From assembly GCA_024278935.1 (NCBI GenBank), contig JAJRSF010000039.1, forward strand, positions 1 through 53,759: a stretch of DNA of 53,759 nucleotides. Reading direction: 5' to 3'. Below the pieces are notes generated by a model that saw only the letters and a list, made by a program, of their open reading frames with translations, ran no database searches and was not told the DNA's origin. The DNA is from Candidatus Zixiibacteriota bacterium (lineage in GTDB: Bacteria > Zixibacteria > MSB-5A5 > GN15 > FEB-12). The position numbers were made by a program, and so were the translations under genes. Positions 1 to 53,759 of this stretch are shown piece by piece; position 1 is the stretch's first letter, and the number at the start of each line of letters is the position of its first letter.

Positions 1-167
1 AAAACTATATCCCACTTCCCCGGTTTAAAAAGTTCCAATGCTTCATCGGCATCGGCTGCTGTACCGACATTATAATCAAATTCTTGAAACCACTTCGACA
101 ACGAATCTCTCACGCTACTTTCATCATCTACAATAAAGATATTTATTTTATCAATATTTCCGTTCAT
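1..167 (-). CDS. Response regulator, receiver domain (partial)
   Basis: Only the N-terminal 55 residues lie in the window; the gene runs off the left edge. They start at the ATG complementary to 165-167, preceded by a GGAG ribosome site. The visible part is a classic receiver start: IFIVDDESSVRDSL supplies the acidic pair that binds Mg, followed by the first helix and ALELFKPGKWDIV leading to the missing phospho-acceptor Asp. It begins 3 bases after the stop of the histidine kinase at 171-1766, so it is almost certainly that kinase's partner. The output domain is not visible; an NtrC-type or other DNA-binding domain is possible but cannot be judged from here. Confidence 0.85.
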   Translation of the reverse strand, partial: MNGNIDKINIFIVDDESSVRDSLSKWFQEFDYNVGTAADADEALELFKPGKWDIV

Positions 168-170
168 GAT

Positions 171-1766
171 TTACTCCTTACTTTGCTTCTCTAATGGAAT
201 AATGATTTCAAAGGTTGTACCTATGCCAAGTTCAGTAATAGTATTTATTTTTCCATTGTGTCTTTTAATTATTCCGTATGCGATTGAAAGACCTAACCCA
301 ACACCGTTCTCTCCTTTTTTACTTGTATAAAATGGTTCAAAAATATACGGGAGGTTTTCGTCTGAGATCCCTTCGCCGGTATCTGTTATTATAATTTTAC
401 AATTTTTATTTTTTGTTTTAACTCCAACTGTCAGGGTCCCGCCATTCGGCATTGCTTCGACAGCGTTCATAAGAATCGCTAAAACAGCTTGTTGAATATG
501 TTCTCTGTCACAATTTACTTCGAGAGGTATTTCTGACTTTTTCTGCTTGAGAGATATTTTATGCAATTCCAAATGATGTTGGATCAATTTGATACAATTT
601 TGGAGGATTGTAGAAATATTATGAGATGAAAAATCCCCTGGTTTCTTTTTTGAAAAAAGTAGTAAGTTCCGAACAATATTTCTACACCTGATGATTTCTT
701 CACTTACCGTATTGAGGTCAACTTGTATAGCTTCAATTTTTTCAGGAGTTAAATCTTTTTTATCAAGACGCTTCTGTGTCAAGCGTACATAAGTCAAAAT
801 ACCGGCAAGCGGATTATTTAGTTCATGGGCTACTGTTGCTGAGAGCTTACCGAGAGATGCCATTTTTTCCACTTGTACAAGATGAGTATTTATTTGCTCA
901 AGCTCTTTTGTCTTATCCTCTACTTTTATCTCAAGAGTGTTCGACCATTTTTTAATTTCATTTTGTGCTTTGTTTAGCTCATGTACCATAATATTAAATG
1001 AATGTGCAAGCTGTCCTATTTCGTCGTTGCGCTGCATTGGAATAGTATAGTCAAGGTTACCCGACGCAATTTCTTTTGTCGCCTCACTCAGTCTGTAGAT
1101 TGGTTTACGAATTAATATCCAAATGAGAATACCGGTGACAAATAATACTGCTATGACTAAAATAGCTGATGCAAGTAATGTATAATTTTTGTTTTCGTTT
1201 AGATTCTCATCAACATCTTTCAAAGACATCTGCACATCTAGAACTCCGAGAATAGCTTCTTCATCAACGGAAATATGACAATTTTCACCTGAACATGATG
1301 CTTCGTTTTTGATAGGAGCAATCATCGAAAAGACTCGGCAGCAATCTCCATTTTCTGTGATCCTTGTCCGTTCTTTTACTTCCAACTCTTTTAATGGTAT
1401 CGAACTAAAATGGCAAACCTGACATACATCGGATGATATAGAGACATGATGTGACTTTTCATCAGGTCTTGTAGTATACATTATCACACCGTGTTTGTCA
1501 TATATTCGGATAACCTCAATACCTTCCATATCCCCTAAATATTTGAAAATTTCATCAATGTCACCTTTACGATTGATAAGCATACTGTAATGGATTGAGT
1601 TTTTTATGAGGTCGGTATTTCTTAACGCCGATGTCTGCACAAGATTCATCAGATTTGTGCGCTGATTGGTAATATCTATGATAGTAAAAATGCCGAGTCC
1701 GACAAACATTACCATAAATATCGAGATATATAACTTTACACCTAAAGACATATTATCGTTGACCAT
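171..1766 (-). CDS. Sensor histidine kinase with two putative c-type heme motifs in its periplasmic domain
   Basis: About 531 residues. A membrane helix lies at about 11-32, a periplasmic sensor at about 33-194, and a second helix at about 195-219. A HAMP domain follows (IASGNLDYTI), then a HisKA domain (VAHELNNPLAG, His about 314) and an HATPase domain with N, G1 (DTGEGIS) and G2 (GVGLGLSIAYG) boxes. The sensor carries CQVCH (about 115-119) and CSGENCH (about 158-164), i.e. a standard CXXCH and a CX4CH c-heme motif. The likely role is redox or ligand sensing by periplasmic heme, with phosphotransfer to the regulator 3 bases downstream. The frame also opens at a TTG (1814), but the ATG at 1766 places the first helix normally. 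The neighbouring electron-transfer genes fit a redox-sensing role. Kinase assignment is certain; heme attachment is inferred from motifs. Confidence 0.93.
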   Translation of the reverse strand: MVNDNMSLGVKLYISIFMVMFVGLGIFTIIDITNQRTNLMNLVQTSALRNTDLIKNSIHYSMLINRKGDIDEIFKYLGDMEGIEVIRIYDKHGVIMYTTRPDEKSHHVSISSDVCQVCHFSSIPLKELEVKERTRITENGDCCRVFSMIAPIKNEASCSGENCHISVDEEAILGVLDVQMSLKDVDENLNENKNYTLLASAILVIAVLFVTGILIWILIRKPIYRLSEATKEIASGNLDYTIPMQRNDEIGQLAHSFNIMVHELNKAQNEIKKWSNTLEIKVEDKTKELEQINTHLVQVEKMASLGKLSATVAHELNNPLAGILTYVRLTQKRLDKKDLTPEKIEAIQVDLNTVSEEIIRCRNIVRNLLLFSKKKPGDFSSHNISTILQNCIKLIQHHLELHKISLKQKKSEIPLEVNCDREHIQQAVLAILMNAVEAMPNGGTLTVGVKTKNKNCKIIITDTGEGISDENLPYIFEPFYTSKKGENGVGLGLSIAYGIIKRHNGKINTITELGIGTTFEIIIPLEKQSKE

Positions 1767-1961
1767 TCCGTCGTTATTTCGTATGTAGTATAACTTCTTT
1801 TCAGCTAAACACAAGAAAGATTATTGAGAAAAACCACTCTTATTGGGATTTTCTTTTTATATATCAATCAGGGGGAGATTAAATATACAAATCATAAAAG
1901 TGGTTTAACTCGGGTTAAATCTATATTAACTTAGTTACATTTCATTCATTCCATTTTAAAA

Positions 1962-3167
1962 CTAATTATATGTATGTCTGAATTTTGGTTTCACATTATC
2001 CTGTTTTTTGGCAATAACAGGTTGACGGTCAAGCATCTTTTTAGATTGAGATTCTGATAATGGTTTACCAAAGACAGGGAAATACCGAACTGCTAAAGCA
2101 AACAGAAAAATCACCATAGCTACGATAGATAACGACACCGCTATTTCCATCCATGATGGAACATAGTTTACTCCTGACGATGCTGTTATACCTGTGATAC
2201 TTACATTCATTCGGTTAAATAAGAACCCGGATATTGTAAGAATCGAACAGAGATATAAACCTTTTGTCGAGAGTCTTACTTTCTTAATAGATAGTAAGGT
2301 AATTGGAATAATCGAACCAAGTAACATCTCGAGCCAGAAAACATATGTTTCCATCCGAGGTAAAACCATAAGGTCCCAAACTCCTCTAGTAGTGAAATCC
2401 TGTACTTTTAGAACCAGATACAAAACCATTCCCAAGAGCATAACTCTGCCCAGATGCTGCAAAATATTCTTCTCAAGACGATGCCCGAAAGCTCTGAAAC
2501 TGAGATGCGACTCAAATATGACCATCGCACAGCCAGTCGAAATAGCCGAGATTAAAAAGAATGCAGGAAGAAGTGGTGAGTACCACAATGGATATAGTTT
2601 TGAAGGCATAATCAAATACAAAGAGCCTAAAGAAGACTGATGTAAGAATGATAAAATAACACCTATGATAACCAACGGTACGATAACTTTTCCTACCCAT
2701 TTTTTTGGTTTTTTCCATCCGAACCGTTCAAATATAACGGTACTGAATTCAAGCGCCAAAACAGATGTATAGAAAGTCACACACATCGCCACCTCAAACA
2801 TTACCGATTGAAAGTTCCCCATCAGCATAGGATGATAAATTCTTAATGGGTGACCGATGTCAATTAGTAACCCGACAATAACTAACACATATCCTAAAAA
2901 TGCGGTTAGAATAGCCGGCCGTAAGACAGGATAAAATTGTTTTAGATGTAAAACATATACTGCCCCCGCAATTGTAAAGCCACCTGCTGCCAATCCGACA
3001 CCGGTGACAACATCGAAGCCAACCCATAAACCCCATGGGAACTGATCGCTTAAGTTTGTTGCTGCTCCTAAGCCGTAAGCGAAACGTACATACACCGCAT
3101 AAGCTCCTGCTAATGTGATAACAGCAAAGAGAACTCGCCAGAAAGTAATTTTAAATGGTAATCGCAT
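1962..3167 (-). CDS. HybB/NrfD-family membrane subunit of an Fe-S oxidoreductase
   Basis: A 401-residue polytopic protein with about ten hydrophobic segments. It carries family-typical stretches: an N-terminal helix followed by FPWGLWVGFDVVTGVGLAAG, and the later HQSSLGSLYLIMPSKLYPLW characteristic of HybB, the hydrogenase-2 / Hmc-type quinone-interacting subunit. In this family the subunit exchanges electrons between the quinone pool and a periplasmic ferredoxin-like partner. That partner is encoded immediately upstream, with only 2 bases between the genes. No hydrogenase large or small subunit or molybdopterin enzyme is in the window, so the partner is more likely the local cytochromes. The ribosome site lies inside the preceding gene's end. 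Family is secure; the exact complex is inferred. Confidence 0.9.
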   Translation of the reverse strand: MRLPFKITFWRVLFAVITLAGAYAVYVRFAYGLGAATNLSDQFPWGLWVGFDVVTGVGLAAGGFTIAGAVYVLHLKQFYPVLRPAILTAFLGYVLVIVGLLIDIGHPLRIYHPMLMGNFQSVMFEVAMCVTFYTSVLALEFSTVIFERFGWKKPKKWVGKVIVPLVIIGVILSFLHQSSLGSLYLIMPSKLYPLWYSPLLPAFFLISAISTGCAMVIFESHLSFRAFGHRLEKNILQHLGRVMLLGMVLYLVLKVQDFTTRGVWDLMVLPRMETYVFWLEMLLGSIIPITLLSIKKVRLSTKGLYLCSILTISGFLFNRMNVSITGITASSGVNYVPSWMEIAVSLSIVAMVIFLFALAVRYFPVFGKPLSESQSKKMLDRQPVIAKKQDNVKPKFRHTYN

Positions 3168-3169
3168 CT

Positions 3170-3961
3170 CTACACCTGATCTTTCTGGTTTTTTCTATCC
3201 GGATTTATTCTATTAATGTTGTTACTGTCGATCTCATCATCGGCAAGCTCCATCCTTCGGTCAATGACCCACCAGACCCCATAGAGGAAAGTCCCAAAAA
3301 ATACAGAGAACCGTGGAATCTTTGAAAGCACGTTCCAGGTAAGGTCTGGGAGAGGTTCCATCGGAAGGTTCATTGGTAATCCAAGAGAATCAAATGGCAC
3401 CGAAGATGTAAACAGAACCGAAGTACCGCCTGCTTCATGTTCCCCGAATATATGTTCTATATACGTTTCAGGCTCTTCTATTTTACGTTGCCTTGCCAGA
3501 GCAAGCAGTTCATCACGGTCACCAAATACTGTCGCTTCCGCAGGACATGCTTCGGCACAAGCAGGTATCTTACCAATTTTCTGACGAGGATAACACATAG
3601 TACATTTTTGTACTTTTGGTTTTGTGCTGTTCCATTCATAAGTCGGAATACTGTATGGACAAGCTTGCATACAGTAACGACAGCCGATACATTTATCATA
3701 ATGATAAATCACCGCTCCCGATTCTGTTTTCTCTAAAGCTCCAACCGGACAAACCGAAACACAAGTAGGAGCTTCGCAATGCATACACATTTTTCGAGTA
3801 TAGACTTCATCTTTCTCTATAACCGCTGTATAGGCTGTACACGAAAGTACTGTAGGATCAGCATCTTCAGGCTGATTATTTTCTTCACGACAAGCATCAA
3901 CACAAGCATTGCATCCAACACACAAGTTCACGTCAATCAAAAGTGCTTTGCGTTTGAGCAT
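3170..3961 (-). CDS. HybA/DmsB-like ferredoxin subunit with four [4Fe-4S] motifs and C-terminal membrane anchor
   Basis: About 263 residues. Cysteine clusters occur in the order typical of DmsB/NrfC/HybA subunits: CVGCNACVDAC near the start, CMHCEAPTCVSVCP, CIGCRYCMQACPYSIP, and CTMC...CAEACP. Together they can bind four [4Fe-4S] clusters. A hydrophobic stretch near the C-terminus (FFGTFLYGVWWVI) looks like a single anchor helix. The start at 3961 has GAGGAT upstream and avoids overlap with the preceding gene, which ends at 3963; an in-frame upstream start at 3976 is less likely. No Tat signal is visible at the N-terminus, so its membrane side is unclear. It should shuttle electrons between the NrfD-like subunit and a soluble or cytochrome partner. 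Confidence 0.92.
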   Translation of the reverse strand: MLKRKALLIDVNLCVGCNACVDACREENNQPEDADPTVLSCTAYTAVIEKDEVYTRKMCMHCEAPTCVSVCPVGALEKTESGAVIYHYDKCIGCRYCMQACPYSIPTYEWNSTKPKVQKCTMCYPRQKIGKIPACAEACPAEATVFGDRDELLALARQRKIEEPETYIEHIFGEHEAGGTSVLFTSSVPFDSLGLPMNLPMEPLPDLTWNVLSKIPRFSVFFGTFLYGVWWVIDRRMELADDEIDSNNINRINPDRKNQKDQV

Positions 3962-3962
3962 C

Positions 3963-4640
3963 TTAATTATCCTCATTTAGATTCATAAGAAACTGTTGTT
4001 CAAATTCTCCTATCGCTTTGTTATCAAGATAATCAGCGATCCCATCAACAAGTGCGCCACCATCAGATAGTGTTGCATGTGCTAAAGCAGGTTGGTTTTG
4101 ATGTGCCATGACAAAATCTTTTAAACGGCTGAATTCATTTGCCAACCATGTGTTTGCTTGTTCAGCAATTTTGAAAGATTTAATGTCGTCAGAAAGATGT
4201 GTCGGTTTCACCGAGTACATCCAACATTCCTGATACGGTTCATTTGATAGTTTATCAGGGTCTTGTTCCATCTCAAAATTACTGTATTCAATTTTACCTG
4301 ATACAGGCGATGCGATGCTGATCTTTTTGTCACCTTTATTAAATACTATCAATTCCTCGCCTTTCATAATATAGTCACCTGAATTTTTTAGCTGTACAGA
4401 ATTCATTTTGCCAAAAAACCGTTGGACTAATTCATCAACTCCTATTGTGATATTCCCCGATGATTCCAAACTTAACCATGTATGGTTCGGTGAGAAAAAA
4501 TACCCTTTTGGAAAAGGGAGGCTGATTCTATTGGAAGAAACAGCTAAATCCTCGACACTGTCAGCAACTTCTTTTTTTTGTAACAAAGAACTTATGACAA
4601 TAAAGACGATAAATGTTATTACGACAAATAGTGCGACCAT
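3963..4640 (-). CDS. Membrane-anchored GcvH-like (lipoyl-fold) protein without the expected lipoyl lysine
   Basis: About 225 residues: one N-terminal membrane helix, then a clear glycine-cleavage H-protein fold (SPNHTWLSLESSGNITIGVD ... GEELIVFNKGDKKISIASPV), then a helical tail. In lipoylated H proteins the modified Lys lies 8 residues before the Pro of SPVSG. Here that position is Asp, with Lys at minus 7 and minus 6, and the usual ESVKA context is absent. Lipoylation is therefore doubtful. The gene starts at the ATG with AGGAG 8 bases upstream (a GTG at 4649 is possible) and is followed after 1 base by the ferredoxin and NrfD-like genes. A structural or carrier subunit of that complex is the best guess. 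It is unlikely to serve glycine cleavage because no gcvT or gcvP is nearby. Confidence 0.85.
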   Translation of the reverse strand: MVALFVVITFIVFIVISSLLQKKEVADSVEDLAVSSNRISLPFPKGYFFSPNHTWLSLESSGNITIGVDELVQRFFGKMNSVQLKNSGDYIMKGEELIVFNKGDKKISIASPVSGKIEYSNFEMEQDPDKLSNEPYQECWMYSVKPTHLSDDIKSFKIAEQANTWLANEFSRLKDFVMAHQNQPALAHATLSDGGALVDGIADYLDNKAIGEFEQQFLMNLNEDN

Positions 4641-5003
4641 TGTATACACTCCTAAGCATTTAGTTATCTATTCACTTTCTCGTGAATCATTTCACATCCT
4701 GCTTAATAACATAATGCGTGCCAACGACGCTCGCTTTGGGTGAATAAATTGTAAAACGTTGCTGTATTTAACTTTATGTTTGAGTTATTACTCACTACGT
4801 TGTAAGCTGAATTTTATAAATATTCTTAGTGTGGCATATGTCTACACCATTAAAACCAGATTGTTGTGATTTAAGACGTAGGTTGTTGAGTCACATTCTG
4901 TTTGACAATGTGGTATAATGCGACAGCAACTGTGGAGTTTTTCTATAGTAAGTGTGATTCTCGTTGGCAGCTTGAAATTTAGTCGAAATTTTCTTCGTGA
5001 AAA
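4641..5003 (-). other. Intergenic region upstream of the GcvH-like/ferredoxin/NrfD operon
   Basis: There is no credible gene here; open frames are short and lack ribosome sites and family features. The stretch separates the barrel gene (ends 5004) from the GcvH-like gene and presumably holds that operon's promoter, but I see no well-spaced promoter. Only the AGGAG ribosome site just before 4640 is clear. Confidence 0.5.
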
Positions 5004-6580
5004 TTAGAAATGCTTACCGAATTCCAAGTATAATTGATTTGATTGTAAATCTTTTTCAAAATACTGACGAATCGATGCTGAGATAAAATAGTTGCTTGAT
5101 AATGTATAATATGTCTGAGCATCAAGGTAAGATGTCGATGATCTCGAGAACGAAGATGTATATATATTTGAAGTGCCACTTAATGTAAGATACATCCCTC
5201 TGCGTATCGGGAAACGAAAACTTAATGATGGTCGGTATGCAGTTGTAAACTTGGTTTCTAAATATGATAAACGTGCTGTCATCGATGATCTTTTTGTGGG
5301 AACCGAAGTGCCGAAACAGAAATCGATGCATATTTATTGTCTGAATTAGAATTGGAACGCATTCGGATTCCAGTATTAATATTAATAGAAATTTTATCGA
5401 GCGGTTTTAATCTGACCCCTAACTTAATACCTTGATTACTGCTCATATCAAAAAGTGAATCAGGAGTCAATATGTCATCAAAATACCGAATCCTCTCTCT
5501 CGTGTCATAGGAAAGATAAGCAGAATATTTTTTTGAAAGCGAATAATTCAGCCTAACATAGTAACTTGAAAGTTCTAGCCTTTTGTTCAAAACTGCTTTT
5601 CTAGCATTACGATGGATATCAAATTCGGCTGATTGATTTATTCGTAAATTAGGAGAGGAATAGTCTGCTTGTAAATAAACGTATTCCCTGTTTATAAAAG
5701 AATGAATATATGACCCCGCCAAAGCAGCTGTTAAAAGTAATTTTCTGCCTGCTTGGTCTAATGCACTATAGGCGATAAAAAATCCGGCCTTCTTTCTGGA
5801 ACTACTTATCTTTTGATTTACATTATCAGGTTCCAATCCAAAAGCGGTACCAACAGTTATTTTTTCATTAATTATTTTGCCTATATATAATCCATCAACA
5901 AAACCAACACCTCGCATCTGATATACCGATTGCCTCCCAAATGACCATTGTATTGGCGAAGATTTATCCGTTGAGTACAAAGCGAATTCGTAAATACGAT
6001 GCGTCCAACTACTTTGATTGGATGGTAGATATGTTTTGTTGGAACGATTATAATAGCGACTTCGATGTTTAATTTGCAGTTTAATTTTATGACCATATAG
6101 GTTCTCTACCTTTAGCTTTGTGCGAAGCGATGGTTGGTAGCTAGACAACGATGAACTCGACATATCTGTTATCAAATAATGTTGAGAAGAAACATACCCG
6201 CTCATATAGTTTTCCGATGAACGTATGTTCTTTTTCTTCTTCCCGGTTGGTTCCTTTTTTTCTACTGTTGCTTCTATAAGTGAAATCTCTTGATTTGCTG
6301 AATTTAAAACTCTATCGCCGATTGTAAGCTCTGCAAACTTTTCAATAATTGTGCAAGCTGCAGATTTCCGAGAGATATTTGAAATAAATGCTAATGCGAC
6401 ATATACATCTCCCTTATATATTTTTAGCGTATCACCTTTTTCCAAATCATAATTCGTCCCACCGTTAATATACAACCCCTCCGATGAAATATAACTAACT
6501 GTCGGAGATGATTCTGTTTTACTTGAAAACCCAAGAATTAAAAACAACAAAACGAATATGTGGTATATAATATTTTTCAT
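5004..6580 (-). CDS. Outer-membrane beta-barrel (porin-like) partner of multiheme cytochromes, frameshifted
   Basis: A signal peptide begins at the ATG of 6580, with AGGAG upstream. It is followed by an SH3-like segment (KGDTLKIYKGDVYVALAFIS), a low-complexity linker, and many alternating polar/hydrophobic strands rich in Tyr and Ser, as in a transmembrane barrel. The first frame stops at 5279. The next frame (5004-5282) continues the strand pattern and ends in the barrel-typical aromatic terminus EFGKHF. Restoring one base in the homopolymer run at 5291-5295 joins them into a barrel of about 525 residues. An ATGA overlap could instead mean two coupled genes, but the second piece has no signal peptide. 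The gene lies 14 bases after the 21-heme cytochrome gene, the arrangement expected of a porin-cytochrome conduit. Specific family not recognised. Confidence 0.75.
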
Positions 6581-6594
6581 TATATTAGATTCTC

Positions 6595-8283
6595 CTAATT
6601 TTTCCCGTTTGGATGGCAAGAGTAACATAGGTTGGAGTCATATGCATACCCGTTAACTTCTCCAAGATGTTTATCATCCATCTTACTTTGAGAATGACAA
6701 GCAAAGCAACTAAAGGTTAATCTCGAAGCCGGTGTTGTATGACAGGTCTCACAATTGTTCCATTCATTATTATGAGCTCCAGAAAATATTGGAAAAAAGT
6801 CTGCATCATGAGCGGTGTAGGTTCCTTTGTTACCGGTCGGATGACAATTCAGACAACTTGGGGAATCATAGCTATACCCATTCATACTTCCATGCATATT
6901 ATTCGATTCGGTCTGCGTATGACAAGTAATACAACTAACCTGGGTACGGTCAGCCGGATTGGTATGACATTCATTACAGTCAGACCATTCGTTATTATGA
7001 GTCCCTGAGAAGATCGGAAAATAAATCGGATCATGGTCGACAAACTGTCCTCGTTCTCCTGTTGGGTGACAAAGATAACAATCAGAACTGCTATAGACAT
7101 AGCCCGAAATACCTGTATGAGAAGCATCAGATTCCGTTTGGGTATGACAGGTAACACATGTGAATATAGTTTTATCTATTGGGGTAGTGTGGCAAGCAGT
7201 ATAATCATTCCACTCGTTGTTATGAGTGCCTGAATAAATCGGGAAGAATTGTGGGTCATGATCGACAAACTGACCTTTCTCACCTGTAGGATGACAGAGA
7301 TAACAATCAGAACTATTATAAGAATATCCGGTAATGCCGTCGTGTGATTGGTTTGTCTCAGTTGATAGATGACAGGTCAGACAGGTAAAGTCTAAACGGT
7401 TAGTTGGATTGGCATGACAAGCATCACAGTTATCCCATTCATTGTTATGCACACCGGAGTATATCGGAAAAAACTGAGCATCATGGTCTTGGAAACTATC
7501 AGCTTTCCCTTGTGGATGACAAAAATAACAGTCGGGTGAGTTATAAACATAACCACCTATACCGGCATGGTCTGCATCCGTTTTTGTCTGTGGATGTTCA
7601 TGACAATTCAGACAATTAAAAGATTGGTAGTCTGATGGGTTCGTATGACATGATCGACAGTCGTCGTCCCATTCATTTTTATGTTCACCCGAAAATATAG
7701 GAAAAGAAATATCATGATTTTCAAAAAGTGCCGGACGCCATCTGTCCATCTGATGACAATTTTCACAGTCGGTGGAAAATGCATCATTGACATGGTTTGG
7801 AGAAACAACCCCTAAGTAATCCGACTGGTGACAACTGACACAACGAGTTGTGTTAAAAGAAAAATCTTCAGTCGGCATATTTGTATGACAAGCCTGGCAG
7901 TCAACTAAGGCATGCTTCCCTGAAAATGGAAAGTTCGTGTTAAGATGCATCTCCTGAATATCAAACTGTTCCCATCCCCGAGTCGTATGACAACTCTCAC
8001 AATCATTACCCATCTTCGCTTGATGAATATCATTATGACAGGAAAGACAGTTTGATTTTACTTTACTGAAATCAGATATATCATGACAACCTTTACAGTC
8101 AGCAGTTTGGTGCCTGTTTTGTAATTCATAGCCTGTAAGCGTATGGTCAAATGACATATCTTTAAACGATTCAACGGTATGACATGTTTCACACCCATAC
8201 TTTAGTTCGCCATGCGGATTCTCTGCTGCCGAAGTTATCGAACATAAAGAGATGCATAATATCAAAAGTTTCAAATATTTCAT
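6595..8283 (-). CDS. Secreted multiheme cytochrome c, 21 CXXCH motifs plus one degenerate
   Basis: 562 residues with a signal peptide (cleavage near SITSAA) and 21 canonical CXXCH motifs. The N-terminal part resembles cytochrome c3/c7-type modules (FSGKHALVDCQACH). From residue 244 the protein consists of four near-identical 75-76-residue units, each with three heme motifs, plus a partial fifth. Unit 2 has YTACH where the others have CXXCH, so that heme may be missing or singly attached. The start has AGGAAATG upstream. The gene sits 11 bases after a 17-heme cytochrome and 14 bases before an outer-membrane barrel. It is likely a periplasmic or surface electron wire; its redox partner is inferred only from neighbours. 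Confidence 0.95.
   Translation of the reverse strand: MKYLKLLILCISLCSITSAAENPHGELKYGCETCHTVESFKDMSFDHTLTGYELQNRHQTADCKGCHDISDFSKVKSNCLSCHNDIHQAKMGNDCESCHTTRGWEQFDIQEMHLNTNFPFSGKHALVDCQACHTNMPTEDFSFNTTRCVSCHQSDYLGVVSPNHVNDAFSTDCENCHQMDRWRPALFENHDISFPIFSGEHKNEWDDDCRSCHTNPSDYQSFNCLNCHEHPQTKTDADHAGIGGYVYNSPDCYFCHPQGKADSFQDHDAQFFPIYSGVHNNEWDNCDACHANPTNRLDFTCLTCHLSTETNQSHDGITGYSYNSSDCYLCHPTGEKGQFVDHDPQFFPIYSGTHNNEWNDYTACHTTPIDKTIFTCVTCHTQTESDASHTGISGYVYSSSDCYLCHPTGERGQFVDHDPIYFPIFSGTHNNEWSDCNECHTNPADRTQVSCITCHTQTESNNMHGSMNGYSYDSPSCLNCHPTGNKGTYTAHDADFFPIFSGAHNNEWNNCETCHTTPASRLTFSCFACHSQSKMDDKHLGEVNGYAYDSNLCYSCHPNGKN
6598..7554 (-). repeat. Tandem coding repeat: 75-76-residue tri-heme units in the 21-heme cytochrome
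   Basis: Units occupy residues 244-318, 319-393, 394-468 and 469-544, and a partial unit runs from 545 to the end. Each begins GYxYxSxxCYxCHP, continues HDxxFFPIxSGxHNNEW and carries two further heme motifs. At DNA level the period is 225-228 bases. The similarity suggests recent internal duplication that extends the heme chain three at a time. The codon at 7201-7203 encodes Tyr where the other units have the first heme Cys. Confidence 0.9.
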
Positions 8284-8294
8284 TGTATCATTTC

Positions 8295-9719
8295 CTACTC
8301 TAAGGGCTTAACATCAGATTGGTGACATGACTCACATTTGGATTCAAGCGGTTTATATAGAATATATTTTTCCGTTCCATTAACTGACTCTTTATGACAT
8401 CCCGAACAATCAACTTTTTTATGTGCCCCTAACAACTTATAAGAACTTCCTGTCTCATGATTAAACAGAGACTCCCGCCAATCAGATTCATTATGACAGT
8501 CAGTGCATGACTTAGTTTTACTAAACTGGCCCAAGTGACGGTCTATATGACAATCAATACATAACCGTTCTTTAGGTTTAAAATCAATTATCGGTTTGAC
8601 CGATTCGGTTAATTTATGACAGACAAAACAAGGTTGAGCAAGATGCGCCCCTGTCAGTTTAAACTCTGTTTCATTATGTGATGATATTGGGAATATCGCA
8701 GGCTTGAAACCATCAACTGTGTGACAACTTTCGCACTTCCCTTTGTCGGCACGTTTCGCAAACTGTTTCAGATGATAATCGTTATGACAGTCGAGACATT
8801 CGTTATATTGATTCTTTTTAAATTTCTTGTTTGGCTTATGACAGACATCACACTTAACAGATTTGTGTTTTCCCATTAACGGAAAGTCAGTTTTGTTGTG
8901 ATCAACATTCCGTTCATCTAAAATTTTCCAACCTTCTGTCACATGACATCTATTACAATCGTTACCAAATTTCCCTTTGTGAATATCAGTATGACACGAT
9001 GTGCAGTTGTTGAATTTTAAACCTATATATTTACTATACGATATATCTTTTTTAGAAACAGGCTTATCTTCGGTAATTGTTTTATGACATTTTTGACAAT
9101 CAACTTTTTTATGTTTCCCTGTCAGAACAAATTTAGACTTGTCATGTGCAAACAGTTCCGCTTTGACCCATCTATTTTGTGAATGACATTTTAAACAATC
9201 GTTACCGAGTTGAGTACGGTGTTCATCGAGATGACAATTCAAACAACCTTGGGTAAGCCCGAGCAATGTTTTGGTTATGTCTAGCTCAGGTTCTATTTGT
9301 AAAAGTTCATTAGAGATAAGAGCAGGGTTATGACAATCACGGCATAAAATTGATTTGTGTTTCCCTATAAGAGAATACCCGGTTAGTTCATGGTCAAACT
9401 CTTTCATCGGTTTTTCCCAATGAATAAGTTCAAAATCACGTCCGGCGTGATCGTTATGACAGTCAAAACATAATTTATTCTCAAGTTTCGTATACTTATA
9501 GTGCAGTCCTTTTTTCTCATCAATCTGATTTCTCAAAACCGTATGACACTCAAGACATTTTTTTGCCGATGGTCCTTCCCCTCAATCATGACACTTGGTA
9601 CAGTTTGTCAACCCCTCCAATTTTGCATGTGGCTCTGACAAATCACCCGGTGATAATTGTGCCTGCACAGCAATTGGGAGAAACAATATGCATAAAATTA
9701 TAACTCTTAAAATACCCAT
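8295..9719 (-). CDS. Secreted 17-heme cytochrome c, interrupted by in-frame UGA at 9582-9584
   Basis: The ATG at 9719 opens a signal peptide (ILCILFLPIAVQAQ) and the first heme motif CTKCH. Codon 46 is then TGA, after which the same frame continues with GEGPSAKKCLECH and sixteen further CXXCH motifs to 8295. Without the N-terminal piece the product would lack an export signal and its first heme, so this is one gene. Family members I remember have Leu at the stop position (CHDLGEGPS), so TTA to TGA is a simple explanation. Selenocysteine is unlikely because I see no clear hairpin downstream. The start overlaps the cytochrome b gene by 13 bases. Probable role: periplasmic electron carrier between the inner-membrane module and the outer-membrane cytochrome/barrel pair. 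Confidence 0.85.
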
Positions 9720-10585
9720 CGGTACCCCATCAGAACAGTAATTCCCACATGAACAAACATGATTAAAAACATTATCCAGGCAAATGGTTTGTGAACAACA
9801 TGCCAAAGATGAAAAACGTTTGTCACTGCTCCTAAGAAAACTTTACGTCGATGTAGTAGTGATTTTCTTTTTGAGAAAGAGATGATTCTCTTAATAGCTT
9901 TTGGAGGAAATTCAGGGTGCGTACGTTTTATAAAACTTTTAAGTTTCCAGAAACGAAACGGTCTTTTAATATCATCGATCATGATTTGAAACATAGCACT
10001 CAGTCGATTTTTTTCATCATGAAAATTTACTTCTGTCATCTGATTTACTTTTTCCATAACATCGATGGGGACATCAAATTCTTTCACAAGCAAATTGGAT
10101 AATTCAAGGTTCTTTTCTTCAACTGCTCCTAAAGCTAACTCATGGCCCTCTTCGTCCCTCGGAATCTGAATATAGATATACCGTCCGAGTATTCCTGAAA
10201 ACATAACTGCTAACATCGAAAAATATGATACAGAAACTAGCCCGTGCAGTTTACCTGCTGTATGCAATGTTATAAGCAGTGGCCCGATTATACCAAAGAA
10301 AATATGAATGTTTAACCATTTCCGAATATTGCCAAACCGAAGACCAAACAGGAACCGTTTACGAGCTGAGTATAAAAAAAGTAAAATGACAAACGATGAA
10401 CCTATAATACCAAAGCCATGTCCCCATAAGCCTCCCGGTTTTAAATCTCTATGCTGAGGATTATGCGGTCTATCTTTGAGGTCAGAGAGATAATAGTCCA
10501 ACCCCTCGTAAGCAAAATATATTATTGCCACAATACTTGCCAGATAGAGGAGAGTTATAAATATATTAAATGATTTATTTTTCAT
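9707..10585 (-). CDS. Membrane cytochrome b-like protein
   Basis: 292 residues with about five membrane helices: near the N-terminus, GLWGHGFGIIGSSFVILLF, IHIFFGIIGPLLITLHTAG, VSVSYFSMLAVMFSGILG, and HKPFAWIMFLIMFVHVGIT. Histidines inside or at the ends of helices (WGHG, IHIFF, TLHTAG, HKPF, VHVG) are placed as bis-His heme b ligands. About 100 charged residues separate the last two helices. The start overlaps the oxidoreductase stop in an ATGA, and the stop overlaps the 17-heme cytochrome start, indicating tight coupling. It probably takes electrons from the flavin/Fe-S protein or from quinol and passes them to the periplasmic cytochromes. Precise family uncertain. Confidence 0.8.
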   Translation of the reverse strand: MKNKSFNIFITLLYLASIVAIIYFAYEGLDYYLSDLKDRPHNPQHRDLKPGGLWGHGFGIIGSSFVILLFLYSARKRFLFGLRFGNIRKWLNIHIFFGIIGPLLITLHTAGKLHGLVSVSYFSMLAVMFSGILGRYIYIQIPRDEEGHELALGAVEEKNLELSNLLVKEFDVPIDVMEKVNQMTEVNFHDEKNRLSAMFQIMIDDIKRPFRFWKLKSFIKRTHPEFPPKAIKRIISFSKRKSLLHRRKVFLGAVTNVFHLWHVVHKPFAWIMFLIMFVHVGITVLMGYRWVF

Positions 10586-11889
10586 TGTACTCCAAATTTT
10601 GTTTCCATTTCAATACCGATATTTTGTACAAAGACCGTTGGTAATTCACCGCCGATTAAAACGAACAGATAATCATTACTAATCGTTATTTCATCATCTT
10701 TTAGTTTTAAAACAACCGACTGGTCATCTATTGATTTGACTTGTGACTCAAACAATATTTTCAGCCACCCGGCTTTTTCAGCTGCTACAATTTGTGACCT
10801 GTTCTTTTCTTTGATCCGACTGAAGGCATCTTTGCGATACGAAAGTGTCACCGTGGTTCCTTCTTGTTCTCCCAAGCGGAGAGCAGCTTCAACAGCAGAG
10901 TCTCCCCCACCTACTACCAAGATATGTTTATTCTTATACTGTTCAGGGTCTATCAACTTGTATGTTACTTTTGTCGTTGCTTCACCGACTACGCCTAATT
11001 TCCTTGGACTACCACGACGTCCGATGGCAAGAAGAATCCTTTTTGCGGTATAGCGTGTCTTGCTTGAAACAATATTAAACAGATCGCCATCTTTGGTAAT
11101 AGACTCAACTTTTTCACCGAGGTTTATTTTAATATTATTTTTCTTGGTGATTGTTTCCCAGAGTTCCAAAAGAGATTCTTTTTTGATTTCACGTTGATTA
11201 AATTTTCCGTAGAGTGGTATATCCATCGGTTGTGTCATTACAAGTTTCTGTCTCGGAAAAGAAAACACTGTACCACCAAAATCCTGTTCCTGTTCCAACG
11301 TCAAGTAGCTCAGCTTTTCTTTTTTTGCCTGTAAAGTAGCAGCTAACCCGGCAGGACCACTTCCGACAATTAAAATATCATAACATCCATTGTTTCTATT
11401 CGACAAAGATTTTGATATATATTCAACAGCTTCTTTCCCCTGTGTGATAGCGTTGCGAACAAGCCCCATACCGCCTAGTTCCCCTGCGATATAGACACCA
11501 TCAATATTTGTCTCAAATGTTTCTTTCACCGACGGTATATCCACTCCTCGACTGGCAGTCCCAAAAACTAAAGAGATCGCATCGGTTGGACACGCCGATT
11601 GACAGGCTCCATGCCCGATACATTTTGATGGTTGAATTATTTGGGCTCTCCCATTTACAATACCAAGTATCTCCCCTTCAGGACAAGCAGTAACACAGGC
11701 ACCGGCCATGATGCATTGATTCGGGTCGATTTTAGGATGCAGTGTTACCGGCTCAGTCATTCCCGATTGTAAGTTTTCCTGATACTGCTGTACTGCATCT
11801 GATGACTTACTGCTATGCTTTTTCCAATAAAAAAAAGGAATAAATATTATTAATAGCGAAGTAAAGAAATAGATTAATGTCTCAATCAT
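10582..11889 (-). CDS. Membrane-tethered Fe-S/FAD pyridine-nucleotide-type oxidoreductase
   Basis: 435 residues. One N-terminal membrane helix (about 4-20) is followed by a ferredoxin-like section with Cys 59, 65, 69 and Cys 90, 96, 100. A FAD-binding site follows (ILIVGSGPAGLAA, about 172-184), then a second dinucleotide site (ILVVGGGDSAVEAALRL, about 323-339), as in thioredoxin-reductase-like enzymes. Each cluster motif lacks the usual second cysteine (Ala62 and His93 occupy it), which favours [3Fe-4S] clusters or other ligands. The gene is first in the cytochrome operon and overlaps the cytochrome b gene by ATGA. It could oxidise NAD(P)H and feed the conduit, or work in reverse. The CXXC redox pair of true thioredoxin reductases is not evident. 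Confidence 0.88.
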   Translation of the reverse strand: MIETLIYFFTSLLIIFIPFFYWKKHSSKSSDAVQQYQENLQSGMTEPVTLHPKIDPNQCIMAGACVTACPEGEILGIVNGRAQIIQPSKCIGHGACQSACPTDAISLVFGTASRGVDIPSVKETFETNIDGVYIAGELGGMGLVRNAITQGKEAVEYISKSLSNRNNGCYDILIVGSGPAGLAATLQAKKEKLSYLTLEQEQDFGGTVFSFPRQKLVMTQPMDIPLYGKFNQREIKKESLLELWETITKKNNIKINLGEKVESITKDGDLFNIVSSKTRYTAKRILLAIGRRGSPRKLGVVGEATTKVTYKLIDPEQYKNKHILVVGGGDSAVEAALRLGEQEGTTVTLSYRKDAFSRIKEKNRSQIVAAEKAGWLKILFESQVKSIDDQSVVLKLKDDEITISNDYLFVLIGGELPTVFVQNIGIEMETKFGVQ

Positions 11890-12222
11890 TAAAAAGCCTC
11901 TAAATTTGTTTGCTGTATTAGTATATTATATGTTCTATCGGTAGTTAAAGTCTACTATTTTAATCTTTTTTTTTACAAAACCACTATTCTGTACTTTGTA
12001 GATTACAATATCGACAATCATTCATTAACAAGCTATCACGAATGCCCGTAATACGATACGGTACTTCTATAAATATTAGCATTACGTTAGTTCTCGCTAC
12101 AACATCAAAATATTATTTTTTCATTCATACTACTTCTACTCAATATTTGTAGCGATGTTAATGTTTTTTAAAAGTGTACTTATTGGTTCAGTTTTTGCAC
12201 AATACTGTCGATTGAATTAGAT
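11890..12222. other. Divergent intergenic region between the cytochrome operon and the GAF/PAS/LuxR regulator gene
   Basis: No gene is seen. It must contain the promoters of both the minus-strand cytochrome operon (GAGG just before 11889) and the plus-strand regulator. The sequence is very AT-rich, and I found no convincing symmetric operator. The position suggests that the regulator may control the operon. Confidence 0.5.
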
Positions 12223-14235
12223 ATGAATAACAGAATTAAGAATCTCAATAATTTCTCAAATATCGCTACTATTGTTGAAGAAAATAAATTCCCTGTAATT
12301 CTACAAAGAGAATTAACATTACAAATTCTTACAATATTAAATAAACAATCATCCAAAATTGATATAATACGCGAAGTACTCTGCGAAATAAAAAAACAAA
12401 CCGGAAACGATGCTGTCGGAATCCGTCTTAAAAATGGCGATGACTTCCCCTACTACGAAACATCCGGATTTTCTGATAACTTTGTTCGTGCTGAATCAAG
12501 TGTATGTGCAATAGATCACAATGGAAAACCACTATTTGATAAGAATGGCAACAATTGTCTTGAATGTTTTTGTGGTGATGTTCTGAGAGGAAGGTTTAAC
12601 TCTGCTCTTTCAGTCTTCACAAGCTTAGGTAGCTTTTGGACAAATAGTACTACTGAATTATTGTCAACGAGATCGTCTGAACTATTACAGACTCGCACTC
12701 GAAACAGATGTAACAAAGATGGCTATGAATCGGTTGCTCTTATTCCTCTTATTGCAGGCTATGAAATAATAGGTCTCCTGCAGTTAAATGATCGCAGAAA
12801 AAACAGATTTACACGAAGCGATATTGACTACTTTGAAGAACTGGGTAACTCTATTGGAGTTGCTATGTCTCGAAAGCATGCTGAAGAGATTAAAGAAAAA
12901 TCAAGCAGAGCTTTTCAAATGTTGAGCGAATGCAACCAAGTCCTGATTAAGACAAAAAACGAATTATCATTACTTACTGATGTATGTGAATTGATCGTAA
13001 AAATTGGCGGGTATAGTCTTGCATGGGTTGGGTTTGCTGAAAATGACGAAGATAAAACTGTCAAAATGGTAGCCCAAATGGGCAACGAAAATAAATATTT
13101 AGAGAATCTCAATGTGAGTTGGGATAATTCTGAATTAGGTCAAGGTCCAACAGGAAAAGCTATCCAAAGCAAGAAACCACAAATTGTTAAAAACATGTTA
13201 ACAAATATAGATTCTAAACCTTGGAGAGATGCCGCTTTATCAAATAGCTATCAATCGTCAATAGCATTACCTCTTATTGGAAATAGCGGAGTTATTGGTG
13301 CTTTAAATATATATTCAAGTGACCCGGATGGGTTTGAACATAATGAAGTTATTGTACTCACAAGGCTCGCAGAAAACTTAGCATATGGTATAGAAACTTT
13401 AAAATCTACGAGCAAACGTCAAGTTATTGAAGAAAAACTTCATAATAGTGAAAACAAACTTCTTGAAGCACAAAAAATAGCTCAATTAGGATATTATGTC
13501 TTTAATATAACAACCGGTTTTTGGACAAGCTCAAAAGAACTTGATGCTATTTTTGGTATGAATAATAGTTGTACAAAAGATATGCCGTATTGGTTGAGTA
13601 CAGTACATCCTGACCATAGAGAAATGATGTCATCATATTTACTCAATGATATTCTCCGTCAAAATAAAAAATTTGATAAAGAGTATAAAATCATTGACAC
13701 TAATACAGGAGAAGTAAAATGGGGGCATGGTTTAGGTAATCTAAAATTTGATGATGACGGTAACCCGACTGAGATGTTTGGTACTATTCAAGATATAACT
13801 GAACACAAAAAGGCTGAAAAAGCATTAGAAGAATCCAACATCGCTCTCAAAGAAATTTTGTCTACAATAGAAACTGAAAAAAAAGAACAATTGCTTTCTG
13901 TGCAGGCTCATGTAAACAGAACCGTTTTACCACTTGTTAGAAAGCTCGAAATCGGAGCAAGCGAATTTCAAGCTAATTACATTTCTCTCATTATTGAGAA
14001 CCTTAAGACCGTTGTTTCCCCTTTTGTAGGAAAACTTGAAGCTCGTTTTATCAATCTATCTCCTAGAGAAATTGAAATCTGTAAAATGCTCAAAGATGGC
14101 ATGACTTCAAAAGAAATAGCAGAAACTTTAAACACCTCAGTCGGAACAGTCTTTAATCAACGAAAAGCAATACGGAAAAAGTTAAATATCTCAAACGACA
14201 AAGTTAATCTCATTACATTCCTTAATTCTATTTAA
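12223..14235 (+). CDS. GAF-GAF-PAS-LuxR one-component transcriptional regulator
   Basis: 670 residues. The first GAF-like domain (about 25-215) has a Cys-rich insert (NCLECFCGDVLRG, then RTRNRC) ending in GYESVALIPL and EIIGLLQLNDRR. A second GAF domain spans about 240-400. A PAS/PAC domain spans about 420-530 (GTIQDITEHKKAE). An amphipathic helix then leads to a LuxR-type helix-turn-helix (about 605-665: LSPREIEICKMLKDGMTSKE). There is no kinase domain, so sensing and DNA binding are in one polypeptide. The clustered cysteines suggest a metal, Fe-S or redox-active sensor, but this is unproven. No clear Shine-Dalgarno precedes the ATG. It is divergent from the cytochrome operon and upstream of a porin gene; either could be its target. 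Confidence 0.88.
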   Translation: MNNRIKNLNNFSNIATIVEENKFPVILQRELTLQILTILNKQSSKIDIIREVLCEIKKQTGNDAVGIRLKNGDDFPYYETSGFSDNFVRAESSVCAIDHNGKPLFDKNGNNCLECFCGDVLRGRFNSALSVFTSLGSFWTNSTTELLSTRSSELLQTRTRNRCNKDGYESVALIPLIAGYEIIGLLQLNDRRKNRFTRSDIDYFEELGNSIGVAMSRKHAEEIKEKSSRAFQMLSECNQVLIKTKNELSLLTDVCELIVKIGGYSLAWVGFAENDEDKTVKMVAQMGNENKYLENLNVSWDNSELGQGPTGKAIQSKKPQIVKNMLTNIDSKPWRDAALSNSYQSSIALPLIGNSGVIGALNIYSSDPDGFEHNEVIVLTRLAENLAYGIETLKSTSKRQVIEEKLHNSENKLLEAQKIAQLGYYVFNITTGFWTSSKELDAIFGMNNSCTKDMPYWLSTVHPDHREMMSSYLLNDILRQNKKFDKEYKIIDTNTGEVKWGHGLGNLKFDDDGNPTEMFGTIQDITEHKKAEKALEESNIALKEILSTIETEKKEQLLSVQAHVNRTVLPLVRKLEIGASEFQANYISLIIENLKTVVSPFVGKLEARFINLSPREIEICKMLKDGMTSKEIAETLNTSVGTVFNQRKAIRKKLNISNDKVNLITFLNSI

Positions 14236-14378
14236 TCCAAACTATTTAATCGTTTATTTTTACTAATTTTTATATGTTTAATAGCCCAAATAACATTAAT
14301 AGGAACTAACTTTTATTAGAAAACCCACACTTCACCAAAGATAAGCAGTGGAGGACCAATCGCTTAGCATTTTTAATG

Positions 14379-14421
14379 CATAATATGAATTGGATATACA
14401 GTATATCCAATTCATATTATG
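14379..14421. repeat. Perfect 20-bp inverted repeat with 3-base loop in the 14236-14558 intergenic region
   Basis: Arms at 14379-14398 and 14402-14421 are exact reverse complements around the loop CAG. There is no T-tract after it, so it is not a typical intrinsic terminator. It lies between the LuxR-type regulator and the porin gene and could be an operator, a cruciform or an RNA hairpin. The rest of this 320-base gap shows no gene. Confidence 0.85.
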
Positions 14422-14558
14422 TATAAGTCCTTTAAGTAAAGTCAAGAAGAACCGAAATCAGTTACCAACAAGGATAATAGATAAGAATAAGCATGATTAA
14501 ATAAATGCATATATATAATTTCTAGTCAAAAATGCAAATCTTTAAATGGAGTAAAATA

Positions 14559-16115
14559 ATGAAAATTTTCTTTATCTGGTGTATTATCTTTACTATAACA
14601 CTGTGTGGAAGCTCGGCGTTAGGGCAAGATTTTGGACAGCTACTTGATGCCGTAAATAAACTAGAAGTAAGTCTGAAAAAATTAGTTACAGCTGAATCAG
14701 CAGTAAGAGAATTAAAATTTGCTGAATTTCAAGTAAAATTGGACGCACTTTCTAATACAAATTCAAATAGTAATGATTTATCTCAAATCAAAGCAGAGCT
14801 TGCTGAGTTGAAACTTCAGAACAACAAGCGGGCTATTAAGTCTACGATCTCTGAATCACAAGTAATGGAACTTCTCAACGAAGTGGAGCTGTCTAAAGCG
14901 GAAATCAATCACTTAAAAGACTTGATGGATACAAATCCAACTTTACTGGTTTCATTAGAGGGTGGAGTGGTATCAAAAAAAACCTCTAATGATTCTCAGT
15001 ATGAGAAATTAAACGATCAAATTGAAGACCTGAATGCAAGGCTTAAGATATTAAACAAACCTGCTCAGAAACTTACAATACCTAAGACCACCGTCAATGG
15101 ACGTATGTACAGTCACGGTATGGTCGATTTCTCCGACGACAACGAAAACTATAATGAATTCGCCTTGTCTCGGGCTTATGTTACTCTTAAGTCAAAATTG
15201 TCTAACTATGCAAGCGTCAGAATCACATCCGATTTGAGATCTATTGATAACAAGTACAATATAATCCTTAAATATGCTTATCTTGATTGGAAGCCGGCAT
15301 TCACCAAGAGTTATGCAAAACTACGTTTTGGACTTCAGCCCACCCTATATATCGACCAAATGAACAAGCTTTGGGGGCGGCGATATGTGGAAAAAACTGT
15401 AAGTGATAAACGGAAGTTTCTAACTTCATCCGATTTAGGAATATCAACTACTCTTGGCTTCGGATCAAAATCCAAATACGGATTTGTCAACATAGCATTA
15501 CTCAATGGTACTAGCTATACACATGTGCAAGAACTTAATTCTAATAAAGATATCAGCTTGGTGGGGCTGGTAAAACCATTAAAAGATCTAAAGGCTTTTT
15601 CTAAAAGTACTTTAATGTTGCAATTATACTCTGGTACACAGAATAAAGCATTAGATGATATAACTTCCGTTGATACTGTCTCAGCCCTATGGGATACTAC
15701 TGTTACTGTAGTAAGTGCATCAGACTGGAAACGTCAGATAGTTTCATTTGGTGGACTTCTCGCATGGAACAGCACTTTAGATTTCGGCTTTGATATGAAC
15801 TTTACTACCGTTGGTACAGGTGCCGGTGAAAGTGCTGTAAAAAAACAAGGGTTATCGTTCTTTAGCACTTTCTATCTAAAAAAACTTGTAAACAATAATT
15901 CCTTCATGAACAGTATCAATTTCTTCGGACGAGTGGATATCTACGACCCAAATACAAGTAATATTGACGACGGAACCACTTGGGGGATTTTAGGAATCGA
16001 AAGTGTACCTGTAAAGGGCTTCAAAGTAGCTCTTAATTACCGTTTCACAAATTATGAAAACGTTGCTAAAGACGGCGACAACACAATGTATGTAAATACA
16101 TTATTCAAATTCTAA
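14559..16115 (+). CDS. OprO/OprP-like porin with N-terminal coiled coil
   Basis: About 518 residues. The start at 14559 has GGAG 7 bases upstream; an earlier in-frame ATG at 14532 lacks one. A signal peptide (FTITLCGSSALGQ) is followed by about 150 residues of heptad-rich helix. A barrel of alternating strands then begins NGRMYSHGMVDFSDDNENYN, with typical phosphate-selective-porin features (AYLDWKP, KLRFGLQP, LSRAYVTLKSKLS) and a terminal Phe. Porins of this type admit small anions or other solutes through the outer membrane. The helix may trimerise or bind peptidoglycan. It lies 25 bases upstream of the chemoreceptor gene and may be co-transcribed with it. Substrate unknown. Confidence 0.82.
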   Translation: MKIFFIWCIIFTITLCGSSALGQDFGQLLDAVNKLEVSLKKLVTAESAVRELKFAEFQVKLDALSNTNSNSNDLSQIKAELAELKLQNNKRAIKSTISESQVMELLNEVELSKAEINHLKDLMDTNPTLLVSLEGGVVSKKTSNDSQYEKLNDQIEDLNARLKILNKPAQKLTIPKTTVNGRMYSHGMVDFSDDNENYNEFALSRAYVTLKSKLSNYASVRITSDLRSIDNKYNIILKYAYLDWKPAFTKSYAKLRFGLQPTLYIDQMNKLWGRRYVEKTVSDKRKFLTSSDLGISTTLGFGSKSKYGFVNIALLNGTSYTHVQELNSNKDISLVGLVKPLKDLKAFSKSTLMLQLYSGTQNKALDDITSVDTVSALWDTTVTVVSASDWKRQIVSFGGLLAWNSTLDFGFDMNFTTVGTGAGESAVKKQGLSFFSTFYLKKLVNNNSFMNSINFFGRVDIYDPNTSNIDDGTTWGILGIESVPVKGFKVALNYRFTNYENVAKDGDNTMYVNTLFKF

Positions 16116-16140
16116 AATAAAACTTAAAAAGGATACAAAT

Positions 16141-18189
16141 ATGAAAAGTTACAAAGATTTTAAAATAGGAACTAAATTATATTCTGGTTTCGGAGCAGTT
16201 TTAGTTTTACTTGCGGTTGTCGCTTTTATGTCCTACGACAACCTTATGAATACTGAAAAAGGTTTTATTAACCTAATTCATGGCGATATTTCCATTGAAA
16301 TACAAAATGCCAATATTGATCGTTATATGCTTCAGGCACGTCGAAATGAAAAAGACTTTCTGCTACGTAAAGAGATTAAGCATCTAGAGAAAGTCGACAA
16401 AGCTGTAGCCAACCTCAAAAAGGAAGCGAATTTGTTACTTGAACTGGAGCAAAAAGCAGGCAACCAACAAGGTATTAAAGATGCAAATTTAATTCTGGAG
16501 TATGCTGATCAATACTTAGACGGTTTCCACAATATAGTAAAGGAATATCAGACAATAGGATTGGATCATGCTTCTGGTTTACAAGGTCAGTTCAGAGTTG
16601 CAGCAAGTGAGTTAGCAGGTATTATCAATAATGCAAATGAGCAACTTCTTCAAATCAACCTATTGACAATCAGAAAAGAAGAAAAAGATTATTTGCTACT
16701 CGGTGATGAAAAATACATCAAACGCACTATTGATAAATTAGCAACCCTGCAATTAAATGCTTATGCAAGCGGTTTGAGTGCCGAGGATAAAATTGCTGTT
16801 AAAATTACAACTCAGAAATATGAAAAAGGTTTTCTAAAACTTGTAGAGAAGAACATAGCAATAGAAAAGAATATGATTGTTATGATTGATGCTGCCAACA
16901 AATTAGAACCGATTGTTAATGAAGGGTACTATAGTGCTAAAGAGAATGCAACTGCTAAGGAAATTTTGACAATTGAAACTGCAGAAAGTAATGCCCAGAT
17001 ACCTATTTGGATATCCGCAATCGCCCTCTTGATGGGTGGCTTCATCGCTTTCTATGTGGCACGCATTATCTCTCGTCCAATTTCAGACATCGCCACTATA
17101 GCCGAACTCATCTCCACCGGTGATATCGACCATACAATCAAAGTAAATTCAAAAGATGAAACCGGACAACTGGCGCAATCATTCCAGAACCTGATAAATT
17201 ATATGAAGGAACTAGCCGAAGCAGCCAATCAGATTGCCTCCAACAATCTTACTATTGATGTCAAACCAAAATCAGACAAAGATGTTCTAGGTAGTTCTTT
17301 TACAAAAATGATTTCAAACCTAACCGGAGTAGTACATCAACTAAACGCGACTGCAGAACAAGTTGTTTCTGCTGCCACTTAAGTTGCATCTTCTTCTGAA
17401 CAAATGTCTCGCGGTGCTAAAGATCAAACAGATCAAGTTACACAGATTTCCACCGCAATTGAAGAAATGACTGTAACCATTGTAGAGTCTTCAAAAAATG
17501 CCGGCGAAGCCAACAGTGCCGCTGATCAAGCAGGTCAAACTGCTGGTGATGGTGCCCAAATTGTAAGTGAAACTATTCAGGGTATGCAGGAAATAGCAAA
17601 TGTAGTCAAAGAATCAGGAGAATCTGTAGCTAAATTAGCACGATCAGCTGATCAAATTGGTGAAATCGTTGGAGTCATTGACGATATTGCCGACCAAACT
17701 AATCTGCTCGCATTAAACGCTGCTATTGAAGCTGCCAGAGCAGGTGAACAAGGACGTGGCTTTGCTGTTGTTGCTGATGAAGTGCGGAAACTTGCTGAAC
17801 GTACCGGTAAAGCAACCAGTGAAATTACAGATATGATCAAAGGTATTCAAGTTGAAACAAACGAAGCTGTTCAGTCTATGGAAAAAGGTGTGAAAGAAGT
17901 TGATCACGGTCGTGAATTAACTGATAAAGCCGGTTCAAGCTTGAACGAAATCGTAACTATGTCCGGTCAAGTTGTTGATATGATTCAGCAGATAGCAACA
18001 GCATCTGAAGAACAATCATCAGCCGCTGAACAGATTTCTCAAAACATGGAAAATATAGCATCCATCGCAAGAGAATCTGCCACAGGTGCCGAACAATCTG
18101 CCGCAGCTGCCGAACAACTAAACCAAAACGCTGAAGGTATGAAACAAATAGTTGGTCAATTCAAAATAAACGAAACTACCAACGCCTAG
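16141..18189 (+). CDS. Methyl-accepting chemotaxis protein, interrupted by in-frame UAA at 17380-17382
   Basis: Restored length is about 682 residues. A first membrane helix (about 14-31) precedes a long helical periplasmic sensor ([11 protein letters not shown] and [16 protein letters not shown], the helical-bimodular type). A second helix lies at about 283-306, then HAMP, then the signalling hairpin with [20 protein letters not shown] and [18 protein letters not shown]. Codon 414 is TAA, in SAAT[16 protein letters not shown], where receptors of this kind carry Gln; a single CAA to TAA change explains it. The downstream piece has an ATG at 17404 but no membrane part. CheW follows 15 bases later, so the pair forms a chemotaxis unit. 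Ligand unknown. As written, the gene would be non-functional unless the stop is an error. Confidence 0.88.
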
Positions 18190-18204
18190 AAATGAGAGTA
18201 TAAT

Positions 18205-18693
18205 ATGGTACAGCAAAACAAAAATAACCTCGATGAATTAGTTCAACTTGTCTCATTTAAGTTGGGTCAGGAAGAATTCGGGATCGATATTAAAAAAGTG
18301 CAAGAAATCAATCGTATGGTTGAGATTACGAAAATCCCGCAAGCACCACATTATTGTGAAGGTGTTATAAATCTTCGAGGTAAAGTAATCCCGGTAATAG
18401 ACCTTCGGAAAAAGTTTGATATGGATATCAAAGAGTGGACCAAAAATACAAGGATCGTCGTCTGTGAAGATGGTGAGAGTATTGTCGGAATGATTGTCGA
18501 TGCTGTCGAAGAAGTCCTTCGTATTCCAAGTTCAACTATAGAACCTGCTCCGGGAATTGTAGCATCTGTTGGTGCTGATTATATTAACGGTGTGGCTAAA
18601 ATTGACGATCGACTTTTAATATTTTTAGATATTTCAAAAATTGTAGCCGAGGTCAATCTCTACTCAGAAGAGCTTGAACCGGAAACAGTATAA
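18205..18693 (+). CDS. cheW: Chemotaxis coupling protein CheW
   Basis: 162 residues with the full CheW fold: LVSFKLGQEEFGIDIKKVQE, then INRMVEITKIP, then the conserved EGVINLRGKVIPVIDLRKKF, and VGMIVDAVEEVLRIP. It couples chemoreceptors to the CheA kinase. The gene follows the chemoreceptor by 15 bases, with GAGAG upstream of its ATG. No CheA, CheY or CheB is in the window. A bidirectional-looking terminator follows. Confidence 0.96.
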   Translation: MVQQNKNNLDELVQLVSFKLGQEEFGIDIKKVQEINRMVEITKIPQAPHYCEGVINLRGKVIPVIDLRKKFDMDIKEWTKNTRIVVCEDGESIVGMIVDAVEEVLRIPSSTIEPAPGIVASVGADYINGVAKIDDRLLIFLDISKIVAEVNLYSEELEPETV

Positions 18694-18712
18694 CGACCCT
18701 TCTTATACAGAG

Positions 18713-18745
18713 GCGTACGGGGAAAATATATGTTTTCCCGTGCGT
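18713..18745. terminator. Probable bidirectional terminator between cheW and the convergent response regulator gene
   Basis: An A-rich/T-rich hairpin, GCGTACGGGGAAAA against TTTTCCCGTGCG with a short loop, is imperfect by one bulge. It sits in the 57-base gap between convergent genes and is followed by T-rich sequence on the plus strand. Confidence 0.7.
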
Positions 18746-18750
18746 TTCAT

Positions 18751-19440
18751 TTATTTATCTACTATCAGTTTAAAACCTCTTCCATGCACCGAAATTATTT
18801 CAACCGAGGTATCATCTTTTCAATATTTCCTCAACTTCGAAATAAAAACATCCATCGAACGTCCCGCAAAAAAACTATCATCACGCCAAATTTCTTTTAA
18901 CGCTGTTTCCCTCTCTACTACCATACCTCTGTTTTTAACAAGTATATACAGAAGTTCATTCTCTCGGGCAGTAAGCTTTTGCTTCTCTTTTTTTAACTGT
19001 AAATATTGTCTCTTATAATCAAAGAGATACTTCCCTATTTCAAATTCGTTCGTTTGCTCAACACTACTTTTAAATGCTCGTTTTAGTAACGCAGAAATAC
19101 GAAGCAATAGTTCTTCAATGCTGAACGGCTTGGTGATATAATCATCGCATCCAATTTGAAACCCTTTGATTTTATCTTCTTTGAGAGACTTCGCAGTCAA
19201 AAATATTATTGGAACCTCGCTGTTAGTCTTCCTGATATTTTCGACAAATGTAAAGCCATCCATCTTGGGCATCATAATATCTACCAAACAAAGATCGAAA
19301 CTGTTTCTAGAAAACTCTTCCAAACCATCTAGCCCATTGACAACAAGAGTCACGACATACTTGTTCATAACCAAATGGTCCTGGAGTACCATGCCAAGGT
19401 TTGGATCATCTTCAAGTAATAGAATTTTAATTTTCTGCAT
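18751..19440 (-). CDS. OmpR-family response regulator, interrupted by in-frame UGA at 18820-18822
   Basis: Restored length is 229 residues. The receiver domain has LLEDDPNLG, the phospho-acceptor in CLVDIMMPKMDG, and FLTAKS. A winged-helix DNA-binding domain follows with GRSMDVFISKLRKY. The frame then meets TGA but continues with the expected wing, KDDTSVEIISVHGRGFKL, ending at 18751. Relatives have Leu at the stop (RKYLKDD). The truncated form would lose the C-terminal wing hairpin. The start lies 3 bases after the kinase stop, so this is its partner. The pair resembles Bacteroidetes RprX/RprY. It probably binds the phased TTAACA boxes at 21112-21147 (inference). Confidence 0.88.
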
Positions 19441-19443
19441 ATT

Positions 19444-21072
19444 CTATTTAAGAGGTAAAGAAATAATAACCTCTGTCCCCTTATCTAATGAGCTTAAGAG
19501 TTGTACCGACCCATCATGAGCTTCCACCATCATCTTAACATAACTCAGCCCGAGTCCAAAACCTTTTATATCATGCACATCAACATTGCCAACTCTATAA
19601 TATTTATCAAAAACAAATTTCATGTCATCAGGATGGATCCCAATCCCTTTATCTTTGACAGAAATTTCAAGCCGACCTTCTTCGCTTTTTGTAGCAATAG
19701 AAATTTCAGGATTATCTTTAGAATATTTTAATGCGTTATCTATGAGATTGCAAATGACATTCAGAAGATGAACCCTATCACCATCTATTTCGAAATTATC
19801 CGCTTGCAAATTTTGTATTATAGTTCCATTTTGCTGTTTCAGTAAAATGGAAAACGATTCAATTGCTTCATCAATTAGTTTATGCATATCAAGTTGCTCA
19901 ATAGATAAAATATAATCCCCTTCTTCAAGAGTCGCAATTTGCAATATCTTATCAACTTGATTCTGCATTCTTTTGTTTTCAGAAAGTATCATCTTATTAA
20001 ACGATAGCATCTTTTCTTTATTAGAGAAAACTTCATTTTTACTAATTGCTTCAGAGGCAAGTTGTATAGTCGAAATTGGCGTTTTAAACTCATGGGTCAT
20101 ATTGTTTATAAAATCAGTCAGCCTGACAGCAGTCTTCCGTTGTCCCAATATCAATTTTATAGCATAGATGAAAATAGTTATAATAATCAACATGAAAAAT
20201 AATGTCGGAAGTATAAGACTCATAAGTTTTGAAAATATAAAAAATTGTTTGTTCGGGAAATCTAATATGAGAAAGTTTGTAGAGACCAAAAAATCACCAG
20301 GAAATAGAATCGTCTTATATGGGGACTTTGATAAATTTTCAAGAGATGGGTTCCGTACTGACAACAACATACTATCAGTCCTTGCATTGGTAACAGCAAA
20401 TGAATAATCAAGCTCGATATTTATCTTCTTAAGAGAAGCCGCAATTGCTGAATCTAAGGTAAGCGTATCAAGCCTTTCATCTATTGGCAATATGTCCATA
20501 AACTGCAGTTCGGTCAAAGCTGCTTCGATGAGCATTATCCGTGAACTATCTTTTTCTGAAAGATGTTCTCCTTGAAAAACAAATGCCTCATTGCGATATT
20601 TGACTTTTTCGACATTCCCATTTTTGAAAGCGCTATCATTTAATGTCATAGTTAATTCGTGATTGGTTGTCCCCGAGTCAACCATCATCACCTTGAGGTC
20701 ATCAGAAAAATTCTCAATAGTGAATTTGAAAGAGCTGGTAATTGAATCATGTTGCATATTAGTATCGATGACATCGTGAAACATATAGATATTTTTTACA
20801 GAATCAGTAAGCAGACCCGTTCTTTTAATTATCCGATTATTGCCATGAGCTGTCGAGTCATTAATTACGATATTCATAACCGCAGACCGAGCTTCTGAAC
20901 TCATCAAATCATTCACCACATTATGTAATACGAGATTAATATTACTTTGAAAAGTTTCCTCTTCAGACTTCAACGCAGTCTTCAAAAGAATCGTCTGCAA
21001 TACGACAAGCCCGCTCAAAGCGATTGTCATAAGAATAGTAATTATTCTAATTTTCTTGTTCGATAATTTCAT
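19444..21072 (-). CDS. Membrane sensor histidine kinase (RprX-like)
   Basis: 542 residues. The first membrane helix is at about 10-30, a periplasmic sensor at about 31-280, and the second helix at about 284-308. The HisKA domain has NNMTHEFKTPIST (His327), and the HATPase carries the N-box NLIDNALKYSKD, G1 DKGIGIHPDD and G2 GFGLGLSYVK. There is no HAMP domain. The H-box form is typical of Bacteroidetes and relatives. It phosphorylates the response regulator that follows 3 bases later. It is transcribed divergently from the PDZ/NEW3/ABC operon across a 147-base region with phased repeats, which suggests control of that operon and perhaps autoregulation. Signal unknown; an envelope state is plausible. 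Confidence 0.93.
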   Translation of the reverse strand: MKLSNKKIRIITILMTIALSGLVVLQTILLKTALKSEEETFQSNINLVLHNVVNDLMSSEARSAVMNIVINDSTAHGNNRIIKRTGLLTDSVKNIYMFHDVIDTNMQHDSITSSFKFTIENFSDDLKVMMVDSGTTNHELTMTLNDSAFKNGNVEKVKYRNEAFVFQGEHLSEKDSSRIMLIEAALTELQFMDILPIDERLDTLTLDSAIAASLKKINIELDYSFAVTNARTDSMLLSVRNPSLENLSKSPYKTILFPGDFLVSTNFLILDFPNKQFFIFSKLMSLILPTLFFMLIIITIFIYAIKLILGQRKTAVRLTDFINNMTHEFKTPISTIQLASEAISKNEVFSNKEKMLSFNKMILSENKRMQNQVDKILQIATLEEGDYILSIEQLDMHKLIDEAIESFSILLKQQNGTIIQNLQADNFEIDGDRVHLLNVICNLIDNALKYSKDNPEISIATKSEEGRLEISVKDKGIGIHPDDMKFVFDKYYRVGNVDVHDIKGFGLGLSYVKMMVEAHDGSVQLLSSLDKGTEVIISLPLK

Positions 21073-21111
21073 AGTCCTAATATATAGTTAAATTTGAAAT
21101 AGAAAACAGTT

Positions 21112-21147
21112 TTAACATTTCTTAACATCTCTTAACAGACCTTAACT
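21112..21147. promoter_or_regulatory. Four direct TTAACA/T repeats at exact 10-bp spacing: probable response-regulator operator
   Basis: TTAACA starts at 21112, 21122 and 21132, and TTAACT at 21142, each one helical turn apart and embedded in CTTAACATCT-like units. The array lies between the divergent kinase gene (starts 21072) and the PDZ gene (21220). Tandem direct repeats at 10-11 bp are the usual binding pattern of OmpR/PhoB-family regulators, and one is encoded next door. Confidence 0.75.
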
Positions 21148-21219
21148 AAACCTCTCATACACAATAGCGTACATTAGATTTATGAAACCTAAACAAAAAC
21201 TTTTTTAAGGAGTTTTATT

Positions 21220-22005
21220 ATGAAATTTAAAACATTCGCAATCGTACTGAGCTGTTTTATTGCATCTTTAATTATTACTCAATCATCACACGCACAAATG
21301 AAAAGAACAATGACTTTTGATGCAGATGAACCTATCACTATAATTGCCGGGCTGAACGCGATTATCAAAGGCGGAGACAATGGGCTTACCATTGAAATGA
21401 TTCCACCAAAAGATCACAGACCAAAAGAATATAAAGATGTTGATCTCGCCAATCAGGATAAAATTATCATGTGTAATGGTAAAAAATTAAAAACGATCGA
21501 AGACCTCACCGCTATACTTGATGAAATTGAAGTTGGTGGAGAAATTAGTTTTGGTGTGAAACGTGGCAATGAAATGATGATTGTCTCCTTCCCAAAAGCT
21601 GACCCACAAGCAAGTGGCGGAATGATGATGATGACTACCACTATTGATGATGATGGCGAACATAACGAATCATCTATGATGATGAATGGTGTCGAGATGA
21701 AAGACATCGTTATGGTCGAGGCAGGATTGATTATCAAAGATGTCGAGAATCAAATTTCTATTCTTGCATTGTTACCTGACTTCGAAGGTATTATCGAGGG
21801 TGAAAAACCAAAACAGGGTGACATTCTCATTTCAATAAACGGTAAAAAAGATTTAACCTCTGAAGATTTTAACAAAATTTATAATGCCGTAAAAATCGGT
21901 GAATCTATTTCAATGACATTTTTAAGAGATTCCAAAAAACATACTTTCAGCTTTAACAAACCTGCTGTAGAAGATAGCGGTAACGAAATAATCATAAAGA
22001 AATAA
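21220..22005 (+). CDS. Secreted protein with two PDZ domains
   Basis: 261 residues. The signal peptide ends near SSHAQ, then come two PDZ-like domains. The first (about 60-125) includes DLANQDKIIMCNGKKLKTIE and ISFGVKRGNEMMIVSF. The second (about 165-250) includes GDILISINGKKDLTSEDF and ISMTFLRDSKKHTFSF. A Met-rich linker with Asp and Glu (GGMMMMTTTIDDDGEHNESS) separates them and could bind metal, though this is untested. No protease domain is present. An AAGGAG ribosome site precedes the ATG. It is first in an apparent operon with the NEW3 protein and ABC exporter, directly behind the phased TTAACA array. It may act as a periplasmic scaffold; function unknown. Confidence 0.85.
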   Translation: MKFKTFAIVLSCFIASLIITQSSHAQMKRTMTFDADEPITIIAGLNAIIKGGDNGLTIEMIPPKDHRPKEYKDVDLANQDKIIMCNGKKLKTIEDLTAILDEIEVGGEISFGVKRGNEMMIVSFPKADPQASGGMMMMTTTIDDDGEHNESSMMMNGVEMKDIVMVEAGLIIKDVENQISILALLPDFEGIIEGEKPKQGDILISINGKKDLTSEDFNKIYNAVKIGESISMTFLRDSKKHTFSFNKPAVEDSGNEIIIKK

Positions 22006-22014
22006 GGTGAGCTG

Positions 22015-23511
22015 ATGCATAAATATTTCAAAATCATATCATGGCAATTTATAATTATCGTTCTCGTTGCCCTTTCATCATTTGCCCAAACTTCCAATAC
22101 GTTTAACCAGCGTGATGACACTTTCACACTATTAGGGTTAAAACGTGCCAAGGCTGATTTTGAAGCTGTCAAAGCTGAATATGAAAGAGAGCAGGAATTA
22201 TTTAACAAAGGACTTGTCGACAAAGTTGCTTTAGAAAACGTGAAAAATCGTTACGTGTATGCCGAAGTAAATTACCAGCAGTCACTTCTTACAGTTCTCT
22301 TTGAAGACCAATATATCAGCATCACCAAAGCGGTTAAATATCAAGGTGAGGACGGGCATAAACATGCTCGAATAACATTCGCAAATACAAGCGGTGGTTC
22401 AGCGGAATTTCAAAAACTTATCAATGTAGAAGATGAACTATTTCGTTCATTACAACCTGACATTATTCCAAATGTCTACATCTCGATTCTAAATGATAAC
22501 CAGGCAATCATTAGCCAACCTTATGAATCAAAGATTCCAAAACTGTTCTATGGCAAACCGGTCGAGCTGGACTTTGTTCTTCTACAGGATTTGGATCAGG
22601 TTAACGTTTCTATGATTTATTCAAACGGTGTCCAGCGTACGATGAAAATATTTTTGCAAAAAGATGAGTCAGTCGATAAAGTTCTCGTGCAGTCTGAACA
22701 ATTTTCTCAAGAAGTAGACCTTGGCAAATCAACATCGTTTGACCTGACTCTCGAACTTTATAGTGGGTCATCAAATACCTTTGCCTTAGAAGTTGTCAAC
22801 CTACCCAAACAAATTGGAAGGTTCTTTAAAGCCGGACAGGTTCGCTTGACACAGGTAAAGTTTACCGAAAGTTCACGTACAAAATCAGCTGCAATTGAAA
22901 TTTCTCTTCCCGACAGACCGAGCGATAAGGTTGTCATGGATCAGCCGATTCCTTTTTATGTCTTAATCCTGCCCAGAGACAAAGCTGGTCAGATTAAAGA
23001 TTTTAAATCAAAAATCTGGACAGAAGAGGAAATCAAAGCGTTAGAAGTTGGCTATGTAAAACTAGAGCTTGTCCCTCGCGGCAAAGGTGAATTACTGGTC
23101 AAGACGCCACAACTTTATCATGCTATCGACGCCGATCAAAGTGCATCAATCATTATGGATTTATTCAATGAAGGTTCTGATAGACTGGACAATATAGAAT
23201 TCAAAGTCGACCTACCACTTAATTGGACAAAAGAGATCACACCAAAATCTGTAACAAGTTTAAATATCGGTGAAGATATTCGCACAACCATGGTAGTTAC
23301 TCCGCCAACTGATGTCGCAGCAGGAAAATATAATATCAGGGTCAGACTGTCATCAATGTCAAACGGTCTCCCTGTTAGTGCCGAAGACAAGACAATTACT
23401 ATCGAAGTCAATTCAAGCACTTCAATTTGGGGAACGCTATTTATTCTTCTCTTAATCGGCGGACTCATTTTTGGTGTTGTAATGTACGGTCTAAAACTAT
23501 CTAAAAAATAG
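22015..23511 (+). CDS. Secreted NEW3-domain protein with C-terminal membrane anchor
   Basis: 498 residues. A signal peptide (LVALSSFAQ) is followed by a heptad-rich helix (about 40-85) resembling the hairpin of TolC or adaptor proteins. Beta-sandwich segments come next, including a NEW3-type domain near the end (ASIIMDLFNEGSDRLDNIEF, then DVAAGKYNIRVRLSSMSNG). One final membrane helix (WGTLFILLLIGGLIFGVVMY) ends in LKLSKK. It begins 9 bases after the PDZ gene and 16 bases before the ABC ATPase. Such anchored NEW3 proteins often accompany ABC-2 permeases. It may be the extracytoplasmic partner of the exporter; the substrate is unknown. Confidence 0.85.
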   Translation: MHKYFKIISWQFIIIVLVALSSFAQTSNTFNQRDDTFTLLGLKRAKADFEAVKAEYEREQELFNKGLVDKVALENVKNRYVYAEVNYQQSLLTVLFEDQYISITKAVKYQGEDGHKHARITFANTSGGSAEFQKLINVEDELFRSLQPDIIPNVYISILNDNQAIISQPYESKIPKLFYGKPVELDFVLLQDLDQVNVSMIYSNGVQRTMKIFLQKDESVDKVLVQSEQFSQEVDLGKSTSFDLTLELYSGSSNTFALEVVNLPKQIGRFFKAGQVRLTQVKFTESSRTKSAAIEISLPDRPSDKVVMDQPIPFYVLILPRDKAGQIKDFKSKIWTEEEIKALEVGYVKLELVPRGKGELLVKTPQLYHAIDADQSASIIMDLFNEGSDRLDNIEFKVDLPLNWTKEITPKSVTSLNIGEDIRTTMVVTPPTDVAAGKYNIRVRLSSMSNGLPVSAEDKTITIEVNSSTSIWGTLFILLLIGGLIFGVVMYGLKLSKK

Positions 23512-23527
23512 AGCTAAGGATATAAAT

Positions 23528-24289
23528 ATGCTGGAAAATAATAAACAAGTAATACTCGAAGCTATAAATTTGACAAAAAAATACGATGATGGCGTAGTAG
23601 CCCTCGACAATTTAAATTTTCAAATTTGTAATAACGAAATTTTTGCTATGCTCGGCGGAAACGGCGCCGGTAAAACAACAACGATAAATATTTTCCTAAA
23701 CCTATTGGAACCTACATCGGGCGATGCAAAAGTATGTGGGGTCTCATCGCATATTGAACCGTTAACGGTCAAACAAAATCTTGCATACGTTTCCGAAAAC
23801 GTGATGCTCTACCCTAACTTTACCGCACTGCAAAACCTTGATTTTTTCACTCAACTCGGTGGACGACTCGATGTCTCCAAAGATGAATATCGTGAAGTGC
23901 TTATGCGTGTTGGATTAGCTGAGCAAGTGCATAACAAAAAATTGAAAAGCTTCTCAAAAGGAATGCGTCAAAAATGTGGAATTGCTATCGCAATTTTAAA
24001 AGATACAAAAGCAATTTTATTTGACGAACCGACTTCCGGTCTCGACCCAAAAGCAGGCTACGAATTTATAAGATTACTTAATGATTTAAAAGATGAAGGC
24101 AAAGCGGTACTTATGTCGACCCATGATATTTTCCGTGCCAAAGAGGCTGCCGACACTATCGCTATTATGAATGAAGGTAAGTTCTTGATGAAAGAAAAAG
24201 CATCAACACTTTTTGACAAAGACCTCGAGTCATTATATATGCAGTACATGGCAGTTCACGGGCTAAAGCCTACCACCGAGGGGGTATAG
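23528..24289 (+). CDS. ABC transporter ATP-binding protein
   Basis: 253 residues with Walker A GGNGAGKTT, an atypical signature FSKGMRQKCGIA as in ABC-2 drug and lipid exporters, Walker B AILFDEPTSGLDP and the switch His (STHD). It powers the two permeases that follow: the first starts 1 base after its stop, so they form one transcription unit. AAGGA precedes the ATG. Confidence 0.95.
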   Translation: MLENNKQVILEAINLTKKYDDGVVALDNLNFQICNNEIFAMLGGNGAGKTTTINIFLNLLEPTSGDAKVCGVSSHIEPLTVKQNLAYVSENVMLYPNFTALQNLDFFTQLGGRLDVSKDEYREVLMRVGLAEQVHNKKLKSFSKGMRQKCGIAIAILKDTKAILFDEPTSGLDPKAGYEFIRLLNDLKDEGKAVLMSTHDIFRAKEAADTIAIMNEGKFLMKEKASTLFDKDLESLYMQYMAVHGLKPTTEGV

Positions 24290-24290
24290 T

Positions 24291-25703
24291 ATGCTTAAGA
24301 CTCTCGTAGAAAAAGAAATTCGTGAGATACTGAGTTCAACAAAATTCATCTATACTTTTATAGTTTGCTTAGTCCTCATACTTCTTTCGTTTTATTCCGG
24401 TGCCGTAAATTACAAACTCAATGTGACCCATTGGGAAGCTGCAAACGCTGAGAACCTACGTTCTTTCGAAGGTATCAAAGAGTGGTATCGTGTAACCGAA
24501 AACAGAATATTTCTTCCGCCTCAACCATTAGCAACACTTGTCAGCGGTGTATCAAACGACATTGGTAGAACTGCCAACATTGAGCCATCAGGTGAAATCG
24601 TTGCTGATGACAGCCGATACAACGAAGAACCTGCCTACGCATATTTTAGATTTATCGACCTCGAATTTATTTTCCTTGTTGTCTTAGCACTCTTTGCAAT
24701 CATGCTTGGCTACGATGCTATCTGTGGCGAGAAAGAAAAAGGACCCCTCAAGCTCTGTCTTTCAAATGCAATCCCGAGAACAAAGTTCTTACTCGGAAAG
24801 TTTATCGGATCGTTTGCCGTCTTATCAGTTTCACTAATCGTTTCTATAGGACTCGGTTCTCTTCTCCTGCCTATGCTTGGGGTTTTTCTCAGTTCAGAAG
24901 AATGGCTCCGACTTGCTCTTATCGTTTTGGCAGGGCTTCTATACTTTGGACTTTTCTTAGCAATGTCAATTATGGTCTCGTCGATGGCCCAAAGAACGGC
25001 GACATCATTTTTAATACTTCTCATCATCTGGATCGGCTCAACTTTAATTCTTCCAAGAGTTGCAGTCTTGCTTTCAGGCCGTGCCGTAGATGTACCAACC
25101 GTTGATGAACTCGGCTATCAAAAAGCTATGTACGGCACAGAGCAATGGAAAGAGTTTATGAATACATTGGGAAACTATGAAGCGATTGACAATGATAACA
25201 TGGAAGAAGTCATGGCAAATTTTAATAAGTTTATGGACTCAATTTCAATTGCCAGAGAAGATAAAATGAATCTGTACCGTAGCAGACTAAATGAACAACG
25301 CTACAATGCCGAATTAGAACGATCGCAAATTGCTTTTGCTCTTGCCCGTATCTCTCCCTCGGCATCGCTCTCATTAGCAACCTCTACCCTCGCGGGAACA
25401 TCTCCAAACCTGAAAGATAAATTCTATCAACAGGCAAAAAACTATCAAACTTCATTGAAAGAATTCTTATCTGGAAAAACTGGTATGAATGTTGGAGGCG
25501 GCATGATGATAATAGAATTGGATGATGGGTCTCCTGAGAAAGATCCTATCGACCCATCAGAAATTCCTCAGTTTGTCTATGAGACTGAGTCGTTATCTAC
25601 ATCTGTAAAAGACACACTCCCAGACTTTGCCTTACTGATTCTATTTAATTGCATTTTCATCTCCGGTGCATTCATCTCATTTAACCGCTACGATGCAAGA
25701 TAA
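24291..25703 (+). CDS. ABC-2 type permease (first of a pair)
   Basis: 470 residues. A first helix (FIYTFIVCLVLILLSFYSG) is followed by a large extracytoplasmic domain, a cluster of about four helices (FIFLVVLALFAIMLGYDAI to FLILLIIWIGSTLILPRVAV), a second soluble domain and a final helix near the C-terminus. The CGEKEKGPLKLCLSNAIPR segment is the typical cytoplasmic coupling motif of this permease group. It is homologous to the next gene (same layout; INGEKEQGTLRLIFSNAVPR-type motif there), so the pair arose by duplication and probably forms a heterodimer. GAGGGGG precedes the ATG. Confidence 0.9.
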   Translation: MLKTLVEKEIREILSSTKFIYTFIVCLVLILLSFYSGAVNYKLNVTHWEAANAENLRSFEGIKEWYRVTENRIFLPPQPLATLVSGVSNDIGRTANIEPSGEIVADDSRYNEEPAYAYFRFIDLEFIFLVVLALFAIMLGYDAICGEKEKGPLKLCLSNAIPRTKFLLGKFIGSFAVLSVSLIVSIGLGSLLLPMLGVFLSSEEWLRLALIVLAGLLYFGLFLAMSIMVSSMAQRTATSFLILLIIWIGSTLILPRVAVLLSGRAVDVPTVDELGYQKAMYGTEQWKEFMNTLGNYEAIDNDNMEEVMANFNKFMDSISIAREDKMNLYRSRLNEQRYNAELERSQIAFALARISPSASLSLATSTLAGTSPNLKDKFYQQAKNYQTSLKEFLSGKTGMNVGGGMMIIELDDGSPEKDPIDPSEIPQFVYETESLSTSVKDTLPDFALLILFNCIFISGAFISFNRYDAR

Positions 25704-25718
25704 TTGGAGACTAAAACA

Positions 25719-27173
25719 ATGCTAAATATACTTATTCAAAAAGAACTTAAATCAATCATCGTCAGTAATAAATTCATTGTGACTTTTGTTATCTGTTCGA
25801 TATTACTCATCATGAGTGTGCTGATTGGTATCAACGAATACAAACAAGCAGTCACCCAATACGAAACAGTACATCAAATGGCAGACGAACGTATCCAACA
25901 AGTCTCAAGCTGGCATTCGGTTTCATATCGTGAACATCGGAAACCATCACCGCTGATGATATTTACATCGGGGCTTAGTTATGACATTGGTCGATGGTCA
26001 GATATCAATAGCCGCTCAACGGTCAAACTGAAAAATTCGATTTATTCTGATGACCCAATTTTTGCTGTGTTCAGAATTATCGACTTTACTTTCATCGTAC
26101 AAATAATATTTTCTCTACTTGCTATACTCTTCACATTCGATGCCGTTAATGGCGAAAAAGAGCAAGGGACATTACGGCTTATTTTTTCAAACGCTGTACC
26201 TCGAACAAAATATATTCTGGCAAAATGTATAGGCACATGGCTAGGACTTTTAATACCGATACTTATCCCGATACTTTTGTCGGTCTTAATCGTCATGCTT
26301 TTCCAAATTCAATTCAGTTCTCAGGAATGGATCCGTCTAGCAATTCTAATTTTTATCTCGATATTGTACACTTCTATATTCGTAGTCTTTGGCGTTTTTA
26401 TGTCAACGATGAGTCGAAGTTCCAATGTATCGTTTCTTCTCTCCCTCGTATTTTGGATTACTTTTGTACTGATACTTCCAAGAGGTGGTGTCATGGCATC
26501 CGGTAATATTGTTTCTGTTCCGAGAATTGCCGAAGTTGAAGGGTTAAAAGTTTCTTACGCCAAAAACAAATGGGAAGAATATTATAAAAACATGAACGAT
26601 ATTTTTGCTGATTCAAGAAACAATAATACTGAAGAAGACGAAGATATATCAGATGACATGATGTGGGCAAATATGAAAGCACAGGATTCTCTTCGTAAAG
26701 AAGTCACAAGAGATATTGAAGGGAATGAAGCAACCCTCCTTGAAGATTGGGAGAACAAACGAAAGGCACAGCAACATCTTGGATTTATGCTTTCAAGAAT
26801 ATCTCCCGCTGCTGTCTTCCAACTAGCTGCGATGAGCCTTTCATATACCGACATTGATTTAAAATCCTCGTATGAATCTGCCTTAAGAAATTACCGAATA
26901 GAATTTAATAAATACATAGATAAAAAGTCAGAAAACGCCGGACCGGGTGCCGGGAGTATCATGATTACGATGGACTCCGATAAAGGGATGGATCTAAAAG
27001 TTGGTCGGGATAACGCTATCGACGTAAGCGATCGCCCGAAGTTTACTCATCCGAAAGTGCAGTTAGGCAAAATTCTCCCTGATGTACTTATAAACATTTC
27101 AATCCTTCTACTGATGTTTACTTCACTACTTGGAGGAGCATACTATTCATTTTTAAAGTTTGATTTAAGATAA
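25719..27173 (+). CDS. ABC-2 type permease (second of a pair)
   Basis: About 484 residues. The ATG at 25719 with GGAG upstream is preferred over an in-frame TTG at 25704. The topology matches the preceding permease: N-terminal helix, extracytoplasmic domain, helical core with the NGEKEQGTLRLIFSNAVPR coupling motif, a second soluble domain (RISPAAVFQLAAMSLSYTD) and a C-terminal helix. It is the last gene of the operon; an intrinsic terminator follows. Confidence 0.9.
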   Translation: MLNILIQKELKSIIVSNKFIVTFVICSILLIMSVLIGINEYKQAVTQYETVHQMADERIQQVSSWHSVSYREHRKPSPLMIFTSGLSYDIGRWSDINSRSTVKLKNSIYSDDPIFAVFRIIDFTFIVQIIFSLLAILFTFDAVNGEKEQGTLRLIFSNAVPRTKYILAKCIGTWLGLLIPILIPILLSVLIVMLFQIQFSSQEWIRLAILIFISILYTSIFVVFGVFMSTMSRSSNVSFLLSLVFWITFVLILPRGGVMASGNIVSVPRIAEVEGLKVSYAKNKWEEYYKNMNDIFADSRNNNTEEDEDISDDMMWANMKAQDSLRKEVTRDIEGNEATLLEDWENKRKAQQHLGFMLSRISPAAVFQLAAMSLSYTDIDLKSSYESALRNYRIEFNKYIDKKSENAGPGAGSIMITMDSDKGMDLKVGRDNAIDVSDRPKFTHPKVQLGKILPDVLINISILLLMFTSLLGGAYYSFLKFDLR

Positions 27174-27192
27174 ACACACCTCTTTTCCCTAT

Positions 27193-27227
27193 AAAAAAAC
27201 CGGACTTAATCTACTGTCCGGTTTTTT
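27193..27227 (+). terminator. Intrinsic terminator after the ABC operon
   Basis: AAAAACCGGAC pairs with GTCCGGTTTTTT around a 10-base loop, followed by T-rich sequence. It is 20 bases after the last permease stop. Confidence 0.9.
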
Positions 27228-27398
27228 AAAGTGACACATTCTCCTATCCCCTTGCCTAGCTATTAGATACACAATAGATGTTGTGTGAGATAATTGGTCG
27301 ATATTTGCTTTTTTACCTTGACAAATTTCAATAATACGGTTTATTATGCGAAAATCGAATTATAACCCCCTAACTAAACTTTAATCAAATGAGGAATT

Positions 27399-29417
27399 TT
27401 GAACATTAAGCAACAATCAAACAACACTGCCTTAGAAAGCTACGATAGTAAAAGTGAAAAAACTATGCAATCCCAAAATGGTTTTGACGACCTAGGTATT
27501 GCTCCGAGCTTATTAAAGGCAATCAACCGACTCAAATTTGAGAAACCAACTCCTATTCAAGAGGAAGCGATACCGGTTGCAATACAAGGCGAAGATGTAA
27601 TCGCCTTAGCCCAAACAGGCTCAGGAAAAACTTTAGCATTTGGAATTCCATTGCTACAACGTTTATCAAAAAGCAAAAAAGGTACAGGGCTTATTTTAGT
27701 CCCGACCCGTGAACTTGCTATCCAGGTAGACGAATCACTTCAAACTATTGCCCGACCTTTAGGGATTCGCTCGGCAGTTCTGATTGGTGGAGCCTCTATG
27801 GTTCTGCAGCGGAATATTTTAAAAAAGAATCCTCGTATTATTATAGGGACCCCAGGTCGCCTAATGGATCATCTTGAAAGAGGAACACTGAATCTTTCAA
27901 AAGTCGAAGTTTTCATCTTAGATGAAGCCGATCGCATGCTCGACATGGGTTTTGTACCTGACATTAAAAAAATCATGGAATCTGTTCCTGATGACCGTCA
28001 GACAATGCTCTTCTCTGCGACTATGCCAAAACCCATTGAAAAAATCGCTAGCCAACTTATGGGAAATCCTGTTCGTATCGAAACTGATCGCTCCGGAGCT
28101 ACTCCTGATAAAGTAAGTCAGCAGATTTATTTACTCAAGAACCAAGACAAAGGTCGCCTACTCGCTTCACACATTAAAGAATGTACCGGTCCTGTACTTG
28201 TTTTCACTCGTACAAAACGGATGGCAAGCAAGCTCTCATCTAAAATTTTAGATATGGGTTTTGCTTCCGCTGAAATTCATTCTGACAGATCATTAGGTCA
28301 AAGACGAAATGCTCTCGAAGGTTTCAAACGTGGCAAATATCAAGTTCTTATTGCTACTGATATTGCTGCTCGAGGTATTGATGTCAAAGGTATCGAATTG
28401 GTTGTCAATTACGATATGGCAGCAAACGCCGAAGATCATGTCCATCGTATCGGACGTACTGGTAGAGCAGGCAAAAAAGGTCATGCTATCTCTTTTGCTA
28501 CCTCTGCACAAAAAAGTGAAATCAGAGATCTGGAACGGTTCATGAAAATGAAACTATCGGTCTCCAGACTACCTGACTCGCTACCATCTGAAAGAGAATT
28601 CTTAAGTGATGGTGCTCATTTAAACTTAAGAGAAGTTCTCGCTCCATCATCAGGAAGATCCTCAGGGCGGAGATCATCCTCTAAACAAAGACCGGCAAAA
28701 CGTTCAGAGTTTAACAGGTCTGAACCTCGGAGATCATCATCAAACAGATCCGAATCAAGACCTGATCGTTCTAAGAGCAATTACTCGCGCGATGACAAAC
28801 CGGCACGAGGTTCTTACTCCCGTGACGATAAACCGACACGAGGTTCTTACTCACGTGCTGCTTCTTCAGATCGTGGTGACTTCAAGAAAAGACCTCCAAA
28901 AGATTTTTCAAATAATCGCTTTGGGTCTAAACCTCGCAAATTTGATGATAACCGTTCTTCTGAAGAAAATTCTTCTAACAGAAGATATTCTACTGAACGT
29001 ACATCATCACGCCGTGAATTTTTCAATAGCGATGCTAAGAAATCGTCGAAATATCGTTTTGATTCAAAACCAAGAGATAACAAGTCTGAATCTGAAACTG
29101 TCGATAGATCAGCAAAGATGAAATATGTTAAAGATAAAGCTGAACGAAGTGATAATTTCAAAAAATCAAGTTCTTCGAGATCAAAGAGTTTCTTCTCAAA
29201 GAGCAGTGATTCGAGAAAATCTAATTTCAAAAGAAAAGATTCTAATAATGACACATACAATCAGTCATCAGAATCTCTAGTGAAATCATCAGGTTCATTT
29301 TTAAATGACAGCTCATCTGACAATCCTTTCTGGTCAAAATTTGCCGGAAAGAAACAGAATAAGAAAAAATCAGTTGGTCAAGGTTCGGGACGTAAAAAAC
29401 GTACTAATAAAAAATAA
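27399..29417 (+). CDS. DEAD-box RNA helicase with long Ser/Arg/Lys-rich tail
   Basis: 672 residues. The Q motif (FEKPTPIQEEAIPVA), motif I AQTGSGKT, PTRELA, DEADRMLDMG, SAT, and the motif VI region HRIGRTGRAG are all present, so the helicase core (about 25-400) is complete and RhlE-like. The C-terminal 270 residues are low-complexity, dominated by Ser, Arg, Lys and Asp with repeats such as RGSYSRDDKP, and probably bind RNA. The frame opens at TTG 27399, with GAGGA a few bases upstream; an ATG about 23 codons inside could also serve. It likely acts in ribosome assembly or RNA decay. A terminator follows. Confidence 0.94.
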   Translation: MNIKQQSNNTALESYDSKSEKTMQSQNGFDDLGIAPSLLKAINRLKFEKPTPIQEEAIPVAIQGEDVIALAQTGSGKTLAFGIPLLQRLSKSKKGTGLILVPTRELAIQVDESLQTIARPLGIRSAVLIGGASMVLQRNILKKNPRIIIGTPGRLMDHLERGTLNLSKVEVFILDEADRMLDMGFVPDIKKIMESVPDDRQTMLFSATMPKPIEKIASQLMGNPVRIETDRSGATPDKVSQQIYLLKNQDKGRLLASHIKECTGPVLVFTRTKRMASKLSSKILDMGFASAEIHSDRSLGQRRNALEGFKRGKYQVLIATDIAARGIDVKGIELVVNYDMAANAEDHVHRIGRTGRAGKKGHAISFATSAQKSEIRDLERFMKMKLSVSRLPDSLPSEREFLSDGAHLNLREVLAPSSGRSSGRRSSSKQRPAKRSEFNRSEPRRSSSNRSESRPDRSKSNYSRDDKPARGSYSRDDKPTRGSYSRAASSDRGDFKKRPPKDFSNNRFGSKPRKFDDNRSSEENSSNRRYSTERTSSRREFFNSDAKKSSKYRFDSKPRDNKSESETVDRSAKMKYVKDKAERSDNFKKSSSSRSKSFFSKSSDSRKSNFKRKDSNNDTYNQSSESLVKSSGSFLNDSSSDNPFWSKFAGKKQNKKKSVGQGSGRKKRTNKK

Positions 29418-29436
29418 ACTGATTTTGTATCAATAA

Positions 29437-29472
29437 ATAAAAAAGCAGTTCACTTACGTGGACTGCTTTTTT
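29437..29472. terminator. Intrinsic terminator after the helicase gene
   Basis: AAAAAAGCAGTTCAC and GTGGACTGCTTTTTT form a hairpin with a short loop and T-tracts on both strands. It could serve both the helicase gene and the convergent CoA-transferase gene. Confidence 0.88.
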
Positions 29473-29495
29473 CATATACATATTTATGCTATACT

Positions 29496-30881
29496 TTAGA
29501 AACTTTTCATAGCACTCTTATACGATGTAAAGCCGGGTACATCTTTTTGTGACCATTTCGGTTTATGAAACGCAGGGTTGTCATAAATCATTTTAAGAAA
29601 CTTCTCTCGTATCTCTGGCTCAGCAAGATGAGCAATACCGACAGCTCTTTCTCCAAGACTTAACCTGCGAGGGTCAAAGGCACCATGCTCGGTGACTATA
29701 ATAACCTGATCGGCAGGAATCGCAGTCGTCGTAATACCGGCAGGACATTGGTCTACAATTTTGGAAAGTCCTTTACTCGTCAAAGACTTCATCGCTATAA
29801 TAGCAATACCATCATCAGAATACTGTGCTCCACGAATAAAATCAGCCTGTCCTCCAACACCACTATAAATTTTACGGGCATCCAATGAATCTGCCCATAT
29901 ATTCCCATGCAGATCAATTCCAATAGCAGAGTTTATTGAGACCATCTTTGGTTGAGCAGCAATACGAAATATCGAATTTGTGTAATCACAGGGACGGCTT
30001 TGGATACAGTTATTATAGTGCAACCACTCATACCCTTTTGGGTCTTCCGCGAGAAAAATAGATGAAATAGCAAAGTTTATAGACTTTTTCCATTTGTTCG
30101 TTGCTATATGTTTCTCTACCAATCTTCGCATTGCCCCTGCGAATAACTCGGTATGAATCCCTAAATCTTTGACACCTCTTTTGATAATCGCATTCGTCAC
30201 CGCTTCGGGAACTTCACCAATACCATATTGCAAAGTCGACCCGGGTTCATTACCGGAACCATCTTGAATATATAAAGATGCAATCGTATCACCGATCTTT
30301 TGAGCGACATCATCAGGTTTTTTAACCGGGCTTACAGGCAGGTCATAATCTGAATCAATTATATAATCAATCATGCCTGCTGTAATAGTTGAGCCGATAA
30401 CAAACGGCATTTTTTTATTCCGTTCGGCGATAACAATCCCGCCTTTATCTTTTGCTGACCTGATTGCCGCCATAAGACCTTCGACAGTTGTACCTAAACT
30501 ATATCTTCCACCAACATCAGGACCGGCAACAGAAATAAGTACAACATCAAACCCTTCACTCAATCGAGCGTATTTCGGAATCTCTGATAAGTGCATCGGA
30601 TGATATTTTGCCCAACCTTTATTGACCGGACCACGAGTCAGATGACTGTTAAAAATTACCCGATGTGTCAGTTCTTTACATCTTTTCTGAGTAAACAAAG
30701 AATCGATCTGATCGCCTAAAAGCAAAACCGAGTAAAGTGCAACATGCTTGATAGAAAGATCGTCGCCTAGTTGTTTGAGAAGCACTTGCGGAGTCGCAGC
30801 ATTTCCGGCTGTATATATTACAGAACCTGCTTTAATAACCTTTTTATTTATAACATCAGATACATGTGAAACTTTTGTCAT
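29496..30881 (-). CDS. Acetyl-CoA hydrolase/transferase-family CoA-transferase
   Basis: About 461 residues from the ATG at 30881, which has AAGGAAA upstream. The family-typical elements are DVVLISVAGPDVGGRYSLG, the conserved GIGEVPEAV, GIHTELFAGAM (Glu about 245, the position of the catalytic Glu in 4-hydroxybutyrate CoA-transferases) and GVGGQADFIRGA. The enzyme moves CoA between acyl groups such as acetate, butyrate or 4-hydroxybutyrate; the exact substrate cannot be read from sequence. It stands alone, with no acyl-CoA metabolic genes beside it. Confidence 0.9.
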   Translation of the reverse strand: MTKVSHVSDVINKKVIKAGSVIYTAGNAATPQVLLKQLGDDLSIKHVALYSVLLLGDQIDSLFTQKRCKELTHRVIFNSHLTRGPVNKGWAKYHPMHLSEIPKYARLSEGFDVVLISVAGPDVGGRYSLGTTVEGLMAAIRSAKDKGGIVIAERNKKMPFVIGSTITAGMIDYIIDSDYDLPVSPVKKPDDVAQKIGDTIASLYIQDGSGNEPGSTLQYGIGEVPEAVTNAIIKRGVKDLGIHTELFAGAMRRLVEKHIATNKWKKSINFAISSIFLAEDPKGYEWLHYNNCIQSRPCDYTNSIFRIAAQPKMVSINSAIGIDLHGNIWADSLDARKIYSGVGGQADFIRGAQYSDDGIAIIAMKSLTSKGLSKIVDQCPAGITTTAIPADQVIIVTEHGAFDPRRLSLGERAVGIAHLAEPEIREKFLKMIYDNPAFHKPKWSQKDVPGFTSYKSAMKSF

Positions 30882-31042
30882 TACAATTTCCTTTTTGTTC
30901 TTACATAGTATAATCATCGGAATGTATATGATAAAATGTTAATTTCAATAATAAAATTTAATCAAACAGAAGTTTTTTGTAAATAACTTGTATTATATAC
31001 AGTATTATATATATTCAAAAAACAAAACAAATTGAGGTATCT

Positions 31043-31432
31043 ATGCGATTTAAAATTATAGCAATGAGTATTATTCTTTTTCTTATCTGTTCGTGTGCAA
31101 TTCAAGCAGAAGGTCGTCATTTTATTGATTTTGATGGGGACGGATTTAGTGATAATATCATAGATTTTGATAACAATAGTATTCCCGATGAATTCCAATC
31201 TAAAGTCAAAGAGCTCAAATCACATACAAGAACTTTTACGTTTTCTCCGACAGCTTTGTTTTCTGACAAATCAAAAGATGTCAAACTTACTGTTTCTCAA
31301 AAATTTAGTTTACATCAATTTAAAGCAAGACAACTTGCTAAGTGTCGGTCCAATTTTGATTCCGATTTTAACTCAGGCTTAAGTGCAGGTGCATCGTCCG
31401 GTGGTGGATGTGTGGGAGGCGTTTGTTTCTAA
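31043..31432 (+). CDS. Small secreted Asp-rich protein with C-terminal CX4C tail
   Basis: 129 residues with an export signal at the N-terminus. An Asp-rich EF-hand or thrombospondin-type-3-like segment (DFDGDGFSDNIIDFDNNSIP) probably binds calcium. A basic middle region is followed by a Gly/Ser-rich tail ending CVGGVCF. I do not recognise the family. GAGG precedes the ATG. The stop overlaps the start of the next gene by one base (TAATG), so the two are coupled. The terminal cysteine pair is notable beside a thiol-redox protein two genes downstream. Confidence 0.75.
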   Translation: MRFKIIAMSIILFLICSCAIQAEGRHFIDFDGDGFSDNIIDFDNNSIPDEFQSKVKELKSHTRTFTFSPTALFSDKSKDVKLTVSQKFSLHQFKARQLAKCRSNFDSDFNSGLSAGASSGGGCVGGVCF

Positions 31433-32649
31433 TGAAAAAAATAATATTTTTAATAAGCATACTTCTATTTGTAACAGGCTCTTTGTTTGGACAAACTTTT
31501 TATAATGCCGAAGTAACAGTTAGAGCTTCAAGTACAGACAATCTGTTCAAAAACTCTTCTGACTCATCCGATAATTTCGCCTCAACAAAAGCATCACTAA
31601 ATTTGTATCCACTACACTTTTCCGAAATAAATATCTTCACTGAATACACAAAATATAACAAAAACAACAATCTCTCAAATCTCAACTACGGCGGTGGTCT
31701 TACTCTGATGCCTTTGAGTGACTCTTCACTCTTTTCAATTTACATGAATATGAATTACAAGGGGTACCGTTACAAAGAAGATACTCTTACGACAAGTACA
31801 ACTAGCAGTACAGAATTTTCTGACAAAAACATCAATGGAGTTGTTGCCTTAGGTTATCAATTAAACGAAACAACAAGTTTGCGAACAGGGTTCAATTATT
31901 CGTTAGTAGGATATGCTTCTGATTCCGATTTTGTTTCCGACAAATCTCTTAATGAAATTTTTACCGGATTAAATCTTTCTCTGTTTGGATCTAATGCCAT
32001 TGATTTCGAAGCTGGGTACTCTTTTGAAAAGTATGACTATCTCCCTGAGTATGATTCTGTCTTTAATAGAACCTATGGAATCGACAGAATAAATGCTTAC
32101 AATCGCTTAGAAGAGTCCGATTTAAATTCTTATTATGTTTCGTTACGATACTCAAGACCTCTTGGCAAAAAAACCGGTTTCTCACTAAGTTATTCTTATA
32201 GGAATTTCACAGAGAGCAAAGATTCTGCTTTGATACTAGGTTCATCATCGGGCTACTTATCTCCATGGGTAAATTCTTATGATGGCAACACAACTCTCGC
32301 TAAATTCAAAACCTACCTTGTCCCCTATACTATTATAAGCTTTGGTGTCGGATATTGGAACTCTTCATATTTAAAGACACTCGAATCTGTATCTATTTTA
32401 AACCCTCTTTATGACCCTTATTATGATGACCCTTCTGCTGAGTTTACTACAACTGTCCATACCAGAAATGCTCAAGGTCGTAACGATGATAAGTACCGCA
32501 TATTCATGACCGTTTCTGTCCCGATTGTGACATCGTCTGGTCGGTTGTTTGAGCCATCATTAAATATTGATTATACTGACAATGAATCAACAATCGCAAA
32601 TTATACGTATAGTGATTTTTCCATCATTTTAAGCATAAACATTAGATAG
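31432..32649 (+). CDS. Outer-membrane beta-barrel protein
   Basis: About 405 residues. The start at 31432 (GGGAGG upstream) overlaps the previous stop by one base. A signal peptide (LLFVTGSLFGQ) is followed by long amphipathic strands with periplasmic turns throughout, for example VSLRYSRPLGKKTGFSLSYS. The C-terminal strand is SDFSIILSINIR, ending in Arg rather than an aromatic residue. I recognise no specific family. It may export, anchor or display the small Asp-rich protein encoded just before it. Confidence 0.78.
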   Translation: MKKIIFLISILLFVTGSLFGQTFYNAEVTVRASSTDNLFKNSSDSSDNFASTKASLNLYPLHFSEINIFTEYTKYNKNNNLSNLNYGGGLTLMPLSDSSLFSIYMNMNYKGYRYKEDTLTTSTTSSTEFSDKNINGVVALGYQLNETTSLRTGFNYSLVGYASDSDFVSDKSLNEIFTGLNLSLFGSNAIDFEAGYSFEKYDYLPEYDSVFNRTYGIDRINAYNRLEESDLNSYYVSLRYSRPLGKKTGFSLSYSYRNFTESKDSALILGSSSGYLSPWVNSYDGNTTLAKFKTYLVPYTIISFGVGYWNSSYLKTLESVSILNPLYDPYYDDPSAEFTTTVHTRNAQGRNDDKYRIFMTVSVPIVTSSGRLFEPSLNIDYTDNESTIANYTYSDFSIILSINIR

Positions 32650-32775
32650 TTTACCATTAAACTAAATCAGTCCTGATTAAGGACAGATTTCACCTTGTTT
32701 TATATTAAATTTTTATTATCTTATCAGCATATAATCGACGATATTAAACACAATAATTCACACGAGGAGTTCCTA

Positions 32776-34176
32776 ATGGACAACAGGAAATCGACTTTGT
32801 GGACAATCATTTGTATTATTGTCCTCACTCTTTCAGTTTCCCTTTCAGCAACAATTCGCGACAATGTTTCAATCGTTCGCGAGAAATCAATTATCAACAT
32901 TGATAATAACAATGAAAGTGCTTTAAAAAGTAGTTCGGCTGTGTATACAGGTAAAATAAAAGTACATATAATCGAACCTGATTCACGATGGATAGACTAT
33001 ACAGGCGTACATTATGATAACGCACATTTATTCTATGCTGTTTTGGCAAACTTTACCGCACCTGAAGCAGGCATTTGGGATACAACTGTGACCATTGATG
33101 CTGCATCTTATGGATTCCCGGGTGTAACAGTAGACAATATTGGTTCTGCCGTAGCAGTCTTTACTGACAATGATGTTCTATGTGATGCTGACCCACCTAA
33201 TGGAAATTGGTTTAATGCAAATTATGCCGATGCCTCCGCAATGGCATATCCCGGAATAAAAGGCGAAAACGAAACTAAGCCTGGATTCACACATTCTGTT
33301 TTCATTGAAGAAGGTACTGCCACTTGGTGACAATATTGTCCTCGTGCGCGTGTCGCACTCTTTCTTATTGAAGCATCAGGTGATTACCTTTTGAATCATA
33401 TCGCCTTAGTTGGTGATTCAAATTCCCAAGCCGCTGATCGGCTTAACAATGATTATAATTTTGCCGGTTACCCGACTGTCTTCTATGATGGTGGTGACAC
33501 TGTTGGTGTTGGTGGTTCTACCAGTCAGGATTATTACAGAGGTCGTATTGAAGTAGCCGGAGCGAGACCGGTTCCTAATTTAGATGTCATAATGAGAATG
33601 GAACATATTAGCGGTACTGATTATGAAGTACAGGTAAAGGTCGGCAATGGTGTCCTCGCTAATCGCGACCCATCTATTCCTGTCGTCAACGGATCCCAAG
33701 CAACCGAAGCTGGTATTCAAAATAATTATAAAGCTATTTCTACTGATGATGATTCTGACAAGCTCTTATATCAGTTTGAATTTTCAGATGGAACGACAAC
33801 AGAATGGTTAGGACCTTTTGACTCAGGTGATAGCTGTTCGGTAAATCATACATGGGCACAAAATGGTACCTATAATATCAAAGTCCGTACGCAAGACCCA
33901 TGGGATGTCATCACTGATTGGTCTCCACTTTATTCTGTACAAGTAGGCTGTTGTGTTTCTGTAAGAGGAAATGTCGATGGTGACTTCGGTGACAATACTG
34001 ACATTTCAGATTTAGTCTTTTTGGTTGATTTCATCTTCACGGGCGGACCAGGTCCTATTTGTCTCTATGAAGGTAACGTCGAAGGTGATGCAGGAGAGAA
34101 TATTGACATCTCCGATCTCGTTTATATCGTAGACTTTATCTTTACTGGTGGACCAACTCCGCCGGCTTGCCCATAG
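32776..34176 (+). CDS. Secreted thioredoxin-like (Omp28-related) protein with probable selenocysteine and dockerin-like tail
   Basis: 466 residues if UGA at 33328-33330 is read through. The start at 32776 has GAGGAG upstream and opens a signal peptide. The thioredoxin-like domain holds EEGTATW-U-QYCP at residues 182-189. The stop takes exactly the first Cys position of a CXXC redox motif, with Cys188 as partner, and the frame continues with conserved sequence (SGDYLLNHIALVGDSN, then FAGYPTVFYDGGDTVGVGG with the cis-Pro element). The C-terminus has two Ca-binding dockerin-like repeats (DISDLVFLVDFIFTGG). A GC-rich hairpin 14 bases after UGA fits a bacterial SECIS. Likely role: extracytoplasmic thiol/disulfide or peroxide chemistry. 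A mutated Cys codon is the alternative. The selenocysteine machinery genes are not in the window. Confidence 0.8.
33344..33358 (+). promoter_or_regulatory. Candidate bacterial SECIS hairpin
   Basis: GTGCG (33344-33348) pairs with CGCAC (33354-33358) around the loop CGTGT. The second loop base is G, 20 bases after the UGA codon. Known bSECIS rules ask for a stem of about 4 or more pairs, a small loop with G in its first two bases, and a loop roughly 16-37 bases from UGA; all are met. Folding was judged by eye. Confidence 0.6.
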
Positions 34177-34199
34177 ATTTGCAAGTAAGATATTCATAT

Positions 34200-34232
34200 A
34201 AAAGCAGTAACTACATCGTTACTGCTTTTTTT
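34200..34232 (+). terminator. Intrinsic terminator after the selenoprotein gene
   Basis: AAAGCAGTAAC pairs with GTTACTGCTTT around a 6-base loop, followed by a run of T. It lies 24 bases after the stop. Confidence 0.9.
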
Positions 34233-34280
34233 ATATTATCATTGTCATTTCCATAAAAATGACTATATTAGCTCTATATT

Positions 34281-34772
34281 ATGATTAAATTCAAATACTT
34301 ATCTCAAAACGCCCGAATATGGGTCTATACTTCTAATCGGTTATTTAGTGACCATGAAAGAGATACGATTCTTACCCAAGGTCAAGCTTTCGTTTCAACA
34401 TGGTCCGCTCATGGTGACAAACTCAAAGCTGCTATCGATATTTTAGATAATTGTTTTCTGGTCATAGGAGTCGATCAAGATGAAACATCTGCCTCTGGTT
34501 GTTCTATTGATGCCTCAATTATTTTCTTACAAGGGTTAGAAGTCGAATTAGACCTTTCACTTTTAGACTGGAACAACATCGCCTTTTCTGAAAAAAATCA
34601 TATCAGACTAATGAAACGTGCTGACTTTGAAAATGCTCTCAAAGATGATTCTATTGATGCCGATGCTCTTATCTATCAAACAAATCTCAAACTAAAATCT
34701 GATTTGCAAACCAAAAGAACAGTTCCTCTCTCGGAAAGTAATTTTAAAAATCTCCTCATAGTAAAGAGCTAA
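34281..34772 (+). CDS. Conserved protein of a Bacteroidetes-type small family (function unknown)
   Basis: 163 residues, soluble, with no signal. The pattern ARIWVYTSNRLFSDHE, the QAFVSTWSAHG segment, FLVIGVDQDETSASGCSID and the C-terminal LLDWNNIAFSEKN match a small conserved family common in Bacteroidetes, often labelled ABC transporter ATPase although no Walker motifs are present. Its function is not established. It stands alone between the selenoprotein terminator and a lipoprotein gene. Confidence 0.8.
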   Translation: MIKFKYLSQNARIWVYTSNRLFSDHERDTILTQGQAFVSTWSAHGDKLKAAIDILDNCFLVIGVDQDETSASGCSIDASIIFLQGLEVELDLSLLDWNNIAFSEKNHIRLMKRADFENALKDDSIDADALIYQTNLKLKSDLQTKRTVPLSESNFKNLLIVKS

Positions 34773-34830
34773 ATCTTATTTGTCGAGTATAAGAGTAACA
34801 ACGATTATATTATAACTTTAGGAAACATAT

Positions 34831-36480
34831 ATGCTCAAAAAAAATCTACTCCTGTTTTATATCTTAATTTTTTCTACTATTTTAATCCAATGCCAATGCG
34901 GCGACGGACCAACCGAACCACCAAAAGACACTACCCGCCCAACGATAATCTCTACGACTCCAAATCAAAACGCAACAAACATTTCAGTTTCTGATTCAGT
35001 CATTATTGTTTTTTCCGAGAAGTTACAATCAACCTCTGTCTCAAACAGCTCTATAACAGTCACCAATCAAACACCAACTGTTACTTTGGTGGATACTCTT
35101 ATTGTCATTAAATTTCCAGCACCTCTGAATTACAGCACATCATATACCGTTTCAATTGCTAGCACAATTTCTGATTTAGCAGGCAACACCCTAGCCACTG
35201 ATACGAACATTACATTCACAACCGAAGTCGACCCCGCCACTCTTCCCCCGACTGTCGTCAGCACATACCCAACATCAGGTGCAACTTTAACTGCTATCAC
35301 AGATTCAATTACAGCGACCTTTTCAAAAGATATAGACATTACAACTATCAACGATACCACTTTTATAAACGACAATAACATAACCGGGACTGTCACTTAT
35401 AACAGCATACAGAAAACTGTAATTTTCAAACCATCATCTCCATTAGATTATGATTCAACTTACACTATGCGTTTAACTACTTTGGTAAAAGATAATAACG
35501 GAAACAATTTAGCTACCGAATTCACATGGACTTTCTCAACACCTTCAATTACACCGACAGCAAATATTGTAATTCCTTCAGATTCAATTATCATAAGCGA
35601 CACAGTTACTTTTATAGCACTTTCTAATAACCCTGTTGGTATTGATACTGTTCAATACTATGTCGATGGTGCCCGAGTTGGCGTTGCAAACCAAACGAAT
35701 AATCTCTCTTCTGAATATGTATACGATGCATCTTCCCTCACAATCGGAACAAAACATATTGTATATTCTATCGCCTATGACTCACTTGGCAATTTTGGCT
35801 ATTCCGATACCCTCACATTTTTCTATCTCTGGCAGGAAGTATATTCTGAACTAAACGACGGCTTTAATCAATTAGAAGTCCCAAATGATTTACGCAAAAT
35901 GTTCGTACGTTCAACCGACTCGACTCTAGAACTACGATACGAATACGGCTATGTTTGGGATTCCGCATATTGGGATTCAACTATTGATTTAGCTGTATTC
36001 TTTGATACCGATTTTTCAAATTTAACTGGAAGACGTACTAATGGTGGAGATACAATTAATGATATAGGTGCTGAATATCGAGCATTAGTAGGTGTTGCAA
36101 GAAGTGACACAATAATTCATAAGTGGGACCCGAATTGCACTGAAGCTGTATGTTGGATTGGACAACAAACTTTTAATGATATTTATGCACTAAACGTACC
36201 AAACTTTTCAAAGTTTTTAGAATTCGGTTTTAAGTGGTCTGATATTGGAGACCCAATTGGTGTTGATATTGTGTCAATAAATGTACTATTTAGAAATATC
36301 CTTAACGACCCATTAGACACTTATAAAGACTATATGCCGGATCAAGGGCTAGGTCATGTTCGAGTGTATAAAGAAAGCCGTTACTTTGGACCGCAGACTA
36401 CGACCAGCTTTAAGAATTTACAGCAAAACAATTCTCTATCTGTTCCAGAACAAAGCAAATATGAGAACCCGTTTAACTAA
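34831..36480 (+). CDS. Lipoprotein with two bacterial Ig-like (SbsA/Big_5) domains
   Basis: 549 residues. The lipobox (TILIQC) predicts acylation after a signal sequence. Two Ig-like domains follow (RPTIISTTPNQNATNISVSD and PPTVVSTYPTSGATLTA; each has a F-S-K/E-x-I/L strand and ends in TFTT or TFST), then a further Ig-like or cadherin-like segment. The C-terminal region (NDGFNQLEVPNDLRKMFV onward) resembles a sugar-binding or repeat domain but is not recognised. AGGAAA precedes the ATG. The next gene starts 3 bases after the stop. It is probably surface- or periplasm-exposed, binding a polymer. Confidence 0.82.
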   Translation: MLKKNLLLFYILIFSTILIQCQCGDGPTEPPKDTTRPTIISTTPNQNATNISVSDSVIIVFSEKLQSTSVSNSSITVTNQTPTVTLVDTLIVIKFPAPLNYSTSYTVSIASTISDLAGNTLATDTNITFTTEVDPATLPPTVVSTYPTSGATLTAITDSITATFSKDIDITTINDTTFINDNNITGTVTYNSIQKTVIFKPSSPLDYDSTYTMRLTTLVKDNNGNNLATEFTWTFSTPSITPTANIVIPSDSIIISDTVTFIALSNNPVGIDTVQYYVDGARVGVANQTNNLSSEYVYDASSLTIGTKHIVYSIAYDSLGNFGYSDTLTFFYLWQEVYSELNDGFNQLEVPNDLRKMFVRSTDSTLELRYEYGYVWDSAYWDSTIDLAVFFDTDFSNLTGRRTNGGDTINDIGAEYRALVGVARSDTIIHKWDPNCTEAVCWIGQQTFNDIYALNVPNFSKFLEFGFKWSDIGDPIGVDIVSINVLFRNILNDPLDTYKDYMPDQGLGHVRVYKESRYFGPQTTTSFKNLQQNNSLSVPEQSKYENPFN

Positions 36481-36483
36481 CCG

Positions 36484-37590
36484 ATGAAGATTCTCGCTCT
36501 TGAACCTTTTTACGGAGGTTCCCACAAAGCTTTTATAGATGGTTGTGCCGAACATTCAAAACATGACTGGACAGTTCTCACTCTTCCTCCGTTCAAATGG
36601 AAATGGCGCATGCGTCACTCTGCCGTAACTTTTGCCCAGCAAGCCAACGCACTTGTGCAAAATGGAGAAAAGTTTGACCTTCTATTTTGTACCGACATGC
36701 TCCCTCTCGCAGAATTCAAAGGCTTAGTCGACCGTTCAATCGCAAACCTTCCCTCAATTCTCTATTTCCACGAAAACCAACTAACCTACCCCGTACAAGT
36801 CGAGAAAGAACGAGACCTGCATTTTGCTATTTCAAATTTTATCTCTATGCAAGCAGCCGACCATATTTGGTTTAATTCTACTTTTCATAAAAATGAATTT
36901 TTCGTAGCCTTAAAAAAAATGCTCAAACGGATGCCTAACGACCAAATGCTCGGCCAACTTCTAGATTCTGAGAAAAAAACTTCGACTTTTCCACAAGCCA
37001 TAAATGAAAACAAACATAATAGAGAAACATTCTGTTCACCCGTACACATAGGATGGGTCGCTCGGTGGGAGTTTGACAAAAACCCGGAACTCTTTTTCTC
37101 TGTCTTACAAAAATTACAAGCCAAAGGTATCGCATTCAAACTCTCTGTCATCGGTGAGCAATTCAAAAACTCCCCATCAATTTTTAACAAAGCAAAAGAA
37201 CTTTTTAAAAATGAAATCGTCAACTTCGGCTATATCGACTCCTACGACGAATACCAAAGAACTCTTACCGATCTAGACATTGTTATCTCAACTGCCGACC
37301 ATGAATTTTTTGGAATTTCTATCATGGAAGCTATCGACTCAGGTGTTTATCCTCTCCTCCCACAAAAACTTTCCTACCCCGAACTTTTAAAACTAGATAC
37401 ATCCCCTGAAAACTCAAAATTCTTTTATAATAGTTCCGAAAAAGATTTACTTAACAAACTGACAAAACTAATTTACTCTTTCAACAATGGAACTGTTTCA
37501 TATACTTTGCAAGAGATTGCAGAGAGCTATTATTGGAGCAATATAGGGGCATTACTCGATAATAGTCTAGAGATACTACCCAAAAATTGA
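36484..37590 (+). CDS. QTMAN-like (DUF3524) glycosyltransferase, predicted tRNA-queuosine mannosyltransferase
   Basis: 368 residues. The N-terminal hallmark KILALEPFYGGSHKAFIDG and LPPFKWKWRMRHSA identify the DUF3524 domain. A GT4-like Rossmann region follows (HIGWVARWEFDKNPELFF, then GFISIMEAIDSG-type sugar-nucleotide segment DHEFFGISIMEAIDSGVYPL). The eukaryotic member QTMAN/GTDC1 adds mannose to queuosine in tRNA-Asp. This genome makes the queuosine precursor (queFCED, 44.7-47.0 kb), so a role in Q glycosylation is plausible. The start lies 3 bases after the lipoprotein stop and lacks a strong ribosome site. Specific sugar and substrate are unproven. Confidence 0.85.
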   Translation: MKILALEPFYGGSHKAFIDGCAEHSKHDWTVLTLPPFKWKWRMRHSAVTFAQQANALVQNGEKFDLLFCTDMLPLAEFKGLVDRSIANLPSILYFHENQLTYPVQVEKERDLHFAISNFISMQAADHIWFNSTFHKNEFFVALKKMLKRMPNDQMLGQLLDSEKKTSTFPQAINENKHNRETFCSPVHIGWVARWEFDKNPELFFSVLQKLQAKGIAFKLSVIGEQFKNSPSIFNKAKELFKNEIVNFGYIDSYDEYQRTLTDLDIVISTADHEFFGISIMEAIDSGVYPLLPQKLSYPELLKLDTSPENSKFFYNSSEKDLLNKLTKLIYSFNNGTVSYTLQEIAESYYWSNIGALLDNSLEILPKN

Positions 37591-37688
37591 ACAATCTTTT
37601 ACTGCGACAAAATATTATCAAACATTCATCCATATAATTCCGATAGATGAACTATGTTACGAGAATATTTTTACATGGAGCAACAGGA

Positions 37689-38111
37689 ATGAAAAACGAC
37701 AATTTGAATTCTTTAAGTAGACTTATTTTATATATTGGTACAACTATCCAAGTCACCTATATACTTATCACCCCAATAGCTGAGCTCAGCATATTTATCA
37801 TGATGTCATCGGCGTTAATTATTGCCGCAACATATATTGATCTTGTACTGGCTAAAAAAGAGCTCGCACCTGCTGAGACAAAACAAGATTCTACTTGGGA
37901 AGCAAAGCGTAAAAAGTTACAAGACTTTTACAATAACGATGAGAACCTTAACAAATCTTTTTCTAAATCACTTGAAAAAGTACAGCAGGAAGATTCTCAT
38001 AATCAGCGGATTGCAAAAATTCTTGAGAGTTACGAATCAAGTAAACAGAATTTTAAAATCAAATTAAACAGAAAACCTGAAAATCGCTTAGACCAATATA
38101 TACAAGAATAA
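37689..38111 (+). CDS. Hypothetical membrane protein
   Basis: About 140 residues from the ATG at 37689, preceded by AGGA and GGAG; an earlier in-frame ATG at 37647 lacks a good site. Two membrane helices (LILYIGTTIQVTYILITPI and LSIFIMMSSALIIAATYIDL) are followed by a charged, coiled-coil-prone cytoplasmic tail. No family recognised; no functional clue from neighbours. Confidence 0.7.
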   Translation: MKNDNLNSLSRLILYIGTTIQVTYILITPIAELSIFIMMSSALIIAATYIDLVLAKKELAPAETKQDSTWEAKRKKLQDFYNNDENLNKSFSKSLEKVQQEDSHNQRIAKILESYESSKQNFKIKLNRKPENRLDQYIQE

Positions 38112-38198
38112 TATTTTACTTTAGTTTTCAGAAATTAACAGCTACTTTACGTACTATACATATATTTAAAATTTGAATTTTATCAGAAAGAGTATAGT

Positions 38199-38867
38199 AT
38201 GTCAAAATATCAATTTATACCACACCCAGCTTATGTGAAAATCGACGAATCCAAGATGATTCAAAAGTCTATCTCATTTTATTCTATCATGAAACACCGC
38301 CGTACGATACGTGATTTTTCAACCGACCCTATCCCTGCAAAAGTCATCGAAAACGCTCTCATGACCGCCGGAACAGCCCCAAATGGTGCCAATATGCAGC
38401 CTTGGCATTTTGTTGTTGTTCAAGATCCAAAACTCAAAAAACTAATAAGAGCTGAAGCGGAAAAAGTAGAAAAACAGTTTTACGAATCAAAAGCGCCCGA
38501 ATACTGGCTCGATGCCCTTGCTCCATTAGGTACAGATTCCAATAAAGAATTTCTCGAAAAAGCTCCTGCCTTGATTGTCATCTTCACCCAAAAACATACC
38601 ATACTTCCAGACGAAAAAATCAAGCAACATTACTATATCCATGAATCAGTCGGAATCGCAACCGGAATGTTAATAACCGCAATTCATAACGCCGGACTTG
38701 CAAGCCTGACCCATACTCCAAAACCAATGCTGTTTTTAAGAGAACTTTTGGAACGCCCCAAACATGAGACACCATTTTTGATTCTTGCCGTTGGCTACCC
38801 TGCTAAAAATGTCCAAGTACCAAAAATAAGTAAAAAGTCACTAAAAGAAATCGCAACTTTTAAATAG
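38199..38867 (+). CDS. Nitroreductase-family flavoprotein, iodotyrosine-deiodinase-like
   Basis: 222 residues. It shows the nitroreductase FMN-binding start (MKHRRTIRDFSTDPIP), AGTAPNGANMQPWHFVVV, and the group-specific ALAPLGTDSNKEFLEKAPAL and ESVGIATGMLITAIHNAGLA, with LTHTPKPM. This set resembles iodotyrosine deiodinase and its bacterial relatives more than classic nitroaromatic reductases. It needs FMN and probably NAD(P)H or a flavodoxin-like donor. The stop abuts the convergent mscS-like gene. Reductive dehalogenation is only a family-level suggestion. Confidence 0.87.
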   Translation: MSKYQFIPHPAYVKIDESKMIQKSISFYSIMKHRRTIRDFSTDPIPAKVIENALMTAGTAPNGANMQPWHFVVVQDPKLKKLIRAEAEKVEKQFYESKAPEYWLDALAPLGTDSNKEFLEKAPALIVIFTQKHTILPDEKIKQHYYIHESVGIATGMLITAIHNAGLASLTHTPKPMLFLRELLERPKHETPFLILAVGYPAKNVQVPKISKKSLKEIATFK

Positions 38868-40100
38868 CTATTTTACGATACTTCTAAAATCATACCCGGT
38901 TGGATTTTGATAGACTCGCAATCCAAACAAAGGAATCACGGCAAGCAGATGATCCATAATATCTGATTGGATAGCTTCGTATCGAATCCAATCCTGGTCA
39001 TTGCTAAAGACATACATCTCAATCGGCAAGCCTTGTTCCGTTGGAGCAAGTTGTCGAATCAAAAATGTCATCTTATCATGGATATTCGGATGCTGTTTTA
39101 AGTAAGCAACTATATACGCCCGAAAGGTTCCGATATTAGTCAGGTGTCGACCATTTATCATAGAGCTATCGTCTATATGATGTTCAGCGTTGTATTCAGT
39201 TATTTCATTCTGCTTCTGCTTAAAATAAGATTGTAACATTTGAAATTTATCAAACTCTTTAATATCATCTTCACTTAAAAAATGAATCGAAGTCATGTCC
39301 AAAAATATCGAACGTTTTATCCGCCGTCCACCTGACTCCGACATCCCCCGCCAATTCTTAAACGAATCCGAAATCATTGCATACGATGGTATCGTCGTAA
39401 TCGTCTTATCCCAATTCTGCACCTTGATTGTATAGAGCGAAATATCTAATACATCGCCATCGGCACCATACTTCGGCATCTCAATCCAATCACCAACCTG
39501 CACCATCTTACTCGTAGAAATCTGTACCGATGCCACCAATCCTAAAATTGTATCTTTAAAAATCAAGAGTAGTACGGCAGTCATGGCACCGAGTCCGCCA
39601 AGGAGTAACATCGGATTTTTACCCATTAGCGTGGAAACGATAACTATCACAAGCAACATACTGACGATGATTTTAATAATCTGTGCGTAACCTTTGAGCG
39701 GTCTCTGCTTGGAAGTTTCATACGAACGATAAATACCAACCAGTGAATCCAAAAACGAAAAGATTACTGTTAAGATAGAAAAAAGTATGTACGCTGTAGA
39801 AAGACGTTCTATGAAAATTGTCAAATCAGGTAAAAGCGGAGCAGAAAAATAAAATACTAATGCAGGAGCAATATGGGCCAGCCGAGAAAAGAATTTATTC
39901 TCAAGAAGTATATCATCCCATTTTGTTCTGGAAGTTTTCACAAAGAGTGCAACGATTTTAAGAAGTATCCGTTTCACAATAAAGTTTGCAATATACGCCA
40001 CAAACATTATAATTAAAACCATAACCCCAACAGTGAACATTTCAAGATACGTTCCCGTTAACCCTAATTGTGTTCCTAAATTTTCAAATATTTCAAGCAT
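38868..40100 (-). CDS. MscS-family mechanosensitive channel
   Basis: 410 residues with about five membrane helices and the family's pore-lining and beta-domain motif (LGGLGAMTAVLLLIFKDTIL, then VQVGDWIEMPKYGADGDV and TIKVQNWDKTITTIPSYAMI). The C-terminal cytoplasmic domain (RSIFLDMTSIHFLSEDDIK) is of the YbdG or plant-MscS-like kind. It releases solutes under osmotic downshift. It is convergent with the nitroreductase, with no gap. Confidence 0.9.
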   Translation of the reverse strand: MLEIFENLGTQLGLTGTYLEMFTVGVMVLIIMFVAYIANFIVKRILLKIVALFVKTSRTKWDDILLENKFFSRLAHIAPALVFYFSAPLLPDLTIFIERLSTAYILFSILTVIFSFLDSLVGIYRSYETSKQRPLKGYAQIIKIIVSMLLVIVIVSTLMGKNPMLLLGGLGAMTAVLLLIFKDTILGLVASVQISTSKMVQVGDWIEMPKYGADGDVLDISLYTIKVQNWDKTITTIPSYAMISDSFKNWRGMSESGGRRIKRSIFLDMTSIHFLSEDDIKEFDKFQMLQSYFKQKQNEITEYNAEHHIDDSSMINGRHLTNIGTFRAYIVAYLKQHPNIHDKMTFLIRQLAPTEQGLPIEMYVFSNDQDWIRYEAIQSDIMDHLLAVIPLFGLRVYQNPTGYDFRSIVK

Positions 40101-40183
40101 ATCTTTTTCCTTTTCAATGTATTAACTACAACGAAAATCGTAAAAGAATAATATTATTTCAACTAAAATAATTTATAAAATAA

Positions 40184-40220
40184 AACGACAGAGACTAAGT
40201 TAAACTTACCCACTGTCGTT
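40184..40220 (-). terminator. Probable terminator after the SRPBCC gene
   Basis: AACGACAG and CTGTCGTT pair with a 21-base loop. On the minus strand the hairpin is followed by TTTTATTTTAT. The stem is modest. Confidence 0.6.
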
Positions 40221-40252
40221 ATAGATGTTTTTATCGTTAGTAATGTACTGTT

Positions 40253-40645
40253 TTACTTCTTGTAGAACCCGTCAAGCAATTCTGTAAATACTCCCTCAAG
40301 CATCCCCTTTGGTTCATATTCAGCTTCCCAGGAAAAGTTACTGGTTTCTTCCCCGGTACTCACAATAGTTACCGTACCTTGATAGTTAGAAACCGGAAGA
40401 GGAGCATCATCGTTGTCTATGCTATATTTCAAAATTTTATTACTATCATCTAGCAAGACAATAGTTTCGTTAATAACTCCTTGGTCAGTAGTACAAATTC
40501 TTTTAGAACCGGTACCATGTCCTTCAATCGAACAGGTTTTAATCATAGATGGTAAAATCTCATGCATATCGTCGAGCTTTCTAACTTTACTCCACAACTC
40601 ATTTGCATTGATTTTATAACTTTTTGTAACTTTCACGTTTGACAT
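40253..40645 (-). CDS. SRPBCC (START/polyketide-cyclase-like) family protein
   Basis: About 130 residues from the ATG at 40645, which has AGGAG upstream; an in-frame upstream start at 40675 is weaker. The pattern NVKVTKSYKINANELWSKVR, the GTGSKRICTTDQG segment, VINETIVLLDD and a C-terminal helix is the usual SRPBCC fold, binding a lipid or other hydrophobic ligand. It is flanked by terminators. Function unknown. Confidence 0.8.
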   Translation of the reverse strand: MSNVKVTKSYKINANELWSKVRKLDDMHEILPSMIKTCSIEGHGTGSKRICTTDQGVINETIVLLDDSNKILKYSIDNDDAPLPVSNYQGTVTIVSTGEETSNFSWEAEYEPKGMLEGVFTELLDGFYKK

Positions 40646-40748
40646 TGTTTCTCCTTTTTTGTTTGTAATATACAACCAAAAAGGTCAGCATTTTGTTCCT
40701 GAATAATTGATTATTACTTATCAGGCAAATATAATTTATATGATAAAA

Positions 40749-40777
40749 TAAAAAAAGCCGGCATCAACCGGCTTTCA
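40749..40777 (-). terminator. Intrinsic terminator after glutamine synthetase
   Basis: AAAGCCGG and CCGGCTTTTTTT form a stem with a short loop and a T-tract on the minus strand, just past the gene's stop. Confidence 0.88.
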
Positions 40778-40783
40778 TATTAA

Positions 40784-42195
40784 CTAAATATCGTAATACA
40801 ATTCAAACTCATGCGGAGTCGGACGAACCCGAATCTCAGAGACTTCTTTCCGTTTTAGCTTCACCCAATTCTCAATCAAATCTTTTGTAAAGACACCACC
40901 CTCTAAAAGATATTCGTAATCTTCTTCTAGTGCATTCAATGATTTGCTCAACGATGTTGGCAACTGATGTATCTTTGCCAGTTCTTCTTTTGGAAGCTTA
41001 TCTAAATTTTTATCCAACCGTGGACCCGGGTCAATCTTATTTTTGATACCATCAATACCCGCCATCAGAAGTGCCGCATAGGCAAGATATGGATTCATCG
41101 TTCCATCAGGAGGTCTAAACTCAAACCGCATCATCTTCGGATCACGTTGATACCCCGGAATACGAATACATGCCGTCCGATTACCAACCGAATATGTTCC
41201 CGCAACTGGTGCTTCAAATCCAGGTACTAATCGTTTGAAAGAATTCGTCGATGGGTTCGTAAAGGCAAGAAGCGAATCAACATGTTTTAAAATCCCACCT
41301 ATATAATAGAGTCCGATTTTTGAAAATTGTGCCGGACCATTCTTATCATAAAAAACAGATCCTTTGGAATCTGCTAAGTACTGATGCACATGCAATCCCG
41401 AACCCGGTTCGTTAAAAAGTGGCTTAGGCATAAATGTCGCAGATTTTTTCTGCTGAAAACAAAAGTTCTTTATAAAATATTTGACCATCATACTTTTATC
41501 AGCCATACCCAAAAGTGTATCAAATTTGATTTCTATCTCATGTTGTCCTGCTGCCCCGACTTCATGATGATGATATTTCAGACCGATACCTACATCGGCA
41601 AGCATCGATGCAATCTCCGACCGCAAATTAAACGAACGATCTTTCGGAGGAGCGGCATGGTAGCCTTTTTTATACGGAATCTTATAACCTAAATTTTCAT
41701 CATCCTGCCCCGCGCTCCACTCGGCTTCATCAGATTCCAAACTATAAAATGCTTGGTCAGGTCCCTGATAAAAATTCACTTTATCAAATAGATAAAATTC
41801 AAATTCAGGACCAACAACCATCTTCAAACCTTTTTTGACTTTCGAAAGATAACTCTCAGCATCACCGGCGACTCGTCTTGGATTTCTCGAGTATGGTGTG
41901 ATTCCTGCATCAACTTCCATAATGTCAGCGATTAACGACAATGTAGGACGTTCAAAAACGGATCGATAAAACCGGTCGATGCTACCGGCATAAGAATCAT
42001 ATCCCCATTTTCAATTGCCGAGAATCCGGGTAGTGATGACCCATCGACACCGATACCATCTTTAAATAGTTGTTCGTTTAGTGATGAAATCGGAAGGGTG
42101 ATATGATGCCAGTGACCGGGCAGGTCACAGAACTTGATATCAAGAAACTGAACTTTTTTATCTTTTGCTATTTTCTTTAATTTTCCAAGACTCAT
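40784..42195 (-). CDS. glnA: Type I glutamine synthetase, frameshifted
   Basis: The N-terminal 87-residue frame has DIKFCDLPGHWHHITLP and DGSSLPGFSAIENGDMILMP, then stops at 41932. The next frame continues with the expected DIMEVDAGITPYSRNPRR, GPEFEFYLFD (metal-binding Glu), HHHEVGAAGQHEIEIKFD, SGLHVHQYL and RFEFRPPDGTMNPYLA. One added base in the run at 41954-41958 joins them (DPFFERPTLSLIAD), giving about 470 residues, the normal GSI length. The enzyme makes glutamine from glutamate, ammonia and ATP. The usual adenylylation Tyr in KNLYDLP is absent (DKNLDKLP), so regulation by GlnE adenylylation is unlikely. An essential housekeeping gene being broken favours a sequence error. Confidence 0.93.
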
Positions 42196-42393
42196 TTTTG
42201 TACTCCTGAACGCTTGTGATTTATGTCACAAACAATGTACTACTTTAAATCATTTCAGCAAGAAAAATCGGAGCAATCAGCAACCATTGCGAGTTCGCCT
42301 TAGTGGACGTGGCAATCTCGTATTTAATGTAAAGTATTCAATATAGTATAGTAGGTCAGGTCTTCCCGAAACCTGACAAAATACAAACAAAAT

Positions 42394-42466
<73 letters not shown>

Positions 42467-42514
42467 ATTTAAGACAACATCAATAAAGTTGTTTCTTAAC
42501 TTTTATCAAGAGAA

Positions 42515-44251
42515 TTATCGTAAATACAAATAGCCATAATATGATGGGTTATACCCCCAAGGTAATTGCCACATCGATGCAGAATTTGTTCGCTGATGTT
42601 TGCGACGGAAATTCGTTCGCCACTGAGATCCTTCTTGAGTATCAGCATCAAGTGTTTTCATCGGTATCTTTAATTCAACAGACCAAAAGTCAGCACCTTT
42701 AAAAGCCTTTACTTCATATTCACCATTCCAACTTTTATCAGATTCATAATAACCGTCATACCCTGATTTGATAATTTGGTCATAAATAGCACCATTTGGA
42801 TTAACATAAATTTGATAAGCGGTCGCACTATTCTCTTTAGTCTCAAACATGAACCCAACACAATCATCAGTATAAACCGGCTTGTCTAATTCTGTTATTT
42901 CTGATTTCAAACTATCCATATTTGATTCATGACAATATGCTGCCAAATATAAATACTCGTCATCATAAGCAAAATAAAACAAAGTGGAATCATCACCCGC
43001 AATGCTCATATCATAATTGAAAAACAGATTTTGTGGACTCTTCCAAGCGACTTCATCTATATGACCATCAATTTTAGGAGCTTGAGTAGTTTTATAACAA
43101 TCAATTCGACGAGCCACTGAAAGCTCTTTTGTAATAGGCTGAGCTATCTCATCAGAATATGGAACCTTCGTAGAAATTGTCGGAACAGGATAGAGATTCC
43201 CTTGTGAACTAATTTTAAAATTAATTTTCTGTTCCGTATGAGGTTCTATGTTAAGCGGAATCATATTTGGAGAGATACTCCAACCATCAGGAATTTCCCA
43301 ACTCAAAGTATCACGTATCGCATCGACTTTATTAAAGTTCTTAACTATAACCTGCAAGTCAGATTCTGGTGCAGTCAAATCATCAGCAACAAATAAATGG
43401 TTAGCAAAATTAATCCCTTTGAGTCTGCTCTTCTCAGATTGAAATATATTGTCGGTGGTTATTACATCCCAAGTTTGAACAGTACCCGATTTTATAGGTG
43501 CAATAGTTATATCATCATCACTCACTGTTACATAAGCAAACTGAAATCCTAAACTCCAGGGTGTCTCATGATACCCACCGCCGGAACTTCCTATAGTAGT
43601 GTATTTGATACCATCATATTCACCGGAAAAATATTTATGAAAATGCCCGCAAAAAACAGCATCAACATTATGTTTCTTAAATAATTCATGTAACCCGTCT
43701 TCATCGCCAACACCAATCGTTCGATACCAAAAAGGTTTGTGTATAAAAACTAACCGATACTTTGCATCTTGTGATTTTTTCATATCCTCAATAAACCAAT
43801 CAATCTGTTCTTTCGGATAACTTTTCGATGCTGTCCAACGACTGTTATCAAGCACCGTAATATGGATATTTTCATAATCAAATGAATAGTATGGATTCCC
43901 AAGATAATGCTTATACATAGTCAGCATAATATCAGTTTCTATATCATTATTACCGGGCGTGTAATGAATTGGCATTGAAAATTCAGAGACAATTTTAAAA
44001 TATTCATCCCACTTTGCAACAAGTTTAACCGAGTCAGATTCAGGTCCCTCAATCATATCTCCAACTGTCATGACAAAGTCTGGTTTTAGTAATTCGATTT
44101 CGCTGACTATCCCCTCATAAACATGTTCAACAGCTCCACCGGTTCTATCACCTAGGATTGCAAACCGTATCGGTTTTTTATTGCTATCAGCTAATGCTCC
44201 AGAAATTAAAATTGATAACACAAATAGAACGACAAATAGTTTTTTAAACAT
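42515..44251 (-). CDS. Secreted metallophosphoesterase with C-terminal CBM9-like domain
   Basis: 578 residues. The signal peptide ends near SGALAD. The calcineurin-like phosphoesterase domain (about 25-270) has the metal-binding set: FAILGDRTG, TVGDMIEGP, PGNNDIE, FIHKPFW, CGHFHKYF. An Ig-like linker (about 300-390) follows, then a domain starting KIDGHIDEVAWKSPQNLFF and ending PSYYGYLYLR, like family-9 carbohydrate-binding modules. The enzyme probably cleaves phosphate esters outside the cytoplasm and docks to a glycan. Substrate unknown. GAGGG precedes the ATG. It lies alone between two tRNA genes. Confidence 0.88.
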   Translation of the reverse strand: MFKKLFVVLFVLSILISGALADSNKKPIRFAILGDRTGGAVEHVYEGIVSEIELLKPDFVMTVGDMIEGPESDSVKLVAKWDEYFKIVSEFSMPIHYTPGNNDIETDIMLTMYKHYLGNPYYSFDYENIHITVLDNSRWTASKSYPKEQIDWFIEDMKKSQDAKYRLVFIHKPFWYRTIGVGDEDGLHELFKKHNVDAVFCGHFHKYFSGEYDGIKYTTIGSSGGGYHETPWSLGFQFAYVTVSDDDITIAPIKSGTVQTWDVITTDNIFQSEKSRLKGINFANHLFVADDLTAPESDLQVIVKNFNKVDAIRDTLSWEIPDGWSISPNMIPLNIEPHTEQKINFKISSQGNLYPVPTISTKVPYSDEIAQPITKELSVARRIDCYKTTQAPKIDGHIDEVAWKSPQNLFFNYDMSIAGDDSTLFYFAYDDEYLYLAAYCHESNMDSLKSEITELDKPVYTDDCVGFMFETKENSATAYQIYVNPNGAIYDQIIKSGYDGYYESDKSWNGEYEVKAFKGADFWSVELKIPMKTLDADTQEGSQWRTNFRRKHQRTNSASMWQLPWGYNPSYYGYLYLR

Positions 44252-44521
44252 TTCAACAACCCTCAGTTTTAATGTTAGTTTTTTAAACAGGTAAAAGAAG
44301 TGAAAGCAACAAAGCGGTTTTCACCTGCTTTCGATTAAAGATATAATAGTAGCCAATCGCTGTCAACAAACCCGATTATATTTTTCTGAAATTATAGATA
44401 ATTGTGATATAAAATTTAATTAAGAATTTGGAACATACTTCGACAATCTCAGCATGACAGATATTTATTTTAAACTGAGTATGGAATTAGATTAAGATAA
44501 GACCATCAAAGATGGTTTATA

Positions 44522-44608
44522 TGGTGCCGGAGGCCGGACTTGAACCGGCACGCTCCGAGGAGCAAGGGATTTTAAGTCCCTGGCGTCTACCAATTCCACC
44601 ACTCCGGC
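44522..44608 (-). tRNA. tRNA-Leu (anticodon UAA), CCA encoded
   Basis: Acceptor GCCGGAG/CTCCGGC with discriminator A and encoded CCA. The anticodon stem AGGGA/TCCCT carries loop CTTAAAA (anticodon TAA). A long variable arm as in class II tRNAs and T arm GCCGG/CCGGC with TTCAAGT are present. Confidence 0.96.
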
Positions 44609-44748
44609 ACAAAATGTATAAGAAACAGGCTTAGCAATAACAAACTAAGTCTGCTGGTATATCATCAGTAGCTGTTTTTATAACAGATTGATAATGTATA
44701 GTAAATTTTTAAAATTTCAAGTAAAATATTACAACTTTTGAAAACTAT

Positions 44749-45204
44749 TTACCCCGAATACTCAGCCCAGCTTGAACTTGTCTCCCAAACCCGTACCGAG
44801 ACCAACTTGACCCCATCAGCCAGCTTAAACCGTGAGCTATCATTCTTACGGTACTCAACCAAACGTTCGTTACATCGGTCGTATATATCTCTGGCTAGTA
44901 CTTCAGTAGTCGGATCCATATTCTCATAGCCAATTACTCGGTCATTATAATTCTCTTTAAACTGCTTATAATTAGGGTCATCAGTATTCATACAAATAGC
45001 ATGGTCAAATTTTTCAACAAAATCTATACAAGCTTCTTTGATAATTTTAAAATCACAGACCATTTCATTACTGTCTAAACTATCAGCCTCCAAAATAAAT
45101 TCAATCCGGCGGCTATGCCCATGTGGGTATTTACAATTATCAGGATGTTTGGAAAGCATGTGTGCATTTTCGACTTCGAGTGTTTTACATATTCTATACG
45201 GCAT
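44749..45204 (-). CDS. queD: 6-carboxytetrahydropterin synthase QueD
   Basis: 151 residues. The Zn site is AH near residue 15 and the CKYPHGH loop, which includes the catalytic Cys and two His. DFKIIKEAC, DHAICM, DPTTEVLA and the C-terminal RVWETSSSWAEY carry the catalytic Asp/His relay and substrate Glu. It converts dihydroneopterin triphosphate to 6-carboxytetrahydropterin in preQ0 synthesis. Last of the que cassette, 3 bases after queE. Confidence 0.95.
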   Translation of the reverse strand: MPYRICKTLEVENAHMLSKHPDNCKYPHGHSRRIEFILEADSLDSNEMVCDFKIIKEACIDFVEKFDHAICMNTDDPNYKQFKENYNDRVIGYENMDPTTEVLARDIYDRCNERLVEYRKNDSSRFKLADGVKLVSVRVWETSSSWAEYSG

Positions 45205-45207
45205 AAA

Positions 45208-45900
45208 TCAGGTTCCTTTTTTATTTCCAAATAAGCTGATATGCAAACGGTCACAATACCTAAACCGATATCTTTTGCATAGCTCAGTAACTAGCATACT
45301 TTTACTTTTTATCTCTTCGTTTGTTATCCCTTGCGGCATCAACAGAACTTTATACGAATCAATCTCTCTATCTAATTGCTTCAATAATTCTAAAATTTCA
45401 TCAATATCATCTTCGGTATCAACTACAAACTTTAACTGATACTCATAGCTGTCAATCCACTCTCGCAACACTTCCAGATTTATCCGATCCCGCTCATGAC
45501 GTTTCCGCCATGTTTCCGATGCTCGCTCATCAGGGGTCGAATTCGCCATCTTCGGAGAAATAGATGCCAAGTCACATCTGATATTTTCAGGGCTAACCGT
45601 ACCGGCAGTCTCTATCGTAACATGATAATCATTCTGCTTGAGTTTATCGCAAAGCAAATGCATCTCTTTAGCAATCATCGGCTCTCCCCCGGTAATAACA
45701 ACATGGTCAGTTTTTGCTAAATCAACTTCTGCGATTATACTATCAATCGTCATTTCATCACCAGTTGCGTTCCACGAAGCGTAGTCCGTATCGCACCAGT
45801 TACAGCGAAGGTTACATCCTGATGTTCTGATAAAATAAGACGGCTGCCCCGAGAGCAACCCTTCACCTTGAATAGAATAAAACAGTTCAGAGATCAACAT
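45208..45900 (-). CDS. queE: 7-carboxy-7-deazaguanine synthase QueE (radical SAM)
   Basis: 230 residues. SIQGEGLLSGQPSYFIR precedes the CX3CX2C iron-sulfur motif (CNLRCNWCDT), and VVITGGEP is the SAM-binding GGE motif. It turns carboxytetrahydropterin into 7-carboxy-7-deazaguanine. The start immediately follows the queC stop with no gap, and the gene ends in UGA, showing that UGA is a real stop here. Confidence 0.95.
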   Translation of the reverse strand: MLISELFYSIQGEGLLSGQPSYFIRTSGCNLRCNWCDTDYASWNATGDEMTIDSIIAEVDLAKTDHVVITGGEPMIAKEMHLLCDKLKQNDYHVTIETAGTVSPENIRCDLASISPKMANSTPDERASETWRKRHERDRINLEVLREWIDSYEYQLKFVVDTEDDIDEILELLKQLDREIDSYKVLLMPQGITNEEIKSKSMLVTELCKRYRFRYCDRLHISLFGNKKGT

Positions 45901-46623
45901 CTAGTCAACCTGCGAATCAGCTTGAGGAGATTCCTCTTGATGAGATTCAGCTTGTTCTTCTTTGTCCGAAATATAATCTGTTGGATCAGCAATACCTGAT
46001 AGTTGAAAGGCTTCTTTGCGTTCAACACATGTACCACAATTCCCGCAATGAGATTCATAGCCTTTATAGCATGAATATGTATACTGATACGGAACCTTAA
46101 GTGTCTGCCCGAGTTTCACAATCGCTGTTTTATCAATATCAATAAAAGGACGAAGAATTTTAATATTTGCATAAGTACCCAAATTGATAGCCTGAGCAAT
46201 CGCAGTCATAAACTCTTCACGGCAGTCAGGGTAAATCGTATGATCGCCAGCATGAGCCGCAATCACGATTCCATCAGCTTCGATAGATTCAGCAAAACCG
46301 GCCGCAATCGAAAGCATAATCCCATTTCGAAATGGCACCACTGTCTGTTTCATTGATTGTTCCTGATAATGTCCATCAGGAATATCACCACCTGATTTCA
46401 GTAAGTCAGACTTGAAAAGATTATTCATAAATGAAAGCTCAATAACTTCATGCCGAACATTCAGCGTCTTACAATGAAATGCCGCGAACTTTAATTCCCT
46501 TTTATTATGCTTGGAACCATAATTAAATGAGACAGCCGTAACTGTTTCGTACTTTTTAACAGCATCGTAAAGAGCTGTGGTTGAGTCGATACCACCACTA
46601 AGTAAAACTAATACTTTATTCAT
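45901..46623 (-). CDS. queC: 7-cyano-7-deazaguanine synthase QueC
   Basis: 240 residues. The PP-loop SGGIDSTTALY, FNYGSKH, the PFRNGIMLSIAAGFAESIEA segment and a Zn site (SCYKGYESHCGNCGTC) identify it. It makes preQ0 from CDG, ATP and ammonia. The C-terminus has an extra acidic, Gln/Glu-rich tail of about 20 residues not typical of the family core. Second gene of queF-C-E-D. Confidence 0.95.
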   Translation of the reverse strand: MNKVLVLLSGGIDSTTALYDAVKKYETVTAVSFNYGSKHNKRELKFAAFHCKTLNVRHEVIELSFMNNLFKSDLLKSGGDIPDGHYQEQSMKQTVVPFRNGIMLSIAAGFAESIEADGIVIAAHAGDHTIYPDCREEFMTAIAQAINLGTYANIKILRPFIDIDKTAIVKLGQTLKVPYQYTYSCYKGYESHCGNCGTCVERKEAFQLSGIADPTDYISDKEEQAESHQEESPQADSQVD

Positions 46624-46631
46624 CTGATTTA

Positions 46632-47024
46632 TTAACTTCGCTTGTATTCGCGTTGTACCGTTGTCTGAATACCACCTCGGGAATTAAAGACACCAATCAA
46701 CCGAATACCAATAGGATCGATTGCACTTACAAGGTCATCAACTAACTTATTTACGACATTTTCGTGAAATATCCCTTTATTGCGAAACGCTAAAAGATAT
46801 TCTTTGAAACTTTTCAATTCAATACAATTTTTATCTGGTGTGTAATTGAGAGTCAACACCGCAAAATCGGGTAGCCCTGTTTGTGGACAAACGCAGGTAA
46901 ATTCCGGGATTGTCATAGTGATAGAATATTCTCTATCGGGATAGATATTTTCAAATATCTCTATTTCAGGCGTTTTCCAATTACGGATATCATCCTGCCT
47001 GCCATCATAACTTGATTCATTCAT
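46632..47024 (-). CDS. queF: NADPH-dependent preQ0 reductase QueF (unimodular)
   Basis: 130 residues, the short YkvM type. EFTCVCPQTGLPDFA has the Cys that forms the thioimide with preQ0. ELKSFKEYLLAFRNKGIFHE is the NADPH-binding QueF motif and substrate Glu/His. It reduces preQ0 to preQ1, the base inserted into tRNA. First gene of the que cassette, 8 bases before queC. A weak ribosome site suggests the start at 47024 deserves checking. Confidence 0.94.
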   Translation of the reverse strand: MNESSYDGRQDDIRNWKTPEIEIFENIYPDREYSITMTIPEFTCVCPQTGLPDFAVLTLNYTPDKNCIELKSFKEYLLAFRNKGIFHENVVNKLVDDLVSAIDPIGIRLIGVFNSRGGIQTTVQREYKRS

Positions 47025-47063
47025 GTCGTGATTATACAGAAAAATTGAATAAAAAGCAATAGG

Positions 47064-48434
47064 TTAAACTTTTACCGTCAACCATTTTCCCCGACGATAA
47101 TAAACATAAAACAGCATTGCCGAGATATACCCCGAAATTGTAAATACCCACCAGACTGCAATCTTATCTAAATTAAAATATGATGTCACAATCAACGCCG
47201 GAACAACCTGTAATCCCCATCCATGAATCACAGACATGACCATAAACGGCTTATTATGTCCCACCCCGGAATGAATCTGCTCAAGCATTATAAAGACACC
47301 ATAAGCAGGAAATCCATAAGACCATATTTGAAGCATCTCTTTCCCGATAGCAATTGTTTCTGGTGAATCAAAAAATATCGACATATAATATCCGCCTAAG
47401 AAATATGTAAGCAACCCAAATGCAGTCAGAATCCCAAGAGATAAAACTATAGACTGATTGGCGGTTGTTATTGCCCGTTCAACTTTATTGGCTCCCAAAT
47501 TATGCCCTATCAATGATGACAGCCCTAACCCAATCCCAACAATCAACATTATCCCAAATCCGAAGACTTGAATCCCGACTCCATACGCCGCAACTACTGA
47601 CATTCCAAATGTTGCGATCAATGGGGTCAGAAGCATCCGTGAACCTGAGAAAGAAATTTCCCCAAGCAAAGCAGGTGTTCCAATTTTTAAAATCTGTATC
47701 ATTGACTTGAGAGAGACCGATGTCTTGCCAATAAGATGCATACGTACATTTGTATATTTTGTACCAAAGATGATTGCTCCAACCGTAAATGTAAGTGAAT
47801 AACTTATCACCGATGCATAGGCAGCACCTGCTAAACCTAATTCAGGAAAAATCCAATAACCAAATATCAAAAATGGATCCAGCACAGCATTAAGTATGTT
47901 TGATCCAATCATCAACGCCATCGCAATAGCAGGATTGGCAATCGAACGCATCGCCGTAAAAAATGAATAGGTTGCATACATAATCGGCAAGCCAATCAAA
48001 AGAATTTTACCGTACGAAACACCTAACTCCAAAACATTATCAGTTGCCCCCAAAAACATAAGCATCTCACGCACAAAAAACCAACCTAAGAGACCCAAGA
48101 GTGTTCCAAAAAATAGTTTGAGAAGAATCGTTTCTTTGATAGCTCGTTCAGTATTGTCATAATCTTTTTCGCCATACCGACGAGAAATTATCGCAACCGA
48201 CCCGGGACCTATAAGTGAATTAAATGAAAACAGCACCCACAATACATTTGTAATAAAAGTAATCGCCGCAATCGACGGTTCACTATTTGGCAGACGAGAG
48301 ACCCAATACATATCAGCCATAGCATAAATATGATGTGCCAGAAAACCGATCATTGATGGAAGCCCCATTTTCAGAATCGACTGTATAATCGACCCTTCGG
48401 TGTAATCAGTTTTTGCTTTTACTTGTACAGCCAT
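47064..48434 (-). CDS. MATE-family multidrug/metabolite transporter
   Basis: 456 residues with about twelve membrane helices and two related halves, beginning LKMGLPSMIGFLAHHIYAMA and repeating the fold at about 240 (KIGTPALLGEISFSGSRMLL). MATE proteins export cations or metabolites using Na+ or H+ gradients. It is the gene upstream of queF, with a gap of 39 bases, so co-transcription with the que cassette is possible but a functional link is not shown. Confidence 0.9.
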   Translation of the reverse strand: MAVQVKAKTDYTEGSIIQSILKMGLPSMIGFLAHHIYAMADMYWVSRLPNSEPSIAAITFITNVLWVLFSFNSLIGPGSVAIISRRYGEKDYDNTERAIKETILLKLFFGTLLGLLGWFFVREMLMFLGATDNVLELGVSYGKILLIGLPIMYATYSFFTAMRSIANPAIAMALMIGSNILNAVLDPFLIFGYWIFPELGLAGAAYASVISYSLTFTVGAIIFGTKYTNVRMHLIGKTSVSLKSMIQILKIGTPALLGEISFSGSRMLLTPLIATFGMSVVAAYGVGIQVFGFGIMLIVGIGLGLSSLIGHNLGANKVERAITTANQSIVLSLGILTAFGLLTYFLGGYYMSIFFDSPETIAIGKEMLQIWSYGFPAYGVFIMLEQIHSGVGHNKPFMVMSVIHGWGLQVVPALIVTSYFNLDKIAVWWVFTISGYISAMLFYVYYRRGKWLTVKV

Positions 48435-48535
48435 TTACTCTTTCTCGTCATACTAAATTGAATAACAGACATTCTAACCTATCAAAGATAACAGAATACA
48501 GAATAGACGTCAGAACACAAGCAAAGTTACATAAA

Positions 48536-49186
48536 TCATATCACATATATTCCGGAAAAATAATAGGAACTGAACGAAATTGCCTGAAATGATTGCACCA
48601 AAAGATTAGTATCTGGATGAAACTCAGAATAATTCCCGTTACCTCCGCTTAAGACTTCTTTTATCCAATTAGAAATATCAGCCCGATCAGTTTCGATAAT
48701 CAAATTCGCATTTTGTACTTTTCCATTTTGAGCATACAAATAGCAAGCATCTATTTTCTCTTCCAAAGTTGATAACTGCTTGTTTGAGAACTTACTCAAG
48801 ACAGAATTAGATTGAGGCAACAATAAGATGTTTATATCTTTTTTGATTATCTCATCAAACAATGCATCTGCCCCACTTTGAATCAATCTATTATTTTCTA
48901 TTGGATAAATATCCAATATACCGTAATCGGTCAGATTTTTTTTACATTGAAATGTGTAGAAATCAGGATATGTATTAAAATCATCGGACTTACTCCGAAG
49001 TTTATCATAAAATGTAGTGACAAACAGAAGTATCAGATTCGACGCCCCAACTGCTTCTATTCCATCAGGAGAATAGACTCCAAGCTTTATAGATGATTTC
49101 AACCGACGGCAATATTCAGCGTAGCTAATCTCGAGATTATCAGATTGAATTTTACAGTCTGCCCCACGTAAAACTTCACAATGCAT
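48536..49186 (-). CDS. Hypothetical protein, no recognised family
   Basis: 216 residues, without a signal peptide or membrane helix; Tyr and Ser rich, with Cys near the N-terminus (MHCEVLRGADCK). GGAG 7 bases before the ATG supports the start. It is 12 bases downstream of a small membrane protein gene and probably co-transcribed with it. I recognise no domain or motif. Confidence 0.65.
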   Translation of the reverse strand: MHCEVLRGADCKIQSDNLEISYAEYCRRLKSSIKLGVYSPDGIEAVGASNLILLFVTTFYDKLRSKSDDFNTYPDFYTFQCKKNLTDYGILDIYPIENNRLIQSGADALFDEIIKKDINILLLPQSNSVLSKFSNKQLSTLEEKIDACYLYAQNGKVQNANLIIETDRADISNWIKEVLSGGNGNYSEFHPDTNLLVQSFQAISFSSYYFSGIYVI

Positions 49187-49198
49187 GGTATCTCTCCA

Positions 49199-49609
49199 TT
49201 ATTTACAGGTGGCTAATTTACTTCCCAAATATACAGCAGGATAATATCCTAAAACCGTAATGCTAATCATCCAAATCGGATGTGGAATCATAAACATATT
49301 TAGAATTGCAAATAAAAGTAAAATCCCGGCTAAAATATAACTGTTAAATTTCCAATTGATTGTGTCGATTTTCCCACTTACGAAACCACCAACAAGAGCG
49401 CCAACCATCCAACCCAGCCATAACGAAATCAAAGCACCCAGTGGGATAACTTTCACATACTCTATATATATTTTTTGGATTGTTTCCCAGTCGACACCTT
49501 CAAGCCCGGCAGGTGGTGGATAAAAAATATGGTTAACATATTCACATGCCATTACTGTGAAGACCGATGCAATGATTCCACCCAGAATTGCCAGAATTTT
49601 CTTTTTCAT
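49199..49609 (-). CDS. Small four-helix membrane protein
   Basis: 136 residues with about four membrane helices (LAILGGIIASVFTVMACEYV, VIPLGALISLWLGWMVGALV, SYILAGILLLFAILNMFM, WMISITVLGYYPAVYLG). AAGGA precedes the ATG. It may have a Bacteroidetes-type relative but I cannot name one. It is upstream of, and likely coupled to, the 216-residue orphan gene. Confidence 0.7.
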   Translation of the reverse strand: MKKKILAILGGIIASVFTVMACEYVNHIFYPPPAGLEGVDWETIQKIYIEYVKVIPLGALISLWLGWMVGALVGGFVSGKIDTINWKFNSYILAGILLLFAILNMFMIPHPIWMISITVLGYYPAVYLGSKLATCK

Positions 49610-49831
49610 AGATTATCCTTGTTTTGAAATATTCAGCTAATCAAAGATAGACAGAGTCTACGTTCCCTGTCAAGTTTTAGTTTCAAATATGAATATTACC
49701 ATAATGCTGGTTATCCAAACATTAACATCATCGGTCGAAAACAAACCCTTCTCTTACTATCTGTTATAACAAATTGGCTTTGTTTTGTCATTTTTAGTTT
49801 TTTTACAATTTATCTAGAGCCAGCCCCCAAT

Positions 49832-49960
49832 GTCATTCCCGGCTTGATCGGGAATCCAGAAAAATGGCTTCGATTTCTGAAAACAGACTTTTTACCTGCG
49901 TTGTAAGGAATCCTTTCCTGACAAACAGAAATGGCTTCGTTTTCTGAAATCAGACTTTTT
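49832..49960. repeat. dRS3-like short hairpin (49832-49858) and two 31-bp direct repeats (49863-49893, 49930-49960)
   Basis: ATTCCCG...CGGGAAT with a 7-base loop is a compact inverted repeat common in intergenic regions. It is followed by two copies of a 31-base unit starting AATGGCTTCG and ending CAGACTTTTT that differ at two positions. An open frame across the area (49810-50040) follows the repeats and has no gene features. The remaining gap to 50188 shows no gene except the hairpin at 50097. Confidence 0.75.
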
Positions 49961-50096
49961 TGTATCGGTTTTGTGTTGATTGCAATTGTAGAGTGCAAAG
50001 CAATTTGTATGATACTGTTATTCCGAATAAAAGAATTCATATAGAACGAGATATGAAAATAAAGAACTTTGTGTTTGTATCTATATTGATTTGATT

Positions 50097-50123
50097 AAGT
50101 GGCAGACGAGACGCCTGCCACTT
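50097..50123. repeat. Hairpin repeat family member (GGCAGACGAG core)
   Basis: AAGTGGCAG and CTGCCACTT pair around a 9-base loop containing ACGAGACGC. The same core recurs at 52228-52253 and, degenerately, at 51912-51937, so this is a small dispersed hairpin family. Confidence 0.7.
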
Positions 50124-50187
50124 ACAATAATTTATTCCTTTTCTTTATCCCCTGAAATTTCGGGGTCTCCAAGAAACCCTAATAACT

Positions 50188-51638
50188 TTAAAATTCAGGA
50201 GCTCCAAGAAAATTTAATATTTTTGAAATACTGAATGCATAAGCAACATGTACCTCAAATTCTGCATTTTTTATACCATTTGGACTCGTATAGGGCCTGA
50301 TAGTTCCGCCAACTAACAAACGTACTTTTTGTGTACTGCAGTTACTTGAATAATTTCTATATCTTTATCAGGAAAAGTCCAGCCAAAAAATGCACTAATA
50401 TTCATATTTAATGCTTCAGCTTGAAGGTAAGGACCTATATAGTATTCGGTACTCCTATTATCTAATCTTATTATCGTTGTATCAACCAATGTATCAATTA
50501 ACGGCTGTAAGAGAGTATCAAGTTCAACTTTGTTTATTAAAATTTGCTCACGAAGTACTTGTCGAAATTCACCTAATAAGGCAGGTCTTAATGAGCTTTT
50601 TGTTTCTTTGCCATCTAAGATGGAACCCCAAAAGATAAATACTTGTATTTTAGTTTCATCATTAAAGTCACCCTCTTGATGTATGTGACTTCCAAGCGAG
50701 TATGGATGAGTTGAGTTCAATAAATTTAGCGAATCTCCTCCAAAAGTTCTCCCCTGAGCAAAAGTAAAGCCAAACCCACTAGGGGTTAGAGTGTTTAGCA
50801 ATGGATATTTGCTACCATTCTTGTAAAAAGAATTTTGATGAAATTGTTGTGGCATCATAAAAGAAACATCATAAAATTTCTCTTTTGCTGACACACCTGA
50901 CAAAAAATCTAAACTTGTACCAAAAGCAAAATACAATAAATTTTGCCAATTCTTCTTATCAAAGATATGCGGATCCTTCGACCTTTCTATTTGGACATAT
51001 AAACTATCATTCAATTTTTTATGTTTAATTTGAAAGTCCTTAAAACTTATTGATAATTTTTTAGTTTTTTCACTTTCGATTTTTTCAATTTTATTTTTAT
51101 AAATTGAATCAACAGAATACAAGGATGCACTTAGCTCTGTAAATTTTTTAGTACTATCATCAAAAAAGGTATCGTTGATTCTTTTTATTACTGAATCTCG
51201 TTTCAAATCATGTTCTTCAAGGACGTCCATGTTTAATTTCTTATACCGTAAAGCGATACCTCTAAATTCATCTTTAGTCTTATTTAATTTTTTATCTAAA
51301 ATTTTTCTTTTTGAGGAAATGCTATCATGGAAAACATCATACAACTTCGCTGATTCTTTATCTTTTTCCGATTCTGCCTCTTCCCTTTTTATAGACATCT
51401 CTTTACGTACTTTTTCTGAATCTTTTTTATGTTTTAGGGTAAGTGCATTGACATCTATTTCGAAATCTTTCTCTAATTTTATTTCAACTTCAGATTTACT
51501 GTCATCTTTAGGAATTTCTTTAGGCACAGTTTCAATCTCTGCACTAACTAGGCTAAAATTCAACACCAATAAACACATAACAATTAATACGTTTGTTGTA
51601 ATCCCACGCAGACCAAAACCCTCAAAACTTTTTTTCAT
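50188..51638 (-). CDS. Secreted coiled-coil protein with C-terminal barrel-like region, frameshifted
   Basis: The ATG at 51638 has AAGGAG upstream and opens a signal peptide (VLNFSLVSAE). Residues about 30-200 are strongly charged coiled coil (Lys/Glu/Asp heptads). A hydrophobic-strand region follows with GTSLDFLSGVSAKEKFYD and FGFTFAQGRTFGG. The frame stops at 50313. One extra base in the run at 50326-50330 extends it with VRLLVGGTIRPYTSPNG and ends in FLGAPEF at 50188, giving about 480 residues. The family is not recognised; the fold suggests an outer-membrane or envelope-spanning protein. Confidence 0.65.
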
Positions 51639-51911
51639 AATCACTCCTTAATAGTTTTTAATTTATATAATTACGTTAATCATAAAAATTTGGCATTCCT
51701 CCTATTTGAGTAGTTTAATTTATTGTGTGTTCTTAAACATAACAATACGTATCTATTTTGTCAACATTACTCTTTCGTTTTTTTTACATAATTTTGCGTC
51801 TCAAAAAAGCAACACATCCTCCCCTCTTTCACATCACATCGCATTCTATGAATAAATTAATATTACTGTGTTGTCATGCGCCCTCGCTTGACACCTTTAG
51901 ACATGAAACTA

Positions 51912-51937
51912 ACTGTCAGGCGAGGACGTCTAACAGT
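51912..51937. repeat. Degenerate hairpin of the same GGCAGACGAG family
   Basis: TGTCAGGC and GTCTAACA pair with mismatches around GAGGAC. It lies inside a gene-free stretch (51639-52062) that also contains the 72-bp repeat copy at 51991-52062. An imperfect longer inverted repeat pairs CCTCGCTTGACA with TGTCAGGCGAGG. Confidence 0.5.
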
Positions 51938-51990
51938 ACACAATTAAATATGGGGATTCGTTTTAATATTGCAATAATAGATAATATAAT

Positions 51991-52062
51991 GGTGGTGGGT
52001 CGGTTTTAACACTATGATAAGTTGATATTTATATAAGAGTTTGATATTTGGGATAATTTTAT
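51991..52062. repeat. 72-bp direct repeat, copy 1
   Basis: The unit starts GGTGGTGGGTCGG and ends GATAATTTTAT. It directly abuts the tRNA-Tyr 3' end at 52063. Two further tandem copies occupy the window's right end (53613-53684 and 53685-53759). Confidence 0.92.
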
Positions 52063-52115
52063 GGTGGGGAAGGATTTGAACCTCCGAAGGCGTCGCCGAC
52101 AGATTTACAGTCTGT
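52063..52115 (-). pseudogene. tRNA-Tyr 3' fragment (anticodon GUA)
   Basis: The minus strand reads an intact anticodon arm (ACAGA CTGTAAA TCTGT), a long variable arm with GGCGACGCC, a T arm GGAGG-TTCAAAT-CCTTC and CCCACCA at the 3' end. Everything 5' of the anticodon stem (acceptor 5' strand and D arm) is missing and replaced by unrelated palindromic sequence. Fragments of this kind are typical remnants of integration at a tRNA attachment site. One C may be missing from the C-run before ACC. Confidence 0.85.
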
Positions 52116-52124
52116 TGTATAGTG

Positions 52125-52253
52125 TTCTGTCAGTTCCTGATTCGCTTGCGAATTGAGAACTGACAGAAAAGAGTCAGGTCTTAAACCGCTATGCGGTTAA
52201 GGACCTGACTCAAAATAAAATTGGATGACTGGCAGACGAGAACGACTGCCAGC
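52125..52253. repeat. Cluster of three large inverted repeats between the tRNA fragment and a lipoprotein gene
   Basis: (1) 52125-52168: TTCTGTCAGTTC/GAACTGACAGAA with an inner ATTCGC/GCGAAT. (2) 52171-52211: GAGTCAGGTC/GACCTGACTC with an inner TTAAACCGC/GCGGTTAAG. (3) 52228-52253: CTGGCAG/CTGCCAG with the loop ACGAGAACGA. They may act as terminators, as a MITE-like element, or as recombination sites. Confidence 0.85.
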
Positions 52254-52263
52254 CAATAAAACA

Positions 52264-53439
52264 TTATCTAGGTTCAAGCTCAAGAACGAGAACAGATCCC
52301 TCATCGTAAGTAGAATCTGGAAGTAGTTCTTGTTTGAAGCTCGTTATAGCGTAACCCGAATGCCCTTGAATCATATCATAAGGCAATCCGAATAAGCCTG
52401 TGCTCAGAGTTGTATCTATAATACCATTGGCACTGACATTAACAATAGACATTGCATTGTCAGATGGATCAGAAACAATAACAGATAGGGAACCATCATT
52501 GTTTTCTACAACATAACTTCCCCAGTTTGATGTTGGGATATTGTACTGGTAATGCCATAAAACAGTTCCAGATCTGTTCAGTTTAATCAAGTATAAATTA
52601 TATGGAGCATTTAAGCTTGCTGCGGGGCTAGTTTGTCCTCCTGAGGCGACATAGTTGGCATCGGAAGTTTCAATAACTGAATTTATAACTTCATCAATAT
52701 CCGGAGAACTACTTAAATAGGTATTGTTTCTCCACAGTTCATTACCATTTGAATCAAGTTTTAAGAAATATGAACCGGCAATAATGAAACCATAATCGGT
52801 TGTAGAAGTCATACTTCTGAAATGACTTTCAATAGTACTATTGTAGGTTGAATCCCACTCTGTATTACCGTTTAAATCAATTTTGAGAGCACAGTATTTT
52901 TCATTTGGGTTAACTCCTCTGTTCCCTCCAATGATATATCCATCGGCGAGTTTGAATACTTGTGATTTGGATTCATAAGTATTAGTAGAAACAGTTTTTT
53001 CCCAAAGTAAATTTCCATCCATATCAGTTTTGACAATATAGTGTTGGTAATCAGTTCCAAAAGCATTTGAACCACCTACAACTAGGATATTACCATCATC
53101 AGTAAGGAGAACTGATTCTCCGTGATCATCGCTGTTGTTATCAAAACCACCGAAATTTTTCTGCCAAACCAAATTGCCATTATTATCAAGACGGAATAGA
53201 TACAAATCGTTGCGTCCGGTTCCATAAGAGTCGGTCCATCCGGTTACCACATATCCGCCGGCTGGAATTGCTACAATATCTCTGCCCCATTCCCAGTTGT
53301 CACCGCCAATATTTTCATTGAAGATAACACTGAAAGGTTGGGGAACAACTTCAACTGGATTGACAGAAGAGTCATTGTCACAGCCAAATAGTATCATTGT
53401 GGCTAATAACAGAGATGTTAAGCAAAGATTTTTTTTCAT
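52264..53439 (-). CDS. Lipoprotein with beta-propeller-like repeats
   Basis: 391 residues. The lipobox (MILFGC) after the signal predicts acylation at Cys20, then a Asp/Asn/Ser-rich linker. At least five copies of a strand motif D-x-N/D-G-N-x-x-W (LDNNGNLVWQKNF, DMDGNLLWEKT, DLNGNTEWDST, DSNGNELWRN, NRSGTVLWHYQY) alternate with GG-x-ES-type turns, the mark of a WD/PQQ-like beta-propeller of surface-exposed proteins. GGAGGT precedes the ATG. It lies between copy 1 and copy 2 of the 72-bp repeat. Ligand unknown. Confidence 0.88.
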   Translation of the reverse strand: MKKNLCLTSLLLATMILFGCDNDSSVNPVEVVPQPFSVIFNENIGGDNWEWGRDIVAIPAGGYVVTGWTDSYGTGRNDLYLFRLDNNGNLVWQKNFGGFDNNSDDHGESVLLTDDGNILVVGGSNAFGTDYQHYIVKTDMDGNLLWEKTVSTNTYESKSQVFKLADGYIIGGNRGVNPNEKYCALKIDLNGNTEWDSTYNSTIESHFRSMTSTTDYGFIIAGSYFLKLDSNGNELWRNNTYLSSSPDIDEVINSVIETSDANYVASGGQTSPAASLNAPYNLYLIKLNRSGTVLWHYQYNIPTSNWGSYVVENNDGSLSVIVSDPSDNAMSIVNVSANGIIDTTLSTGLFGLPYDMIQGHSGYAITSFKQELLPDSTYDEGSVLVLELEPR

Positions 53440-53612
53440 ATTACCTCCATATAGTTACTTAATCTTATACCATATTATCTTTGTTACGTCAGTTTAAAAT
53501 AAAAGATTCATTTTTAATCCAAAATACAATAATTTCTAAGCTATTATAACATTGATAATCTATAAAACTAGCTAGATTTCTTAAGCATTGGGATTAGATA
53601 AAAAGATTTTAA

Positions 53613-53759
53613 GGTGGTGGGTCGGTTTTAACACTATGATAAGTTGATATTTATATAAGAGTTTGATATTTGGGATAATTTTATGGTGGGGGGTCGGTTT
53701 TAACACTATGATAAGTTGATATTTATATAAGAGTTTGATATTTGGGATAATTTTATGGT
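53613..53759. repeat. 72-bp direct repeat, tandem copies 2 and 3 (copy 3 cut by window end)
   Basis: Copy 2 spans 53613-53684. Copy 3 starts at 53685 and is complete to ATTTTAT (53756) before the window ends in GGT. The period is exactly 72 bases. The joint reads ATGGTGGGGGGTCGG, which includes the GGTGGG of the tRNA-Tyr acceptor end. Confidence 0.92.

Follow-up and report, generated by a model that had tools for sequence, protein, structure and literature searches.

Bacterial selenocysteine insertion elements (SECIS) of the bSECISearch type carry a loop 16-37 nt after the UGA codon on a stem of 4-16 bp (PMC13188914, Fig. 2 legend). The 2026 catalogue of 119 selenoprotein entries in that publication includes no PKD or dockerin protein, and the entry nearest to the protein described here is a UxxC protein represented by model NF045500 (GOS_C), which NCBIfam names "Omp28-related selenoprotein" (PMC13188914). 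A search of titles and abstracts on selenoproteins together with Omp28, Zixibacteria or dockerin, with most subscription journals lying outside its scope, returned nothing relevant. The window, that is the whole stretch of 53,759 nucleotides that was analyzed, contains a gene that looks like a member of an uncatalogued family of exported thioredoxin-like selenoproteins, present in neither the family libraries nor the 2026 catalogue. The features of the locus are listed in Table 1.

Table 1. Features of the selenoprotein locus, in window coordinates
Feature	Position	Strand	Basis
Small secreted or lipoprotein-like protein, upstream in the conserved neighbourhood	31043..31432	+	Homologs beside barrel/Trx genes in several genera
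Putative outer-membrane beta-barrel protein, conserved partner gene	31435..32649	+	Judged by eye; co-occurrence
Predicted selenoprotein gene, 466 codons including Sec185	32776..34176	+	Open reading frame with TGA taken as U
UGA very probably read as Sec, residue 185, first position of UxxC	33328..33330	+	47 UGA / 27 Cys in 74 homologous genes
Putative resolving Cys codon, second Cys of UxxC	33337..33339	+	Invariant alignment column C129/C134
bSECIS-type hairpin	33344..33358	+	Same type in 45/47 UGA homologs; stem covaries
PKD domain, residues 297-374	33664..33897	+	PF18911 and PDB 4xed matches

An earlier note on this DNA had proposed a UGA at the first CXXC position of an otherwise open frame, and this was confirmed. 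The TGA is codon 185 of the frame that begins at ATG 32776, and a further 281 codons follow before the TAG at 34174-34176. The surrounding residues read TATW-U-QYCP, with U at the first position of the CxxC. From the N to the C terminus, the predicted protein consists of a hydrophobic, signal-peptide-like stretch, which suggests export, a beta-rich region, a thioredoxin-like region containing the UxxC and an invariant proline, a PKD domain, and acidic repeats. The cis-Pro-type element of the earlier description is the proline of a YPT motif, which is invariant in the homolog alignments. The PKD domain, absent from that description, was found with Pfam PF18911 (PKD_4; 31.4 bits, cut-off 27, E 2e-7), and PDB 4xed matched the same region with an E value of 1e-15. 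Two of the earlier labels found no support: the supposed dockerin repeats (residues 394-466) match no Pfam dockerin model at E 0.1, and the Omp28-like designation finds no Pfam Omp28 (PF11551) match in the window protein and a single match, sub-threshold at E 0.037, among 20 relatives.

In known bacterial selenoprotein genes, termination competes with selenocysteine insertion at the UGA, and on that ground the functional product here might be a UGA-terminated short form of 184 residues, the downstream part being decayed or selenium-regulated. The codons 3' of the UGA are, however, under protein-level constraint, and the Cys, Pro and Gly encoded there are invariant in the alignments. The excess of third-codon-position changes persists downstream of the UGA when the window gene is compared with its closest relative (G002, 55-59% identical and also with UGA), and these two sequences are 62% identical across the 120 codons after the UGA. 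We regard the short form as a very improbable account of this gene.

The window genome and 60 relatives were searched and yielded 45 alignable genes, the window's included, of which 27 have UGA at this codon, 18 have a Cys codon, and none has any other. A phylum-wide search added 29 homologous genes (20 UGA, 9 Cys). The full set of 74 genes, all from the same phylum, thus contains 47 UGA and 27 Cys codons and no other residue, as the earlier note had anticipated for residue 185, and neither TAA nor TAG occurs at the Sec codon in any homologous gene. On a tree of these genes, 16 changes between Sec and Cys are needed, at least eight of which fall on well supported branches. Copies of the gene lie next to each other on a single contig in G023, G024, G040, G046, G049, G051 and G059 (L082-L084, L086, L087, L090, L092), in several cases as one Sec and one Cys form. 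In the homolog L124 (G094b), an additional in-frame TGA precedes the Sec codon by 88 codons. A profile scan of genome contigs with five closer sequences returned five named loci, including Candidatus Zixiibacteriota and division GN15; plasmids gave no match to the family.

The SECIS-like hairpin that had been described after the UGA was found in that place, with a 5 bp stem (33344-33348 GTGCG, 33354-33358 CGCAC) and the loop CGUGU (CGTGT, 33349-33353) 18 nt after the UGA. Published bSECISearch rules were applied by script, and the hairpin agrees with them in loop rule, spacing and stem length. When the codons of the window gene were shuffled synonymously, 2% of the trials gave a hairpin of this kind. 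As a single sequence the hairpin is weak evidence because the isolated 60-nt stretch folds no more stably than its shuffles (z 0.52), and it is the comparative evidence, not the window hairpin alone, that carries the case for a putative SECIS.

For that comparison, a strict hairpin was defined by an N-G-[G/U]-N(-N) loop, a stem of at least 4 bp, a distance of 14-26 nt from codon to loop, and an energy of -3.5 or lower. Among the first 45 genes it was present in 20 of the 27 with UGA versus 0 of the 18 with Cys (Fisher 3e-7, although Fisher values overstate here, the sequences being related and not independent), and 200 synonymous shuffles of the 27 UGA genes yielded 0.47 qualifying genes on average and never more than 2. 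Since the rule had been shaped while looking at these first genes, it was applied unchanged to the 29 found later, where 18 of 20 UGA genes and 0 of 9 Cys genes have the strict hairpin. When the energy limit was dropped, 45 of the 47 UGA genes showed the hairpin, 17-22 nt after the codon; one UGA gene (G059b) has no recognizable hairpin. The four inner stem pairs are formed in 45/45, as the rule demands, by 4-6 pair types each, and the fifth pair, which lies outside the rule, is formed in 39/45, compared with 22.2 on average and at most 31 after shuffling. Judged from these alignments, the stem covaries across the UGA homologs. In independent pairs taken from the tree, the hairpin changed only in the direction of the codon (median sign-test p 0.03), and this tree-based test is the conservative one compared with the Fisher values. 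The hairpin is accordingly kept with UGA and, under the strict rule, absent with Cys. In one Cys homolog, L140 (G108a), a weak hairpin of the SECIS type (AUGCA-AGUGC-UGCAU) is still present; it may have been left over from a Sec ancestor when Sec gave way to Cys.

The genes selA, selB, selC and selD, named in the earlier note as a check on its reading, were all found in the genome, which is 3.4 Mb in size and 95% complete. The scores for selB (314 bits), selA (505 bits), selD (372 bits) and the tRNA-Sec (selC; 64.5 bits) all exceed curated cut-offs, and the tRNA-Sec has a UCA anticodon. SelD itself has Sec at its usual site (AGUASK), followed by a hairpin with the loop AGUUU 19 nt after the UGA and an energy nearly that of the window hairpin, and this Sec and hairpin serve as an internal positive control. 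In selA there is an in-frame TGA (L018:3711-3713; G000:C64) where almost all relatives have Leu and the same-genus genome G003 has TTA. No SECIS-like hairpin was found after this TGA, and its reading as Sec was rejected on that ground and on the Leu of the relatives. If real, it would leave this strain unable to make Sec, but it is probably an assembly error or a recent mutation; base errors or gene decay are likelier than recoding because two other genes are similarly interrupted. One is dsbD (L144, G000:C43:38699-39337), with an in-frame TAG just before its PCTYPM motif, and the other a methyl-accepting chemotaxis protein (MCP) gene with a TAA at window positions 17380-17382, in which the HAMP part (16141-17379) and the MCP signalling part (17404-18186) share one frame. 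In a relative whose assembly is 93% complete (G043), the UGA gene is present, selA was not found, and selB was not found at the limit used.

Single-codon stops of all three kinds, TGA in selA, TAG in dsbD and TAA in the MCP gene, might suggest that the UGA at codon 185, too, arose by nonsense mutation or faulty assembly and that the protein is an ordinary CxxC protein. That 46 further homologous genes, from other assemblies and with the closest relative among them, share the UGA, that nearly all of these have the covarying hairpin, and that no relative has another stop at the codon make this highly improbable for the window gene; for the family as a whole, the comparison with relatives has already refuted it. 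Decoding of UGA as some other amino acid (reassignment to Trp or Gly) or unspecific read-through would fit with UGA being the rarest stop in the window, where it ends 6 of 44 open reading frames. Yet UGA is still a stop there, Cys is the sole alternative to it at this codon in the family, the UGA goes together with the hairpin, and both tRNA-Sec and selB are present, so that we consider this possibility very improbable. Assembly error, pseudogene and code reassignment were each rejected as sole explanations on the UGA/Cys pattern of the relatives together with the hairpin. Comparison shows a UGA that behaves as a conserved sense codon, alternating with Cys and coupled to a bSECIS-type hairpin in genomes with Sec machinery. 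The selenoprotein interpretation put forward earlier is thus supported by the homolog codons, the hairpin coupling and the Sec machinery, and the UGA at codon 185 is very probably read as selenocysteine.

By analogy with established biology, SelB carrying Sec-tRNA(Sec) would bind the hairpin loop, and Sec would be inserted at the UGA. The selenoprotein would then be exported by means of its N-terminal signal. At its thioredoxin-like UxxC site, Sec185 would supply the attacking selenolate and Cys188 would be the resolving residue. Some indication of its function comes from the putative beta-barrel gene upstream: each of the 37 genomes with the Trx-like gene also has the barrel gene, and 19 of the 24 other genomes lack it (Fisher 1e-11). 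In 31 of the 37, the barrel gene lies within 3.5 kb of the Trx-like gene and on the same strand, and in 26 it is upstream. The barrel assignment was made by eye from the sequence, and the protein encoded there matches none of the barrel family models. In the cell envelope, the selenoprotein may catalyze thiol-disulfide exchange, probably with the adjacent barrel protein as its partner; from the motif, an envelope redox role seems somewhat the likelier function, and for the partnership with the barrel we see about even chances. DsbD, whose gene is present and interrupted as described above, is a possible electron source. More tentatively, the Sec-thioredoxin and the barrel could form an undescribed outer-envelope redox module of Zixibacteria-type bacteria, one in which Sec would work beyond the cytoplasm, perhaps on the surface of the cell, and in which Sec and Cys have been swapped at least eight times.

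With standard bacterial gene calling, the genes of this family would be truncated at the UGA. The frequent exchange of Sec and Cys amounts to a natural experiment on the benefit of Sec to a disulfide-active protein that is exported, and the hairpin, gained and lost alongside the codon, offers a test bed for the origin and decay of bacterial SECIS elements. The conserved putative beta-barrel neighbour provides a first handle on function.

The protein sequences were also compared with known families. The Trx-like part has no Pfam or NCBIfam model above cut-off, and within the range of what was checked the family is, as suggested earlier, new or little described. No Pfam Trx model matched the window protein; two relatives match PF00085 sub-threshold, with a best E value of 0.013. 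A single-sequence AlphaFold model reached a pLDDT of 33.8 and a six-sequence model 51.5, the latter, at this low confidence, with the order strand-helix-strand-helix. Foldseek with the low-confidence model found no significant match, and conclusions from these models were dropped as their pLDDT values were too poor. A thioredoxin-like fold is putative, on the basis of the motif, the order of helices and strands, and sub-threshold Trx/Grx matches.

Whether the family belongs to the Omp28-related selenoproteins of NF045500 (GOS_C) was considered, both being UxxC proteins with a Trx-like region and the model aligning weakly and locally at the motif (E 0.0057). That match, however, aligns 27 residues and scores 16.1 bits against a cut-off of 200, none of the 61 genomes searched has a protein over the cut-off, and the lone Pfam Omp28 match among the 20 members stays sub-threshold. 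Of the sub-cut-off matches listed for NF045500, nearly all fall in the model's C-terminal part. We consider membership unlikely at such a score, and a remote kinship may exist.

The Omp28-related selenoproteins of NF045500/GOS_C (PMC2398784, PMC13188914) share with the present family a UxxC in a Trx-like region, the occurrence of both Sec and Cys homologs, and an extra C-terminal part; that part is a different one, standing where the window protein has its PKD domain and acidic repeats. With the thioredoxin and thiol:disulfide interchange selenoproteins (PF00085, PF13098), the family has in common a Sec at the attacking position of UxxC and an invariant proline downstream. The window hairpin has the spacing and stem length of bacterial SECIS elements of the bSECISearch type; at -4.9 kcal/mol it falls short of the -7.5 that the published model sets as its threshold and is similar in strength to the hairpin of this genome's own selD.
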